A stretch of 64,000 nucleotides of DNA from Selaginella tamariscina (lineage: Eukaryota > Streptophyta > Lycopodiopsida > Selaginellales > Selaginellaceae): NCBI GenBank assembly GCA_003024785.1, contig PUQB01000522.1, forward strand, positions 113,908 through 177,907. The letters run 5' to 3'. The translations under genes and the position numbers were made by a program. The notes under the pieces are model-generated. The model searched no databases and was not told where the DNA came from. It saw only the letters and a list, made by a program, of their open reading frames with translations. Shown here in pieces: positions 1-64,000 of the stretch (its first letter is position 1; the number at the start of each line of letters is the position of its first letter).

Positions 1-700
1 GTATATTGTGTACTACACACACACACACACACACACATATCGGGGTGCTTATAGGCGAACATTAACGAGGAGCTTCCGAAGGAAGAATATACATATAAAT
101 CTAAGTAATGTTTCAAATACATATGTTTTTAGTGCAAACTTATAACCTTTACATGATTTCACACCACACCCGCACACACACGCGCGTACACGACACACGT
201 GCAGCTTACATAATTTTTCTACACACACACATCATGTGTACTTAAAACTATTCACACCTTGTGCACAATTTTTTATTTAACAGACATGCACCAAGAATGT
301 ACGTATACTTCAAGACTAACATCGCGATTCATGGAGTAGCAGAAGTATTGTCTCCACGATCACTATAACATTTCTCAAACAACTTACAACAGCACTTCTA
401 TTTATATTTTTAATCCAAGTAGTCCCTTGTGACAACTTCTCATGCTGTAAGTTGATAGTTAAGTACAGACAAGTGCTAGGAGAAATACAAAACTCAAAGA
501 TTGACCCATGAATGACCACTTAGATAGTGAGGAAGGTTGCATGATTTTATAGTCAAATAGTTGACTGTAAGTTTCTGGGAATGTGTATGAGAAGAATCGA
601 GGCCGATGTTGTCCAAGCCCCCAGGGCCCTGAAGATGTACTATATAACACACCACACACAGCTTATCAGTTCACTCCAACTCTAAAAATTAGACTTATGT
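1..700. repeat. Arm of large inverted duplication (sHSP 3' flank)
   Basis: Non-coding sequence that recurs in reverse complement at about 34190-34880. Shared landmarks are the (AC)n/(GT)n run at the outer end, the block reading gcttataggcgaacattaac, and the stretch around 600-700 that matches 34200-34290 inverted. Together with the sHSP copy at 1586-1996 it is an inverted copy of 32.4-34.9 kb. I see no gene in it. Confidence 0.85.
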
Positions 701-704
701 GACT

Positions 705-868
705 GATCGGTGATACGAGCAATTCCAGAGAAGATACTTAACGCAATATACTTAGATGATGTGGCAGAGTCGTGATTTGCCACCTGGAGTCCCCACGAGT
801 GTGATTTTGGCCACGGGCGGGTTCTGGAGTATGGGAGAATTGCTTTTTTATCTTTGCTCTGGGGCAAT
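705..868. repeat. Locally flipped promoter-like segment
   Basis: This block has the same absolute orientation as its counterpart at about 33988-34185, although everything on both sides of it is inverted between the two copies. It contains gtggcagagtcgtgatttgc and ggccacgggcgggttctgga. In the 34-kb copy the block ends in a clear TATA box (gagtatataaagg) next to a ttctggag element resembling part of a heat shock element. In this copy the TATA is changed to gagtatgggag, so promoter function is probably lost here. Confidence 0.7.
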
Positions 869-1585
869 GACGCGTCAATTGCTGGTTAAAACTATTTATA
901 GAATCTCGTGGGCCAACAAATCAAAAGCTTAAAAAGTATTATATATTAATTTTTAAAGTAATTTTAATTTTTTCTTAAAATAATATTTATTTAAATGACT
1001 CGTGCCTTAAAAAATATGTTTAAAGAAGTCTGTCTTATTATATAAAAGTAAAAATTACAAATTATTGTTTTGCTTCTGCGGATGCCCTTTCTGGGCAAAT
1101 GCAAAGTTTATCCTGACGTGGATGATTAATGTGCAACCATGTGTACAGGCCAATATCCCATGCATAAGAGTGGCCGGGAGCTAGCCCGGGAGTATATAAC
1201 AGGGCAACCATTGTTTAAAAAAATGTAGCCGTGTGGTCAGCGCAAAGCGAACTATTCTTTCGCCTTTTACTAAAGAATACCGTGTGCTGGCCACATATAA
1301 CGGCATAACCTAATTTTTTGGGAAGCCTCTGCAAAGAGGCACCAACAAAACAATTTAATTAGCATTTTCCCAAAAAGCAATTTAATTAAATAATTTTATT
1401 TGATTTTAAATTTGAAAGCTAATGTTCGATATTCTTAGACAGTGCTTAAATATTAATCATAATACATTTTAATAGAGATTTTAAGAATCATGCCCACTTT
1501 AATTAGAGATTTTCTCATTGAATATGCTGTTCTTTGGAATGAATTGAAAAAAAAAAAACAAATATTTATATGGATTCAAAACATT

Positions 1586-1996
1586 TCACTGGACCTGGAT
1601 GGTTCTGGGCTGGGGCTTGGGGATCTTGGGGACATACACAGTGAGAACCCCATTTGCAAAATCGGCCTTGATACCATCCAAATGCACATTGTCAGGAAGC
1701 CTGAACCTCCTCATGAAACTGCCGTGCGCTCGCCCACACGGTGCCATTTGTCGCCCTTCTGAGTCTCCTCGAGCTTGCGCTCCCCACTTATCTGCAGAAT
1801 GTGCCCGTTTTCAACCGTGATCTTCACCTGTTCCTTGGAGAGCCCCGGGAGATCGCCTTGAAACGTGGGCATCCGCCGTCTCCACCCAATCCACACGGGT
1901 GTTTGCCACTGCGCTTGCATCTCTTGCAACCTGCCTGGATGGCTCGCTCATGAGATCGGAAACAATGGAGAATGGATCAAACACACTGAGTGCCAT
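1586..1996 (-). pseudogene. sHSP copy A (class I-like small heat shock protein), frameshifted
   Basis: Cytosolic class I-like small heat shock proteins are ATP-independent chaperones that hold unfolding proteins as oligomers. Reading leftward from the ATG at 1996, the N-terminus MALSVFDPFSIVSDLMSEPS and the start of the alpha-crystallin domain (RVDWVETADAHV) are clear. Single-base losses near 1870 and 1850 then break the frame. Pieces of the rest ([24 protein letters not shown], a GVLTV-like stretch and the tail [13 protein letters not shown]) follow in other frames. The tail retains an I-x-V motif of the kind that docks on neighbouring subunits. Substitutions DAH and ENGH group it with copies C (16620) and D (32939). 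Confidence 0.85.
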
Positions 1997-2099
1997 TGAG
2001 AAAGAACACACGAAACAGAATGTACTTGACTATGAATTGATAGATGGGCTAAAGGAACGCGGGGCAGATGCTTATAACAGAGGATACGGACCGTCTCGA

Positions 2100-2160
2100 A
2101 GGCAGCTAGAGAGTCCTAGATTATTCTAGATATTCCTAAGAATATTCACTCTTCACCATA
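2100..2160 (-). promoter_or_regulatory. Degenerate heat shock element region of sHSP copy A
   Basis: Upstream of copy A on the minus strand lie ttcttaggaa and agaataatct. The second is a one-base variant of the perfect HSE (nGAAnnTTCn) found at the same place in copies C and E. A TATA-like cttataac sits between this and the ATG (2068-2080 region). Confidence 0.5.
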
Positions 2161-2169
2161 ATAAGATAA

Positions 2170-2790
2170 CTTATGTGATAAGCACATAATTTCTGTCAAA
2201 TTAGAAATCTGTTTTTCTTAAAAGAATCTTAATAACAGAAATGAAATTAGTCTCTTCCATTTAAATATACAAAATTCTAGAAATAATTACAGTCTCAAGT
2301 TGTTATATGTGCGTTTATAACATAAATTTCATTCAATAAACCATTTTATCTGAGTACGAGTCTCTATGTAAGTAGGTTATATTTATCTGCACACATGTAC
2401 CGTGTGTCATTCACAATTATATTTTATTATATTGTAAGGTAACTAAAGTAAATACATAGGTTACCATAATAGATATGGAGATTAATCCTATAATTAAGAT
2501 GATTTATTATGATTTATAGAATAATTCAAATATAATTAAAACTATATTTTGATTTGTATATATAAACCTTGACCTAAATACAAAGGTTATCCCCAGTTGT
2601 TTTTTTTGTTTTTTTAATGTTATTGTATGTTGTCTTAGGGTCTTTACATTGGTGGAGATGTCGAGTAATTTATGAGAGATCTTCTTTTCTTTTATTCTTT
2701 TTAATCTTTCCTTTTCTTTTTGTTTCCTTTATTCCTTTCATACAATTCTTATGGAACAACAACTTTTTGAACAATTAATTCGCATTACAC
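2170..2790. other. AT-rich 5' flank, no gene seen
   Basis: The first 330 bases match, inverted, the DNA upstream of sHSP copies C and D (for example the stretch around 2280-2340 and 16320-16390). The rest is AT-rich with T-runs. I see no open frame or RNA gene. Confidence 0.6.
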
Positions 2791-2794
2791 ACCA

Positions 2795-3230
2795 ACATGA
2801 ATAGCTCTTTCAATGCTTTGCAAGTTCCAATTCTAACTCCTCCTCCTCAATCAAATCCACGTGTACGACTCAAACATTTTCGAGGTGCACCAGGTGCATA
2901 TGTTCACCATTGGTTGGCTCATTTCATCAATAATTGCTACATATTATGGGTGGATAGCTACACATTGCCTTCACGAGTTTCCAACGTGTTTTTTAGATGT
3001 TGCTCTCCAATGGTATAATAGTCCGTCCACCACCAACATGTTTACTCACATATGAGTAATGATGGTTTCACCCTTTAAGTAGAGTTTAAATTAGCTTTTG
3101 AGAAAGCAAAAAATTCTGACGATATATTTCAACACTCCATAGTTTAAAACAAGCACCAAATGAATCTGTCATGTAGTTTGCTATTAAATTTTGTGAGTAA
3201 TGCTGGTTCACCCTTCAAATAGAGTTTAAA
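2795..3230 (+). mobile_element. Ty3/gypsy gag fragment (plus strand)
   Basis: The translation has a retrotransposon gag-like start: a proline-rich leader, then KHFRGAPGAYVHHWLAHF and, further on, an LQWYN-type motif (ccaatggtataatag) typical of plant Ty3/gypsy capsid. The frame is broken after about 70 codons, though gag-like codons can be followed to about 3150. An inverted, related gag piece lies at 6880-7215. This is an old remnant with no expected function. Confidence 0.6.
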
Positions 3231-3790
3231 TTAACTTGCAAACCTTCACAAGAAATGTAATAGCCAAGATAAGTGATGTCTTTAGAGTCGAACACACACT
3301 TAGACGGCTTCAGCTTTAAACCAACTTCTTGCATCCGATCCAAAACCTTGCGTACATCACATTCCTCCCATGTTCCATTCGAGTGAATTAAACATCGTCG
3401 ATGAAGTTGGTAGTCACCTCCAACATATCGCAAAGAACCTCATCCATCATATACTAGAAAGTTGCTAGAGCATTGCTCAAACCAAAAGGCATCACCAAGA
3501 ACTCATACATGCCAAATAGTGTCCAAAAAGCAATCTTGGGAATGTCCATGTTAGCCATCGGAACTTATTAATATCTTGAGGCGAGATTTAACTTAGTGAA
3601 CCAATGACTCCGCCTTAGTCGATTCAAAAGATTTGTAATATGAGAAAGTGGGTAAATATTCAAAATGGTTACATCATTTAATGGGTAATAGTCGATGTAG
3701 AATCGAATGCTCCATCCGGTTTCATCACAAGATGAGATTCGCACACCTAAGGACTTCAAGATTTTCAGATAACACCTGTCATAACCTTTC
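3210..3790 (-). mobile_element. Ty3/gypsy reverse transcriptase fragments (minus strand)
   Basis: Two minus-strand stretches belong to one decayed reverse transcriptase. Bases 3568-3759 give FYIDYYPLNDVTILNIYPLS and a fingers/palm segment ending WFTKLNLASRY (family D-L-x-x-x-Y). Bases 3215-3433 give LKLKPSKCVFDSKDITYLGY, the thumb-proximal segment seen in Ty3 elements. The catalytic YxDD region between them is not intact. It belongs with the minus-strand LTR and gag pieces at 4.3-6.6 kb. Confidence 0.75.
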
Positions 3791-4289
3791 CTCTTCCCTT
3801 AAGCCAACTAGGCAAAGGGCCAATTGGTGTTTATGAGAGGACACCTGGTTATGATGACCTAGGTCTGCTTGGGTCTTTGCCCACATATTCCATAATCTTT
3901 ATCCAAGTAGTTAACTCACCAGGTTAGAACTATGACAACACCTTTTCCAACATCTCCTTAACATTTGCTTATAAGATCTTAAACTCCTTTGGTGGCCGAT
4001 GTTGAATAGGTACCTTAATTAGTCCAGCATTCCCAGTTGGAATAGGGTGCCATGTTGCAATTTTGGCCCCATATAACAAGTCAAAGTTAAAAAGATCAGT
4101 ATACTTCTTGAGTTAATTAATGACTGTAGCACACATGATCATGTGAGGGATCCGAAAGAGGGAAAGAAAGAGCATGAAGAGAAAACAATCGGAAGTAAGG
4201 TGAAGTAAAAGTGACGGAAGTAGAGGTGGAAGAAGATAAACGAAGTGGAATATAAGTAAGATAAATGAAAGAAAGATGAAAGAGAGTCA

Positions 4290-4430
4290 AACAGGGGGAG
4301 ACTTTTTAAAGTCACATTTGGCATGATTGCGAGTTAACCAATCCATACCAAGAATAAAGTGAAAAGCTTGACTTGGCACCACCCATAAAAATTGAAGCTC
4401 AAGTTCAGGATTGTCCACATGAATAACAGT
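4290..4430 (-). mobile_element. Ty3/gypsy protease-end fragment
   Basis: The minus-strand reading contains ILGMDWLTRNHAKCDF, the conserved segment after the aspartic protease flap in plant Ty3/gypsy polyproteins. It lies upstream (in minus-strand order) of the reverse transcriptase pieces, as expected for gag-pol order. The DTG active site is not recognisable. Confidence 0.6.
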
Positions 4431-4699
4431 ATCAACTTTATCCTGCAAACAAGCATAGTGTGTTCGTTACCGTACAAAATGAAGACTAGTTCTACCGCAT
4501 GACACAAATAAAGATTGCAATATGTAACAATAAACTAAGAAATAAAAGACAAACTCGAACTGTATCCACCAATACTAAAAGGAAAATAAAATGTGTCGTG
4601 TAATTAAATTGAGCTTGACAAGTGAAGACTGGGTGAATTGGTGCCAAGTGAATCGGTGCCGAGTGAACCCTTGATGATACTCCTGAAAGAAAGATGGAG

Positions 4700-4966
4700 G
4701 GGTCACTAACTTATTCACATAAGGACCCTTTTCTACTCGTGCAATTCGTCATTTCCCGAAAAGATCCATCGCATCAACACCTTCTACTGTAGTGGCACCA
4801 ATCGGACATTGTTGTCGCCAAGGTCTCCACCCCGGAAAAGAAGGATGCCAATTGAGAAAACATCAATAATGGTAATACAATCACACGCCCAACAACGAAC
4901 TGCACGTCCGCATCCACGGCCCCAACCTTGTGCTAGTACACATGTTAACCTCCATCGGAGCATGAT
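4700..4966 (-). mobile_element. Start of internal region/gag leader of the minus-strand gypsy element
   Basis: Directly inside the LTR that ends at 4967, the minus strand encodes a short R/G-rich leader (TCVLAQGWGRGCGR) in a stretch open for about 90 codons. Basic R/G-rich leaders at this position are common in gag of plant gypsy elements. The assignment rests on position and composition only. Confidence 0.4.
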
Positions 4967-6629
4967 TGTCAAAGTTTTAAACCAAAGGGCTAACATGTGG
5001 TTGCCAAAGTGGCCATTCGGCATCATCACCTGTGTGAGCAACGCTAAGTCTTCCAAGATAACCCTAAGAGTTTAACTTAGGGGCCCAATTACACAAAAGA
5101 CTTAGAGTCCTACCTTAAGTCCTCTAGAATGACCATCTCTAAACCTAGAGGATAACTCGAGTAGACTTTAAGATCTTGTCCTAATAGACCTAGACAGGCT
5201 CATGCAAAGGAGATGTGTCTCACGTGACAAAGCTAAGGCATCGTCACTTACCCTTGAGGAATCACCCTCATCCAGGAGTACAACCCCTTTAGGGCGACAA
5301 GGGGTACCATGAACCACGACTAACCCCTAAGGGTTTGGGTGGCCAACTCATGCTCTATACCTAGGGCTAGTACTTAGTGAGGACATGAGTGTCCGCCCAC
5401 ATTATGGGTGGACACGAGTGTTACACTAAGTAAACTCCCTAAGGCTAGGTTTGGAAAACCCTAAGTACATGATCTTGCGAGTGCTTCACAAAAAGGCTCA
5501 TGCTAACAAGCTTAGGTTGTTCAACCCCTGGATTCTAAGGAGGACACTCCCCTAGCCAAGTGTGCCTAAGCACACCTAGTTACGGGACTAACCTTCCTTG
5601 AGCAAATGCCCAAGGCTTAGCATCCTAGCGTGAGCACAAGCATGCTTGTTTGTCAGAGCATCCAACCCCTTGGTGACAAGCCCATGACATAACCCAAAGG
5701 GTGTGCCTCGGGCGTTGTACCGTGTGATGTTTAACCCAATGTCACATCTCCATGTGACACTGCCTTCCTCGATGTGGGCTATCATGCCATAGCCCTTAGA
5801 TTCGAGAGTTGCACCAAGTGCCACAAACGTGGTTCCTAAATGCCAATTTTAGAACCCTTAGTGAACCCTCAGGAACTTGGTAATGTGAACCCGTCAAACA
5901 AGATCCCACGCCCACGGTTGGACAAGGACACAAATGTGCCTTGCTTGGCCATGAGTGCTACACCTAGTTTGACGTGGAGGAGGAGGCTAGAGACAAGCCT
6001 CAACCTCTGCCTCTTGGAACGTGCAATCCGACAAGACTTCCCAAACATTGATTTGCCAACGTTAAGGGTAAGCTACCCTGAAGGTGGACGTACCCCTATC
6101 ATCTAGAAGTTAGGGCGGCACAATAGAGGGTTGTGCCTTAACGACACAAGCTAAAGCTTGCACTGGGAGGAGAGTAACGAGCTCAGTCATGAACTCAGGA
6201 ACCCTCACTCTTATATACTACCTTATTTATGTGACAGAGGCCCCCCTGTTTTCCTGTTTACACAAGTGGCTGGCACGGAATCTCATTCCTAGAAGGAATA
6301 TACTTGGTGAGTTATTCATCGACCCCTAAAACCTAACCTGTTAAACCTAGGGATATTTCTAAATATATCTGACATGCCGAACTCACTGGAACTAGTCATT
6401 AACCCAAGGACATAGAAAATCAAGGTAAGAGTTTTCTAGATGGAAGTGCTAGCTTCGCCCAGAGTTTCTTGTAAATACCTAATGACACCCAATCGGACCA
6501 TCACTAAATATTCAAGTGCAATAAGCAAGCCTGTTTCTCTCTACACCTAGGGCTTATCAACATAGTACAGTAGGTAACAACAGTCAGTGTCCAAAGTAAA
6601 AGGGGAGTCATAGTAAAAACTATGATAAT
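4967..6629 (-). repeat. LTR (family 1 long form), minus strand
   Basis: A 1.66 kb LTR running right to left. It starts near 6629 with a decayed atcatagtttttactatgac and ends at 4967 with ttaaaactttgaca. It aligns along its length with the solo LTR at 27160-28909, sharing gacaaggggtaccatgaacc-type blocks, the gcacacctagttacg block and the cataaataagg TATA-like region. Its G-run is only six long, against 14-20 in other copies. It reads as the 5' LTR of the decayed minus-strand element at 3.2-5.0 kb. Confidence 0.8.
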
Positions 6630-6639
6630 GACCATCCTC

Positions 6640-7215
6640 AATATGAAGTGGAACTAGAAAATGTGAAGTTGTAAGTTGAAGAGGCAATGGCTCATATTGT
6701 TATGCCAGTCGTAGAGCATCATCAAGAGTCACTAGAGCCAGTACATGCACAAGTCCCACAAGGTCTTGACAAAGTGCTAACCACAATATACCTAACTTGA
6801 TGCGCTTTGACATGTTAGGCTCTACACGCAGCAAAAGGCTCCAAAAGCAAACATCGAACTACATCACTGACTCAAATGGCTCCTGATGAATATGATGTAA
6901 CTATTGAAAAGCATTGTCATAGTCATTAGCATGCCCAAATGCACGTTTGAAGATCGTTAAAAGAATACTCCAATCCCCACGAGTTACGAAGTCCAAACCA
7001 TTGTACCATTGCAACACCATCCCTTGAAAACAAATAGAAAACTCACGCAAACACTGAGCATCATCCCATAAATAATATGTGACAACCACAATGAAATAGT
7101 TAAACCAATGATACACATCATCTTAGGATTTTCATGAAAGAAATCTAATCTGACACAAAGATTCGCAATAGAAGCAAGAGGAGTAATATAATGGGTTGTG
7201 AACATTGACATCAAT
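6640..7215 (-). mobile_element. Ty3/gypsy gag fragment (minus strand)
   Basis: The minus strand gives LREFSICFQGMVLQWYNGL and, next, a retrotrans-gag segment ending in AFGHANDYDNAFQ. It is a diverged, inverted relative of the gag piece at 2795-3230. It is truncated on both sides and abuts the LTR start at 6629. Confidence 0.6.
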
Positions 7216-7791
7216 TAAGACAGTTGCATCTGCATAATATCTAACAATTGCATGAGTATCTATTTCACAAACAAAGAATTACTTGTTGTGCATTCATAAA
7301 TGAAAATGAAAAAAGAAGAAATCTATAAGGACATAACATCTTTATATAATAAAAAAGTTACATCTGAAAAAATAAAGAAAATTTATTAAAAAAATAAAGA
7401 AAATTTATAAAAAAAATACAAATTCAAGCACTCCACAAAGGATAATTAGAAATGCCCCTTACATTCATCAATGTAAAATCAAAATATAAAAATGTGTATA
7501 GATATTAGCCTAAAATCCCTACGTTATATATAAGAGGGAGTAGTCCAAATTAAAACCAATCTGACAATTATTAAATTCACTATGGTAATAATAATGTGTA
7601 CATGCTGCCGTACACGTGGACATTACAAAATTAAAAAGTACGAGTGGGATTTTCATCTTTAAATCTGATTTAAATATTAAAATTTTAAAAATAATAATTT
7701 ATTTATTTTAAACTTATGTTCAAACCTTTACTTCTGTTACATGCTCCTTGCGACATCAACACAACCTATGCTTGTGTTCACACATTACTTA
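7216..7791. other. AT-rich spacer
   Basis: AT-rich DNA with several A- and T-runs (notably 7310-7420). It probably contains the 3' flank of the monooxygenase gene. No gene or repeat boundary recognised. Confidence 0.5.
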
Positions 7792-9699
7792 CTAAGAAAG
7801 ATGGTGAACTTTAGGTACGCCATACACCGGGGTGGATACTCCCTCCATGCGTGCCTTGAGCTGCAGTGCCAAATACAAGGAATAGTGCCTTGCCTGGTGG
7901 AGGTTTCCTCCATGGAACCACAATGCGTCTTGCCTCGTCGGCTTCCACATATTCCTCAGCTCCCCCTCCCAGGGCCCAGGATCCTTCCTAGTTTCTGATC
8001 CCAGTCCCCAGCACTTCCCGACTGTATCTGCCACTTCCTGGGAAATAAGCTTTGCAGCCCACTCATTCATAGATCCATACCCTGTAGCCAGAACCACTAA
8101 GTCGGCCTCGAGTTCCGTACCATCGGTCAGCACGACCGTGCGCTCCGTGAGATGATCTATAGTGACACCGCTCTTCAGCTTTATCTCTCCGTCGATCAAC
8201 AGCTGAGACGCACCCACGTCTATGTAGTATCCAGATCCACGTCGTAGGTACTTCACAAACAGGCCGCTGTCATCGTCCCAAAGTCGAGCATGAACCCGCA
8301 TTTCCTGAGATTGTCATAAAAATCTGCGTCACTGGCCTTCATAACTTCGACCTTGGGACGAGCCACCTCAGGGAGCAGCTTGTACGGGACGGAAGCAAAC
8401 AACATGTCGGCTTTGTCAGTTGTCAGCCCAGACTCGACTGCAGCCTCTGAGTAAGTCTCATGTAGGAACAGTGTATGGAGTGTCTCAGACTTGACAACCA
8501 GTGTGGAGGACCTCTGTACCATGGTGATCTCAGTGGCTTCGTTCTCCCAGAGATCAGCTGCGATATCATGAGCCGAGTTGTTGGACCCCAAAATGACTGC
8601 CTTCTTGCCCTTGTATCCTCGCCGCCGGTGTGCTTGCTTGAGTGGTGCAAGTTACCCAGAAACCTGTCCGCTCCAGGGATTTTGGGAATGTTGGGGAATC
8701 CAGACATACCAGTTGCAAGGACCAGCTGCTTGGGTGTAAGGACCACCTCCTCCGACTTGTTGCGTACAACTTTCACTGTCCACTCCTTGGTGTCTGCTGA
8801 AAAGCCAGCTGAGACGCACTCGGTAGAGCTCCAGTAGTTGATCTCCATGACCTTGGTGTACATCTCAAGCCAGTCCCCAATCTTGTCCTTGGGAGCGAAG
8901 ATCGGCCAAGTCTCTGGGAAGGGAAGGTAAGGAAGGTGGTCATACCAGACAGGATCGTGCAGGCACAGCGACTTGTAGCGGTTTCTCCAAGAGTCGCCAG
9001 GACGCTCGTTCTTCTCTACTACGATGCAAGGTACATCAAGATGTCGAAGTCTTGCCGCTAGCGCGATTGCAGCCTACAAGGAAATGCATGGATCATCTCA
9101 CAAGACGTACGTGTTTTAAACAAATACCTGACCGCCTCCAACGATAAGGCAATACGGCTGCACGGTGTATCCAAGGTTGGCCTCTTCTGCACGTCGCATG
9201 TCCTGCCATGTGGTACGGTGTCGCACGGCACCGTGCGTCACACCCTTGGGACGCAACGGCCCTTCTTCTCGGGAAATGCCTTAAGACCCGACATGGACGT
9301 CAGAAGCGTACGGCATACAGCACGTTGCACGTCCAGCCGAACGTGTCCCGTGCAGAGTGCAACTTCTGTCTCGAACGTGATCCACGACTCTACGGTGGTG
9401 CCGTCGGCGGTACAAGTTGCAGCGCCGTCACGCTTCCAGTGGACAGCGGACGTGTCAGCGAGCGTGGACTCGAGCATGGAAAGGATTTGATGGCGACCCT
9501 CGAGCGTGATAATGTTCCACGTGAACGAGATAAGATCGCGCCAGAAACCGGATTCATCAAAGAGATTGGCTGCCGCAGTCGCATCCCGATTGACGAGAGC
9601 CGAATTGAATTTACACAGCCATTCGTCAACTTGTGTGTTGGGATCTACCGTTGTTCCATTTTCCACCGTCCCATTTTCAGTACCATTCTCCACTGCCAT
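7792..9699 (-). pseudogene. NTF2-like/flavin monooxygenase fusion, one intron, three frameshifts
   Basis: A YUCCA-like flavin-dependent monooxygenase that would use FAD and NADPH to oxygenate a small substrate, not identifiable here. The ATG is at 9699. Residues about 25-150 form an NTF2/SnoaL-like domain. Exon 1 ends at 9128 after CLIVGGGQ; a 54-nt GT-AG intron (9074-9127) follows; exon 2 begins AAIALAARL, completing the FAD-binding GxGxxA fold. Then come the FMO signature region FLGNLHHSSKH, the NADPH-binding GSNNSAHD, and VVLATGY near the C-terminus. Three apparent one-base losses (near 9262, 8623 and 8281) split it into blocks that are otherwise fully open and well conserved. It is either a very young pseudogene or an intact gene with sequence errors. 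The identity is firm; its activity is not. Confidence 0.85.
9074..9127 (-). other. Intron of the flavin monooxygenase gene
   Basis: A 54-nt intron. The donor GTATTTG (minus strand, from 9127) and acceptor TTGTAG (ending 9074) interrupt the Rossmann glycine motif exactly between Q and A. Removing it joins CLIVGGGQ to AAIALAARL in frame. Confidence 0.85.
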
Positions 9700-10736
9700 G
9701 ATTCAACAGATCAACCACGGATCTGTACAGAGATCAATACAAATAACTGGAATATGATGCAACTTGTAGTTAGATAATTAAGTTAAATAGAGCAATTAGG
9801 AGAATGTGGTGAACGGATGCACTTGGTGTATGTGGAAGAGCTTAGCTTGTGGACTTAGCTTGACTGAAACAGATGAAGAAAGCTTCTCCGCAAGTTAAAT
9901 GTACTACATTTAATATGAATAGCATATATGATCTTGTCGAGTAGTGAATTAAAGGATTCCTTTTAAAGATTAATTTCTCAACTATCACGTGGTCCGCATC
10001 TAGAAAAACTTGTTCGTATATTAAGGAATATTCCTTGTTAACCTACCCTTCTGTTAATTTAATTTTCCTAAGTTAAATTTACAATATAATTATTTTAGTA
10101 ACTACATCTTTGCTCAAATATAAATAATCTTTCAAATGTTTATGCTAGTTTTTTGGACCATGGAACTATAGGGAAGTGTAACTACAAATTATATTCACAT
10201 GTCATTTTAAACTTTTTTCAATTGGTTGTCCATTTTAATATAAATAAATAACATGTTATATAATATGTTTTTAAAATATTTCTCAAATATATTTGTATTA
10301 ATATCAACATCTCGATATATTATACTTATTTAAGATGTTCAAACTTTGTTAATGTGAATCCATCTAAATTAAAGTTATTAAATTGAATAAAAAGTAAAAG
10401 CATTCAAAATATTAAATACTATGATATAACCATTATTGCTTTGCCCCACAGCCTTCATTGTCAACAAAGGGATAAAATCTCGAATTGATATATTGATGGC
10501 CAAGTAAAAGGGTTAATACTCATTTCCATAATGGACGGACATACATGAGTAAAGGCACCGAAAGATTATTTCTATGTTAATTTAATTGAATGTGTAATGT
10601 TTGACATTTAATGTTCGATGTTCTGCAATTTAATAAAATTTCAAATCAACAATTTCGCTTTAAACAGAGATTTTCATAAATATCTTGGTTAAATGAATTA
10701 AATGACAAAAAGAACTTTATTTATAAAAACATTTTA
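9700..10736. other. AT-rich intergenic region
   Basis: Holds the presumed promoter of the monooxygenase (right of 9699) and the 3' flank of sHSP copy B. The stretch around 10590-10620 matches, inverted, the 3' flank of copy E near 36060-36100 (taatgtttgacatttaatgt), so the duplicated unit includes the 3' flank. No other gene seen. Confidence 0.6.
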
Positions 10737-11153
10737 CTAGCTACTCGACTCGGATGGTTCTGGGCTGGGGCTTGGGATCTTGGGGACACACACAGTGAGA
10801 ACCCCATTGGCAAAATCGGCCTTGATACTATCCAAATTCACATTGTCAGGAAGCCTGAACCTCCTCATGAAACTACCGTGCGCTTGCTCCACACGGTGCC
10901 ATTTGTCGCCCTTCTGGGCCTCCTCGAGCTTGCGCTCCCCGCTTATCTGCAGAATGCGCCCGTCTTCAACCGTGATCTTCACCTGTTCCTTGGAGAGCCC
11001 CGGGAGATCGGCCTTGAACACGTGGGAATCCGCCGTCTCCAGCCAATCCACACGGGTGTTTGCCACTGCGCTTGCATCTCTTGCAACCTGCCTGGATGGC
11101 TCGCTCATGAGATCCGAAACAATGGAGAATGGATCAAACACACTGAGTGCCAT
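10737..11153 (-). CDS. Small heat shock protein, class I-like (copy B, only open copy)
   Basis: 138 residues, no intron. The N-terminal arm MALSVFDPFSIVSDLMSEPS is followed by an alpha-crystallin domain from about residue 36 (DWLETADSHVFKADLPGL) through [26 protein letters not shown] and [14 protein letters not shown] to GVLTVCVPK near 125. These are hallmark class I sHSP segments. The family role is to bind unfolding proteins in the cytosol as a dodecamer-like oligomer. The tail is odd. Copies A, C and E read [13 protein letters not shown] with an I-x-V anchor, whereas here a one-base loss after KIP gives a serine-rich SPSPEPSESSS ending without the anchor. It diverges from the SecA fragment at 11355. 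Confidence 0.92.
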   Translation of the reverse strand: MALSVFDPFSIVSDLMSEPSRQVARDASAVANTRVDWLETADSHVFKADLPGLSKEQVKITVEDGRILQISGERKLEEAQKGDKWHRVEQAHGSFMRRFRLPDNVNLDSIKADFANGVLTVCVPKIPSPSPEPSESSS

Positions 11154-11290
11154 TGAGGAATTGAGAAAACACAGAAAACAGAGACGAGTTTACTGCTTCT
11201 CGATGGTCTAAAAGCATAGCGGGGTAGATGCTTATAACAGAGGAAACGAACCGTCTCGAATGCAGCTAGAGAGTTCCAGACCACACCTAG
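11154..11290 (-). promoter_or_regulatory. Core promoter of sHSP copy B
   Basis: The TATA-like ttataagc (minus strand, about 11231-11238) lies about 80 bp before the ATG and is conserved in copies C and E. Upstream, tctggaactctctag and ttcgagacggttcg are shared with the other copies and contain GAA/TTC half-sites. The perfect agaatattct HSE present in copy E is missing here: B has acatttctaggtgtgg at that place. Confidence 0.55.
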
Positions 11291-11354
11291 AAATGTACAC
11301 AACGCGTAAATTGTGTGTGTGGAACCGATTGAAGTGTGTGCTTTTTTCCCTCAG

Positions 11355-11422
11355 GGACTTCAGAGTTGAAGATTTACCAATTGAATCAAAGATGTGAACT
11401 CGAGCAGTGGACGAAGCACAGA
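11355..11422 (+). pseudogene. SecA exon fragment
   Basis: After a splice-acceptor-like ttttttccctcag, the plus strand reads [12 protein letters not shown], a stop, then TRAVDEAQR. This is the conserved segment that leads into the helical scaffold of SecA ATPases, which in plants drive protein import into thylakoids. Only about 22 codons remain. A longer fragment of the next part of SecA sits at 34889-35107. Both lie divergently upstream of an sHSP copy (B and E), so the fragment was duplicated together with the sHSP. Confidence 0.75.
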
Positions 11423-11428
11423 GACTGG

Positions 11429-11456
11429 TTTAGGGTTTAAGATTTAGGGTTTAGGG
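11429..11456 (+). repeat. Interstitial telomere-type repeats
   Basis: Three TTTAGGG units (11429-11435, 11443-11449, 11450-11456) directly after the truncated SecA exon. This is the plant telomere repeat unit. Confidence 0.7.
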
Positions 11457-11707
11457 TGCCAACAAGAATCACTTTTAGAAATGTGTGATCTCGAGTGTTC
11501 TGTGGGTCAATTCACCTGCTCTAAAGGATTACATGTGACACCAGAACAACAAATCTAAACCGAACAAGAAAAATTCTGATTTAGATGCCAAGTTCTCCTT
11601 TCCCCAGTATGTTATCAAGTCAAGGAGTCTTTCAGATTCCTTCATTGAGCAACAATTATATAGTAAATTGTGTGCATGTGTATTAGACTCACAGAGTGCC
11701 AGCTATT

Positions 11708-12241
11708 CTAGTCTGAGTAGAGCCTTGCTAGTCCGAAGTCAGCAATCTTGGCATTAAATACCAGTTTGAACCGTTGGCGAGTAGCAGAAGATACATATGC
11801 AACAAATAAGGTTCCAGCAGCTATCCCAGGTATTAACAAGAAGATTATGAGCTGCATGTCTGGGTGGATCTAAACTGATGAAGAACTTGTGGTTATCAAA
11901 AGCAACAAAGCAGCTTTTAACAAGGATAAGACCAGGTCTTATTCTTGGAGCATGACTTGGTCATGTTGTTTGTTGCGAATGACATGCAGGACTTGCATTG
12001 TTCATCGCTCAATCCCCTCGACACGTCCCAAATGCTTATATAAACATGTGAAGAAACAATTGGCGATCCGGCGAACGGTTTCAGTGTACTCTTCAGAAAC
12101 AGCCACTCCTGTGCTGTTCATGCATAAGATGAAAAGAAAGAATATTTTTCATAACGTACAATGCATCCATTGTCTCCTTGTGTATCTGGACACCTGAATT
12201 TTACTGCCTCCACTATTTCTCTTGCACACTGATCACAAAAA
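11708..12241 (-). pseudogene. DUF26 cysteine-rich receptor-like kinase pseudogene
   Basis: Read leftward from 12241. A first DUF26 (Gnk2-type) piece gives CDQCAREIVEAVKFRCPD and GCIVRYEKYSFFSSYA, then a stop. A second DUF26 piece gives LSDEQCKSCMSFATNN and SCSKNKTWSYPC. A hydrophobic membrane segment follows (LIIFLLIPGIAAGTLFVAYV). A jump into the kinase domain then gives AKIADFGLARLYSD, the DFG magnesium-binding loop. The order ectodomain-membrane-kinase matches cysteine-rich receptor-like kinases. The ATP-binding lobe and catalytic loop are missing between membrane segment and DFG, and there are stops and frame changes. It is a dead, internally deleted copy; an intron in the gap cannot be excluded. 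Confidence 0.75.
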
Positions 12242-14699
12242 GTCCCTAAATAGAACCTTAACGTTGTTTAGCATTTATATTTTCCACGTATAAATTGTGT
12301 GCTTGGCCTTATCATTTATATAAATGTAAAATTAATAATAAATTAATATTAATCATTATACATATGGATACGTACATACGTGTATATCTATGTATGGATA
12401 TGAGGCTTACCAAGCTAGGTCAAATCGGCACTAAAGCATGACGTAAATTTCATGAAGAAGCCATTATTGGTGAGTGTGGTGAGCAGAGAATCAAGACTGG
12501 TTAAGTAAGAACCCCCTTCTTATATACTTCTTTTGTATACTCCCATGTTCCGAAGCAAATCCATTTAGTGCATATATGTATATGAAAAAGAATATGTAAA
12601 TGTTTTAATTCAATGCCTGACTCTTTCTTTTTATTCTCAAACTTAGATAGAGCAACTTAGCTAATTTGATAAAGTTAATGAATAAGACAAAATTATGTGA
12701 GTAAATCTGTCTTCCATGTGCATGTTATGACCAAGTCCAAGTCAATTATGTAAATAAATTTTAAGTTCTATAATGCCCTTTACATAAATAAATTAAATAA
12801 GATGTTAAATCCCATAAGCTAAACTTTCAAAATTGAGAATCTTAATTAGATTCAACACAAGATGTATTAAAATATTACTCTAAAATCATAATTATAAAAA
12901 TGAAAAGTTTTCAGACAGAGTAAATGAAATATGTCACTTTACTTCGTTTAAGTTAAATAAAGGTTAAATGTGAATTTGATTTGCACTGGTCATAGCTTTA
13001 AAATATCGATAAGGATTTTGAATTTGTAATTTAAATTAAAAGATTCTATTAAAGTTCATTGATTCTGAATTTATATCAACCTTTAATTTAAATAAAAAAT
13101 TGTGTTGATATTTATCATTTCACATAAAGTTTTGTAACAACCTTTAAATTAAAGAATTATATTAAGGGATTAATTTACATAGATATTTATATTCAGGGTA
13201 ATAGTTCCAATACATTATGAATCATTTAATTATTTACATTTAAATTAACATTAGTAATTTAATTATTTTTACATTTAGCTTAATATATCAACATTTAAGT
13301 TAATATTATTTATTTGAATTGTATATTTAAATATATTTATAGTACTCATGATTTAAAATTACTTGTAGGGATTTGATATAACTCCACTTGAGTTGTTACA
13401 CAGTATTCTTTCTTTAAAACTTAAAAATTATTAAATAAGGGTCAGCCTTTTACAATCGCACATTAAAAATGTTAAATAAAGGTTTTAAACAGTTTAAAGG
13501 CCAGTGCAAACCCATTTTCTCTTATTTTAAGAGAAAACCGTTAAGTAAGCCTAGTATATGTGAATGTTACAGCTATATATAGAAAAACATCTAAATTCCT
13601 TTATACATGTGCATAAAGTTATAAATATATATGTACATATGTACTCTTTACATATCTTTTTTTTAAAGATTAACTTATAAAATTAATAATTTAATTTATG
13701 ATAATGCATGTTATTAATTACCTTTTATATATGAGCACATACAAATATCATATGGCTATAATAAAGATATTTATATAGACCTTTGCATATGCATATGCAT
13801 GTGTATACTTTTGGTTAAATGATTAATTCATTAATATATCTTGATTCTTTGTTACATATTTTCTTTTAAAAAAGTATTTTATCTATTGCTTTGCATTTTA
13901 TAATCAATTGAATATTTAGATTCACCTTATGAAATTTACATTTAAATCTTAGCCCTTGAATAAAAATAAATTAAAAATGTAGGCATCTTAAGTATTTAAA
14001 AATATTATGCAGTTATGTTAGTCATTCATCTTAATATCTTATAATCTTCAATTTGGTATTAAATACTTTTAAAATTCTTATAGTGTTCTATTATTTAATA
14101 AAGCTCATAACATTTATATATAATATAACAAATCTAATTCAATTGTCATGAACTTTATACCCATGTTACTTTATTTATTAATGGCTCAACAACCATTGTT
14201 TGTTAGTTTATTAATTCATTTTGTTAAATAATAAAAGTTTTAAATATTACTTATAATTTTCAATTCATTAATAAATAATGTGGTTTATTTAAATTGCTAT
14301 CAGAGTCATAATTTAACATCAAACCCGAGATGGTCTATTAGAATCACTCTTTTGAATGGGTCGTGAGTCGTAGAGTTATCATAGGCGTTTAAGATAATCA
14401 TTCTCACATGTTTGAATGAAAAAATTAAGTTAGAATATTAATACGTTATATATATATATATATTATAAATAAGAAATTGGAGTTAAATCTTTTTCTTAAT
14501 AAAAACTTGGAACTGACAAATTATTATATATTGTGTGAACCAAATACATAAATACCAAGTCTCGAACTATGGGACTGGGTTATGCTCTAGTTTTATTAAG
14601 ATTAGATTTTAAGCATTATAAGTTAATTTCTCTGTTAGTTGACTTGAGATTGTAATGTGTCTGTGTTGAGTATGAACTCCGTTGTCAACCAGGTTAGTT

Positions 14700-14701
<2 letters not shown>
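12242..14701. other. AT-rich intergenic DNA
   Basis: 2.4 kb of strongly AT-rich sequence with short (TA)n stretches (14446-14463). No protein, RNA gene or retroelement boundary recognised on either strand. Confidence 0.6.
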
Positions 14702-14736
<35 letters not shown>

Positions 14737-14737
14737 T

Positions 14738-14778
<41 letters not shown>
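14702..14778. repeat. (GT)n-(GA)n compound microsatellite
   Basis: About 16 GT units (14702-14734) followed by about 18 GA units with small interruptions (14743-14778). Confidence 0.95.
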
Positions 14779-14779
<1 letters not shown>

Positions 14780-15053
14780 TTGATTCCCTGATTGTCTTGG
14801 GGCTGTTAAAGGATTTTAGCTGCAGGAGCAGGACGATTTCCTACTATCTGCACAGGGGAGCGAAAACCGTTACCGGTGGCAAAATCGTAAATCGAACTGA
14901 TACACACACAAGTTTAAGGGCGAAGTGTCTAAGTAATTTTTCAGTGTTAGTCGATGAAATTTCGAATATATTATCCTGTACTTGATAATGGTAAAATGTT
15001 TTATATTTACACAATATCTATAATTTAAATTGCACCATAATACATGTGTGTGT

Positions 15054-15420
15054 TTATTTACTGCACACCCTCGAACAGCGTTCCTTGCCCATTCTTAGAG
15101 CCCTGCAGCTTATATGCAGATCCCTGTAATGGCTGGTCCGGCAGAGAAGTGTATTTGTTGGTGGTGAGTTAAAACATTGCCACACCGGTACTCCATGTCT
15201 ATTGCCAAACACAAGGTTCAGATTAAAACAAGTACTATTTCGGCATTTTGCCACTTGTAGCGCTTGTTTATCGAAGTTATGGCTGGGCATTGTTAGCATT
15301 GTTAGCGAAATTAAGTACCTCTCTCTGATGCGTTCTTTAGAAAGATTTATTTTACCGTATTCTATATTATTAATTTTGTGTGTGTGAAGAAGAATCAGGG
15401 GAAGCTAGAGTTTGTTCATG
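15054..15420. repeat. Left part of direct duplication (matches 31380-31760)
   Basis: Shared words such as ggctggtccggcagagaagtg and the block around 15300-15420 recur in the same orientation at 31440-31760. Minus-strand cysteine-containing open stretches exist in both copies, but neither is recognisable as a known family and they differ by frameshifts. I call it duplicated DNA of unknown origin. Confidence 0.7.
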
Positions 15421-15599
15421 AACAATGAACCAAGCCGTGCTGAAGTTGGTGTGCGTTATGCATGTGTACACATGCTTTTAATTTGCCTATCAACCCTCGT
15501 GTTTCTAATAAGCATGTGTGGGTGTGTTTATGCCTAATTAGCAGATAGCAGGACGTGTATACATACAAATTAAGCCTAACTTGTCACCTTTCAAGTTAA

Positions 15600-15985
15600 T
15601 CTATCACAATTACCTCCACCTCTTTCAGCTTTATCCTGGGAGCTTGTCTATTGCACTTCTTCTACATCCGTGGGCATCTATATAGATAGCATAAATAAGA
15701 TGTTAGATGTGTATGAGATAAGCTTTATATGATTAACATATGTATAAGTTTAAATATTGCCTGTGTTGTTCGCTCTTCTTCTTCCCGGGCATAGACTCAC
15801 CACAATTTGTACACTTACATTCTTCGCCTCTCCTAAATCAACTGCAATAAGGAAATGATTTGATTAAAACTCTTATGTGTGCCATCTCCTTGAGACAACG
15901 TTATCAAAGTTTGCGTAATGTCACCAGTGTCTGTAAAGAACAAAACCATCCAGCTTTCTTCCATTCTCAGATGATTGGGTTTTAC
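15600..15985 (-). pseudogene. Broken small CxxC/CxxC ORF, copy C
   Basis: Counterpart of the fragment at 31951-32368, upstream and divergent from sHSP copy C. The minus strand retains the start region, a GDGTHKS-like stretch and one cysteine pair (KCTNCGES). The second pair is lost to a deletion (MPGKK). Product not recognised. Confidence 0.45.
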
Positions 15986-16429
15986 AATGTGTTACATACA
16001 CTACACACCAAACCGATGTCATATCAGATTATTATCAATTTAAGTTAGAATTAATAACTTAATTAAATATATAGAATATAATAGTTAATAACCTATAGTT
16101 AATGTTAATATCGTAAGTTAAGGTGTGTGTTTGGTTTTTTATAGTTACAATTCCAATAAATTTAATTGACATATTCAACTGTAATAGACATTTATTTTAC
16201 AATTTACAGGGTCCAACAAGCAAAATTTAGTAGGTTCTTATATAATTATGAATGTATGGCACCGAATGTGTGGGGACAAATAATCTACATACAGAGAGAC
16301 TCGTATTCAAATAAAATGGTTTACTGAGTGAAATTTATGTTATAAACGCACAATGCATGACAACTCGAATTATTTCTAGAATTTTGTATATTTTCATTAA
16401 ATTCTTTTAAAAAACAGTCATGTGGGAAT

Positions 16430-16560
16430 CACGTAAGTTTATTTATTATGTGAAGAGTGCATATTCTTACGAATATCTAGAAAATTCTAGGACTCTATAG
16501 GACTCTCTAGCTGCCTTCGAGACGGTTCGTTTCCTCTGTTATAAGCATCCCCCGCGTTCC
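16430..16560 (+). promoter_or_regulatory. Heat shock promoter of sHSP copy C
   Basis: A perfect heat shock element agaaaattct (GAAnnTTC, 16479-16488) lies about 55 bp before a TATA-like ttataagc (about 16539-16546), itself about 80 bp before the ATG at 16620. Partial GAA/TTC half-sites at 16515-16530 could extend the element. Confidence 0.65.
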
Positions 16561-16619
16561 TTTGGCCCATCGATCATTCCAGAGTTAAGCTACATCTCTG
16601 TTTTCTGTGTTCTTTCTTA

Positions 16620-17019
16620 ATGGCACTCAGTGTGTTTGATCCATTCTCCATCGTTTCCGATCTCATGAGCGAGCCATCCAGGCAGGTTGCAAGAGATGCA
16701 AGTGCAATGGCAAACCCGTGTGGACTGGATGAGACGGCGGATGCCCATGTGTTCAAGGCGATCTCCCGGGGCTCTCCAAGGAACACGGTTGAAACGGGCA
16801 CATTTTGCAGATAAGCGGGGAGCGCAAGCTCGAGGAGACTCAGAAGGGCGACAAATGGCACCGTGTGGAGCGAGCGCACGGCAGTTTTCACGAGGAGGTT
16901 CAGGCTTCCTGACAATTGTGAATTTGGATGGTATCAACGCCGATTTTGCAAATGGGGTTCTCACTGTGTCTGTCCCCAAGATCCCCAAGCCCCAGCCCAG
17001 AACCATCCAGGTCCAGTGA
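16620..17019 (+). pseudogene. sHSP copy C, frameshifted
   Basis: It starts MALSVFDPFSIVSDLMSEPS like copy B but is disrupted in the RVDW segment and again after AHVFKA. The C-terminal third ([15 protein letters not shown] segment, then [15 protein letters not shown]) is present in another frame with its I-x-V tail intact and a stop at 17017-17019. It sits behind the best-preserved promoter of the array, but no intact protein can be made. Confidence 0.85.
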
Positions 17020-17039
17020 AATGTTTTGAATCCATATAA

Positions 17040-17480
17040 ATAAAAAGCTTTGTTTCTTTTTTCAATTCATTCCAAAGAAGAGCATATCACTAAATGTTCA
17101 ACCCCAAAATTTTTCTTGGTAAACATCTAGTTTAACAGCAGGCTCCTTAGTGTTTTTTTTTAGTTCTCTCTCTCCCCTTTCTTCTTCAACGGTAGCTATG
17201 GTGGATGTACATGTTGTGCTTGAAACATTGCTGTTTGAAGTTGCCAACATGACAGGACCCTAACAAATACGTCGGCATAGAAGATTGAGTTGCAAGCTAC
17301 AGTTTGTATCTTCCTCTTTGGTAACAACATTACCTCCCTTGCCCACACATCTATCTAATCGTGTGTCTGCCTTGATGATTTCACGGGTGGTGTTGATGTT
17401 GATGTGCATTATTGGCTTGCCCACTTTCATTGTCGTTGCAAGTTTATCATGATTGGGATGAAACTGCTTGTACGCAGGAG
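17040..17480. other. Spacer between sHSP copy C and old gypsy element
   Basis: Starts as the sHSP 3' flank; after about 17100 it has no match within the window. No gene recognised. Confidence 0.45.
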
Positions 17481-18365
17481 TCTCCAACGTGCTTAAAGGG
17501 CCTTGCTGCCCTACTATGGTATCAAATTTGGCATCTTTTGTCTTATTTAACTAGTAATGTCTTCAATCTGACTTTCTCCTAGCATTTAGATGGGTTAAGG
17601 AAGCTGCATACGCGTTTCAAAAGTTTTACCGTTTGCGGTAGGGCCCTACAAAGAGCGTTATGCAGTTTGGCATTAAATTCAAGACCCTTGTGCTGCGTGC
17701 CTCACCTAGTGTGGAGGAAGATGTGAAGTTGGGCCTGCTTTGGCCTGCCCTTCACCCTACCTATGTGGGTTTGTACATGCCTTAGCTCCTACAACTTTGG
17801 ACGAAGCTCTCTACGTGGCTCAATGTTGTGAATTAAGCGTTTTACTATCACCCCCTTGGTTTAGAGTGCTTGGTCCTGGTGATGTTGGTGAGCTCTTGCC
17901 CTTGTCCGTATGGATATCAATCATGTGCAAGTCACCCAATACTGCCTCCCTACTCCAGCTGGTCGTCATGCTCCTGCACTTGCCCACCAATTTGTTGGGC
18001 ATGTGAATGACATGGCCTACTTTTTGCGAGTGTCACACATTTTAGCAATTGTTCGACATCATTTTGGGTACACAATGGTTAAAATCAGTATGTGCACTTT
18101 TGGACTTTGGCTCCTCAACCCTTTGTTCTCGGGTTTCCCCACTATTTCTTGGTTCCTCTTCATTTTTGAGAGTACCTTCTGTTGTTCTTCATGCACCTCC
18201 GGTTTCTACTAATGTTGTTGTGGATCTGTTTGCTGAAGATCGGGTACGTGACATCCAACTTTTGATTTCTTCATTCCTAGCCATCTTTGCTAATGCTTCT
18301 TCTGCATCTTGTTCCTTGCAAACACGTCATCATATTCCAAGAATGCTTGTCTAGTTGATGCATGT
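17480..18365 (+). mobile_element. Older Ty3/gypsy element, left part (gag to protease)
   Basis: Gag-like codons from about 17490 and FGIKFKTLVLRASPSVEEDV near 17670 lead to FDIILGTQWLKSVCALLDFG at about 18050-18110, the conserved segment after a Ty3 protease flap. Its reverse transcriptase continues at 25487. The family 1 chromovirus at 18366-25486 splits it. Many stops and frameshifts show an old copy. Confidence 0.7.
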
Positions 18366-19266
18366 TGTCATAGTTTTTACTATGACTCGACCCTTTACTT
18401 TGGGGTTTGACTGTTGTTACCTACTGGATTATGTGACGAACCCTAGATGTAGAAGAAATAAGTGCACTTGGGTATATAGTGATGGTCCGGCGGGTGTCAT
18501 TAGGTATTTGTAAGAAATTCTAGGTGAAGTTAGCACTTCCATTTAGAGAACCCTCCCCCGTTTTGACGTTCTTGGTTAGGGTTCTTCACAAAATATAGCT
18601 TGTTAAAATAAGGGTTAGGGACACGGGGTTAGGTTTAGGGTTAGGTTAGGACAATCATTTTCTCTAAGGGCTGCCACTTACTCACTTAGGTAAATGGGGG
18701 GGGGGGGGGGGGGGGTCTGTCACATAAATAAGGTAGAGTATACGTAGTGAGGCTTCCTGGGTTCAAAAGAGAGCTCGTTAACCTCCTATCGGTGCAAGCT
18801 AAGCTTGTGTCGTCAAGGTGCAACCCTTTATTGTACTGCCCAAACTTCCACACAACATGGGTACAACCCACCCTAGGGTTAGACTATCCTTATCGTTGGC
18901 AGGATCTTGCCTTTGAGATAAAGGCACATCACTTCCAAGGAGTTAGTCAGATTCCTTGGTCCGAAAACCTGTCCGCAAGCTCAAAGGCATTGCCCGAGTT
19001 CACGTTCCGCAAAACTAGTGGTTGAGGCCTTGCTTCGGCCACCTCAACCACGCCAAGCTAGGAACGACACCTGAAGCTCGGCTAGTCAGTGTATCCTGAT
19101 TCACAAGGTGAGTCTCGTTCGTGGACTTAGTCAGCTAGGGGTTTGAGCTAGGGCTTGGGTTCCTAATATGGGTTATTTTACCAGATTTCATGGGGTTTCC
19201 AGAGAGGGGATTCCAGGGTTGGCACCTGGCAAGCCGCCTTTGTGGCACCAGGTAAAAACTCTGACA
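18366..19266 (+). repeat. 5' LTR of family 1 element
   Basis: TGTCATAG start and CTCTGACA end. It contains a 20-G run (18696-18715) just before cacataaataaggtagagt, a TATA-like region. It lacks about 50 bp of telomere-like sequence present in the 3' LTR at about 24790-24860. Confidence 0.92.
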
Positions 19267-19599
19267 ATTAGTATCAGAGCAAGTTCTCTGCGGTCAGTAG
19301 GACTGCCTTAAATCGTAGGGTGTTTCAGTGTTTAGATGACTCTAAATTCTTGATATACTCTATTGCTTTTGGTTGTATTCTGTGCAGACAGTTTGATCAT
19401 GTGAGTTGTCAAACTTCGGAGAACATTGCTCAGTGAGTTGGTGTGAGATTCTAGGTATGTTCGAAAGTCTATATGCTGGTTTAAACTGATGTGTGTGGGT
19501 GTACAACCTGTGCAAGCAACTAGAGCCTGAGGCAGAGAGGGCTGTTGCAGAGGCTCAAAATGAAGAGATGGATGAGGCTGATCCAGGTCGACCCCCTAG

Positions 19600-20580
19600 G
19601 TTAGACAATGACCTGGTTGGCAAGAAATAATGATGGATGCCCTAAATGTACTTCGAGGGGTTTTGGGGTTGAACGATCGAATTGATAATGTTGTCATTCG
19701 GATTCTGACAAATACTGCAGTGCCAGATGTTCCGCAATAAGACACACAGGAAAAAAAGAAGAAACATGACTCAGAGTCAGGTTCCTCTGAATCAGATTCT
19801 TCGACGGAAGTAGGTGGTGGAGGTCCCAGTAAATTCAAACTGGTAAAGCCTTCGAATTTCATGGGTTCAAAAGATTACAGGTTTTGGATGACTGGTTGTA
19901 TGATATGGAAAGCTATTTCAAGGCTACTTCCGTGAGAAAGATAGAAAAGGTTGCATGTGCCAAGCATTTCTTAAAGAAGAAGCTAAGACTTGGCGACAAA
20001 TTGTTGAAGGTGAACGTGGATACCAAAACAGTTGGAAACACATGAAAAGGAGATCAAAAAGTAGTATATGTTGGATGATTTTGGTTTGCGATTACGTGCT
20101 GACCTGGCACTTTGTCAACAGGGAGTTCGAGGAAGTCCAATGGACCACGTTTATCGATTCGAAAGTGTATGGCGATTGGTGCTAAATATGAGCGATGATG
20201 AAGCTCAAAGTTGCTTCATGGCTAGCTTGAATGAAAAGACGCGAAAGAAATCTTAAGGTACAAGCCAACAAGCTATCGGGAATGTCAAGAGGCAGCTCAA
20301 AAGGTTGCTTATGGCATGTCGTTAGAAGACTTGTACAAAGGGAGGAAGCAAAACCTAAATCAAGGAGGTTTCCTCCAAATCTGGGTTCAGAAGGTTTGAT
20401 AGGCGACCAGATCAATCGCCATCAATTCGAAGTGTAAGTCCCTTTGTCGGCAGTTCCAAGTTTTCAGACACATCAAGACCACCGGATTTCGGAAACCATT
20501 GGCATTACCACCACCTCAGCAGGCCAAAGGATCAGCTCAAAGTCTGCTCCCCGTAGTTCGCAGGCGGGGTTGTGAAATGT
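19600..20580 (+). mobile_element. Family 1 gag, decayed
   Basis: Capsid-like codons follow a serine/glutamate-rich leader (about 19740-19830), with a WLYDMESYF-type start and FLKEEAKTWRQIVEGE near 19970. Then comes a zinc knuckle, KCYNCNKPGHFAKEC (CX2CX4HX4C, about 20575-20620), which binds genomic RNA during packaging. Several frame changes make the protein discontinuous. Confidence 0.75.
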
Positions 20581-20799
20581 TATAATTGTAACAAGCCTGG
20601 TCATTTTGCTAAAGAGTGTCGGCACCCTCACAACAATTGGACATTTCAAGGCGATGGTAAAGAGGAAGTTGCTGAACCAGAAACGCTTGAAGATCCGGAA
20701 GATGAGTCAGAAGAGGTAATGTTGTGCCAGACACAACCTACCTTATTCGCTATTCAAGACAAAACTGACCCTTTGCTATATTTGACAGGAAGGATACGA

Positions 20800-22600
20800 G
20801 GGGACCGAGTCGAATGATGATCGATACTGGAGCAACATACAACTTCATATCGACAGTCTAGCTCGTCGATTGAATTTGGATATAAAGATGTGTGAAATAA
20901 AGATCAATTTTGGCAAAGGTTCTCAAAATACTAATAATATAGTAAGGGCAGTTCCTGTCCAAATCAAAGATTGGAAGGCTAAGCTAGACTTAGTTGTCTT
21001 GAATATGACGGGGTTTGATTTTGTTTTGGGTATGGAATGGTTCCATAAACATGTAATCGAAATGAGGGGTTCGGAGAATCGAATCACACTTGTAACTGAT
21101 AAAGAGGACATTAGAAAAACACGCTCAGATGGAAATGCTAACTGATAAGGATTGGAATCCTATGTTCCTTACCTTAACTCAGTTGCGTAAGGCATTAGAC
21201 ATTGGAACGCGTGTTTCTTGCAATGGTTTTGATACTGGTGAAGTCAAAATAGGAGATGGTCAATCCTAAACCTATTTTGGAAGTCTTGAACATGTTTAAG
21301 GATGTGTTGCCAGAAGACTTGCCGCCCGAGTTACCTCCATGTTGAGCTGTGGACCACAGAATAGAGATTTTGCCAGGTTCGTCTCCACCGGCAAGAGCCC
21401 CATATCGGTTGAATCCTCAAGAATTAGTAGAATTGAAGAGACAGTTGACAATTGATTGGTCGAGGACACATTCGACCTAGTCGATCGCCGTATGGTGCAC
21501 CTATCTTGTTGTAATGAAAAAGATGGTACGATGCGAATGTGTGTGGACTATCGAGCTCTAAACGCGATAACTATCAAAAATAAGTATCCTCTTCACAAGT
21601 GGACGACTTATTTGATAGCTATCGAAAGCAAAGTATTTTTCAAGAATAACTTGAGATCGGGGTACCATCAGATTCGGGTAGCAAGAATGACATTGAGAAG
21701 ACCGCTTTTCGAACGCGTTATGGATCATTTGAGTTTCTAGTCTTGCCATTCAGGTTGTGCAATGCTCCAGCAACTTTTTGCACAATGATGGATGATGTGT
21801 TTAGAGACTATCTAGACGAGTTCGTAGTGGTGTATTATGACATTCTGATTTTCAGTTTGACAATTGAGGAACATGTGGAACACTTAAAAAGTGTTTCAGA
21901 GGTTGAGAGAGAACCAGTTGTATGCTAAAGAAAGCAAGTGCGCATTTGGTCAAACCAAGATAGATTTCTTGGGACACTTGATCTCAGGTGGGGAGGTTGC
22001 CATGGACCCAAAGAAAATTCAAGCTATTACGAGTGGATGACTTTAAAAGATGTGCATGAAGTTAGATCATTTCTTGGTCTGACAGGGTATTACCGAAGAT
22101 TCATAAAGGGTTACTCGGAAATAGCGGCCCCATTGACAGATCTTACGAAAACATTCCATGGCATTGGACTCCAGAGTGCCAACGTGTGTTCGTCAAACTC
22201 AAAGAGGCTATCTCTTCTGAGCCAGTTTTGCAGTTGCCCATCTTTGAAGATCCCTTTGAAGTAGAATGTGACGCTTCCGACTTTGCAATTGGTGGTGTAT
22301 TGCAACAGAAAGGACATCCAGTGTCCTTTTTCTCGAAGAAGTTAGATGCCGCGCAAACTCGATGGCCTACTCACGAAAAGGAGATGTATGCTATTGTTGC
22401 TTCCTTGGAGTATTGGTCATTATCTTCCAAGTCATGGCACTGTGGTTTGGACAGATAGTGTAACTCTAAGGTATTTTGAAACGCAGCCGAAGCTATCGCG
22501 AAGTATGCTAGATGGCAGCAGAAGTTGGCACGATTTCAGCCTGAAATCAAACATAAAGCGGGAAAGGACAATGTGGTAGCTGATGCACTCAGTAGGAAAG
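20800..22600 (+). mobile_element. Family 1 protease, reverse transcriptase and RNase H, decayed
   Basis: The protease catalytic motif is MIDTGATYNF at about 20816, and FDFVLGMEWFHKH follows at about 21015. The reverse transcriptase spans about 21340-21990: MRMCVDYRALNAITIKNKYP is intact, but the catalytic box reads [10 protein letters not shown] instead of a YxDD motif, so polymerase activity would be lost. RNase H is at about 22190-22440, with VECDASDFAIGGVLQQKG and SKKLDAAQTRWPTHEKEM. Frame changes occur between the domains. Confidence 0.85.
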
Positions 22601-22696
22601 GGTCATCTTCGATTATGTCAGCACCCATGTCAACTTTGGTGGATGAATTTGTGACGGCGTATCCTCAGGACAAGTTTGCTAAGGAGGCTTTGACTG

Positions 22697-24150
22697 GTGG
22701 CAAAGAGGAAACAAGTTCATCAGTTACGAAGAGATGGTAATATTCCAGCAGGAATAGAAAGTCGAATGGATGCACTCAAACAGGCGCATTTTGCAGTACG
22801 AGATGGAGTTCTTTATTATAAAGAAAAGAGACTCTATGTTCCAGAAGGGACATGGAGGGAGAGGCTGTTAAGAGAGCATCACACGTTCCTTTGGCAGGAC
22901 ATGGTGGAAGGCAAGACGTTGGCTTTGTTGAAACAGGGATTCTATTGGCCGGGTATGATAGACGATGTTGCCAAGTATGTCAAGACATGCCCCACATGTC
23001 AACAAGTAAAGAGCCGATCGCAAAAACGAGCTGGGAAGTTGCAGTGTATACCGATTCCAGAGCGGCCATTTCAAAGTGTTACTTTGGACTTTATCATGGG
23101 ATTGCCAAAATCTTGTGGTTTTAACGCGCTCATGGTGGTAGTCGATCGTTTTTCAAAGGTTGCTCATTTCATTCCAACTGTAGAGACAGTGAATGCAATT
23201 CAAGCAGCGAAGTTGTTCTTCCACGAAGTCATAAGAGTGCGCGGACTACCGGAAACATGATCTCAGATCGAGATCCTCGGTTTACGGGAAGTTTTGGGGA
23301 ACGTTGTTTAAGCAATTTGGTACGATGCTGAAGTTTAGTACGGCTTACCATCCGCAAACGATGGTAATGGAGAGTGAACCGACAAGTCGAGGACTATCTC
23401 AGATGCTATGTTCAAGGTGATCAACTTGATTGGGCTGAACACTTAGATATGGCTGAGATATGTTACAATAACTCGATGCACACTGCAATCGGATGTAGCC
23501 CGATGGAAGTGTTAACTGGGAATAAGGGTGGTATTCCTCAGAGTATGGTGTTACCGAAAGACGATAGCAATCGAGTTCCATCTGTAGCAGAGTTCACGGG
23601 ACAATTGTATCGAACATGGGAAGCTGCTCGTCAAGCGATGGCTGCAGCACAGGAAAGGTATCGTCAGCAGTACGATAAGCATCGGCGGGATGTAGAGTAT
23701 CAGGTTGGGGATATGGTATTGTTGAGTACCAAAAACCTGAAGGTTCCAATGACTCTTTCGAGGAAGTTTCTATCGCACTACATAGGTCCATACAAGGTGG
23801 TGAAGCAAGTAGGGAAAGTGGCTTATGAGTTGGATCTTCCTCCAGAGTTGGGAACAATACACAATGTGTTTCATGTCAATTTGCTCGAGCCATTCCACAA
23901 AGATGAGAAACATCCACAAAGATATGAAAACTTACGTCCGCCCCCTGAGCTGGTTCATGAAGGTACGGAGTACGAAGTCGAATCCATATTGGGCAAAAGG
24001 AAGGTTTATGGACCGCGAAAACGTAAGTTTGAGTATCTCGTCAAATGGAAAGGCTATCCGGCGTGCGAATCGACATGGGAACCATTGGAGAATCTACAAA
24101 ACGCGATGGAGTTGGTGAATGAGTTTGAGGCAAGGTCTCAAACTAATTAA
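22697..24150 (+). mobile_element. Family 1 integrase with C-terminal chromodomain
   Basis: The zinc-binding part has CPTCQQVKSRS near 22990; the catalytic core starts with SVTLDFIMGLPKSCGFNALM (first Asp) and VVVDRFSKVAHFIPT. The frame breaks at about 23260, shortly after GLPET, and resumes at about 23374. The rest of the core and the GPY-like region (FLSHYIGPYKVVKQVGKVAY) are open. The chromodomain is at the end (EYEVESILGKRK, FEYLVKWKGYPACESTWEP), stop at 24148-24150. Chromodomains of this group are thought to steer integration to chromatin with particular histone marks. Confidence 0.88.
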
Positions 24151-24528
24151 GGAATAAAGTTATTTCTTCTTAACCTAGGGGCCGACAGACAACATTAACT
24201 AGAGGCCTCCGATATAAATTCTAGTTAACTAAAAGAAATTAACTAACTTGTTGTCTGTGTCGGGTGACAGACTTTGCAGACGTGCAAAAGGTCTCCAAAT
24301 GACTTCTTGTCGCAGGTGGTACCTCCGGCAGCTGAGTTCTCACTCAGTGAACGACGGTTCTGAAGTATTTGGCTTCGCGTAATGCAAGGGGGGTAATAAA
24401 ACTTGTGAACTTTTTGCTGACTCCGCATAGAGTGATTAGCGTTAGTTTTCAGTTAATTTTTCCTAACCTAGTCTAGTCTTGGAGTTAGACGTCAACGAGG
24501 ACGTTGACATTTTCAAAGGCGGGGAGTG
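24151..24528 (+). other. Family 1 untranslated tail and polypurine tract
   Basis: 380 bp between the integrase stop and the 3' LTR with no open frame. It ends in the polypurine tract aaaggcggggagtg, the plus-strand primer site. Confidence 0.7.
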
Positions 24529-25486
24529 TGTCATAGTTTTTACTATGACTCGACCCTTTACTTTGGGGTTTGACTGTTGTTACCTACTGGATTATGTGAC
24601 GAACCCTAGATGTAGAAGAAACAGGCCCGCATAGTGCACTTGGGTATCTAGTGATGGTCCGGCCGGGTGTCGTTAGGTATTTGCAAGAAACTCTAGGCGA
24701 AGCTAGCACTTCCATTTAGAGAACCCTCCCCCGTTTTGACGTTCCAGGTTAGGGTTCTTCAAATTATAGCTTGTCAAAATAAGGGTTAGGGACACCCCTA
24801 GGGTTGACCTAACCCCACGTCCTAAACCCCCCCCTAGGGGTTAGGTTTAGGATTAGGTTAGGACAACCATTTTCTCTAAGGGCTGGCATTTCCGTGCCAG
24901 CCCACTTACTCACTTAGGTAAACGGGGGGGGGGGGGGTCCGTCACATAAATAAGGTAGAGTATATGTAGTGAGGCTTCCTGGGTTCAAAAGAGAGCTCGT
25001 TAACCTCCTACCGGTGCAAGCTAAGCTTGTGTCGTCAAGGTGCAACCCTCTGTTGTGCCGCCCAAACTTCCACACGACAGGGGTACAACCCACCCTAGGG
25101 TTAGACTATCCTTATCGTTGGCAGGATCTTGCCTTTGAGATAGGGGCACGTCACTTCCAAGGAGTTAGTCAGATTCCTTGGTCCGAAAACCTGCAAGCTC
25201 AAAGGCATTGCCCGAGTTCAGTTCCGCAAAACTAGTGGTTGAGGCCTTGCTTCGGCCGCCTCAACCACGCCAAGCTAGGAACGACACCTGAAGTTCAGCT
25301 AGTCAGTGTATCCTGATTCACAAGGTGAGTCTCGTTTCGTGGACTTAGTCAGCTAGGGGTTTGAGTTCCTAGGGCTTGGGTTCCTAATATGGGTTATTTT
25401 ACCAGATTCCGTGGGGTTTCTAGAGAGGGATTCCATGGTTGGCACCTGATAAGCCGCCTTTGTGGCACCAGGTAAAAACTCTGACA
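24529..25486 (+). repeat. 3' LTR of family 1 element
   Basis: 958 bp, the same ends as the 5' LTR. Contains a 14-G run (24924-24937) and repeated TTAGGG/CCCTAA-like words at 24785-24860. Confidence 0.92.
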
Positions 25487-26640
25487 CATGCCTTTGCGCA
25501 CCATTCCACAAGAGTTTGAGGTCGTGTAAATGATATGCTATCCAAAGGCATGATTCGGTCATCGCCATAGTCCCTAGATGGCAGAGCCATATTTGGTGGA
25601 TAAGCATGATGGTACAAAGTGATTCATCATCAACTATCAAGGTTTCAATGAGGTAACGGTGTGTGACGAGTACCCCTTGCCATGTGTAAATGATATCTTC
25701 GATCGCTTGGGCAACAATCATCCCAATCGCTGGTTCACAAAGTTTGACATGGCCATTAGATGGTGGAGTATCCAATGCCTCAGTCGCAGATCGAGCTTCA
25801 ACGCTTTCTTGGGTTGCTACCTACCTCGGCCGTGGCAAGTCCTTATGCACGAACCTGACATCCCAAAGATTGCATTTTTGAACTTCTTTTGGCTTATACG
25901 AGTTTGTGAAGATGTCCTAATGTCCCGGCCACTTTCAACGCATGATGAATAAGGTCTTCACACCATTGCATGACATTGTCGATGACTACATTGATGACAT
26001 CCTTGTACACATAGGTGGATCATAGGCAGACCATATTATGGCCGTGCATCTTACTTACAGTAGTTTGGCTTGAAGTTCAAGCCATCAAAGTGTTAGTTTG
26101 GCACCATGTATGTCAAATATTTTGGCTTTCTTGTGGCGTGTGATGGCCAACATGTTGATCCTAACAAGGTGGATACTATGTTTCTTGCATACTGTCCTAT
26201 GTGAATGTCCATTTTGTTGATTTGGAGCTACTTCCAAGGCCTTCAACACATTGTGTGACCTTTTGTTGTTTTCTCCCGTCCTTCACTTCCCGAATTTCTC
26301 ACAACCTTTCATTCTATGTACGGATGAATCTGAGGTTGGTGTGGGCTGACCTTAATGCAATTGGATTCATCTACACAATTGCGCCGTCATCCTGTGGTAT
26401 ATGCTAGTCAAACTCTAATGCCTGTTGAACACAATTATTCAATCTTAGATAAGAAGTGCTTAATTGTTGTTTGGGTGTTTGGGAAGTTTAATGCTTACTT
26501 GCATGGGTCTCATATAGATGTGGAGTGTGATCATGTGGTTGTCAAATCTCTATTAAAGAAGAAGGAATTAGTAATTCATCCTGCTAGTTGGGTGTTAGCA
26601 TTGCAATCATATGACTTTTACAATATGTCATTGATCTAGT
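25487..26640 (+). mobile_element. Older Ty3/gypsy element, right part (reverse transcriptase to RNase H)
   Basis: Continuation of the element at 17480-18365. RPIPQEF-like codons start at the junction. Reverse transcriptase fragments follow (INYQGFNEVTVCDEYPLPCV, then WFTKFDMA at about 25735). A palm remnant is at 25960-26010. RNase H codons HPVVYASQTLMPVEHNYSIL are at about 26390. Stops and frame changes throughout. Confidence 0.75.
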
Positions 26641-26808
26641 CTCTCCATGGTTGACGCTGAAGCTTTCTCTCGTGCACCAAAATGTCATACTCCAATCCTA
26701 GAAGTTAGAAGGGGATGCAAATGATTGTCATATGCATAATTGAGATGTCAAACTTTTGATGCAAAGGTAGGACCATGAGACAAGAATGCCATAGGATAAC
26801 TCACTCCA

Positions 26809-27036
26809 TCAAACAACTCGCCAACCAAAAAGCATAAGCGTTAGCAATGCACTCACCTCAACCCACCGTGTCAGATAGTCGTTAGTGACATAGATGTATT
26901 GGTTGTCCATACGGCTACATGGAAAAGGATCCATTAGGTCATAGGCCACCAACTCAAAAGGGCAAGACACTTGACTTATTGCAGTTCGCCTAGTGGCATC
27001 ACTATTGGATTGTTCCATGTTTGATAAGGCACACAT
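26809..27036 (-). mobile_element. Gypsy integrase core fragment, inverted
   Basis: The minus strand gives CPFELVAYDLMDPFPCSRMD and YIYVTNDYLTRWVEVSAL, the start of a Ty3/gypsy integrase core (first catalytic Asp in AYDLM). Its orientation is opposite to the RNase H immediately to its left, so this is a rearrangement or a separate insertion. Confidence 0.75.
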
Positions 27037-27050
27037 GTCATGATGTACTC

Positions 27051-30000
27051 TGCTATAGTTTTACTATGACTCTTTTTTACTTTAGATGTTGATTGTTGGT
27101 ACTTATTGAATTATGTTGATAAGTCTTAGAAGATGTAAAAGAAACATGCCCACTTAGTGTGTCATAGTTTTTACTATGACTCGACCCTTTACTTTGGACG
27201 TTGACTGTTGTTACCTACTGTACTATGTTGATGGACCCTAGATGTAGTAGGAAACAGGCCCGCTTAGTGCACTTGGGTATCTGGTGATGGTCCGGCCGGG
27301 TGTCATTAGGTATTTGCAGGAAACTCTAAGCGAAGCTAAAACTTACCTTCTAGAAACCCACCCCAATTTTGACGTCCCGAATAGGCTGATTGGATGAGCT
27401 CGGTGTGTTAAGTAGGATTAGGAGCACCCCTAGGGTTGACCTAGCCTAGGGTTGCCCTAACCCATGCCCTAAAACCCCACCCCTTGGGTAGGGTTTAGGG
27501 GTAGGAGTAAGGGTGAGTTATGGGCTCATATTGTTAATTTATCTAAGGGGCTAGAATTCAGTGCCAGCCCACTAATACAAATAGGAAAAGAGGGGGGGGG
27601 GGGGGCTCCGTCACATAAATAAGGTAGAGTATATGTAGGAGAGCTCCTGGGTTCATGAATGAGTTCGTTGCTCTTCTGCCGGTGCAAGCTTCAGCTTGTG
27701 TCGTTAAGGTACAACCCTCTGTTGTGCCGCCCTAACTTCCAGATGCCAGGGGTACGTCCCACCTTCGGGGTAGCTTACCCTTAACGTTGGCGAATCCATG
27801 CCTGGGAGGTCTTATCGGGATGCACGTTCCAAGAGGCAGAGGTTGAGGCTTGTCTCCAGCCTCCTCCTCCACATCAAGCTAGGTGTAGCACTCACGGCCA
27901 AGCAAGGCACATCCGTGTCCTTGCCCAACTGTGGGCGTGGGATCTTGTTTGACAGGTTCACGTTACCTGGTTCCTGAGGGTTCATTGAGGGGTTCTAGAG
28001 TTGGCATTTAGGAACCACGTTTGTGGTACTTGGTGCAACTCTTGAATCTAAGGGCTATGGCATGATAGCCACATCTTGAAAGGCAGTGTCACATGGGGAT
28101 GTGACACTAGGCTAAACGTCACATGGTACAACGCCCGAGGCACGCCCTTTAGGGTTATGTCATGGCTTGTCGCTAAGGGTTGGATACTCTAGCAAACATG
28201 CATGCTTGTGCTTGCACTAGGGTGCTAAGCCTTGGGCATCCGCTCGAGGGAGGTTAGGTCTCGTAACTAGGTGTGCTTTGGCACACTTGGCTAGGGAGTG
28301 TTCTCCTTGGAATCCAGGGTTGAACAACCTAAGCTCATTAGCAAAAGCCCTTTCGTAAGGCATCGCAAGGTCATGTGCTTAGGGTTATCCCAAACCTAGC
28401 CTTAGGAGTTTGCTTAGCAGAACACTCGTGTTCGCCTACGGCGCACACTCGTGTTCTCACTAAGTACTAGCCCTAGGTCTAGGGTGTAACTTGGCCACTC
28501 AAACCCTTAGGGGTTAGTCGTGGTTCAGGGTACCCCTTGTTGCCCTAAAGGGTTGTACTCCCGAATGAGGGTGATTCCTCAAGGGGTAAGTGACAATGCC
28601 TTAGCTCTGTCACGGGGGTATGTGTGGAACACACTCTCTTGATGGGGGTTAGGGCATGAGCTGTCTAGGTCTTCTAGGGCAAGACCCTAAGTCAACTAGG
28701 GTTATCCCTCAAGGGTTCTGGGGGCAGACATTCTAGGAGACTTAGGCTAAACCCTAAGTCTCTTGTCCATTTGGGCATTAGAGTCTAACCCTAGGGTCGT
28801 TGGGGTTGTTCTGGGGAACTTAACGTTGCTCACACAGGTGATGACGCCGAATGGCCACCTGGCAGCCACGTGTTGCCACGTGTTGGCCCTTTGGGTTAAA
28901 ACTCTGACATAGTGCACTTGGATATTTAAGGATGGTTAGACCTGTGTCATTAGGTTTTGTAAGAAAATCTAGGTAAAGCTGGCACTTTCATACCCTAGTT
29001 TTTCGAGTGATTTCAGTGGGTAGAAACACCCTAGAGTTGACCTCCTAACCCCATGCCCTAAAGGTTAGGGTTTAGGGGTCAATAGGTCATTTATTAACTC
29101 ACAAAGTATATTCCCTTTGGGATGTGTATGTAACAGGAAAATAAGTGTGAGCCTCTGTCACATATATTAAGTAATATATGTAGAAGAGTTCCTAGGTTCA
29201 TGGTTGAGTTTATTACTCTTTTACTAGTGTGAGCTTTATCTTGTGTTGTTAAGGCACAACCTTCTGTTGTGCTGCCTTAACTTCCAAATAATAAGGCTAC
29301 ATCCCACCTTCGGGTAGCCTACCCTTACGTTAGTGAATCCATAAACTAAAAGGTTTTATCAAAATGCATGTTCCAAGGGTCAAAGGTTGAGGCATGTCTT
29401 TAGCCTCCTCCTCCATGTCAATCTAGGTGGCACTCACAGTAAACAAGGCACATTCATGTCCTTGTCTAACTATGAGTGTGGGATCTTGGCCAACGGTTTT
29501 CGTTACCAGGTTCCAAAGTTGCCACTATGCCAGATGGATACTCTACCTAGCATACATGCTTGTGCTCAACTAGGATGCTAGTGTGCTTTGGCACACTTGG
29601 TTAGGCCTTTCATGAGACATTTGCAAGGTTATGTATTTAAAGTTATCCAACCTAGCCTTAGGAGTTTACTTAACAGAACACTCGTATTCACCTACGATGC
29701 ACATTCATGATCTCACTAAGTACTAGCCCTAAGTCTAGAGTATGACTTGGCCACTCGAACCCTTAAGGGTTAGTCATGGTTCAGGGTCCTTTGCACCCTA
29801 AAGGGGTTATACTCCCGGATGAGGGTGATTTCTCAAGGGGTAAGTGACGATGTTTTAATTTTATCACGAGTAGACTTTAAGATCCAGACCTAGACAAGCT
29901 CATGCCATAATCTCATCAAGGCGACGTGACTTAACATACCCAGGTTATCCTCTAGGGTTTGGGGATAGTCATTTCAGGAGACTTAAAGTAGGCTTGGGTC

Positions 30001-30065
30001 ATTTTGAAAGACTTAGCGTTGTCACCACTTGGTAGTCACGTGTTGGCCCTTCGAATGTTTTCACA
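27051..30065 (+). repeat. Decayed family 1 LTR, split by another LTR
   Basis: The first part (27051-27159) starts tgctatagttttactatgac. The remainder resumes at 28910 (tagtgcacttggatattt) and runs to about 30065 (ending gttttcaca). The LTR at 27160-28909 interrupts it. About 1.26 kb of the older LTR remains, with much of its middle shortened. Confidence 0.8.
27160..28909 (+). repeat. Solo LTR, family 1 long form, with TAGTG target duplication
   Basis: 1750 bp from TGTCATAG to CTCTGACA, flanked by identical tagtg at 27155-27159 and 28910-28914. No internal region is attached, so it is a solo LTR left by LTR-LTR recombination. It contains a 14-G run (27592-27605) followed by cataaataagg. It is about 800 bp longer than the LTRs of the complete element at 18.4 kb, mainly from an extra 28000-28850 segment. 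Confidence 0.9.
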
Positions 30066-30240
30066 GTTGGTTATCCCGACTGAGTTCATGCCACGTACTT
30101 ATATGCCTTTCCGATTCACCTTTGGGAGGTGCAACCAAGATCCTAGACAATTGCATATTCATTTTCTACTGGCCACAAATGCGTTCATCTGTGATGGAGT
30201 ATGTTAGAGTTTTAATCAGGATTTGTTTTGATGAAAAAAA
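30066..30240 (+). mobile_element. Possible gypsy integrase zinc-binding remnant
   Basis: The plus strand reads FIFYWPQMRSSVMEYVRV, resembling the FYWPxMxxDVxxYV segment of the integrase HHCC domain. It is too short and decayed to place in a specific element. Confidence 0.4.
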
Positions 30241-31380
30241 AATGCTCTCATATATAAAACTAAGATGGTATTGCTGAAATTGAATGTCCTCAAGAGTCAT
30301 GTGCAATGAGTGCCACACAAAGATGTCAGATCCATGGTTCATGCTCTTGAGAAGCCAAAGAATAGGAATGCCAGTAAAGTATTGGAATCGTGTGTGCCAA
30401 CTAGGTTATGGGACGAGGCACAGAGGGACGTCGGAAGTGCAAAGTGATCCTCGTCTTCCTGCAGAGGTGGGCCTGCTAACAGATGCTCATCATGGTGCTG
30501 ATGCTATTGGTGGGCTTCGGTTTTGGATGAGTTTAGCCAAATATATGTTAGGAGTCTACATAACATTAGGTCGGCGCAATTTATCAGCAAATATCATATA
30601 ATGCCGACACTAACCGCCTCCTGACTATGCTCCAAGAGACCTTGTCCTAGTGAAATTCAACAAGTTTGGGCACTTCACGTGCCTTCGGCCTTATGCATGA
30701 GTGGTTTGAGCCTTAATATCATGTTTGAGCCCTTTGGTTTATCCCTTAAAGCGCCTAGAGGTTTGGTTGCAACATTCTCAACACAGCTCATATCACACGC
30801 ATGAAGCCCTTTTATGAGTGTGCACACAACCATGACAGTGATACAATTTTCTGCAGGTTTGTTACATCTCCTCCGCATGGTCGTCCGCTCCTATTCCGGA
30901 TCCACTTCATCGTATTAAATTTATACTTTAAGTTGCACATTATCTAATACGTGTGTGCGTAAATACTTAGGTTTATAGAATAATATTTTTTTGCCATGTG
31001 TTATATTACTAATATTGTAAGTCCTATAGAACTGTTTTTAATTTTGTTAATTATTAAAGATTTTACCTTACAATATTTATTTCAAGTTTTACTTAAAAAG
31101 AGTTTATTTTTTATTACTTCTTCACTTCAGAGTTTATAACATGAATAACATCAATGTCATGCACACGATCTAACGGTTCTAAACGTTTTAACAAATTAGG
31201 TGCAAGTGCTTATGTCAAGTAGAAAATGCATTTCCAAGTGCTTATAAAATTTTATTGCACCTTTTTGCATTTATGCCAGACAATGTAGAAACTGCAGTGT
31301 ACATGGCGCCGTGTTGAGGCGGAGGACTTTAATGCAGAACACGTTGTTTGTGCTTTCAAAAAGGAACCAAGAATGCTTGT
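30241..31380. other. Unassigned spacer
   Basis: 30280-30900 has short open stretches on both strands that I cannot assign; it may be further retroelement debris. 30900-31380 is AT-rich. No gene supported. Confidence 0.4.
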
Positions 31381-31950
31381 TCAGGGTGTGCAGTCTGCTG
31401 ATCAAAACAACTGCAGCTTATAAGCGACACAAAGATAACTCGATCCTGTAATGGGCTGGTCCGGCAGGCAGAAGTGTATTTGTTGGTGAGTTAAAACTTC
31501 GCCGCACGGTGCTCCATTTCTATTGCCTTTCAGGTTAAAACAAGCACCATTTTGCCATTTGTAGTGCTTGTTTATAGAAGTCATGGATGACTAGGGAATC
31601 GTTTTGTAAAAGTTGGCATTCTTAGCGAATTAAGTACCTCTCTCTGATATGTTCTTTAGAAAGATTTCTTCTACCATATTCCAATATTGTTAATTGTTGT
31701 CTGTGTGAAGAGGCATCCATTGTTTCTGTCAAGGGAAGCTAGGGTGTGCTCATGAACAATGGACCAAACCGTGTTGAAGTTGGTTGCGAGTGCGTTATGC
31801 ATGTGTGCACACGCTTTTAATTTGCCCATCCTCGTGTTTTCTAATAAGCATGTGCGGGTGTGGGTGTGTTTATGCCTAAGTAGCGGATACTAGTTTCAGA
31901 CGAAACGTGTATAAACATACAACCTAGCTTAAAAATCTTCCACCTTCAAG

Positions 31951-32368
31951 TTAATCTATCACAATTACCTCCACCTTTTCAGCTTTATCCTGAGAGCTTG
32001 TCTCTTGGACTTCTTCTACATCCATGGGCATCTATATAGATAAGATGTTAGATGTGTATAAGATATTTTATAAGATTATATGATTAACATATGTATAAGT
32101 TTAAATATTGCCTGTGTTGTTCGCTCTTCTTCTTCCTCTACACACATCGGACATAGACGATCCTTTCCAAAAATGATGTAAGATCCATCACAATTTGTAC
32201 ACATTATATTCTTGGCTTCTCCTAAATCAACTGCAATAAGGATATGATTTGATAAAATCTTATGTGTGTGCCATCTCGAGACAGACTCTGGACAACGTTA
32301 TCAAAGTTTGTGTAAATATCCCCAGTGTCTATAGAGAACAAACCATCTAGCTTTCCATTCTCAGACAT
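31951..32368 (-). pseudogene. Small acidic CxxC/CxxC ORF remnant, copy D
   Basis: The minus strand begins MSENGKLDGLFSIDTGDIYT at 32368. A two-base CA difference from copy C shifts the frame after RDGTH. In the next frame come NHILIAVDLGEAKNIMCTNC, then SYIIFGKDRLCPMC and an acidic run. Two CxxC pairs 15 residues apart look like a small zinc ribbon. After a possible intron with acceptor tatatag, codons MPMDVEEVQETSSQ lead to a stop at 31951. I do not recognise the family. It lies divergently upstream of sHSP copy D, as its partner does of copy C. Confidence 0.45.
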
Positions 32369-32938
32369 TTTGATTTTGATGATTAGTCAATGTGACATGC
32401 ACAAAACTGAAGTCATATCGATTGTATTACTGTTTGTTTAACGAAACGAATTATTATTAAGTTAGAGTTTTAATAACTTAATTAAGTATAAGTTTAATAA
32501 TGCTTTAACCTAGGTTACGACGTATTCAACTGTAATAGACATTTATTTTTAATTAGTCGGTTCTTATATAATTTTGAACGCGACATGTGTGCGGACAAAT
32601 ATACCCTATACAGAGAGAATCGTATTCAAATAAAATGGTTTACCGAGTAAAATTTATGTTATAAACAACTTGAGACTGCAATTATTTCTAGAATTTTGTA
32701 TATTTAAATAAAAGAGACTATTTTCATTTCTGTTATTAAAATTCTTTTAAGAAAAAAACAACTTCTAATTCGACAAACTCATGTGGGAATCACATAAGTT
32801 TTTCTTTTTATTATGGTAAAGAGTGAATATTCTTACGAATATCAAAAATTCTAGGACTCAATAGGATCCTTCGAGACAGTCCGTTTCATCGATCAATTCC
32901 ATAGTTAGCTACATCTCTGTTTTCTGTGTTCTTTCTCA

Positions 32939-33285
32939 ATGGCACTCAGTGTGTTTGATCCATTCTCCATCGTTTTCCGATCTCATGAGCGAGCCATCCA
33001 GGCAGGTTGCAAGAGATGCAAGCGCAGTGGCAAACACCGGATTTGGATGGAGACGGCAGATGCCCATGTGTTCAAGGCGGATCTCCCGGGGTTCTCCAAA
33101 GATCACGGTTGAAAACGGGCACATTTTGCAGATAGGCGGGGAGCGCAAGCTCGAGAAGACTCAGAAGGACGACAAATGGCACCGTGTGGAGCGCACGGCA
33201 GTTTCACGAGAAGGTTCAGGCTTCCTGACAATGTGAATTTGGATTGGTATCAAGGCTGATTTTGTAAATGGGGTTCTCACTGTGT
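32939..33285 (+). pseudogene. sHSP copy D, truncated and frameshifted
   Basis: MALSVFDPFS start followed by an extra T that shifts the frame (cgttttccgat), then SEPSRQVARDASAVANT in the next frame. A deletion removes the R-V-D part. DAHVFKADLPG codons and ENGHILQ-like codons are recognisable. The copy ends abruptly after gttctcactgtgtt, losing the tail. The upstream region has a decayed HSE (caaaaattct) and no TATA-like ttataagc. Groups with copies A and C. Confidence 0.8.
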
Positions 33286-33289
33286 TTCC

Positions 33290-34880
33290 CTATAATTTGT
33301 TTTCCTTTTTTAATTTCCAAACAAGAGATATTCAATGAGAATCTACAATTAAGCATATTCAATGAGAGTCTCCAATTAAAGAGGGCACGATTGATTTTGC
33401 TAATTTAAAACTTCTATTAAAATGTCGTTCAATTCAAAGAATCTTTTCATTATATGCTAATTACATTGATTTATTTGGTAGGCCTCCCAAAAATTATGCT
33501 AATTATTTTGCAGAGGCTTCCAAAAATTAGGTTATTCCTCTATATGTGGCCAGCACTTTCGTAAAAGGCGAAAAAATAATTCGCTTTTTGCGCTGACCAA
33601 ACGACTACATATTTTTGTATACTGAGGTTGCCCTAATATATACAGCGCCCACTCTTATGCATGTGGGATAATTGGTCAATATGGCAGGATAGAGGCTTTT
33701 GAGGTGGTTAATGCAGGATAATAGAACATACAAAGCTTAAGACCAGACAAGGGGCATATGGAGGCGTGAGAATAAGGCTGTTAAACTAGAAGAATAAATT
33801 GGATACGACAACAAGACATTATTAGCAACGAGACCGTTATCTAATACGAGGCGCTCTAAGCATTAAAAAGAAATAATTTATAATCATCATTTAAATAACT
33901 ATTATTTAAAACTTAACATATATTTTACTTTTAATGTACGTATATTTGGGGGTTTGGAAATAGTTTTCAACCAGCAATTGACGCGTCTCGGTAAAACCTC
34001 ATTAACTACGTCATGGTAAACCTCATTAACTACGTCATGGTAATACGAACAAGTCCAGAGAACGCAGTATATTTAGTGATGTGGCAGAGTCGTGATTTGC
34101 CACCTGGAGCACGAGCGTGATCTTGGCCACGGGCGGGTTCTGGAGTATATAAAGGGGATGGATATATATTTTTGCGCTTGGGGCAAATCAGTCACATAAG
34201 TCTAATTCTTTAGAGTTGGAGTGAAGTGATAAGCTGTATGTGTGTGTTATATAGTACATCTTCTACAGGTTGGGGACAACCTCGGCCTTGATTCTTCTCA
34301 TAAACATTTCCAGAAACTTACAGTCAACTATGTTTGACTTAAAATCATGCCATTATCTAAGTAGTCATCATGGGTCAATCTTTGAGTTTGTATTCTCCTA
34401 TCAAATTACAGCATGAGAAGTTGTCACAAAAGACATGCTTGGATTAAAAATATAAATAGAAGTGCCGTTGTAAGTTGTATAAGAAATGTTATTAGTGATC
34501 GTGGAGACAATACTGCTGCTACTCCATGAATCTCGATGTTTGTCTTGAAGTATACGTATATTTAAAATAAGTTCCTTAAACAGGGTCAATCGTGTTCTAT
34601 TTGGTGCATGTCTGTTAAATAAAAACAAGGATAGTTTTAAGTACACATGATGTGTGTGTGCAGAAAAATTATGTAAGCTGCACGTGTGTCGTGTCGCGTG
34701 TGTGTGTGCGGTGTGGTGTGAAATCATGTAAAGGTTATAAGTTTGCACTAAAAACATATGTATTTGAAACATTACTTAGATTTATATGTATTTCTTCCTT
34801 CGGAAGCTCCTCGTTAATGTTCGCCTATAAGCACCCCGATATGTGTGTGTGTGTGTGTGTGTGTGTTGTGTAGTACCAAT
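33290..34880. repeat. sHSP 3' flank, partner arm of inverted duplication (with 1-1500)
   Basis: Inverted counterpart of the left end of the window: gcagaggcttccaaaaattagg near 33510, catgcat...ggccaata around 33650 and the (GT)n run at 34840-34865. Contains the promoter-like block at 33988-34185 in flipped orientation relative to its partner. No coding sequence recognised. Confidence 0.8.
34100..34200 (+). promoter_or_regulatory. Promoter-like block with TATA and HSE-like element
   Basis: gggttctggagtatataaagg at about 34135-34156 combines a strong TATA box (tatataaa) with ttctggag, a partial heat shock element. It points rightward, where I find no gene within 700 bp, so it is probably an orphan duplicate of a promoter. 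Confidence 0.45.
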
Positions 34881-34888
34881 ATACTCAC

Positions 34889-35107
34889 CTTGAGAATGTT
34901 GTCCATGGTCAGCCCCGAGTACTCAACCATGAGAGCTTGTAAATCTTTTGACAACAGTGCACGCCTCGCTCTGTGTATACAAGGTCCCTTTGGCTGTTGA
35001 GCACCTCATCGTACTCAAACAACTGCTTACGTGCCTCAAAGTAGTAGTTCTCAACCAATGCTCGAGTTAATTGGTAAATCTTCAACTCTGAAGACTTGCA
35101 TCAATCC
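34889..35107 (-). pseudogene. SecA exon fragment with splice sites
   Basis: The minus strand is bounded by acceptor cttttttcctcag (exon starts 35107) and donor CTCAAG/GTGAGT (exon ends 34889). It reads [13 protein letters not shown], then after a deletion [29 protein letters not shown], and after a one-base loss [20 protein letters not shown]. This is the helical-scaffold region of SecA, the motor ATPase of thylakoid protein import in plants. The internal deletion and frameshift make it non-functional. It sits divergently upstream of sHSP copy E, as the shorter fragment does of copy B. Confidence 0.85.
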
Positions 35108-35339
35108 CTGAGGAAAAAAGCACACACTTCAATCGGTTCCAATACGCGTTGTGTATAAGTAGGTCTTGAATAATATAGTACCTTTACCCACTCCTCTATG
35201 TGAGTTACTGAGTTATAAAGTATTCTGGATCCATATAACACTCTATCCAATGAAAATTACAAGTTTAAAATCATATGCAAGAGTTTTTCGTTCACAAAAT
35301 CTCGACTTAGAGAGCTTTCTCCACGTATCCAAGAAAGAG

Positions 35340-35503
35340 TGAATATTCTTACGATATCTAGAATATTCTAGGTGTGGTCTGGAACTCTCTAGCTGCCTTC
35401 GAGACGGTTCGTTTCCTCTGTTATAAGCATCTATCCCGCTTTGCTTTTAGACCATCGACAAGCAGTAAGCTCGTCTCTGTTTTCTGTGTTTTCTCATTCC
35501 TCA
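35340..35503 (+). promoter_or_regulatory. Heat shock promoter of sHSP copy E
   Basis: Perfect HSE agaatattct at 35360-35369, preceded by gaatattctta at 35341, followed by tctggaactctctag and the TATA-like ttataagc at about 35421-35428. The arrangement matches copy C. Confidence 0.65.
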
Positions 35504-35912
35504 ATGGCACTCAGTGTTTTGATCCATTCTCCATTGTTTCGGATCTCATGAGCGAGCCATCCAGGCAGGTTGCAAGAGATGCAAGCGCAATGGCAAACAC
35601 CCGTGTGGATTGCGGGAGACGGCGGATTCCCACGTGTTCAAGGCCGATCTCCCGGGCTCTCCAAGGAACATGTGAAGATCACGGTTGAAGACGGGCGCAT
35701 TCTGCAGATAAGCGGGGAGCGCAAGCTCGAGGAGGCCCAGAAGGCGACAAATGGCACCGTGTGGAGCGAGCGCACGGCAGTTTATGAGGAGGTTCAGGCT
35801 TCCTGACAATGTGAATTTGGATAGTATCAAGGCCGATTTTGCCAATGGGGTTCTCACCGTGTGTGTCCCCAAGATCCCAAAGCCCCAGCCCAGAACCATC
35901 CAAGTCCAGTGA
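35504..35912 (+). pseudogene. sHSP copy E, frameshifted
   Basis: Start MALSV, then a one-base loss (tgtttt for tgtgttt) shifts the frame. SEPSRQVARDASAMANTRVD is in the next frame, followed by further single-base losses around 35614, 35654 and 35670. It carries DSH and EDGRILQ codons like copy B, and its tail is [13 protein letters not shown]. With its SecA neighbour it forms the B/E sublineage. Confidence 0.85.
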
Positions 35913-37446
35913 ATTACTTAGAGCTTGTTAAATGTTTTTTGAATCCGTATAAATAAACCTGTTTTTTAAAATTTTATTACAGCATATTCAATGAGAATCT
36001 CTGTTTACGATCCAAATGAAACTGAAAAGCTAATTGTTAATTTCTGGGAATAATGTTAAGCACATTAAACATTAAATGTCAAACATTACACACTGTAATT
36101 AAATTTAAATTAAATAAGCTTATTAAGAGATTTTTTGGTGCCTCTTTACACAGAAATTAGGTTATGCCGCTGAATGTATGTATTCTTTTAGTAAGAGTCG
36201 AAGGAATAATTCGCTTTGCACGGGTACGTAATTTTTAAACACAATTATAAGCGCCCCGTCACTCTTATACATTGGTCTGTACACGTGGCTGCACGTTAAT
36301 CATCCACGTCAGAATAAGCGTCCGACCGCTGAGTTTGTATGGAGTTTCGCATGTAGGATAATTGTACGAATGTTATTTCTATGTAAACTGTTGGAGACCT
36401 CTAAACTTCATTAAAAAACTTTTTTATAATTTTTAGTTTTAATGTATTTAGCAAATACTAAATATAATTCTTAAGACAACTAGAACTATACACACACGTA
36501 AGAAATTATTATTAGTTAAAAATTAAATATATTTTTTTAATGTATTAAAAAAAATAAACAATGCTTTTTAAGATTTTGATTTGTAGGCATGAGCTTAAGA
36601 AGGCCTTTCAGAAATTTGTAAAACCTTTTACAATGGTTGAACTCAATTATAAATTATAGCACATTATAAAATTGCAATGATAATTTTTAACTCTTTAAAG
36701 ATTAAGAATAATTAAGTTTTTATGATTTTAAAAAATTAAGAACTTTTCTAATTTCTTTGGAAAAACATTCATAAAAAGAATATTGATTAATTTTGAATTT
36801 GATTCCTAAACAAACGACTTCACATATTTAAAAATTGAATATGTTATACATTTTGAAAAAGTTTAATTCTTATAATGTTTTAGTTTAATTGCATATTTTT
36901 GGATAGGCAAGGTAGTAGTAAACCCAAACAAATTTGGTTTTATTCTCTTTCACATGAATTTTCTAAACATTAATTAAGTAAGAAATAAATAACAATATTT
37001 GAAAAGCATGAGCACATTCTTAATGATGTCATATCCATATTAAATATAAGATAAAGTCTCTCTCCAATGATATTGTACATTTCTTCAACATATTTATTTT
37101 AGGCTAAGTGACTTTAATATTGAAATTTTTTTTAAGATCTTTAAAATTTGAGAATGCTTTTATAAATTATCTATTACTCTTCTAATTATCAATTGAAAAC
37201 TTACATTATAATTACTTATATGTATATCATTATAATCATTTTATCAATATTAAATTAAGTAATTAATATGCTTTTAAGCTTTGTTATTATCCTTACAAAT
37301 GTGAAATGTTTTTAGTTGCAAGAATTAAGTTGTGTAATGGAACCTATTTATATTAAACTTAAAAAATCTTAATACCTTTAAATAAAATCCTTACAAATGT
37401 TAAGAATAATAAATCATAAGAGCATTATTCTTTGTAAAGTATTAAA
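35913..37446. other. sHSP 3' flank, then AT-rich intergenic DNA
   Basis: 36100-36380 matches the 3' flanks of copies A and D (for example ttaatcatccacgtcag, inverted at 1110-1130). Beyond that it is AT-rich with no recognisable gene. Confidence 0.6.
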
Positions 37447-37940
37447 TTTAGGAAAATTACATATATACCCTTGAATTTTATTATTTTTCATATATGCCCC
37501 TAAAAGTTTTATATTTACCCTTAAAACTTTAATTTAAAACTTAATAAATTTCAAAATTAAAAATTAAAAAACATTTTTAAAAAATTAAAAAATTTATAAT
37601 TAATTTATTTTATTATATTTAGGTCCAAAATATAGCCTATTAAATATATATATATCCAATATAATATAATTATGTTAAAAAATATTCCATTTTTTACTAT
37701 GATAATTTTTTGACATTTAACCTTAATAAACTTTAATTTTTTATTTACAATATATTATGAATTGAAAATATATTTTTAATTAATATTGTTATTTTAAAAA
37801 TCATAATATTACAATTGAAAGTTTTTAAGGGTATATTATAAATTTAGAACTTTTATAGGGTATATATATAAATATAAAACTTCTAAAGATATATATGTAA
37901 ATATGATAAATTTCAAGAGTATAAATATAATTTCCCTAAA
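37447..37940. mobile_element. Foldback/MITE-like element with long imperfect inverted repeats
   Basis: The left end tttaggaaaattacatatat pairs with the right end, whose reverse complement is tttagggaaattatatttat. Complementarity continues for more than 80 bases through the cccttgaa and cccctaaaagttttatattta blocks. 494 bp, AT-rich, no coding capacity. Target duplication not clear (TTAAA-like on both sides). Confidence 0.6.
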
Positions 37941-38416
37941 TTTTAATGGCTCTCTATAAAATACAAAATGTCTCACGTAGTTAAAACTTGTTTTTTTAAA
38001 AATGTTAATGTGTCACTTGAAAGTGATAATGTGTCAGCCAAAATTAGTGAATCACAAACTTAAACATCATTAATTACACTATGATACATAGCATAATCAT
38101 GACATGATCATCAAATAATCTTATTGTTATATTCTTACCATTTGATTGAACATCTAGTAGATTATTTTATAATTGTCATGTCACACTACATGTGGTTCAT
38201 GAACTGACATAAATTATTAATGAAATGAGCCATACGTGGAGCAAACGTGTCTATTTAAATATTTATTTTCAATAACTCAACGAGTTACCTCAATTCTTAA
38301 ATACTTTATAATAAAACTTTTGAAAAACATGTGAGTTTACTTAATGAACTCTCATTGTTACGAAGTTAGATTTCATTGTCATGGACACATTTAAACTGTA
38401 AACTTTTCATTTGCGT
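37941..38416. other. AT-rich spacer
   Basis: No gene or repeat recognised. It ends at the ATATT target duplication of the next element. Confidence 0.5.
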
Positions 38417-38421
38417 ATATT

Positions 38422-38821
38422 TGTCACAATCGGATACATGATACGAGTTACAGGATATGCATATAAGATATACTTACAGGATATGCCTGTAGGATATTCC
38501 TACAAGATATGCCTATAGGATATACCTACAGATATGCATGTAGGATATTCCTACAGGATATACCTATAGGATATTCCTATAGGATATACTACAGGATATG
38601 CCTAAAGGATAAGGGTCATTATTTTTAGCTCATGACCATATTAGACTCATGACCAGATTAGCTTGGAGTTGTGAGTATAAAAGCTCCGACCTAATTGTTG
38701 TACAATCAGTTACTATTAACACCAGTCATTTTACGATCATTCTTGTCTTGTTCCTTGCTCTTGCCTTGTTCTTGAGTCAAGCCTTCTTATTGTTATCTTG
38801 CTCTTAGGTCGTGGCTTGACA
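38422..38821 (+). repeat. 5' LTR, family 2 outer copy
   Basis: 400 bp, TGTCAC to TTGACA. It contains about ten tandem copies of an ~14-bp word (ggatatncctayaggatat). TATA box tataaaag is at 38676-38683, with attgttgtacaat and cagttactattaac downstream. Confidence 0.92.
38676..38720 (+). promoter_or_regulatory. LTR core promoter and predicted transcript start, family 2
   Basis: TATAAAAG followed 25-35 nt later by caatcagttactattaac. The whole block gtataaaagctccgacctaa is conserved in every family 2 LTR here, as expected for a start site defining the R region. The transcript start itself is inferred from TATA spacing. Confidence 0.7.
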
Positions 38822-38924
38822 GTTTGATAGTAACTGCTTTCATAGCTTTTCGATTTTCAACTACTTTTTTCCTTGATTCTTCTCCTTCGTTTTTCTCCTT
38901 TTTTTTTTTTTTCTTTCATATATC

Positions 38925-39948
38925 ATGGCCAATTTTGAGCAATTTCAATGCAAGCACCAAATATTGCTTCATGAGCTAGCCACTTTGCGCCAAGTGGTCA
39001 CAGATCTGCAAGGTTCCACTAACGCGGCGCATGCAGTTGCTGATGCATCCTCCAAGGCTGCTGCACAGGCTCTCTCTCAAGCATCAGTGATTTCCTCTAC
39101 ATCGAACACTTCTTCGGAGCCGAAGATTAGCATGCCAGAAAAGTTCAATGGCAATCGTGCCGATTTCCAAGGGTTCCTGAATCATATTAGGCTTTTGATC
39201 GGAAGACGCTGCATCTGATACGCCATGGCGAGGCGTACCACAATGCCGCATGCAACCACACCGCTACTCGAATGATGCACAAAAGGTTGGCCTTTTGGCA
39301 TCCCTACTAGTTGGATCTCCACGGGCTTGGGTTACCCCTTTGCTGGAATGTGACGACCCATTGATGAAAGACTTTGAAGGTTTCGTGGCTGTCTTTGAAG
39401 CTTGCTTTGGAGATCCTGATAAGTACCGTTTCGCATGCACGAAGTTACGAAAGCTCACACAAGGATCTCGACCAGCTTCCGTTTATGCATCCGAATTTCA
39501 GCAACTTTGCACGAACATTCCATGGGACGAAACTGCATTGATTGAACACTTCCGTTTTGGGTTGAGGGATGATGTGAAGGCCTTCTCCTTTTGTTACCGA
39601 ATGCCCAAACATTAGCAAAGATCATGCAACAGGCCGTTCGCTGTGACAACCGCTTGTTCGAGCGTTGTCAGGAAAAATCCCGTCAGCAGTTCCTGTAAAC
39701 CAATCCTGCAACTGTGGTACAAACTTTTGCGACACCTTCTGGAGTAGTTCCTATGGAGGTTGAGAAATACAAGCGTGGCCCACTCTCCGCTGTTGAGAAG
39801 CAATGTCGCCGCAGTGAGAATCTATGTTTGTATTGTGGTGAAGCAGGACACAAGGCGGTGGAATGTCCTATTAAAGCCAGGAAGTTCAAGACGTGTGAAG
39901 TTGAAGCTGAAGTTCAGTCGGAAAACTTCAATGTTCACTTCGTTTAGG
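38925..39948 (+). mobile_element. Family 2 outer gag, decayed
   Basis: Starts MANFEQFQCKHQILLHELAT. Capsid segments [17 protein letters not shown] and [15 protein letters not shown] follow, then a CX2CX4HX4C zinc knuckle (LYCGEAGHKAVEC, about 39830). A 47-bp insertion near 39200-39246 and a CAA-to-TAA stop at about 39697 disrupt it. The natural gag stop is the tag at 39946-39948. Confidence 0.82.
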
Positions 39949-39959
39949 AGCCACAAGTT

Positions 39960-41353
39960 GGACGTAGGTGCAGGCTCCATTGGTGCTGCTCATACCATTC
40001 CATCACTCAAGTTTCCTATACACATTCATCTCAATAATTGAGAGCTCAAGGAGTTTGCCATGTTAAACACTGGTGCAAATGCATGCTTCATGAATGACAC
40101 TTTTGCAACTCAACATGGCATTCCGATGGTGAAGTTGAAGCGTGCAGTTCCTGTAGAGGTGGCCGATGGTCGTCTAATTGCTTCTGGCGCAATTACCCAT
40201 GTTACCAAACCTCTCTCTTGCAGTCATGGTGCATTCAACTGTTCAATTTCCTTCAACTTGATCAAGACTCGGTCGACTCCCATCATTTTGGGCATGCCAT
40301 GGTTCGTTTTTGCAAATCCTCAGATCAACTGGAGGTCTAGGACGTTCACGTTTTCCTCTCCGCCTTCCTGTGTGCAGAATACATCCTTAGTGTCTGAGGC
40401 AGTATAAGCTACAGGATTGACCGTGCTTGTTCCTGTATCAGTGTTGAAGACTCCTCCTCGACAGGATCCACCTCCTATTGGTTCGTCAGCACACTCACAA
40501 GTTCTCCTCACTTCTGTGCATCCATAGACTTCTGTACAGGATTCTTCCAATCCTGTACACTTGTCAACATCCACACATGTTTCTCCCAATTCTGCCTCTT
40601 TTCATTACTCTTCTTCTGTTCCACCCCCAAGATCCTTCCTCTTTTTCAATCACAGCTCCCTCCTTCTCCTCTTCGAGTTCTTACCACTACCATGCATGAA
40701 CTTGCCACTGATTCTGCTCTTTTTCATCTTTTGCCTTCCAAGTAACTCCTACGTCCTCTTCTACCTTTTCAGTATCTGATTCCCTTGTTTTTCAATCTCC
40801 TTCTCCTGTTCCTTCTTCTCTGCCATTCAAGTATCACTCCTTTCAGAACATTTTTAAGTCCTACGACTGTCCTATCGATCTTGTGGAAGGAAAGACTCCA
40901 CCGTTCAGACCAATTTATGCATTGTCACTTACAGAATTGGAGGTTCTTCGTCAGTACATCAAGGAAAACTCGGCATCCGGCTTCATTCATCAGTCAAAGT
41001 CCCCTGCAGGAGCACCTATCTTCTTTGTCAAGAAGAAAGTTGGGAGTTTACGTTTGGTTGTGGACTACAGAGGTTTGAATCAAGTCACCATTCGGAATCG
41101 GTACCCGTTGTCATTGATCCCGGAACTTCTCGATCGGCTGCAAGGAGCAAAAGTATTCACGAAGATTGACTTACGAGGGGCTTACAATCTTGTACGGATT
41201 CGTGTAGGTGATGAGTGAAAGACTGCCTTTTGTACAAGGTATGGACACTTCGAGTATACGGTGATGCCTTTTGGACTTACCAATGCCCCAGCCGTGTTCT
41301 AACACATGGTGAACAACATCTTTCGTGACTTCTTGGACTAGTTTGTGGTAATC
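39960..41353 (+). mobile_element. Family 2 outer protease and 5' half of reverse transcriptase
   Basis: The protease active site has changed from [11 protein letters not shown] (young copy) to [11 protein letters not shown], losing the catalytic Asp. The reverse transcriptase fingers are readable ([35 protein letters not shown]). Stops from TGG-to-TGA (41217) and CAA/CAG-to-TAA/TAG (about 40405, 41300, 41339) interrupt it. The segment ends at the TAATC duplication where the younger element entered, just before the catalytic YLDD motif. Confidence 0.85.
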
Positions 41354-41966
41354 TGTCACGACCCGATACAGAATACAGAATTCCGGATACAGGACATGGG
41401 TTGCAGGACTTTCCTACAGGATTCCGGATACAGGATATGGGTTGCAGGATTTTCCTACAGGATATTCCTACCAGGATTCCGGACACAGGATTCGGTTGCA
41501 GGATATTCCTACAGGATATGCCACAGGATATGCCTAGAGGATAAGGGACATGTGGACTCATCTTAGCCTCTGCATGCATGCAATCACTTTTGCATGCATG
41601 CAACCACTTTTGCATGCATGCCTAGATTAGCTCTTGGAGTTGTGAGCATAAAAGCTCCGACCTAATTGTTGTACAATCAGTTACTATCAACACCAGTCTT
41701 ACTACGATCAATTTCGTCTTGTCTTGTTCTGTCTTGTTTCCTTCCTGTTCCTGTCTCGCTCCTGTTCCTGTCCTGCCCTGGATCCTTCCTGCTCCGGATC
41801 CTGTCCTGTTCCTGTCTGCTCCCGGATCCTATCCTGATCCTGTCTTGCTCTAGATCCGTCCTGTTCCTATTTCCAGTTCCTGTCCTGCTCTCGGTCCTGT
41901 TCCTGAGTCAAGCCTTCCTGTCCTTGGAATCCTGTTCCTTCCTGGTTCCTGGATCGTGGCTTGACA
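41354..41966 (+). repeat. 5' LTR, inner family 2 copy
   Basis: 613 bp. U3 has ggattccggatacaggayat repeats and three tgcatgcatgcaaycacttt units (41570-41625). Its TATA-like ataaaag is at 41648-41654. R begins near cagttactatcaa (41678-41690). U5 is rich in TCCTGT repeats. The last base of the 3' LTR copy appears lost. Confidence 0.93.
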
Positions 41967-41982
41967 GTTTGATAGTAACTGC
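41967..41982 (+). promoter_or_regulatory. Self-complementary primer binding site, family 2
   Basis: gtttgatagtaactgc begins directly after the LTR. Its TTGATAGTAACTG (41969-41981) is the exact reverse complement of CAGTTACTATCAA at 41678-41690, 30 nt after the TATA box. It does not resemble the usual tRNA-iMet site seen in family 1. The pairing suggests the transcript's own 5' end primes reverse transcription, as known for Tf1 and relatives. Confidence 0.75.
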
Positions 41983-42058
41983 TTCATAGTTCTCCGTTTT
42001 CCAGCTACCTTTTTCTTGATTCCTTTCCTTCATTTTCCTCCTTTTTCTTTCCTAGATC

Positions 42059-43027
42059 ATGGCTGATTTTGAGCGTTTTCAACACGAGCACCAAATGCTA
42101 CTTCATGAGCTGGCCACTTTGCGCCAAGTGGTCACCGACCTGCAAGGTTCCACCACTGCGGCACATGCAGCTGCTGATGCATCCTCCAAGGCTGCTGCAG
42201 GCTCTCTCCCAGGCATCGGTGGTTCCCTCTTCATCAAACTTTTCTTCGGAGCCGAAGGTTAGCATGCCAGAGAAGTTCAGTGGTAATCGTGCCGATTTCC
42301 AAGGTTTCCTGAATCAGATCCGGCTCTTGATCCGTATGCAACCACGGCGCTCGACTGATGCTCAAAAGGTGGGTCTTTTGGCATCCTTACTAAGTGGATC
42401 TCCACGGGCTTGGGTTGCCCCCTTGCTGGAGCGTGACGATCCATTGATGGAAGACTTTGAAGGTTTCGTGGCTGCCTTTGAAGCCTGTTTTGGAGATCCT
42501 GATAAGTACCGTTCTGCATGCACGAAGTTACGGAAGCTCACTCAAGGATCCCGACCAGCTTCCGTCTATGCATCCGAATTTCAGCAACTTTGCACGAACA
42601 TTCCATGGGACGAGACTGCATTGATCGAACACTTCCGTTTTGGGTTGAGGGACGACGTGAAGGACCTTCTCCTTACGTTACCGGATGCCCAAACATTAGC
42701 GGAGATCATGCAACAAGCTGTTCGTTGCGACAACCGTTTGTTCGAGCGTCGTCAGGAAAGATCCCGTCAACAGTTCCTGCAAACCAATCCTGCAGCTGTG
42801 GTACATGTTCCTGCACCACCTTCTGGAGTAGTTCCTATGGAGGTTGAGAAATCCAAGCGTGGCTCTCTTTCCGCTGCGAGAAGCAACGTCGTCGCAGTGA
42901 GAACCTGTGCTTGTATTGTGGTGGAGCAGGACACAAGGTGGCAGATTGTCCTATTAAAGCCAGGAACTTCAAGACGCGTGAAGTGAAGCTGAAGTTCAGT
43001 CGGAAAACTCCAATGTCCACTTCGTCT
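42059..43027 (+). CDS. Family 2 inner gag (frameshifted)
   Basis: Capsid/nucleocapsid protein that forms the particle. It starts [21 protein letters not shown] two-base loss near 42193 moves the frame. [17 protein letters not shown], a long retrotrans-gag region ([39 protein letters not shown]) and a basic segment follow. A second one-base loss near 42873 precedes the zinc knuckle [12 protein letters not shown]. Gag ends at the conserved TAG (43025-43027) shared by all three copies; pol continues in the -1 frame. Apart from the two indels the reading is clean. Confidence 0.85.
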
Positions 43028-46000
43028 AGGAGCCGCGAAGTTGGACGTAGGTGCAGGCTCCATTGGTGCTGCTCATACCATCCCGTCACTTAAGTTTCCT
43101 GTACACATTCATCTTAATAATCGAGAGCTCATGGAGTTTGCCTTGTTAGACACTGGTGCAAATGCATGCTTCATGGATGACACGTTTGCAACTCAACATG
43201 GCATTTCGGTGGTGAAGTTGAAGCGTGCAGTTCCTGTAGAGGTGGCCGATGGGCGTCTAATTGCTTCTGGTGCAGTTACCCATGCTACCGAACCTCTCTC
43301 CTGCAGGTATGGCACATTCAACTGTTCAATTTCCTTCAACTTGATCAAGACTCGGTCGACTCCCATCATTTTGGGCATGCCATGGTTCGTTGTTGCAAAT
43401 CCGCAGATCGACTGGAGGTCTAGGACGCTCACGTTTTCCTCTCCAACTGCTAGGATCAATCCTGTACCTTCCTGCGTGCAGGATACATCCTTAGTATCTG
43501 AGGCAGTACAAGCTACAGGATTGACCGTGCCTGTTCCTGTACCAGTGTTGAAGACTCCTCCTCGACAGGATTCACCTCATATCAGTTCCTCAGCATCGCA
43601 GGCTCTCTCCACTCCTGTAAGTTTGCGGTGTCCTGTACAGGGTTCTTCCAATCCTGTATCAGTGTCGAAGGTTCCTCCTCAACAGGATCCACCTCCTGTT
43701 GATTCGTCAGCACATTCGCAGGCTTCTTCCACTCTTGCGCAACCACGGACTCCTGTACAGGATTCTTCCAATCCTGTACACTCATCACCCACACAGGTTT
43801 TTTCCAATCCTGCTTCTTTCTGTTACCCTGCTTCTGTTCCATCCCCCAAGATCCTTCCTCTTTTTCAGTCACAGCTCCCTCCTTCTCCTCTCCGAGTTCT
43901 TACCACTACCATGCATGAACTCGCCACTGATCCTGCTCCCTTCCACCTTTTTGCCTTTCAAGTAACTCCTACGTCCTCTTCTACCTTTCCTGTATCCGAC
44001 TCCCCTGTTTTTTCTCCTTCTCCTTCTCCTTCTCCTCCTTCTTCCCTACCATCCAAGTACCACGACTTTAAGGACGTTTTTGACAAGCACAAGGCTGCAG
44101 TTCTTCCTGTTCACAGGTCCTACGACTGTCCTATTGATCTTGCGGAAGGAAAGACTCCACCATTCGGACCGATTTATGCATTGTCACCCACAGAGTTGGA
44201 GGTTCTTCGTCAGTACATCGAGGACAACTTGGCATCCGGCTTCATTCGTCACTCAAAGTCCCCTGCAGGAGCTCCTATCTTCTTTGTCAAGAAGAAGGAT
44301 GGGAGTTTACGTTTGGTTGTGGACTACAGGGGTTTGAATCAAGTCACCATTCGGAATCGGTACCCGTTGCCATTGATCCCGGAACTTCTCGATCGGCTGC
44401 GAGGAGCAAAGGTGTTCACGAAGATCGACTTACGAGGAGCCTACAACCTTGTACGGATTCGTCCCGGCGATGAGTGGAAGACTGCCTTTCGTACAAGGTA
44501 TGGACATTTTGAGTACACGGTAATGCCTTTCGGCCTTACCAATGCCCCAGCTGTGTTCCAACACATGGTGAACGACATTTTCCGTGACTTCTTGGACCAG
44601 TTTGTGGTGATCTACCTCGACGACATCTTGATTTTCTCCAAGGACCAGGCGGCACATGACAAGCATGTACGACTAGTTTTAGAGCGGCTTCGCGAGCATG
44701 GCCTGTACGCGAAGTTGGAGAAGTGTTTTTTCGATGGATTCGGTGGAGTTCTTGGGCTACATCGTCTCTCCTGCTGGCGTTTCCATGGACATGCACAAGG
44801 TGAAGACCATCGTGGAGTGGGAGAGGCCCAAGTCGGTACGAGATGTACAATGTTTCCTTGGCTTTGCAAACTTCTACAGGCGGTTCATACAGGACTTCTC
44901 CAAGCGTGTACTTCCACTCACAGAACTCACCAAGCGCACAGGACTTTTCTCTTGGTCCGACAAGGCGGAACACGCGTTCACAACACTCAAGGACGTTTTC
45001 ACGACAGCTCCGATTTTAGCACATCCTGACCCTTCTCATCCTTTCTTCATTGAAGCAGATGCCTCGGATTTTGCAGTAGGATCCGTGCTATCGCAAGTTG
45101 GAGAGGACAAGTTGCTTCATCCTGTAGCTTTTCACTCTCGTAGTTCCTGTCGGCGGAGATCAACTACGAGATTCATGACAAGGAACTCAAGGCCATTGTG
45201 GATTCGTTTGGAGTGGCGGCATTTCCTGGAAGGTGCTGCACATCCTGTACAAGTTCTTACGGATCACAAGAACCTGGAGTACTTTCAAACGGCTCGGGTC
45301 CTCAGTCGGCGACAGGCTAGGTGGCAGAGTTCCTATCACGTTTTGACTTCGTCATCGTCTACAGGCCCGGCTTTCGGAATGGCAAGGCGGACGCATTGTC
45401 TAGGCGCTCTTACCTTGCACCAAGCCCGGGCGATCCTGCATTTGACGGTCAAAGGCAAGTGTTGTTGGGTCCTGATCGTTTCCGGCTTGCGGCACTGCAG
45501 GTTCATCAGGCTCCAGCAAATTCAACACTCCTACAGGACGTCCGTTCGCAGTTGGCTACAGACGACTTGGCAAAGAATGTGTTCTCACACATTCATCCTG
45601 ACGTTGCAAGTTCCTCTTCCTCCAGTTCCCGTCCAGACTACAACCTGTTCACCATACAGGATGGACTCCTGTACCGGGAAGGTCTCCTGTACGTTCCTGT
45701 TGGTATTTCCAGGACTCGTGTGGTACAGGATTGTCATGATACCCCGGCTACAGGACATTTTGGTGTGGCCAAGACAGTGGAGTTGGTGACTCGCAACTAT
45801 TGGTGGCCTGGGTTGCGAGGTTTTGTGGAGAGGTTTGTACGGAGTTGTGACACTTGTAGCAGGTCGAAGATGCCTCATCATGCACCCTCTGGTCTTCTTC
45901 GTCCTCTTCCTGTTCCGTCTGCTCCTTGGAGATCCATTTCTATGGATTTCCTCACAGATCTTCCTCCTTCTCGTGGATTTGATGCAGTTCTTGTGGTGGT

Positions 46001-47015
46001 TGACCGTTTCACCAAGCAGGCTCATTTCCTACCCTGCAACAAGACAGCTACAGGTCAGACAACTGCCGAGTTGGTGATCCGCGAGGTGTTCCGACATCAT
46101 GGTCTTCCTGAGAGCATTGTTTCCGATCGAGGTCCACAATTCATGTCCAAGTTTTGGCGAGAGCTTCTTCGGAGTCTACAGGTCAAAGCGGATCTTTCTT
46201 CAGGATATCACCCACAAACCGATGGGCAGTCCGAACGCACAATTCAGACCTTAGAACAGTATCTTCGTTGCTTCATCAGTTACCAGCAGGACAACTGGTT
46301 GGACCTCCTTCCAATGGCGGAGTTTGCCTACAACAACTCCATCCACGCATCTACAGGACAGACACCTTTCTTTGCTCTTACAGGCCACCATCCACGTTTT
46401 GACTTTGCTCCTCCCGCTTCTCCTTCTTCCGCTCCTGCAGTACAGGATCGTCTTCAGCATCTTCGGCAGGTACAGGATGATCTCCAGGTTCATCTTCAAC
46501 AGGCACAGGAACGATACAAGCATCATGCTGATGCTCACCGTCAGCCGGCACCTGCATACAAGATTGGTGATCTCGTGTGGCTTCTTCGTCGACACATTCG
46601 CACCAACAGGCCTTCTTCTAAGTTGGATTTTCAACGATTGGGCCCTTATAGGATCGTGGCGGAGGTAAATCCTGTAGCTTTCCGACTCGAGTTACCATCC
46701 ACGGTGAAACTTCATCCTGTGTTTCACACCTCTTTGTTGGAGCCGTATCATCCTTCTTCTCTTCCCGGTCGTGTTTCTTCTCCTCCCCCTCCTGTGGTCA
46801 TTGACACGGAACCTGAGTACGAAGTTGCAGCCATCCTTGACTCTCGTCTTCATCGTCACCAACTCCAATACTTGGTGGATTGGAAAGGGTACCTGCCTAC
46901 TGATCGCACTTGGGAACCTGCATCCAACTTACTCCATGCTTCTTCCAAGGTTGCTGCCTTCCATCGGCATTATCCTGCTAAACCAGGTCCCAAGACTCGT
47001 GGAACTCGTCTTTAG
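43015..47015 (+). CDS. Family 2 inner pol (protease, RT, RNase H, integrase, chromodomain; frameshifted)
   Basis: The first open block (to about 44735) has the protease active site [13 protein letters not shown] and [18 protein letters not shown] ~250-residue S/P-rich linker with repeated [12 protein letters not shown] units follows, then reverse transcriptase with [24 protein letters not shown] and the intact catalytic [13 protein letters not shown]. Next come RT thumb and RNase H ([32 protein letters not shown]), broken by small losses near 44735, 45150, 45208 and 45320. The last block is a 564-codon open frame: H2C2-type integrase finger ([12 protein letters not shown]), core ([35 protein letters not shown]), then chromodomain [12 protein letters not shown] with [19 protein letters not shown], stop at 47013-47015. 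Confidence 0.9.
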
Positions 47016-47026
47016 GGAGGAGGTGC

Positions 47027-47618
47027 TGTCACGACCCGATACAGAATACAGGATTCCGGATACAGGACATGGGTTGCAGGACTTTCCTACAGGATTCCGG
47101 ATACAGGATATGGGTTGCAGGATTTTCCTACAGGATATTCCTACCAGGATTCCGGACACAGGATTCGGTTGCAGGATATTCCTACAGGATATGCCACAGG
47201 ATATGCCTAGAGGATAAGGGACATGTGGACTCATCTTAGCCTCTGCATGCATGCAACCACTTTTGCATGCATGCCTAGATTAGCTCTTGGAGTTGTGAGC
47301 ATAAAAGCTCCGACCTAATTGTTGTACAATCAGTTACTATCAACACCAGTCTTACTACGATCAATTCGTCTTGTCTTGTTCTGTCTGTTTCCTGTCCTGT
47401 TCCTGTCTCGCTCCTGTTTCCTGTCCTGCCCTGGATCCTATCCTGCTCCGGGATCCTTCCTGTTCCTGTCTGCTCCCGGATCCTATCCTGATCCTGTCTT
47501 GCTTAGATCCGTCCTGTTCCTATTTCCAGTTCCTGTCCTGCTCTCGGTCCTGTTCCTGAGTCAGGCCTTCCTGTCCTTGGAATCCTGTTCCTTCCTGGTT
47601 CCTGGATCGTGGCTTGAC
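47027..47618 (+). repeat. 3' LTR, inner family 2 copy
   Basis: 592 bp, preceded by the polypurine tract ttagggaggaggtgc. It matches the 5' LTR closely but carries one fewer tgcatgcatgcaaccacttt unit. Its terminal A is missing at the TAATC junction. Confidence 0.92.
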
Positions 47619-47623
47619 TAATC

Positions 47624-50003
47624 TACCTCGATGACATTTTGATTTTCTCCAAGGACCAGGCGGCTCATGACAAGCATGTACGACTAGTTTTACAGAGGCT
47701 TCGCGAGCATGGCCTGTATGCGAAGTTGGAGAAGTGTTTCTTCGACAGGGATACTGTAGAGTTCTTGGGCTACATCGTCTCTCTTGCTGGTGTTTCCATG
47801 GACATGCACAAGGTGAAGACTATCGCAGAGTGGGAGAGGCCCAAGTCTGTACGAGATGTACAATGTTTTCTTGGCTTTGCAAACTTCTACAGGCGTTTCA
47901 TACAGGACTTCTTCAAGCGTGTACTTCCACTCACGGAACTCACCAAGCGCATAGGAGTGTTCTCTTGGTCCGACAAAGCAAAACATGCATTCACAACACT
48001 CAAGAACATCTTCACGACAGCTCCAATTTTAGCACATCCTGATCCTTCTCATCCCTTCTTCGTTGAAGCAGATGCCTCGGATTTTGCAGTAGGATCTGTT
48101 TTATCACAAGTTGGAGAAGATAAGTTGCTTCATCCTGTAGCTTTTCACTCTCGTAAGTTTCCTTTCGCAGAGATCAATTACGAGATTCATGACAAGGAAC
48201 TCAAGGCCATTGTGGATTCGTTCGAAGAGTGGCGGCATTTCCTGGAAGGTGCTGCGCATCCTGTACAAGTTCTTACGGATCACAAGAACCTGGAGTATTT
48301 TCAAACGGCTCGAGTTCTAGTCGGCGACAGGCTAGGTGGGCGGAGTTCCTATCACGTTTTGATTTCGTCATCATCTACAGGCTTGGTTTTCGAAATGGCA
48401 AGGCGGATGCATTGTCTAGGCGCTCTTACCTTGCACCGACCCCGGGCAATCCTGCATATGACTGTCAAAAGCAAGTGTTGTTGGGTCCTGATCGACTTCG
48501 GCTTGCAGCACTACAAGTTCATCAGGCTCCAGCAAATTCCACACGCCTACAGGACATCCGTTTGCAGTTGGCTACAGACGACTTGGCAAGGAATGTGTTT
48601 TCACACATTAGTCTTGACATTGCAAGTTCCTCTTCCTCCAGTTCCCGTACAGACTACAAGTTGTTTACCATACAGGACGGACTCCTGTATTGGGAAGGTC
48701 TTCTGTATGTTCCTGTTGGTGTTTGCAGGACTTGTATGGTACAGGATTGTCATGATACCCCGGCTACAGTTGAGTTGGTGACTTGCAACTATTGGTGGCC
48801 TGGGTTGCGAGGTTTTGTGGACAAGTTTGTACGGAGTTGTGACACCTGCAATAGGTCGAAGATGCCTCGTCACGCGCCCTTTGGTCTTCTTCGTCCTCTT
48901 CTTGTTCCTTCTGCTCCTTAGGGATCCATTTCTATGGATTTCCTCACAGATCTTCCTCCTTCTCGTGGATTTGATGCAGTTCTTGTCGTGGTTGACCGTT
49001 TCACTAAACAAGCTCATTTCCTACCATGTCACAAGACTGCTACAGGCCAGACAACTGCTGAGTTGGTGATCTGCGAAGTATTCCGACATTATGGTCTTCC
49101 TGAAAGCATTGTTTCTGATCGAGGCCCACAATTCATGTCCAAGTTTTGGCGAGAACTTCTCCGGAGTCTACAAGTTAAAGTGGACCTTTCTTTAGGATAC
49201 CATCCACAAACTGATGGGCAGTCAGAACGCACGATTCAGACCTTGGAGCAATATCTTCGCTGCTTCATCAGTTACCAACAGGACAACTGGTTGGACCTTC
49301 TTCCAATGGCGGAGTTTGCCTACAACAACTCCGTTCACGCATCTACAGGCTAGACACCTTTCTTTGCTCTTACAGGCTACCATCCACGTTTTGACTTTGC
49401 TCCTCCTGCTTCTTCTTCTTTTGCTCCTGCAGTACAGGATCGTCTTCAGCATTTTCGTCAGGTACATGAGGATCTCCAGGTTCATCTTCAGCAGGCACAG
49501 GAACGGTACAAGCATTATGCTGATGCTCATTGTCAACCGGCACCTACATACCAGATTGGTGATCTCGTGTGGCTTCTTCGTTGGCATATTCGCACCAACA
49601 TGCCTTCTTCTAAGTTAGATTTTCAACGATTGGGCCCTTACAGGATTGTGGCTGAGGTCAATCCTGTAGCTTTCCGACTCGAATTACCATCTACGGTGAA
49701 ACTTCATCCTGTGTTTCACACTTCTTTGTTGGAGCCGTATCATCCTTCTCTTCTTGGTCGTGCTTCTTCTCCTCCCCCTCCTGTGGTCATTGACGGTGAA
49801 CTTGAGTATGAAGTTGCAACCATCTTTGATTCTCGTCTTCATCGCCGCCAACTTTAATACTTGATGGATTGGAAAGGTTATTTGCCTACCGATTGCACTT
49901 GGGAACCTGCATCCCACTTACTCCATGCTTCTTCCAAAGTTGCTGCTTTCCATCGGCGTTATCCTGCTAAACCAAGTCCCAAGACTTATGGAACTCGTTC
50001 TTA
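47624..50003 (+). mobile_element. Family 2 outer pol, 3' part
   Basis: Resumes exactly at the catalytic reverse transcriptase motif (YLDD region; open as [20 protein letters not shown] from 47639). RNase H is well kept ([40 protein letters not shown]). Integrase and chromodomain follow, with stops at about 48918 (TGG-to-TAG), 49351 (CAG-to-TAG) and 49855 (CAA-to-TAA). A short deletion near 48765 removes part of the H2C2 finger. The final stop is at about 50001. Confidence 0.87.
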
Positions 50004-50015
50004 GGGAGGAGGTGC

Positions 50016-50447
50016 TGTCACGACCGGATACAAGATACGAGTTACAGGATATGCCTATAGGATATACTTACAGGATATGCCTACAGGATATTCCTACAGG
50101 ATATGCTTATAGGATATACCTAAAGGATATGCCTGCAGGATATTTCTACAGGATATACCTACAGGATATTCCTATAGGATATGCCTATAGGATATACTAC
50201 AGGATATGCCTAAAGGATAAGGGTCACTATTTTTAGCTCATGACCATATTAGACTCATGACCAGATTAGCTTGGAGTTGTGAGTATAAAAGCTCCGACCT
50301 AATTGTTGTACAATTAGTTACTATTAACACCAGTCATTTTACGATCATTCTTGTCTTGTTCCTTGTTCTTGTCTTGTTCCTTGCTCTTGCCTTGTTCTTG
50401 AATCAAGCCTTCTTGTTGTTATCTTGCTCTTAGGTCGTGGCTTGACA
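50016..50447 (+). repeat. 3' LTR, family 2 outer copy
   Basis: 432 bp, longer than its 5' partner by extra ggatatnccta units (50045-50220). TATA box tataaaag at about 50284. Confidence 0.92.
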
Positions 50448-50452
50448 ATATT

Positions 50453-51005
50453 CATGAGTTAAGATTGTGAACCAGATGTGTCTCTGCAATCCAACAGGGG
50501 GTAGATTCAAGTGATATTTAATGAATATGAATTATGTTAATCATTAAATTTAAATAAATAAACAACACATATCTCATTAAGTAAAAGTGTGACTACCATG
50601 TTTATCATTAATTTTAAATGGATTGAACAATGAAGATTGTTTGATTGAAAGTTCATTTCGTGATTGCACCACTTAATTAGCATAATTAAATATAAAAGAA
50701 AATTTTCCTTATAAATAAATAAGTTTTCACATGTTTTTAAAAATTTATTTGTAAAGTTATTGCAAATGAACAATTCACATAGTGAATATTTATGTTACTA
50801 CATGAAGAACATTCATGTTATTACATGAAGATTACGTGAGTTGAAATTATGTCAAGTGTCCATTTGCTTTACTTTGTGACTCATCATGGTATTTAGTTAA
50901 TAATGTAGATAATACCTAAAAACTTATTTCTTATTCTTAAAAAAGTTTTACATTACTAAATAAAGAAGAAAAAAATTCATGTACTTTTATTGTTAGTCAT
51001 TGTAT
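50453..51005. other. AT-rich spacer
   Basis: No gene or element recognised. Confidence 0.5.
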
Positions 51006-51009
51006 TAAA

Positions 51010-51730
51010 GAGATTAATGACCATTATTTATACGAAGTGAAACACCAACCTCACGAAATAAGACTTCATCTTATCACATGAAGCGAGACCCATGCACTAC
51101 GAAGTAAGGGTTAATGAACAAGCCCATGAAGTGAGACTCTTTTTATATGAAGTGAGACATCAATCCCAGAAAGTGAGACTCTTTTTTTACAAAGTGGGGC
51201 AACAAGCCCACAGAATGAATCTCTTTTTCTACGAAGTGAGGCACCAATCTCATGAAATGAGGTATCAATCCCACAAAGTGAGGCACAAGCCCTCGAAGTT
51301 TGGCTTTAAGTTTACAAAGTGAGACTGTTTTCTTATAAAGTAAGGCACCAAGCCCTCAAAGTGAGGCTCCAATGTCCATGAAGTGAAGCTCAAAGCCCAT
51401 GAAGTGCGGGACCAAGCTCTCAAAGTGAAAGTCATACCTCAAAGTGAGTCAAAAGCCCATGAAATGACATTGCATGCCCAAGATGTGGGATTCTCTCACT
51501 ACATAGTGAGGTTTATGTCCAATGAAGTGATAATCACGTCCTACAGAGTGAGACCCCAAACACATGAAGTGAGCCCCCTAGACCATGACGAAAAACTTGA
51601 TGCCCACAAGTGAGACAAGATACCTATGAAGTGAGGATCATGACTCACAAAGCAATGGTCTTGCCCCACAAAAGCTGAGATTCCAAGCCCACGAGGAGCA
51701 GCTCCAAGACCACAGAGTGATACTCCAACC
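51010..51730 (+). repeat. Degenerate minisatellite, unit about 20-27 bp
   Basis: More than 25 imperfect units built on cacgaagtgaggcaccaagc/ccc. The word aagtgag recurs every 18-30 bp from 51035 to 51720. Open stretches across it encode HEVRxQ-like repeats, but their frames change and there is no start context, so coding is doubtful. Confidence 0.8.
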
Positions 51731-51829
51731 CCATGGTTTGAGGCCATGAGCAGCTCCAAATTGGCAGGGAAAACTGAAACATTTCGGTTAACCTGACAAA
51801 CAGAAACTCCGGTTAAAACATATTTCTAG

Positions 51830-52660
51830 CCTCCTCGAAGTCAGCACTTGCAAAGTAAAACACATATGTGTCCTTGTACAACTATAAGAGTGACATCTTA
51901 GTTGATATGTTCTCTTTACCACGTTCCTAAACATACATGGCACTAAGTGTAGCTCTTGAGTATGAGGGGCTATGATAAGAACACCCACATCTTGTGAAAT
52001 AGTGTCACATGAATTTGTGACACTAAACTAAATACAACGCTCAAGGGACGCCCTTTAGGGTTATGTCATGGGTTTGGGTTAAATACTTTAGCCAGTGTTT
52101 GCATTAAGGTACTAAGCTTTGGACATTTTCTCAAGGGAGGTTAGGTCTTATAATCGGTGTCACTTGGTTAAGGTGTGTGAACATGTTTAGGAGTTGAACA
52201 ACCTAAGTTCGTTAATAAGAGCCCTTTCGAGAGGCACTCGCATTGTCGCTTGCTTAAGGTTCTTCAAACTTGGCCTGCTCAACACAACACTCATGTTTGT
52301 CTCATGTGCACTCTCATGTTGATGCTAAGTATTAATCTCGGTTCTAGGGTATGGCTTGGCCTCACAAACCCTTAAGGATTAATTATGAGTTAGGGTCAAA
52401 GGGTTGTACTACTAGATGAGAGTGATTTCTTAAGGGATATTATGAGGGTATGTGTGGGACATATCTCCTTATGGGGTTAGGACACGAACTTGTCTAAGTC
52501 TCATGAAATAGGAATTCTAAAGTCTACTTGGGTTGTCCTCTAGGGTTCGAGAAATAATCATTCTATAGGGACTTAACTCTTGTGCCTATTTGCACATCTA
52601 AATTAGATTTTTTTGGGTTGTTTTTGAAGACTTAGTGTTAACAAGCCTATTCTATATAAA
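51830..52660 (+). repeat. Decayed family 1 LTR (3' two-thirds)
   Basis: Blocks such as acgccctttagggttatgtcatgg (52037-52060) and the caagggaggttaggtct stretch match the 28.1-28.9 kb LTR in order, with many changes. Confidence 0.7.
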
Positions 52661-52974
52661 AGTGCATGAAGCCTCTTGTACCTACTCCTTCCATGGTTGT
52701 GAGAGGTGCTATCTAGGGGGTTACAAGAAAATCTCTCGCACATGCTATGGGAGGCCTACTACACCCCTCAAACCTTGAACAAGGTTAATGGAGGAAGTCG
52801 AACTAAAGATTAAGGTTAGTAGACCGACCCTTAGGAAAAGACAGAATATGAGTTGCTAATGATGGATATCATGTTGGAAAACATGGGAGACCAAGTCCTA
52901 ACAAAAGAGGACTTATGTGAGGGAAACCCCATGTTAAGGTTAGTGGACCGACCCTTGGGAAAAATGGAAAAAGG

Positions 52975-53400
52975 GTGATTATATTTTTTACTTTGAAGAT
53001 TGATTGTTATTACCTATTAAATTCCGTAAGACTTTAGATGTAATAAAAAACAATTTTGTTTTGTCTTTACGACTAAGTTGGTTGACTACTTCAATAATTA
53101 TTAATTTGTCTTTTAAAAATTCTTTATCACACCTTAAAGGTTGTCCACATGATTCAATAAAATAACCCATCTTACTTCCATAATTCATATGCATAATTGG
53201 TTAATTACATAAAGAATGTTTATCTTATGAATTAGAATGTGTGACTAGTTAAGTTGTAAATGTTATTACGGATGAGGCAGTTGGAGCAAGGCTTTATGTT
53301 ATTAGTAGACATACTTAGTCATGAATTTTCAAGTAAGAATTTTGAAGGTTGACACATGACAAGTTGTGAATGTGGCACCGGGTCAAAAACTCTTCCACAC
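52975..53400 (+). repeat. Second decayed family 1 LTR remnant
   Basis: Starts with ttttactttgaagattgattgttattacc (compare the LTR start at 27180-27215) and ends gtggcaccgggtcaaaaactct near 53393, the usual LTR end. Much of the middle is missing. Confidence 0.55.
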
Positions 53401-53810
53401 CTTTATGTAAAGTAAGTGCGACTTTCAAAAGATGAAACATATAATCAATTCTTAAGGATAATAATGTTTTTAATTAATGAAATATTAAAGAAGATAGCGT
53501 GTGGATACTTACATTCATTATTTATTTATAATTCTTATAATTATACCTGTTTATAACAATGGATATATTTATCATGTATTCATGTAGAGTCGTCTAACGT
53601 GAGGTGCTCCAGAGCAAGGCAGATGACCTTTTGATGCGATAAATTGCCCTGGTAAATCGCTGATAATCGCATCTAATGGCCTTGAACAACGCTTATCCAC
53701 CAGAGCGGTTTGTCGCCATGGCCAATTCCTATAAACATTTATTAAGCGCCGTCCTAGTAATGTTTAGGATTGGTTTTAGGTTTTAGGGTTCTTCCGTGTG
53801 GACAATAGAT
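53401..53810. promoter_or_regulatory. Upstream region of the CK2 beta gene
   Basis: Contains no gene. Just before the ATG (53764-53792), ggttttaggttttagggttc resembles inverted telo-box (AAACCCTA) sequence, a promoter motif common in plant growth-related genes. Confidence 0.35.
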
Positions 53811-55156
53811 ATGCCAGCGGCATCGAACATCTTGCGGCAAGCTGCATTTGGAATTCAAGGAATTGCTCGCGGGCGCCAACTTATGAAGCACCGCCGCCAC
53901 TCACACTCTAGCGGTAAGCAGCCAATGCGGTGTGTGTGTATTGATGCTATGCGTGCTCAATTGAATTGGGCAGAAGTGAAACAAGTAGCTCAGGAGGAAT
54001 GCAGGCCCATTAGAAAGGTCAGGATCTTCTCCTCGAGCCATAGGGATGGTGAGTTTGTGGTGATTATCTCCATATATTATATTATATATATATATATATA
54101 TAATATATATATATCATGTGTGTGCGTGCTCACCATATCTGGTCTTGGTTTTAGGATGGATACAAGCCTTCTGTGCTCTTAAGAAGAATGATCTATTTAT
54201 TGAAGTAGATAGGGAGTTTATCGTAGATGCCTTCAATCTCCATGGACTTAGCAGTCAGGTCATCGATTTCCAAGAGTCGTTACACGGAATTCTTGGCAAA
54301 TACAGTATGTGATGTGTGTTTGTGTGTGTGTGTGTGTGCGTCGTGTTAACATATAATTTTAACGTGTTTTATAACATAGTTTTGATATCACATATGAGTT
54401 TATAACTTGTTTTTATTGTATTTCCTGTTGTTTAATCCTTTTTTAACAACTGTTTTATAAAACTCTATAAAACAATATTGAAATTTGACGGTGTTTATTT
54501 TTGATCATTGGGTTTCTTCAGAAGGATCCTTTCAAGAAGACGAATGTCGTTTGTATGGACTCATTCACCGGCGCTTCATTCTTTCGGGCAAAGGTCTTGA
54601 TGCGATGGTAAACACGCGTTGACACACTTGTAAAATACTGACATTCCTTTCTTAAGCAAATGTAGTGATACTTCATGTTTTGTATATTGCAGCAGAAGAA
54701 GTTCAAGGTGCAGGAGTTCCAAAAGTGCCCCAGATCCTGCTGTGAAGATCAAACATGTTTGCCCGTTGGATTATCGGATGAGCCTGGTGTCTCTGCTGTG
54801 AAGTTCTTCTGTCCTAGGTGCGAAGACGTGTTTGCCCCACTTGCCCAACACCATCATGGTGGGTCGTATACGCTTTCTACTATGTTAGTAGCTAATCTTC
54901 TCTCTCTCTCCCTCGTGCACCATCAGGGTTAACTTATAACTTGCATACCCCTTAGGAAGTCTCCCACGCTTTATGTTCTTATTACAGACATTGATGGTGC
55001 GTTTTTCGGTCCCACTTTTCCACACTTGCTATTGATGACTCATCCTTGACGATGACGAAGCCACGTCTCAGGCATTCTTCCACGTCGGGTTACGTACCGA
55101 GGATATTCGGTTTTAAAATTCACAAACCTGCTGCCAAGTTAGAAGAGCTAGCTTGA
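53811..55156 (+). CDS. Protein kinase CK2 regulatory subunit beta, five exons, late frameshift
   Basis: Regulatory subunit of the CK2 tetramer, which stabilises the kinase and selects substrates. Exons 53811-54048, 54155-54304, 54522-54607, 54693-54858 and 54988-55156 are joined by GT-AG introns in matching phases (1, 1, 0, 1). Hallmarks in order: GWIQAFCALKKNDLFIEVD, DAFNLHGLSSQV, RLYGLIHRRFILSGKGLDAM, zinc finger CPRSCC with LPVGLSD and FFCPRCED (four Cys kept), DIDGAFFGPTFPHLLLMTH, GYVPRIFGFKIHKP. A likely one-base loss near 55044 creates a stop at 55047-55049, just before the last segment. The N-terminal exon is basic and lacks the usual acidic stretch. A diverged paralogue or young pseudogene is possible. 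Confidence 0.85.
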
Positions 55157-57409
55157 GAGATATTTGCTAAGCAGGTAATTACTTTTGTACTGCCTTAATA
55201 ATATTTGTGAAAATTTACTTGATTTTTTTTTCCAGAGCACCTGATGGAAGAGCTTGGGTTTTATTTATGTAGATTTATTAGATGTCTACACAATAAATAT
55301 TCAGAATTTCTGCTCCTCAGAATATCGATTTTATATAATATATATATATATATATATAATATTTGTTTATTTATATTTTCTGCTATTATTTTTAATACTA
55401 CTTAAATTATAGGGATACAAAGCTTAAATATTTAAAAGAAAATTTATAATGAAAAGAATGAAATTAATATATTTTAATTTAAACATTAAATTAAATAAGC
55501 AAATATTAATAAATATTATAATTGTTTAAATAAGCATGAACTTTTAAATTGAAATTGCTAAGGGTACATATAAGATAAATAAAGACATTGTCGTAATGTT
55601 TTAGTTTAATATATGTATTAAATTATTTATTCTGAAGTCACAAAATTAACTTAATTAATTAATATTTATAATTAATTAAATAAATTATATAATTCTTTTG
55701 TTTAATATTCATTAACGATTGAATACTTGAAAATGGTTTAAATGGAAATGTAAACAAATTTAACACTATATTTACATAACATAAATGTTTAGAGTATAGA
55801 TCACATATTTAAATGATGAAATTAAAATATAAAATGAAATAACTTAGTCTTATGGGATTTATGTCATCTTTGTTGTAAGAAAAATAAATAAAAGAGAATT
55901 CATTTATTATTTTAAAAGAGCTTACATATTAAGTTCTAAATTAACAAAAGCTAAACATTAAAACTTAACAAATATGTTAAGAGAACAACTTTATTTATAC
56001 CATTTTTAATAATAATTTCTAAGACATATTTAAAAATTCCAAGTTTTAAATATAACATTTTAAAAAACTTCTCTTGTATGCGAATACAAAAAGTTATATT
56101 TCTTTAAATGAACATAGGATTTCACCTAATAAATAAGTATAATATACTTATAAAATATAGCTTTTAAGGCATGTTTTCAAAATTTTAAGCTTTGTAACAG
56201 ATACTTTTCATATTAAATGCATTGCTCATAAAATATAATTAACTTGATAAAGAAGTATAATAATATTGTAAAATATATTTGAATAATGAATATAGATTTT
56301 CTTTTAATAAAAAAGTTAATGATGTTTTTTATGAAAGGACTTAAAAAGTTTTACTTGGTAAAGAATGTAATGTACTTATGAAATGTTTTCAATAAGTAAC
56401 ACGTGAAAAACATAAATAATAATATTTTTAACAAATGATAATTTAAAGACATGAATATGAATTTATGTTTTATTTTTTGGTAAGTAAGTGCTTCAAAGTT
56501 TAACTTGATAAAAGAATTTGTATAATGCTTTTAGTGCTAATGACATTTATTACTTAAAAAGGAAGTGCCCACACAAGAATTTGATGTGTTTATTCCTTAT
56601 TTATTTAACTTTTTAAATTCTTAATTATAAAAACAAATTTAAACTTAAGATGTCAAAGTATTATACTTCTTTCTTTTTAAGTAAAAGTCTTATTAATATT
56701 ATTTAATTGGGTTATGCATGATCTACAAGTGTTTTTTATTCAATATAAATCATAAATACAAAATTTCATTATATTTAAGGTTCTTAAAACATTTTTATTA
56801 ATTAATAGGTAAAGAAATAATAACTTATTTGAACTCTAATTTCTATTATGGTAACAAGCAATGTATAATATTGAACTCTCATTTTCAATTATAATTAATA
56901 CATAATGTATTTTAATTATAATTAATACATGATGCTTGTAATAATGATAAGCCAACACGACCTTAGAGAAAATGTGAGTGAAATTAACTTAGTCTCTTTT
57001 AAATACTTATTAACAATTGTGGGTTAACCATAATTAGAATGAAATATTTATTTAATTTTTTAATTGGTTTATATGAATAAAATAAGAACCTTAAAGAACT
57101 ATGAGGTTTTTGATTGAGTTTATTTGAGTAATTAAGATGGAAAAACATTTAAAATAATAGTTTTTAACTTCTCAATTCTTAAGACTATAATAATCAGCGA
57201 ATTCAGTTGTAATTAAATTTGTGGCCGAACAGTGATTTAAAAAAATTTGGTTTCGTATTACCAAGTAATCTACTATAGAATATTCTGTATTATATTAGAT
57301 TCTTTGTTATATTCTGTAAAGGATAATTGGATATTCTAGCGTGAGTGATCAATTTCTAATAATTAAATTACAAATGAAATTACAAACATGTTCAGGAAAG
57401 CCTATGTTT
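55157..57409. other. AT-rich intergenic DNA
   Basis: 2.2 kb of strongly AT-rich sequence with a (TA)n stretch at 55333-55360. No coding sequence, RNA gene or repeat boundary recognised. Confidence 0.6.
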
Positions 57410-57600
57410 TTTTGGATGGCCTTATGGACCGTCTCAACCCCGGGTTTTGTTCAGGCTGCTCCTATGGAGCTTCAGGTTGAGCTTTAGGTTCTGCTACTGC
57501 ATGAGGCAGCTCTGGCTCAAGTTCTTCAATAGGCTGCTCCTCTGGTCGAGGCTCCGGCTCCAAATCCTCTTCAATTGGATCACTTGCTGAGGCCTAAAAT
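57410..57600 (-). mobile_element. Possible Ty1/copia linker fragment
   Basis: The minus strand is a glutamate/proline-rich stretch (EEDLEPEPRPEEQPIEELEP) followed, after one stop, by NPGLRRSIRPSKKT. Acidic-proline stretches ending in RRSxRxxK are typical of the integrase-reverse transcriptase linker in copia elements. The evidence is composition plus one motif. Confidence 0.35.
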
Positions 57601-57608
57601 GTTGACTA

Positions 57609-58023
57609 TGTCACGACCCGATACATGATACAGGATACATGATATGAGTTATAGGATATGCCTATAGGATATACCTACAGGATATGCCTATAGGATATAC
57701 CTACAGGATATGCCTATAGGATATACTACAGGATATGCCTAGAGGATAAGGGTCACTATTTTTAACTCATGACCAGATTATAACTCATGACCAGAATAGC
57801 TTGGAGTTGTGAGTATAAAAGCTCCGACCTAATTGTTGTACAATCAGTTATTATCAACACCAGTCTTTCTATGATCAATCTTATTTTGTCTTGCTCCTTG
57901 CCTTCTGCTCTTGTCTTGTTCCTGATTCTAGTTCCTGTCCTGCTCCCTTATCTTGCTTCTGAGTCAAGCTTCCTTGTTCTCGGAATCCTACTCACTTCCT
58001 TGTTCCTAGATCGTGGCTTGACA
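57609..58023 (+). repeat. 5' LTR, third family 2 copy
   Basis: 415 bp, TGTCACGACCC to GGCTTGACA, with ggatatgcctataggatata repeats and the conserved tataaaag at about 57815. Confidence 0.9.
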
Positions 58024-61000
58024 GTTTGATAGTAACTACTTTCATAGCTTTTCGATTTCTAATTACTTTTTTTTCCTTGATTCTTCTCCTTCATTTTCCT
58101 CCTTTTTTCTTTTATAGATCATGGCTAATTTTGAGCAATTTCAACACGAGCACCAAATATTGCTTCATGAGCTAGCCACTTTGCGCCAAGTGGTCACAGA
58201 TCTACAAGGTTCCACCAACACGGCGCATGCAGCTACTGATGCATCCTCCAAGGCTGCTGCGCAGGCTCTCTCTCAAGCATCCGTGGTTTCCTCTCCATCA
58301 AACACTTCTTCGGAGCCGAAGATCAGCATGCCGGAAAAGTTCAATGGCAATCGTGTCGATTTCTAAGGGTTCCTAAATCAGATCAGGCTTTGATCCGCAT
58401 GCAACCACACCACTACTCGACTGATGCACAAAAGGTTGGCCTTTTGGCATCCCTACTAGTTGGATCTCCATGGGCTTGAGTTGCCCCTTTGCTGGAGCGT
58501 GACGACCATTAATGGAAGACTTTGAAGATTTTGTGGCTGCCTTTGAAGCTTGTTTTGAAGATCCCGATAAGTACCGTTCCGCATGCACGAAGTTACGAAA
58601 GCTCACACAAGGATCTCGACCAGCTTCCGTTTATGCATCCGAATTTCAGCAACTTTGCACGAAACATTCCATGGGACGAGACTGCATTGATTGAACACTT
58701 CCGTTTTGGGTTGAGGGATGACGTGAAGGACTTCTCCTTATGTTATCGGATGCCCAAACATTAGCGAAGATCATGTAACAAGCCGTTCGCTGCAACAACC
58801 GCTTGTTCGAGCGTCGTCAGGAAAAATCCTGTCAGCAATTCTGCAAACCAATCCTGCAACTGTGGTCATACTCCTGTGACACCTTCTAGAGTAGTTCCTA
58901 TGGAGGTTGAGAAATACAAGCGTGGCTCACTTTCCACTACTGAGAAGCAACGTCACCGCAGTGAGAATCTATGTTGTATTATGGTGAAGCAGGACACAAG
59001 GCGGCGGAATGTCCTATTAAAGCCAAGAAGTTCAAAACGTGTGAAGTTGAAGCTGAAGTTCAGTTGAAAAACTTCAATGTTCACTTTGTCTAGGAGCCAC
59101 GAAGTTGGACGTAGGTGCAGGCTCCATTGGTGCTGCTCATACCATTCCATCACTCAAGTTTCCTGTACACATTCATCTCAATAATCGAGAGCTTAAGGAG
59201 TTTGCCCTGTTAGACACTGGTGCAAATGCATGCTTCATGGATGACACTTTGCAACTCAACATGGCATTCCGGTGGTGAAGTTGAAGCGTGTGTTCCTGTA
59301 GAGGTGGTCGATGGTCGTCTGATTGCTTCTGGCGCAGTTACCCATGATACCAAACCTCTCTTTTGCAGTCATGGCACAATTCAGTTGTTCGATTTCCTTC
59401 AACTTGATCAAGACTCAGTCAACTCCTATCATTTTGGGCATGCCATGGTTTGTTGTTACAAATCCTCAAATCGACTGGAGGTCTAGGACGCTCACGTTTT
59501 CCTCTCTGGCAACTAGGATCAATCCTGTACCTTCTTGTGTGTAGGATACATCCTTAGTGTCTGAGGCAGTACAAGCTACAGGATTGGCTGTGCCTATTCC
59601 TGTATCAGTGTTGAAGACTCCTCCTCAACAGGATTCACCTCATGTCAGTTCCTCAGCACATCCGCAGGCTCTCTCCACTCCTGTAAGTTCGCGGATTCCT
59701 GTATAGGGTTCTTCCAATCCTGTATCAGTGTTGAAGGTTCCTTCTCAACAGGATCCACCTCCTATTGGTTCGTTAGCACACTCACAGGCTCTCCTCACTC
59801 CTGTGCATCCACAGACTTTATACAGGATTCTTCCAATCCTGTACACTTGTCAACATCCACACATATTTCTCCCAATCTTGCCTCTTTTCATTACTCTTCT
59901 TCTGTTCCACCCCCAAGATCCTTCCTCTTTTTCAATCACAGCTCCCTCATTCTCCTCTCCGAGTTCTTACCACTACCATGCATGAACTTGCCACTGATCC
60001 TGCTCCTTTCATCTTTTTGCCTTTCAGGTAACTCCTACGTCCTCTTTTACCTTTCATGTATCTGACTCCCCTGTTTTTTAATCTCCTTCTCCTGTTCCTT
60101 CTTCTTCTCCTCCTTCCCTGCCATCCAAGTATCATTCCTTTCAGGACATTTTTGACAAGCACAAGGCTGCAGTTCTTCCTATTCATAGGTCCTACAACTG
60201 TCCTATCGATCTTATGGAAGGAAAGACTCCACCGTTCGGACCGATTTATGCATTGTCACCTACAGAATTGGAGGTTCTTCATCAGTACATCGAGGAAAAC
60301 TTGGCATCCGACTAGTTTACGTTTGGTTGTGGACTACAGAGGTTTGAATCAAGTCCATTCGGAACCAGTACCCGTTGCCATTGATCCCGGAACTTCTTGA
60401 TCGGCTGCAAGGAGCAAAGGTGTTCACGAAGATCGACTTACAAGGGCTTACAATCTTGTACAGATTCGTCCAAGTGATGAGTGGAAGACTGCCTTTCGTA
60501 CAAGGTATGGACACTTCGAGTACATAGTGATGTCTTTGGACTTACCAATGCCCCAGCCGTGTTCCAACACATGGTAAACACATCTTTCGTGACGTCTTGG
60601 ACCAGTTTGTGGTAATCTACCTCGATGACATTTTAATTTTCTCCAAGGACCAGGCGGCTCATGACAAGCATGTACGACTAGTCCTACAGAGGCTTCATGA
60701 GCATGACCTGTATGCAAAGTTGGAGAAGTGTTTCTTCGACAGGGATATGTGGAGTTCTTGGGCTACATCGTCTTCCTGCTGGGGTTTCCATGGACATGCA
60801 CAAGGTGAAGACTATCGTGGAGTGGGAGAGGCCCAAGTCTGTATGAGACGTACAATGTTTCCTTGGCTTTGCAAACTTCTACAGGCGTTTCATACAGGAC
60901 TTCTCCAAGCGTGTACTTCCACTCACGGAACTCGCCAAGCACACAGGATGTTCTCTTGGTCCGACAAGGCGAAACATGCATTCATAACACTCAAGGACGC

Positions 61001-62795
61001 CTTCACGACAGCTCTGATTTTAGCACATCTTGATCCTTCTCGTCCGTTCTTTGTTGAAGTAGATGCCTCAGATTTTGTAGTAGGATCTGTTCTATCACAA
61101 GTTGGAGAAGACAAGTTGCTTCATCCTGTAGCTTTTCACTCTGTAAGTTCCTTTCGGCGGAGATCAATTCAAGATTCATGATGGCAAAGCGGATGCATTG
61201 TCTAGGCACTCTTACCTTGCACTGACCCCGGGCAATCCTGCATATGACTTTAAAAGCAAGTGTTGTTGGGTCCTGATCGACTTCGCTTGCAGCACTACAA
61301 GTTCATCAGGCTCCAATAGATTCCACACTCCTACAGGACATCCATTTGTAGTTGGCTGCAGACGACTGGCAAGGAATGTGTTTTCACACATTAGTCCTAA
61401 TATCGCAAGTTCCTCTCCTCCAGTTCTGTATAGACTACAAGTTGTTTGCCATACAGGACGGACTCCTATACCGGGAAGTTCATGTGGTGTTGCAGGACTC
61501 GTGTGGTAATAAAATTGTCATGATACCCGGCTACAGGACATTTTGGTGTGGCAAGACAGTTGAGTTGGTGACTCGCAACTATTAGTGGCCTGGGTTGCGA
61601 GGTTTGTGGACAAGTTTGTACGGAGTTGTGACACCTATAATAGGTCGAAGATGCCTCGTCACGTGCCCTCTGGTCTTCTTCGTCTCTTCCTGTTCCTTCT
61701 GCTCCTTGGAGATCCATTTCTATGGATTTCCTCACAGATCTTTCTCCTTCTCGTGGATTTGATGCAGTTCTTATGGTGGTTGACCGTTTCACCAAACAGG
61801 CTCATTTTCTACCATGTCACAAGACTGCTACAAGCCAGACAACTGCTGAGTTGGTGATCCGCAAAGTATTCCGACACCATGGTCTTCCTGAGAGTAATGT
61901 TTCTGATCGAGACCACAATTCATGTCCAAGTTTTGGCGAAAATTTCCCAGAGTCTACAAGTTAAAGCGAACCTTTCTTTCAGGATACCATCCACAAACTG
62001 ATGGGCAGTCAGAACACACGATTCAGATCTTGGAGTAATATCTTTGCTGCTTCATCAGTTACCAACAGGACAACTGGTTGAACTTCTTCCAATGGCAGAG
62101 TTTGCCTACAACAACTCCATTCACGCATCTACAAGCTATACACCTTTCTTTGCTCTTATAGGTTACCATCCACGTTTTGACTTTGCTCCTCCTGTTTCTC
62201 CTTCTTCCACTCCTGCAGTACAGGATCGTCTCCAGCATCTTCGTCAGGTACATGAGGATCTCCGGGTTCATCTTCAGCAGGCACAAGAACGGTACAAGTG
62301 TCATGTTGATGCTCATCGTCAACCGGCACCTGCATACAAGATTGGTGATCGTGTGGCTTCTTCGTCGGCATATTCACACCAACATGCCTTCTTCTAAGTT
62401 GGATTTTTAATGATTAGGCCTTTACAGGATTGCGGTTGAGGTCAATCCTGTAGCTTTCCGACTTGAGTTACCATTTACGGTAAAACTTCATTTTGTGTTT
62501 CACACCTCTTTGTTAGAGCTGTATCATTTTTCTTCTCTTCCTGGTCGTGCTCTTCTCTTCCCAATCCTGTGTCATTGACGGTGAATTTGAGTACGAAGTT
62601 GCAGCCATTCTTAATTCTCATCTTCATCGCCACCAACTTCAATACTTGTGGATTGGAAAGGTTATTTACCTACCGATCGCATTTGGAACCTGCATCCAGC
62701 TTACTCTATGCTTCTTCCAAAGTTGCTACTTCCATCGGCGTTATCTATTAAAACAGGTTCCAAGACTCGTGGAACTTGTCCTTAGGGAGGAGGTG

Positions 62796-63270
62796 TGTCA
62801 CGACCCGATACAGAATGCAAGATACAGGATACGGGTTACAGGATATCCTATAGGATATACCTATAGGTATTCCTATAGGATATACTATAGGATATACCTA
62901 CAGGATATACCTACCTACAGAATATGCCTGCAGGATATTTTTACAGGATATACCTACAGGATATGCCTATAGGATATACTACAGGATATGCCTAGAGGAT
63001 AAGGTCACTATTTTTAGCTCATGACCAGATTAGCTTGGAATTGTGAGTATAAAAGCCTCTGACCTAATGTGTTGTACAATTAGTTATTATCAACACCAGT
63101 CTTTTTACGATCAAATTATCTTGTCTTGTTCTTGCCTCCTGCTCTTGTCTTATTCCTGGTTCTTAGTTCCTGTCCTGCTCCTTGTTCTGCTCTTTGTCCT
63201 GCTTTCTGAGTCAAGCTTCCTTGTTCTCGGAATCCTGCTCACTTCCTTGTTCCTGGATCGTGGCTTGACA
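62796..63270 (+). repeat. Internal LTR, third family 2 copy
   Basis: 475 bp, preceded by the polypurine tract. It is followed not by flanking DNA but by gtcattgacggtg from the chromodomain region. Confidence 0.88.
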
Positions 63271-63429
63271 GTCATTGACGGTGGTGGATTGGAAAGGTTA
63301 TTTGCCTACCGATCGCACTTGAGAACCTGCATCCAACTTACTCCATGCTTCTTCCAAAATTGTTTTCATCGGCGTTATCCTGTTAAACCAAGTCCAAGAC
63401 TCGTGGAACTTGTCCTTAGGAGGAGGTGT
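63271..63429 (+). repeat. Duplicated chromodomain-end fragment
   Basis: Repeats the end of pol (VIDGG..., then a jump to [14 protein letters not shown] codons and the polypurine tract) with the segment corresponding to 62585-62645 deleted. It shows that a second element tail was joined to this copy. Confidence 0.75.
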
Positions 63430-63831
63430 TGTCACACCCGATACAGAATGCAGGATACAGGATACGGATTACAGGATATGCCTATAGAATAATACTACAG
63501 GATATGCCTATAGGATATACCTACAGAATATGCTTACAAGATATGCCTATAGGATATACTACAGATATGCCTATAGGATAAAGGTCACTATTTTTAGCTC
63601 ATGACCAAATTAGACTCATGACCAGATTAGCTTGGAGTTGTGAGTATAAAAGCTCTGACCTAATTGTTGTACAATCAGTTAATATCAGTCTTTTACGATC
63701 AATTGTCTTGTCCTGTCCCTTGCCTCCTGCTCTTGTCTATTTCCCTGTCCTGCTCCTTATCCTACTTCTGAATTAAGCTTCCTTTTCTTGGAATCATGCT
63801 CACTTTCTTATTCCTGGATCGTGGTTTAACA
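63430..63831 (+). repeat. Terminal LTR, third family 2 copy
   Basis: 402 bp, tgtcacacccgatac to gtggtttaaca, same promoter block (tataaaag at about 63645). Confidence 0.88.
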
Positions 63832-64000
63832 GACCTAGCAGTGATCACAATGTTTGCAGTAGTAAGCATTATTCCTGAATACACAATACTGCCTCACATC
63901 GATGTCATTGTCCTGCCATTCTCACAGTCTCATCTCACAAGCTTCACGTTCAATGTACTGCAAAATGTTAAAAAAAATCCGAAAAAAAATCCGAAAAGGT
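63832..64000. other. Flanking DNA at window end
   Basis: No match elsewhere in the window and no gene recognised. Two aaaaaaaatccg words close the window. Confidence 0.4.

Follow-up and report, generated by a model that had tools for sequence, protein, structure and literature searches.

The primer of the fission yeast retrotransposon Tf1 is about 11 nucleotides (nt) long. Self-priming has been described for both Tf1 and Tj1 in the accessible parts of PMC4600332 and PMC10085805, and the latter portrays the Tf1 structure as a "pretzel" of three duplexes formed by the primer, its binding site and their flanks. In plants, according to the available text of PMC6317226, the Tcn1 clade of chromoviruses, found in moss and club moss, groups with Tf1/Sushi, and the majority of its members are predicted to be self-priming while other plant chromoviruses are not; the same text predicts self-priming for the TAR lineage of Ty1/copia elements (Houba and Osr-1). 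Tcn1 elements of mosses and lycophytes are reported to carry group I chromodomains (PMC3350952, as far as its accessible text goes), whereas the accessible part of PMC9033089 states, to the contrary, that Chlamyvir and Tcn1 are represented only in algae and non-Viridiplantae. For SM-Tcn1 of Selaginella moellendorffii, the accessible portion of PMC2864245 reports that neither a tRNA site nor self-priming was found and describes a conserved thymine-rich stretch between the 5' LTR and gag. The PCR survey in that portion covered 26 ferns and horsetails and 10 lycophytes, and Tcn1-like clones were obtained from Selaginella only.

Here we describe a chromovirus family, family 2, in a 64-kb stretch of Selaginella tamariscina DNA (the window; all positions are counted from its first base, and the family 2 features and the family 1 primer site given below are on the plus strand). 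Family 2 is like Tf1/Tf2 and Tj1 of fission yeasts, as far as these are covered by the sources above, in being a chromodomain Ty3/gypsy element whose primer site is complementary to the predicted 5' end of its RNA. It also resembles Tf1 and Tj1 in that the primer helix is accompanied by a helix adjacent to the LTR and the site (PMC10085805 and PMC4600332, accessible parts). It differs from Tf1 in its predicted primer of 12 rather than about 11 nt and in its host, those of Tf1 being fungi, and two of the three published duplexes were found in it. With the Tcn1 clade it shares chromodomain elements in non-seed plants, and it is likely a member of that clade; family 2, like SM-Tcn1, has a T-rich leader, and SM-Tcn1 differs in that no self-priming was found in it in the available text of PMC2864245. 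The TAR copia elements and family 2 are both plant LTR elements with predicted self-priming, family 2 being Ty3/gypsy by its domains. Among the publication matches listed, in a search that covered few subscription journals, none had a title that concerned covariation in plant leaders or fern self-priming. We put the probability at roughly 0.9 that family 2 is a Tf1/sushi-type chromodomain Ty3/gypsy element in which the RNA itself, by its 5' end, serves as primer of the minus-strand DNA.

Family 2 copies and the pairing of the predicted primer and primer site

There are three copies of family 2 in the window, namely an outer copy, an inner copy nested in it and a third copy. The inner copy has a 5' LTR of 613 bp (41354-41966, TGTCA...TGACA) and a 3' LTR at 47027-47618 that matches it at 95.1%, with TAATC on both flanks of the insertion. 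The outer copy, host of the inner insertion, has its 5' LTR at 38422-38821 and its 3' LTR at 50016-50447 (88.4% identical), with ATATT on either side. The 5' LTR of the third copy is at 57609-58023 and its 3' LTRs are at 62796-63270 and 63430-63831; these two consecutive family 2 LTRs, with a coding-end-like piece in between, look like a recombined or nested double end (62796-63831). Short tandem units around TACAGGATATGCC, with a period of 13 and multiples of it, occupy U3 in all three copies (38449-38611, 41374-41543 and 57650-57748), and the number of units varies among copies. Elsewhere in the window, a 216-aa frame on the minus strand (8426-9073) resembles flavin-containing monooxygenases, with a best match of 71% identity over 71% of its length; the organism-named proteins among the 120 matches listed of 1158 are all bacterial, and the frame may stem from a bacterial gene acquired by the plant or be a plant gene of bacterial type.

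The coding content of family 2 is that of a Ty3/gypsy element with integrase and chromodomain, as expected of the Tf1/sushi group. Above the Pfam cut-off, and in separate open frames, we found Retrotrans_gag, RVT_1, RVP_2, Integrase_H2C2, rve, SH3_Tf2-1 and Chromo. In the inner copy, a gag-like open frame (41979-42986; Retrotrans_gag, DUF4939 and Ty3_capsid) is followed by a protease-like and reverse transcriptase frame (42993-45029), where two more protease models fall below the cut-off, and pol goes on in other frames. A start-like ATG at 42059 is in a different frame from 41979-42986, so that in the inner copy gag is not contained in a single open frame. The third frame (45321-47015) encodes the integrase, a Tf2-1-like SH3 domain and the chromodomain, and the residues with which it begins align with the last part of the RNase H region in relatives. 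The group I chromodomain signature is present in P0001 (alignment A1) as EYEV, W521 and Y524, positions that we take to be the aromatic cage. By analogy, the purine-rich AGGGAGGAGGTGC (47014-47026) before the 3' LTR would be the polypurine tract.

The original prediction held that CAGTTACTATCAA at 41678-41690 is perfectly complementary over 13 nt to a site two bases past the 5' LTR, and its coordinates are exact. CAGTTACTATCAA is the reverse complement of the putative primer-binding site TTGATAGTAACTG at 41969-41981, which is separated from the LTR end by a GT spacer (41967-41968), and two bases are likewise found at this place in all 10 leaders as laid out below. All 13 pairs are Watson-Crick, and none of 20,000 dinucleotide-preserving LTR shuffles reached 13 nt (best 12). 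The predicted self-primer (41679-41690), the first 12 nt of the predicted RNA, would pair with the first 12 nt of the site, and inclusion of C41678 extends the complement to 13 nt. The TATA-like box said to precede it is CATAAAA at 41647-41653, beginning 31 nt before C41678 and 32 nt before A41679, and reads TATAAAA in the outer and third copies. The same pair, with substitutions, had been claimed for these two copies as well, and this is borne out. In the outer copy, 38707-38719 (predicted self-primer 38708-38719) pairs with 38824-38836 through 12 Watson-Crick pairs and one G-U pair, the longest exact run being 10 nt (145 of 20,000 shuffles as long). In the third copy, 57845-57857 (predicted self-primer 57846-57857) pairs with 58026-58038 through 11 Watson-Crick pairs and one G-U pair, with a mismatch at the outermost base, 57845; its longest exact run of 6 nt, which 16,915 of 20,000 shuffles reach, has no significance by itself. 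The R sequence is found in the 3' LTRs too, and the primer site is found only after the three 5' LTRs in the window. The fold predicted for 41678-42060 likewise contains the primer helix, and 3 of 100 shuffles give a fold that is as good. Given the predicted start at or near A41679, the 5' end of the family 2 RNA would be complementary to the primer site, as in Tf1/sushi elements.

The host genome (300.7 Mb, 1391 contigs) has 26 matches to light-harvesting proteins, which indicates a photosynthetic eukaryote. A first-look scan of it located 3060 candidate places for the leader; the 40 best were scored and are 96-100% identical. The pair is perfect in 27 of 30 fetched near-identical copies and has one mismatch, at the outermost base, in the other three. 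Of the 507 cells in 39 older copies, 484 are paired, 465 of them as Watson-Crick and 19 as G-U pairs, while 19 are mismatched and 4 are gapped; pair 7 is weak, being broken in 8 copies. The proportion of variable cells, measured without one older copy identical to that of the window (L164), is 0.020 in the primer and 0.031 in the site, compared with 0.060-0.080 in U3, U5 and the post-site leader, and 457 of 20,000 random block pairs are equally conserved. Variation between the TATA box and the RNA start matches that of the primer site (0.030), and a low value therefore does not single out the pair; the CAATC preceding the start is more variable than its surroundings (0.095).

These copies also bear on where the transcript begins. 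In the 39 older copies, the outermost pair is C-G 21 times and U-G 11 times, is broken in 6 copies and has a gap in 1, and the pair next to it is A-U in all 39. A putative initiator, CAATC-A, lies at 41674-41679; its C-A step is shared at this point by the inner copy and the six relatives with a full complement described below, and CAATC itself by the inner copy and four of these relatives (L002, L006, L067 and L079). Because the outermost pair is variable, the next is constant and the C-A step is conserved, the RNA most likely starts at A41679 with a primer of 12 nt, and C41678 is probably outside the transcript.

Relatives with other primer letters and a predicted second helix

An integrase scan of genome contigs yielded 56 loci (L001-L056). 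These loci are from prokaryote-labelled assemblies or bins and have eukaryotic-type chromovirus integrases, and the contigs are evidently contamination; direct repeats of at least 80 bases, more than 1500 bases apart, were seen in 6 of the 56. The nearest relatives of family 2 are on contigs of one bin (G001) labelled "uncultured Trichormus", the genus name used for the Azolla cyanobiont. These contigs are probably fern DNA; a light-harvesting search of the bin gave three matches, all weak. Seven leaders were recognised in the bin, six of which have a full complement of 11-12 nt and the same layout, with the primer beginning 32-33 nt after the TATA box and the site 2 nt after the LTR end. Their primers are ACTCTTGATCAA in L001, AAGGCGAACAA in L002, L003, L006 and L067, and AAGGTGAACAA in L079. 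The seventh leader (L004) has 7 contiguous pairs only.

L001, L003 and L006 came from a free pairing scan with no condition on TATA box or position, the first 700-900 bases of L001, L003 and L004 being read alongside it and L006 afterwards. L002, L067 and L079 came from an anchored scan, run on both strands of the window and of 86 loci (L001-L086), in which a site had to follow CA plus two further bases and a primer had to follow a TATA-like word. L058 and L002 represent one contig, which entered the count a single time. The figure of six in seven should not be read as a rate, since leaders without complementarity are mostly missed by such a scan. The anchored scan also returned several pairs of 9-10 nt and three of 11 nt (L042, L043 and the window, on minus strands), AT-rich and not preceded by TGACA or TAACA; these pairs were left out. 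The stretches of L005 and L007 that were read showed no leader, and no relative was found among the viral contigs searched with alignment A1. Searching the host genome with the CAACACCAGT motif for further families gave 9 matches, compared with 13 for the reversed pattern.

The pairing is retained with quite different letters. The primer of the window differs from those of L001, L003 and L079 at 5, 6 and 7 of 11 pairs, respectively, and L079 differs from L003 by one compensated pair, so that between families 1 to 7 of 11 pairs differ. As both families in each comparison are fully paired, these differences could only be two-sided; what matters is the existence of fully paired families with other letters. 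The proposed check for compensating changes succeeds between families, and within family 2 the changes of the pair look like decay. In L001, the primer helix is present in the predicted fold of 206-420, with 3 of 200 shuffles as good. In L003 (64-94) and L006 (18-48), a copy of the primer site (GTTCGCCTTGG) stands after the TATA box and before the RNA start and together with the primer makes up a DNA palindrome; no such copy was noticed by eye in the window or L001.

Directly 3' of the primer is CACCAG (41691-41696), next to the putative cleavage site; CAC-AG is found in all 10 leaders and CACCAG in 8 of them. A second helix is predicted between the stretch that follows and the end of the LTR. 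Its 5' arm consists of GTC, a 3-nt loop and CTACGATC (41696-41709), and its 3' arm of GATCGTGG, a 3-nt loop and GAC (41952-41965), ending one base before the LTR end; the duplex in the inner copy is predicted at -15.6 kcal/mol. The R sequence after CACCA and the LTR end form the best duplex in 9 of the 10 leaders, and the own partner beats every other-family partner in just 5 of 10. In an ungapped alignment of the ten leaders, laid out to fit the structure, 96.4% of the cells of the primer helix and 84.4% of those of helix 2 are paired, and 7 of 11 and 5 of 9 pairs, respectively, are changed on both sides. The covariation score is 0.598, compared with 0.233 in shuffles (0 of 500 as high) and at most 0.135 when slid, and overall 91.0% of the cells pair, compared with 71.4% in shuffles (0 of 500). 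The count of 12 two-sided changes is reached by 33 of 500 shuffles, and the number of further pair types by 2 of 500; as the shuffles keep kinship and one primer is common to 4 of the 10 leaders, the independent events are fewer than the cells. A third helix in the 10 leaders is equalled by 9 to 167 of 200 shuffles, and the third duplex published for Tf1 was not found. These results suggest a structure of two covarying helices across families, which is well supported.

Family 1 and alternative explanations

The window also holds a second chromovirus, family 1, for which an ordinary tRNA-iMet-like site had been claimed. This holds, as TAGTATCAGAGC at 19269-19280 is one letter off TGGTATCAGAGC. 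Family 1 and other chromoviruses with a tRNA-iMet site (L025, L027, L038, L040, L042 and L043) are like family 2 in their related integrase-chromodomain but differ from it in the type of site and in standing on the opposite side of a branch in quick integrase trees. This branch separates self-primed from tRNA-iMet rows with a support of 97 (65 rows) and 99 (60 rows, five rows being removed: L048, L049, L050, L053 and L054). The trees contain five self-primed rows and 7 and 8 tRNA-iMet rows, including family 1 of the window; a primer-site label is missing for most rows (53 of 65 and 47 of 60), and some rows are near copies. Proteins from Absidia (a fungus) and Dendrobates (a frog), the only organisms named among the 120 matches listed (4 of 120 rows), group with the self-primed side. 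The relatives of family 1 are distant, and matches that span most of the query do not exceed 44% identity. Its LTR pair (18383-19266 and 24546-25486) is 87% identical, and for the final part of its integrase frame (23368-24147) the protein search gave no close relative.

Could the family 2 site bind a host tRNA instead? No TGG follows directly after its LTR, as would be expected of a tRNA-primed chromovirus, so pairing with the CCA end of a mature tRNA is impossible; as the best 3'-end match is also only 4 of 13 among 60 tRNAs of 9 types, we rejected priming by a tRNA 3' end. An internal or half-tRNA fragment, with the LTR match being incidental, has precedents in plants in the half tRNA-Met and half tRNA-Ile primers, known from copia lineages only in the accessible text of PMC6317226. 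Our comparison, of 60 of 62 matches listed, is of little reach here, since the 60 host tRNAs represent 9 anticodon types from which tRNA-Met is absent, and the canonical iMet site used as a positive control was itself unmatched. The best match to the family 2 site among them is 9 of 13, which shuffled sites equal in 162 of 300 cases. In addition, the site changes together with the RNA start across families, which a conserved tRNA would not allow, and we regard a half-tRNA primer as improbable.

Leader structures serving packaging, dimerisation or translation are common in retroelements, and a conserved covarying fold alone does not tell its role, so the two helices may be real while another primer is used. 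This is very improbable in our view: one arm is at the required place of a primer site, 2 nt after the LTR, the other is at the predicted RNA start, and TGG is lacking. Moreover, Tf1/sushi relatives are shown or predicted to self-prime in the accessible parts of PMC4600332, PMC10085805 and PMC6317226. The least credible explanation, which we rejected, is a chance complementarity inherited by the copies of one family. The copies in the host genome are of one origin, so their number is not independent evidence, and, as given above, shuffles match the outer copy at times and the third copy mostly; yet none does so for the inner copy, and families with other letters retain the pairing, a covariation that speaks decisively against chance unless the leaders of the relatives are artefacts of assembly. 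The Tf1-like self-priming of the original prediction is thus supported by the compensating changes between families, the contrast with family 1 and the quick trees.

A model of self-priming and its meaning

We propose the following course for priming by the RNA itself. The RNA would start at A41679, about 32 nt after the TATA box, and its first 12 nt would fold back on the primer-binding site two bases past the 5' LTR, with helix 2 linking the post-primer stretch to the end of U5 and holding the primer site in place. By analogy with Tf1, the RNA would be cut after ...UAUCAA and before CACCAG, with release predicted to be by RNase H, and the free 3' end would be extended into U5 as the minus strand. 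The strong-stop junction is then expected to be AGUUACUAUCAA joined to the complement of ...TTGACAGT. The two bases between the LTR and the site would be lost at integration. In tRNA-primed elements, the primer is copied into a new site during plus-strand synthesis. If plus-strand synthesis likewise copies the attached primer here, changes at the RNA start would be carried along into the new primer site, and the letters of the primer could be replaced without loss of pairing.

Family 2 is no new departure for plants, since predictions of self-priming already exist for their Tcn1 clade and TAR copia elements. The new part is the covariation between families, the mechanism being known or predicted for the group. 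The same pairing with quite different letters in relatives is unusually direct evidence for self-priming, and the covariation of two helices provides a supported structure with a predicted RNA start, primer length and cleavage site, in a genus where the earlier study of a Selaginella element could not find self-priming (PMC2864245, accessible part). With its 3060 first-look leader places, the best 40 of which were scored at 96-100% identity, the host genome is suited to the study of tRNA-independent reverse transcription.

Our judgement is evenly divided on a broader reading, in which self-primed chromoviruses are a diverse lineage of seedless plants (ferns, lycophytes and mosses) with the primer as a free cassette in a fixed frame. 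The frame would consist of the TATA box, about 32 nt, a CA start, a primer ending in AA, CACCAG, helix 2, TGACA, two bases and the primer site. Primer letters would be replaced wholesale between families, since every round of replication would carry the primer over into the following site. If this is true, the identity of the primer would be a heritable, self-renewing tag of the family, independent of host tRNAs.
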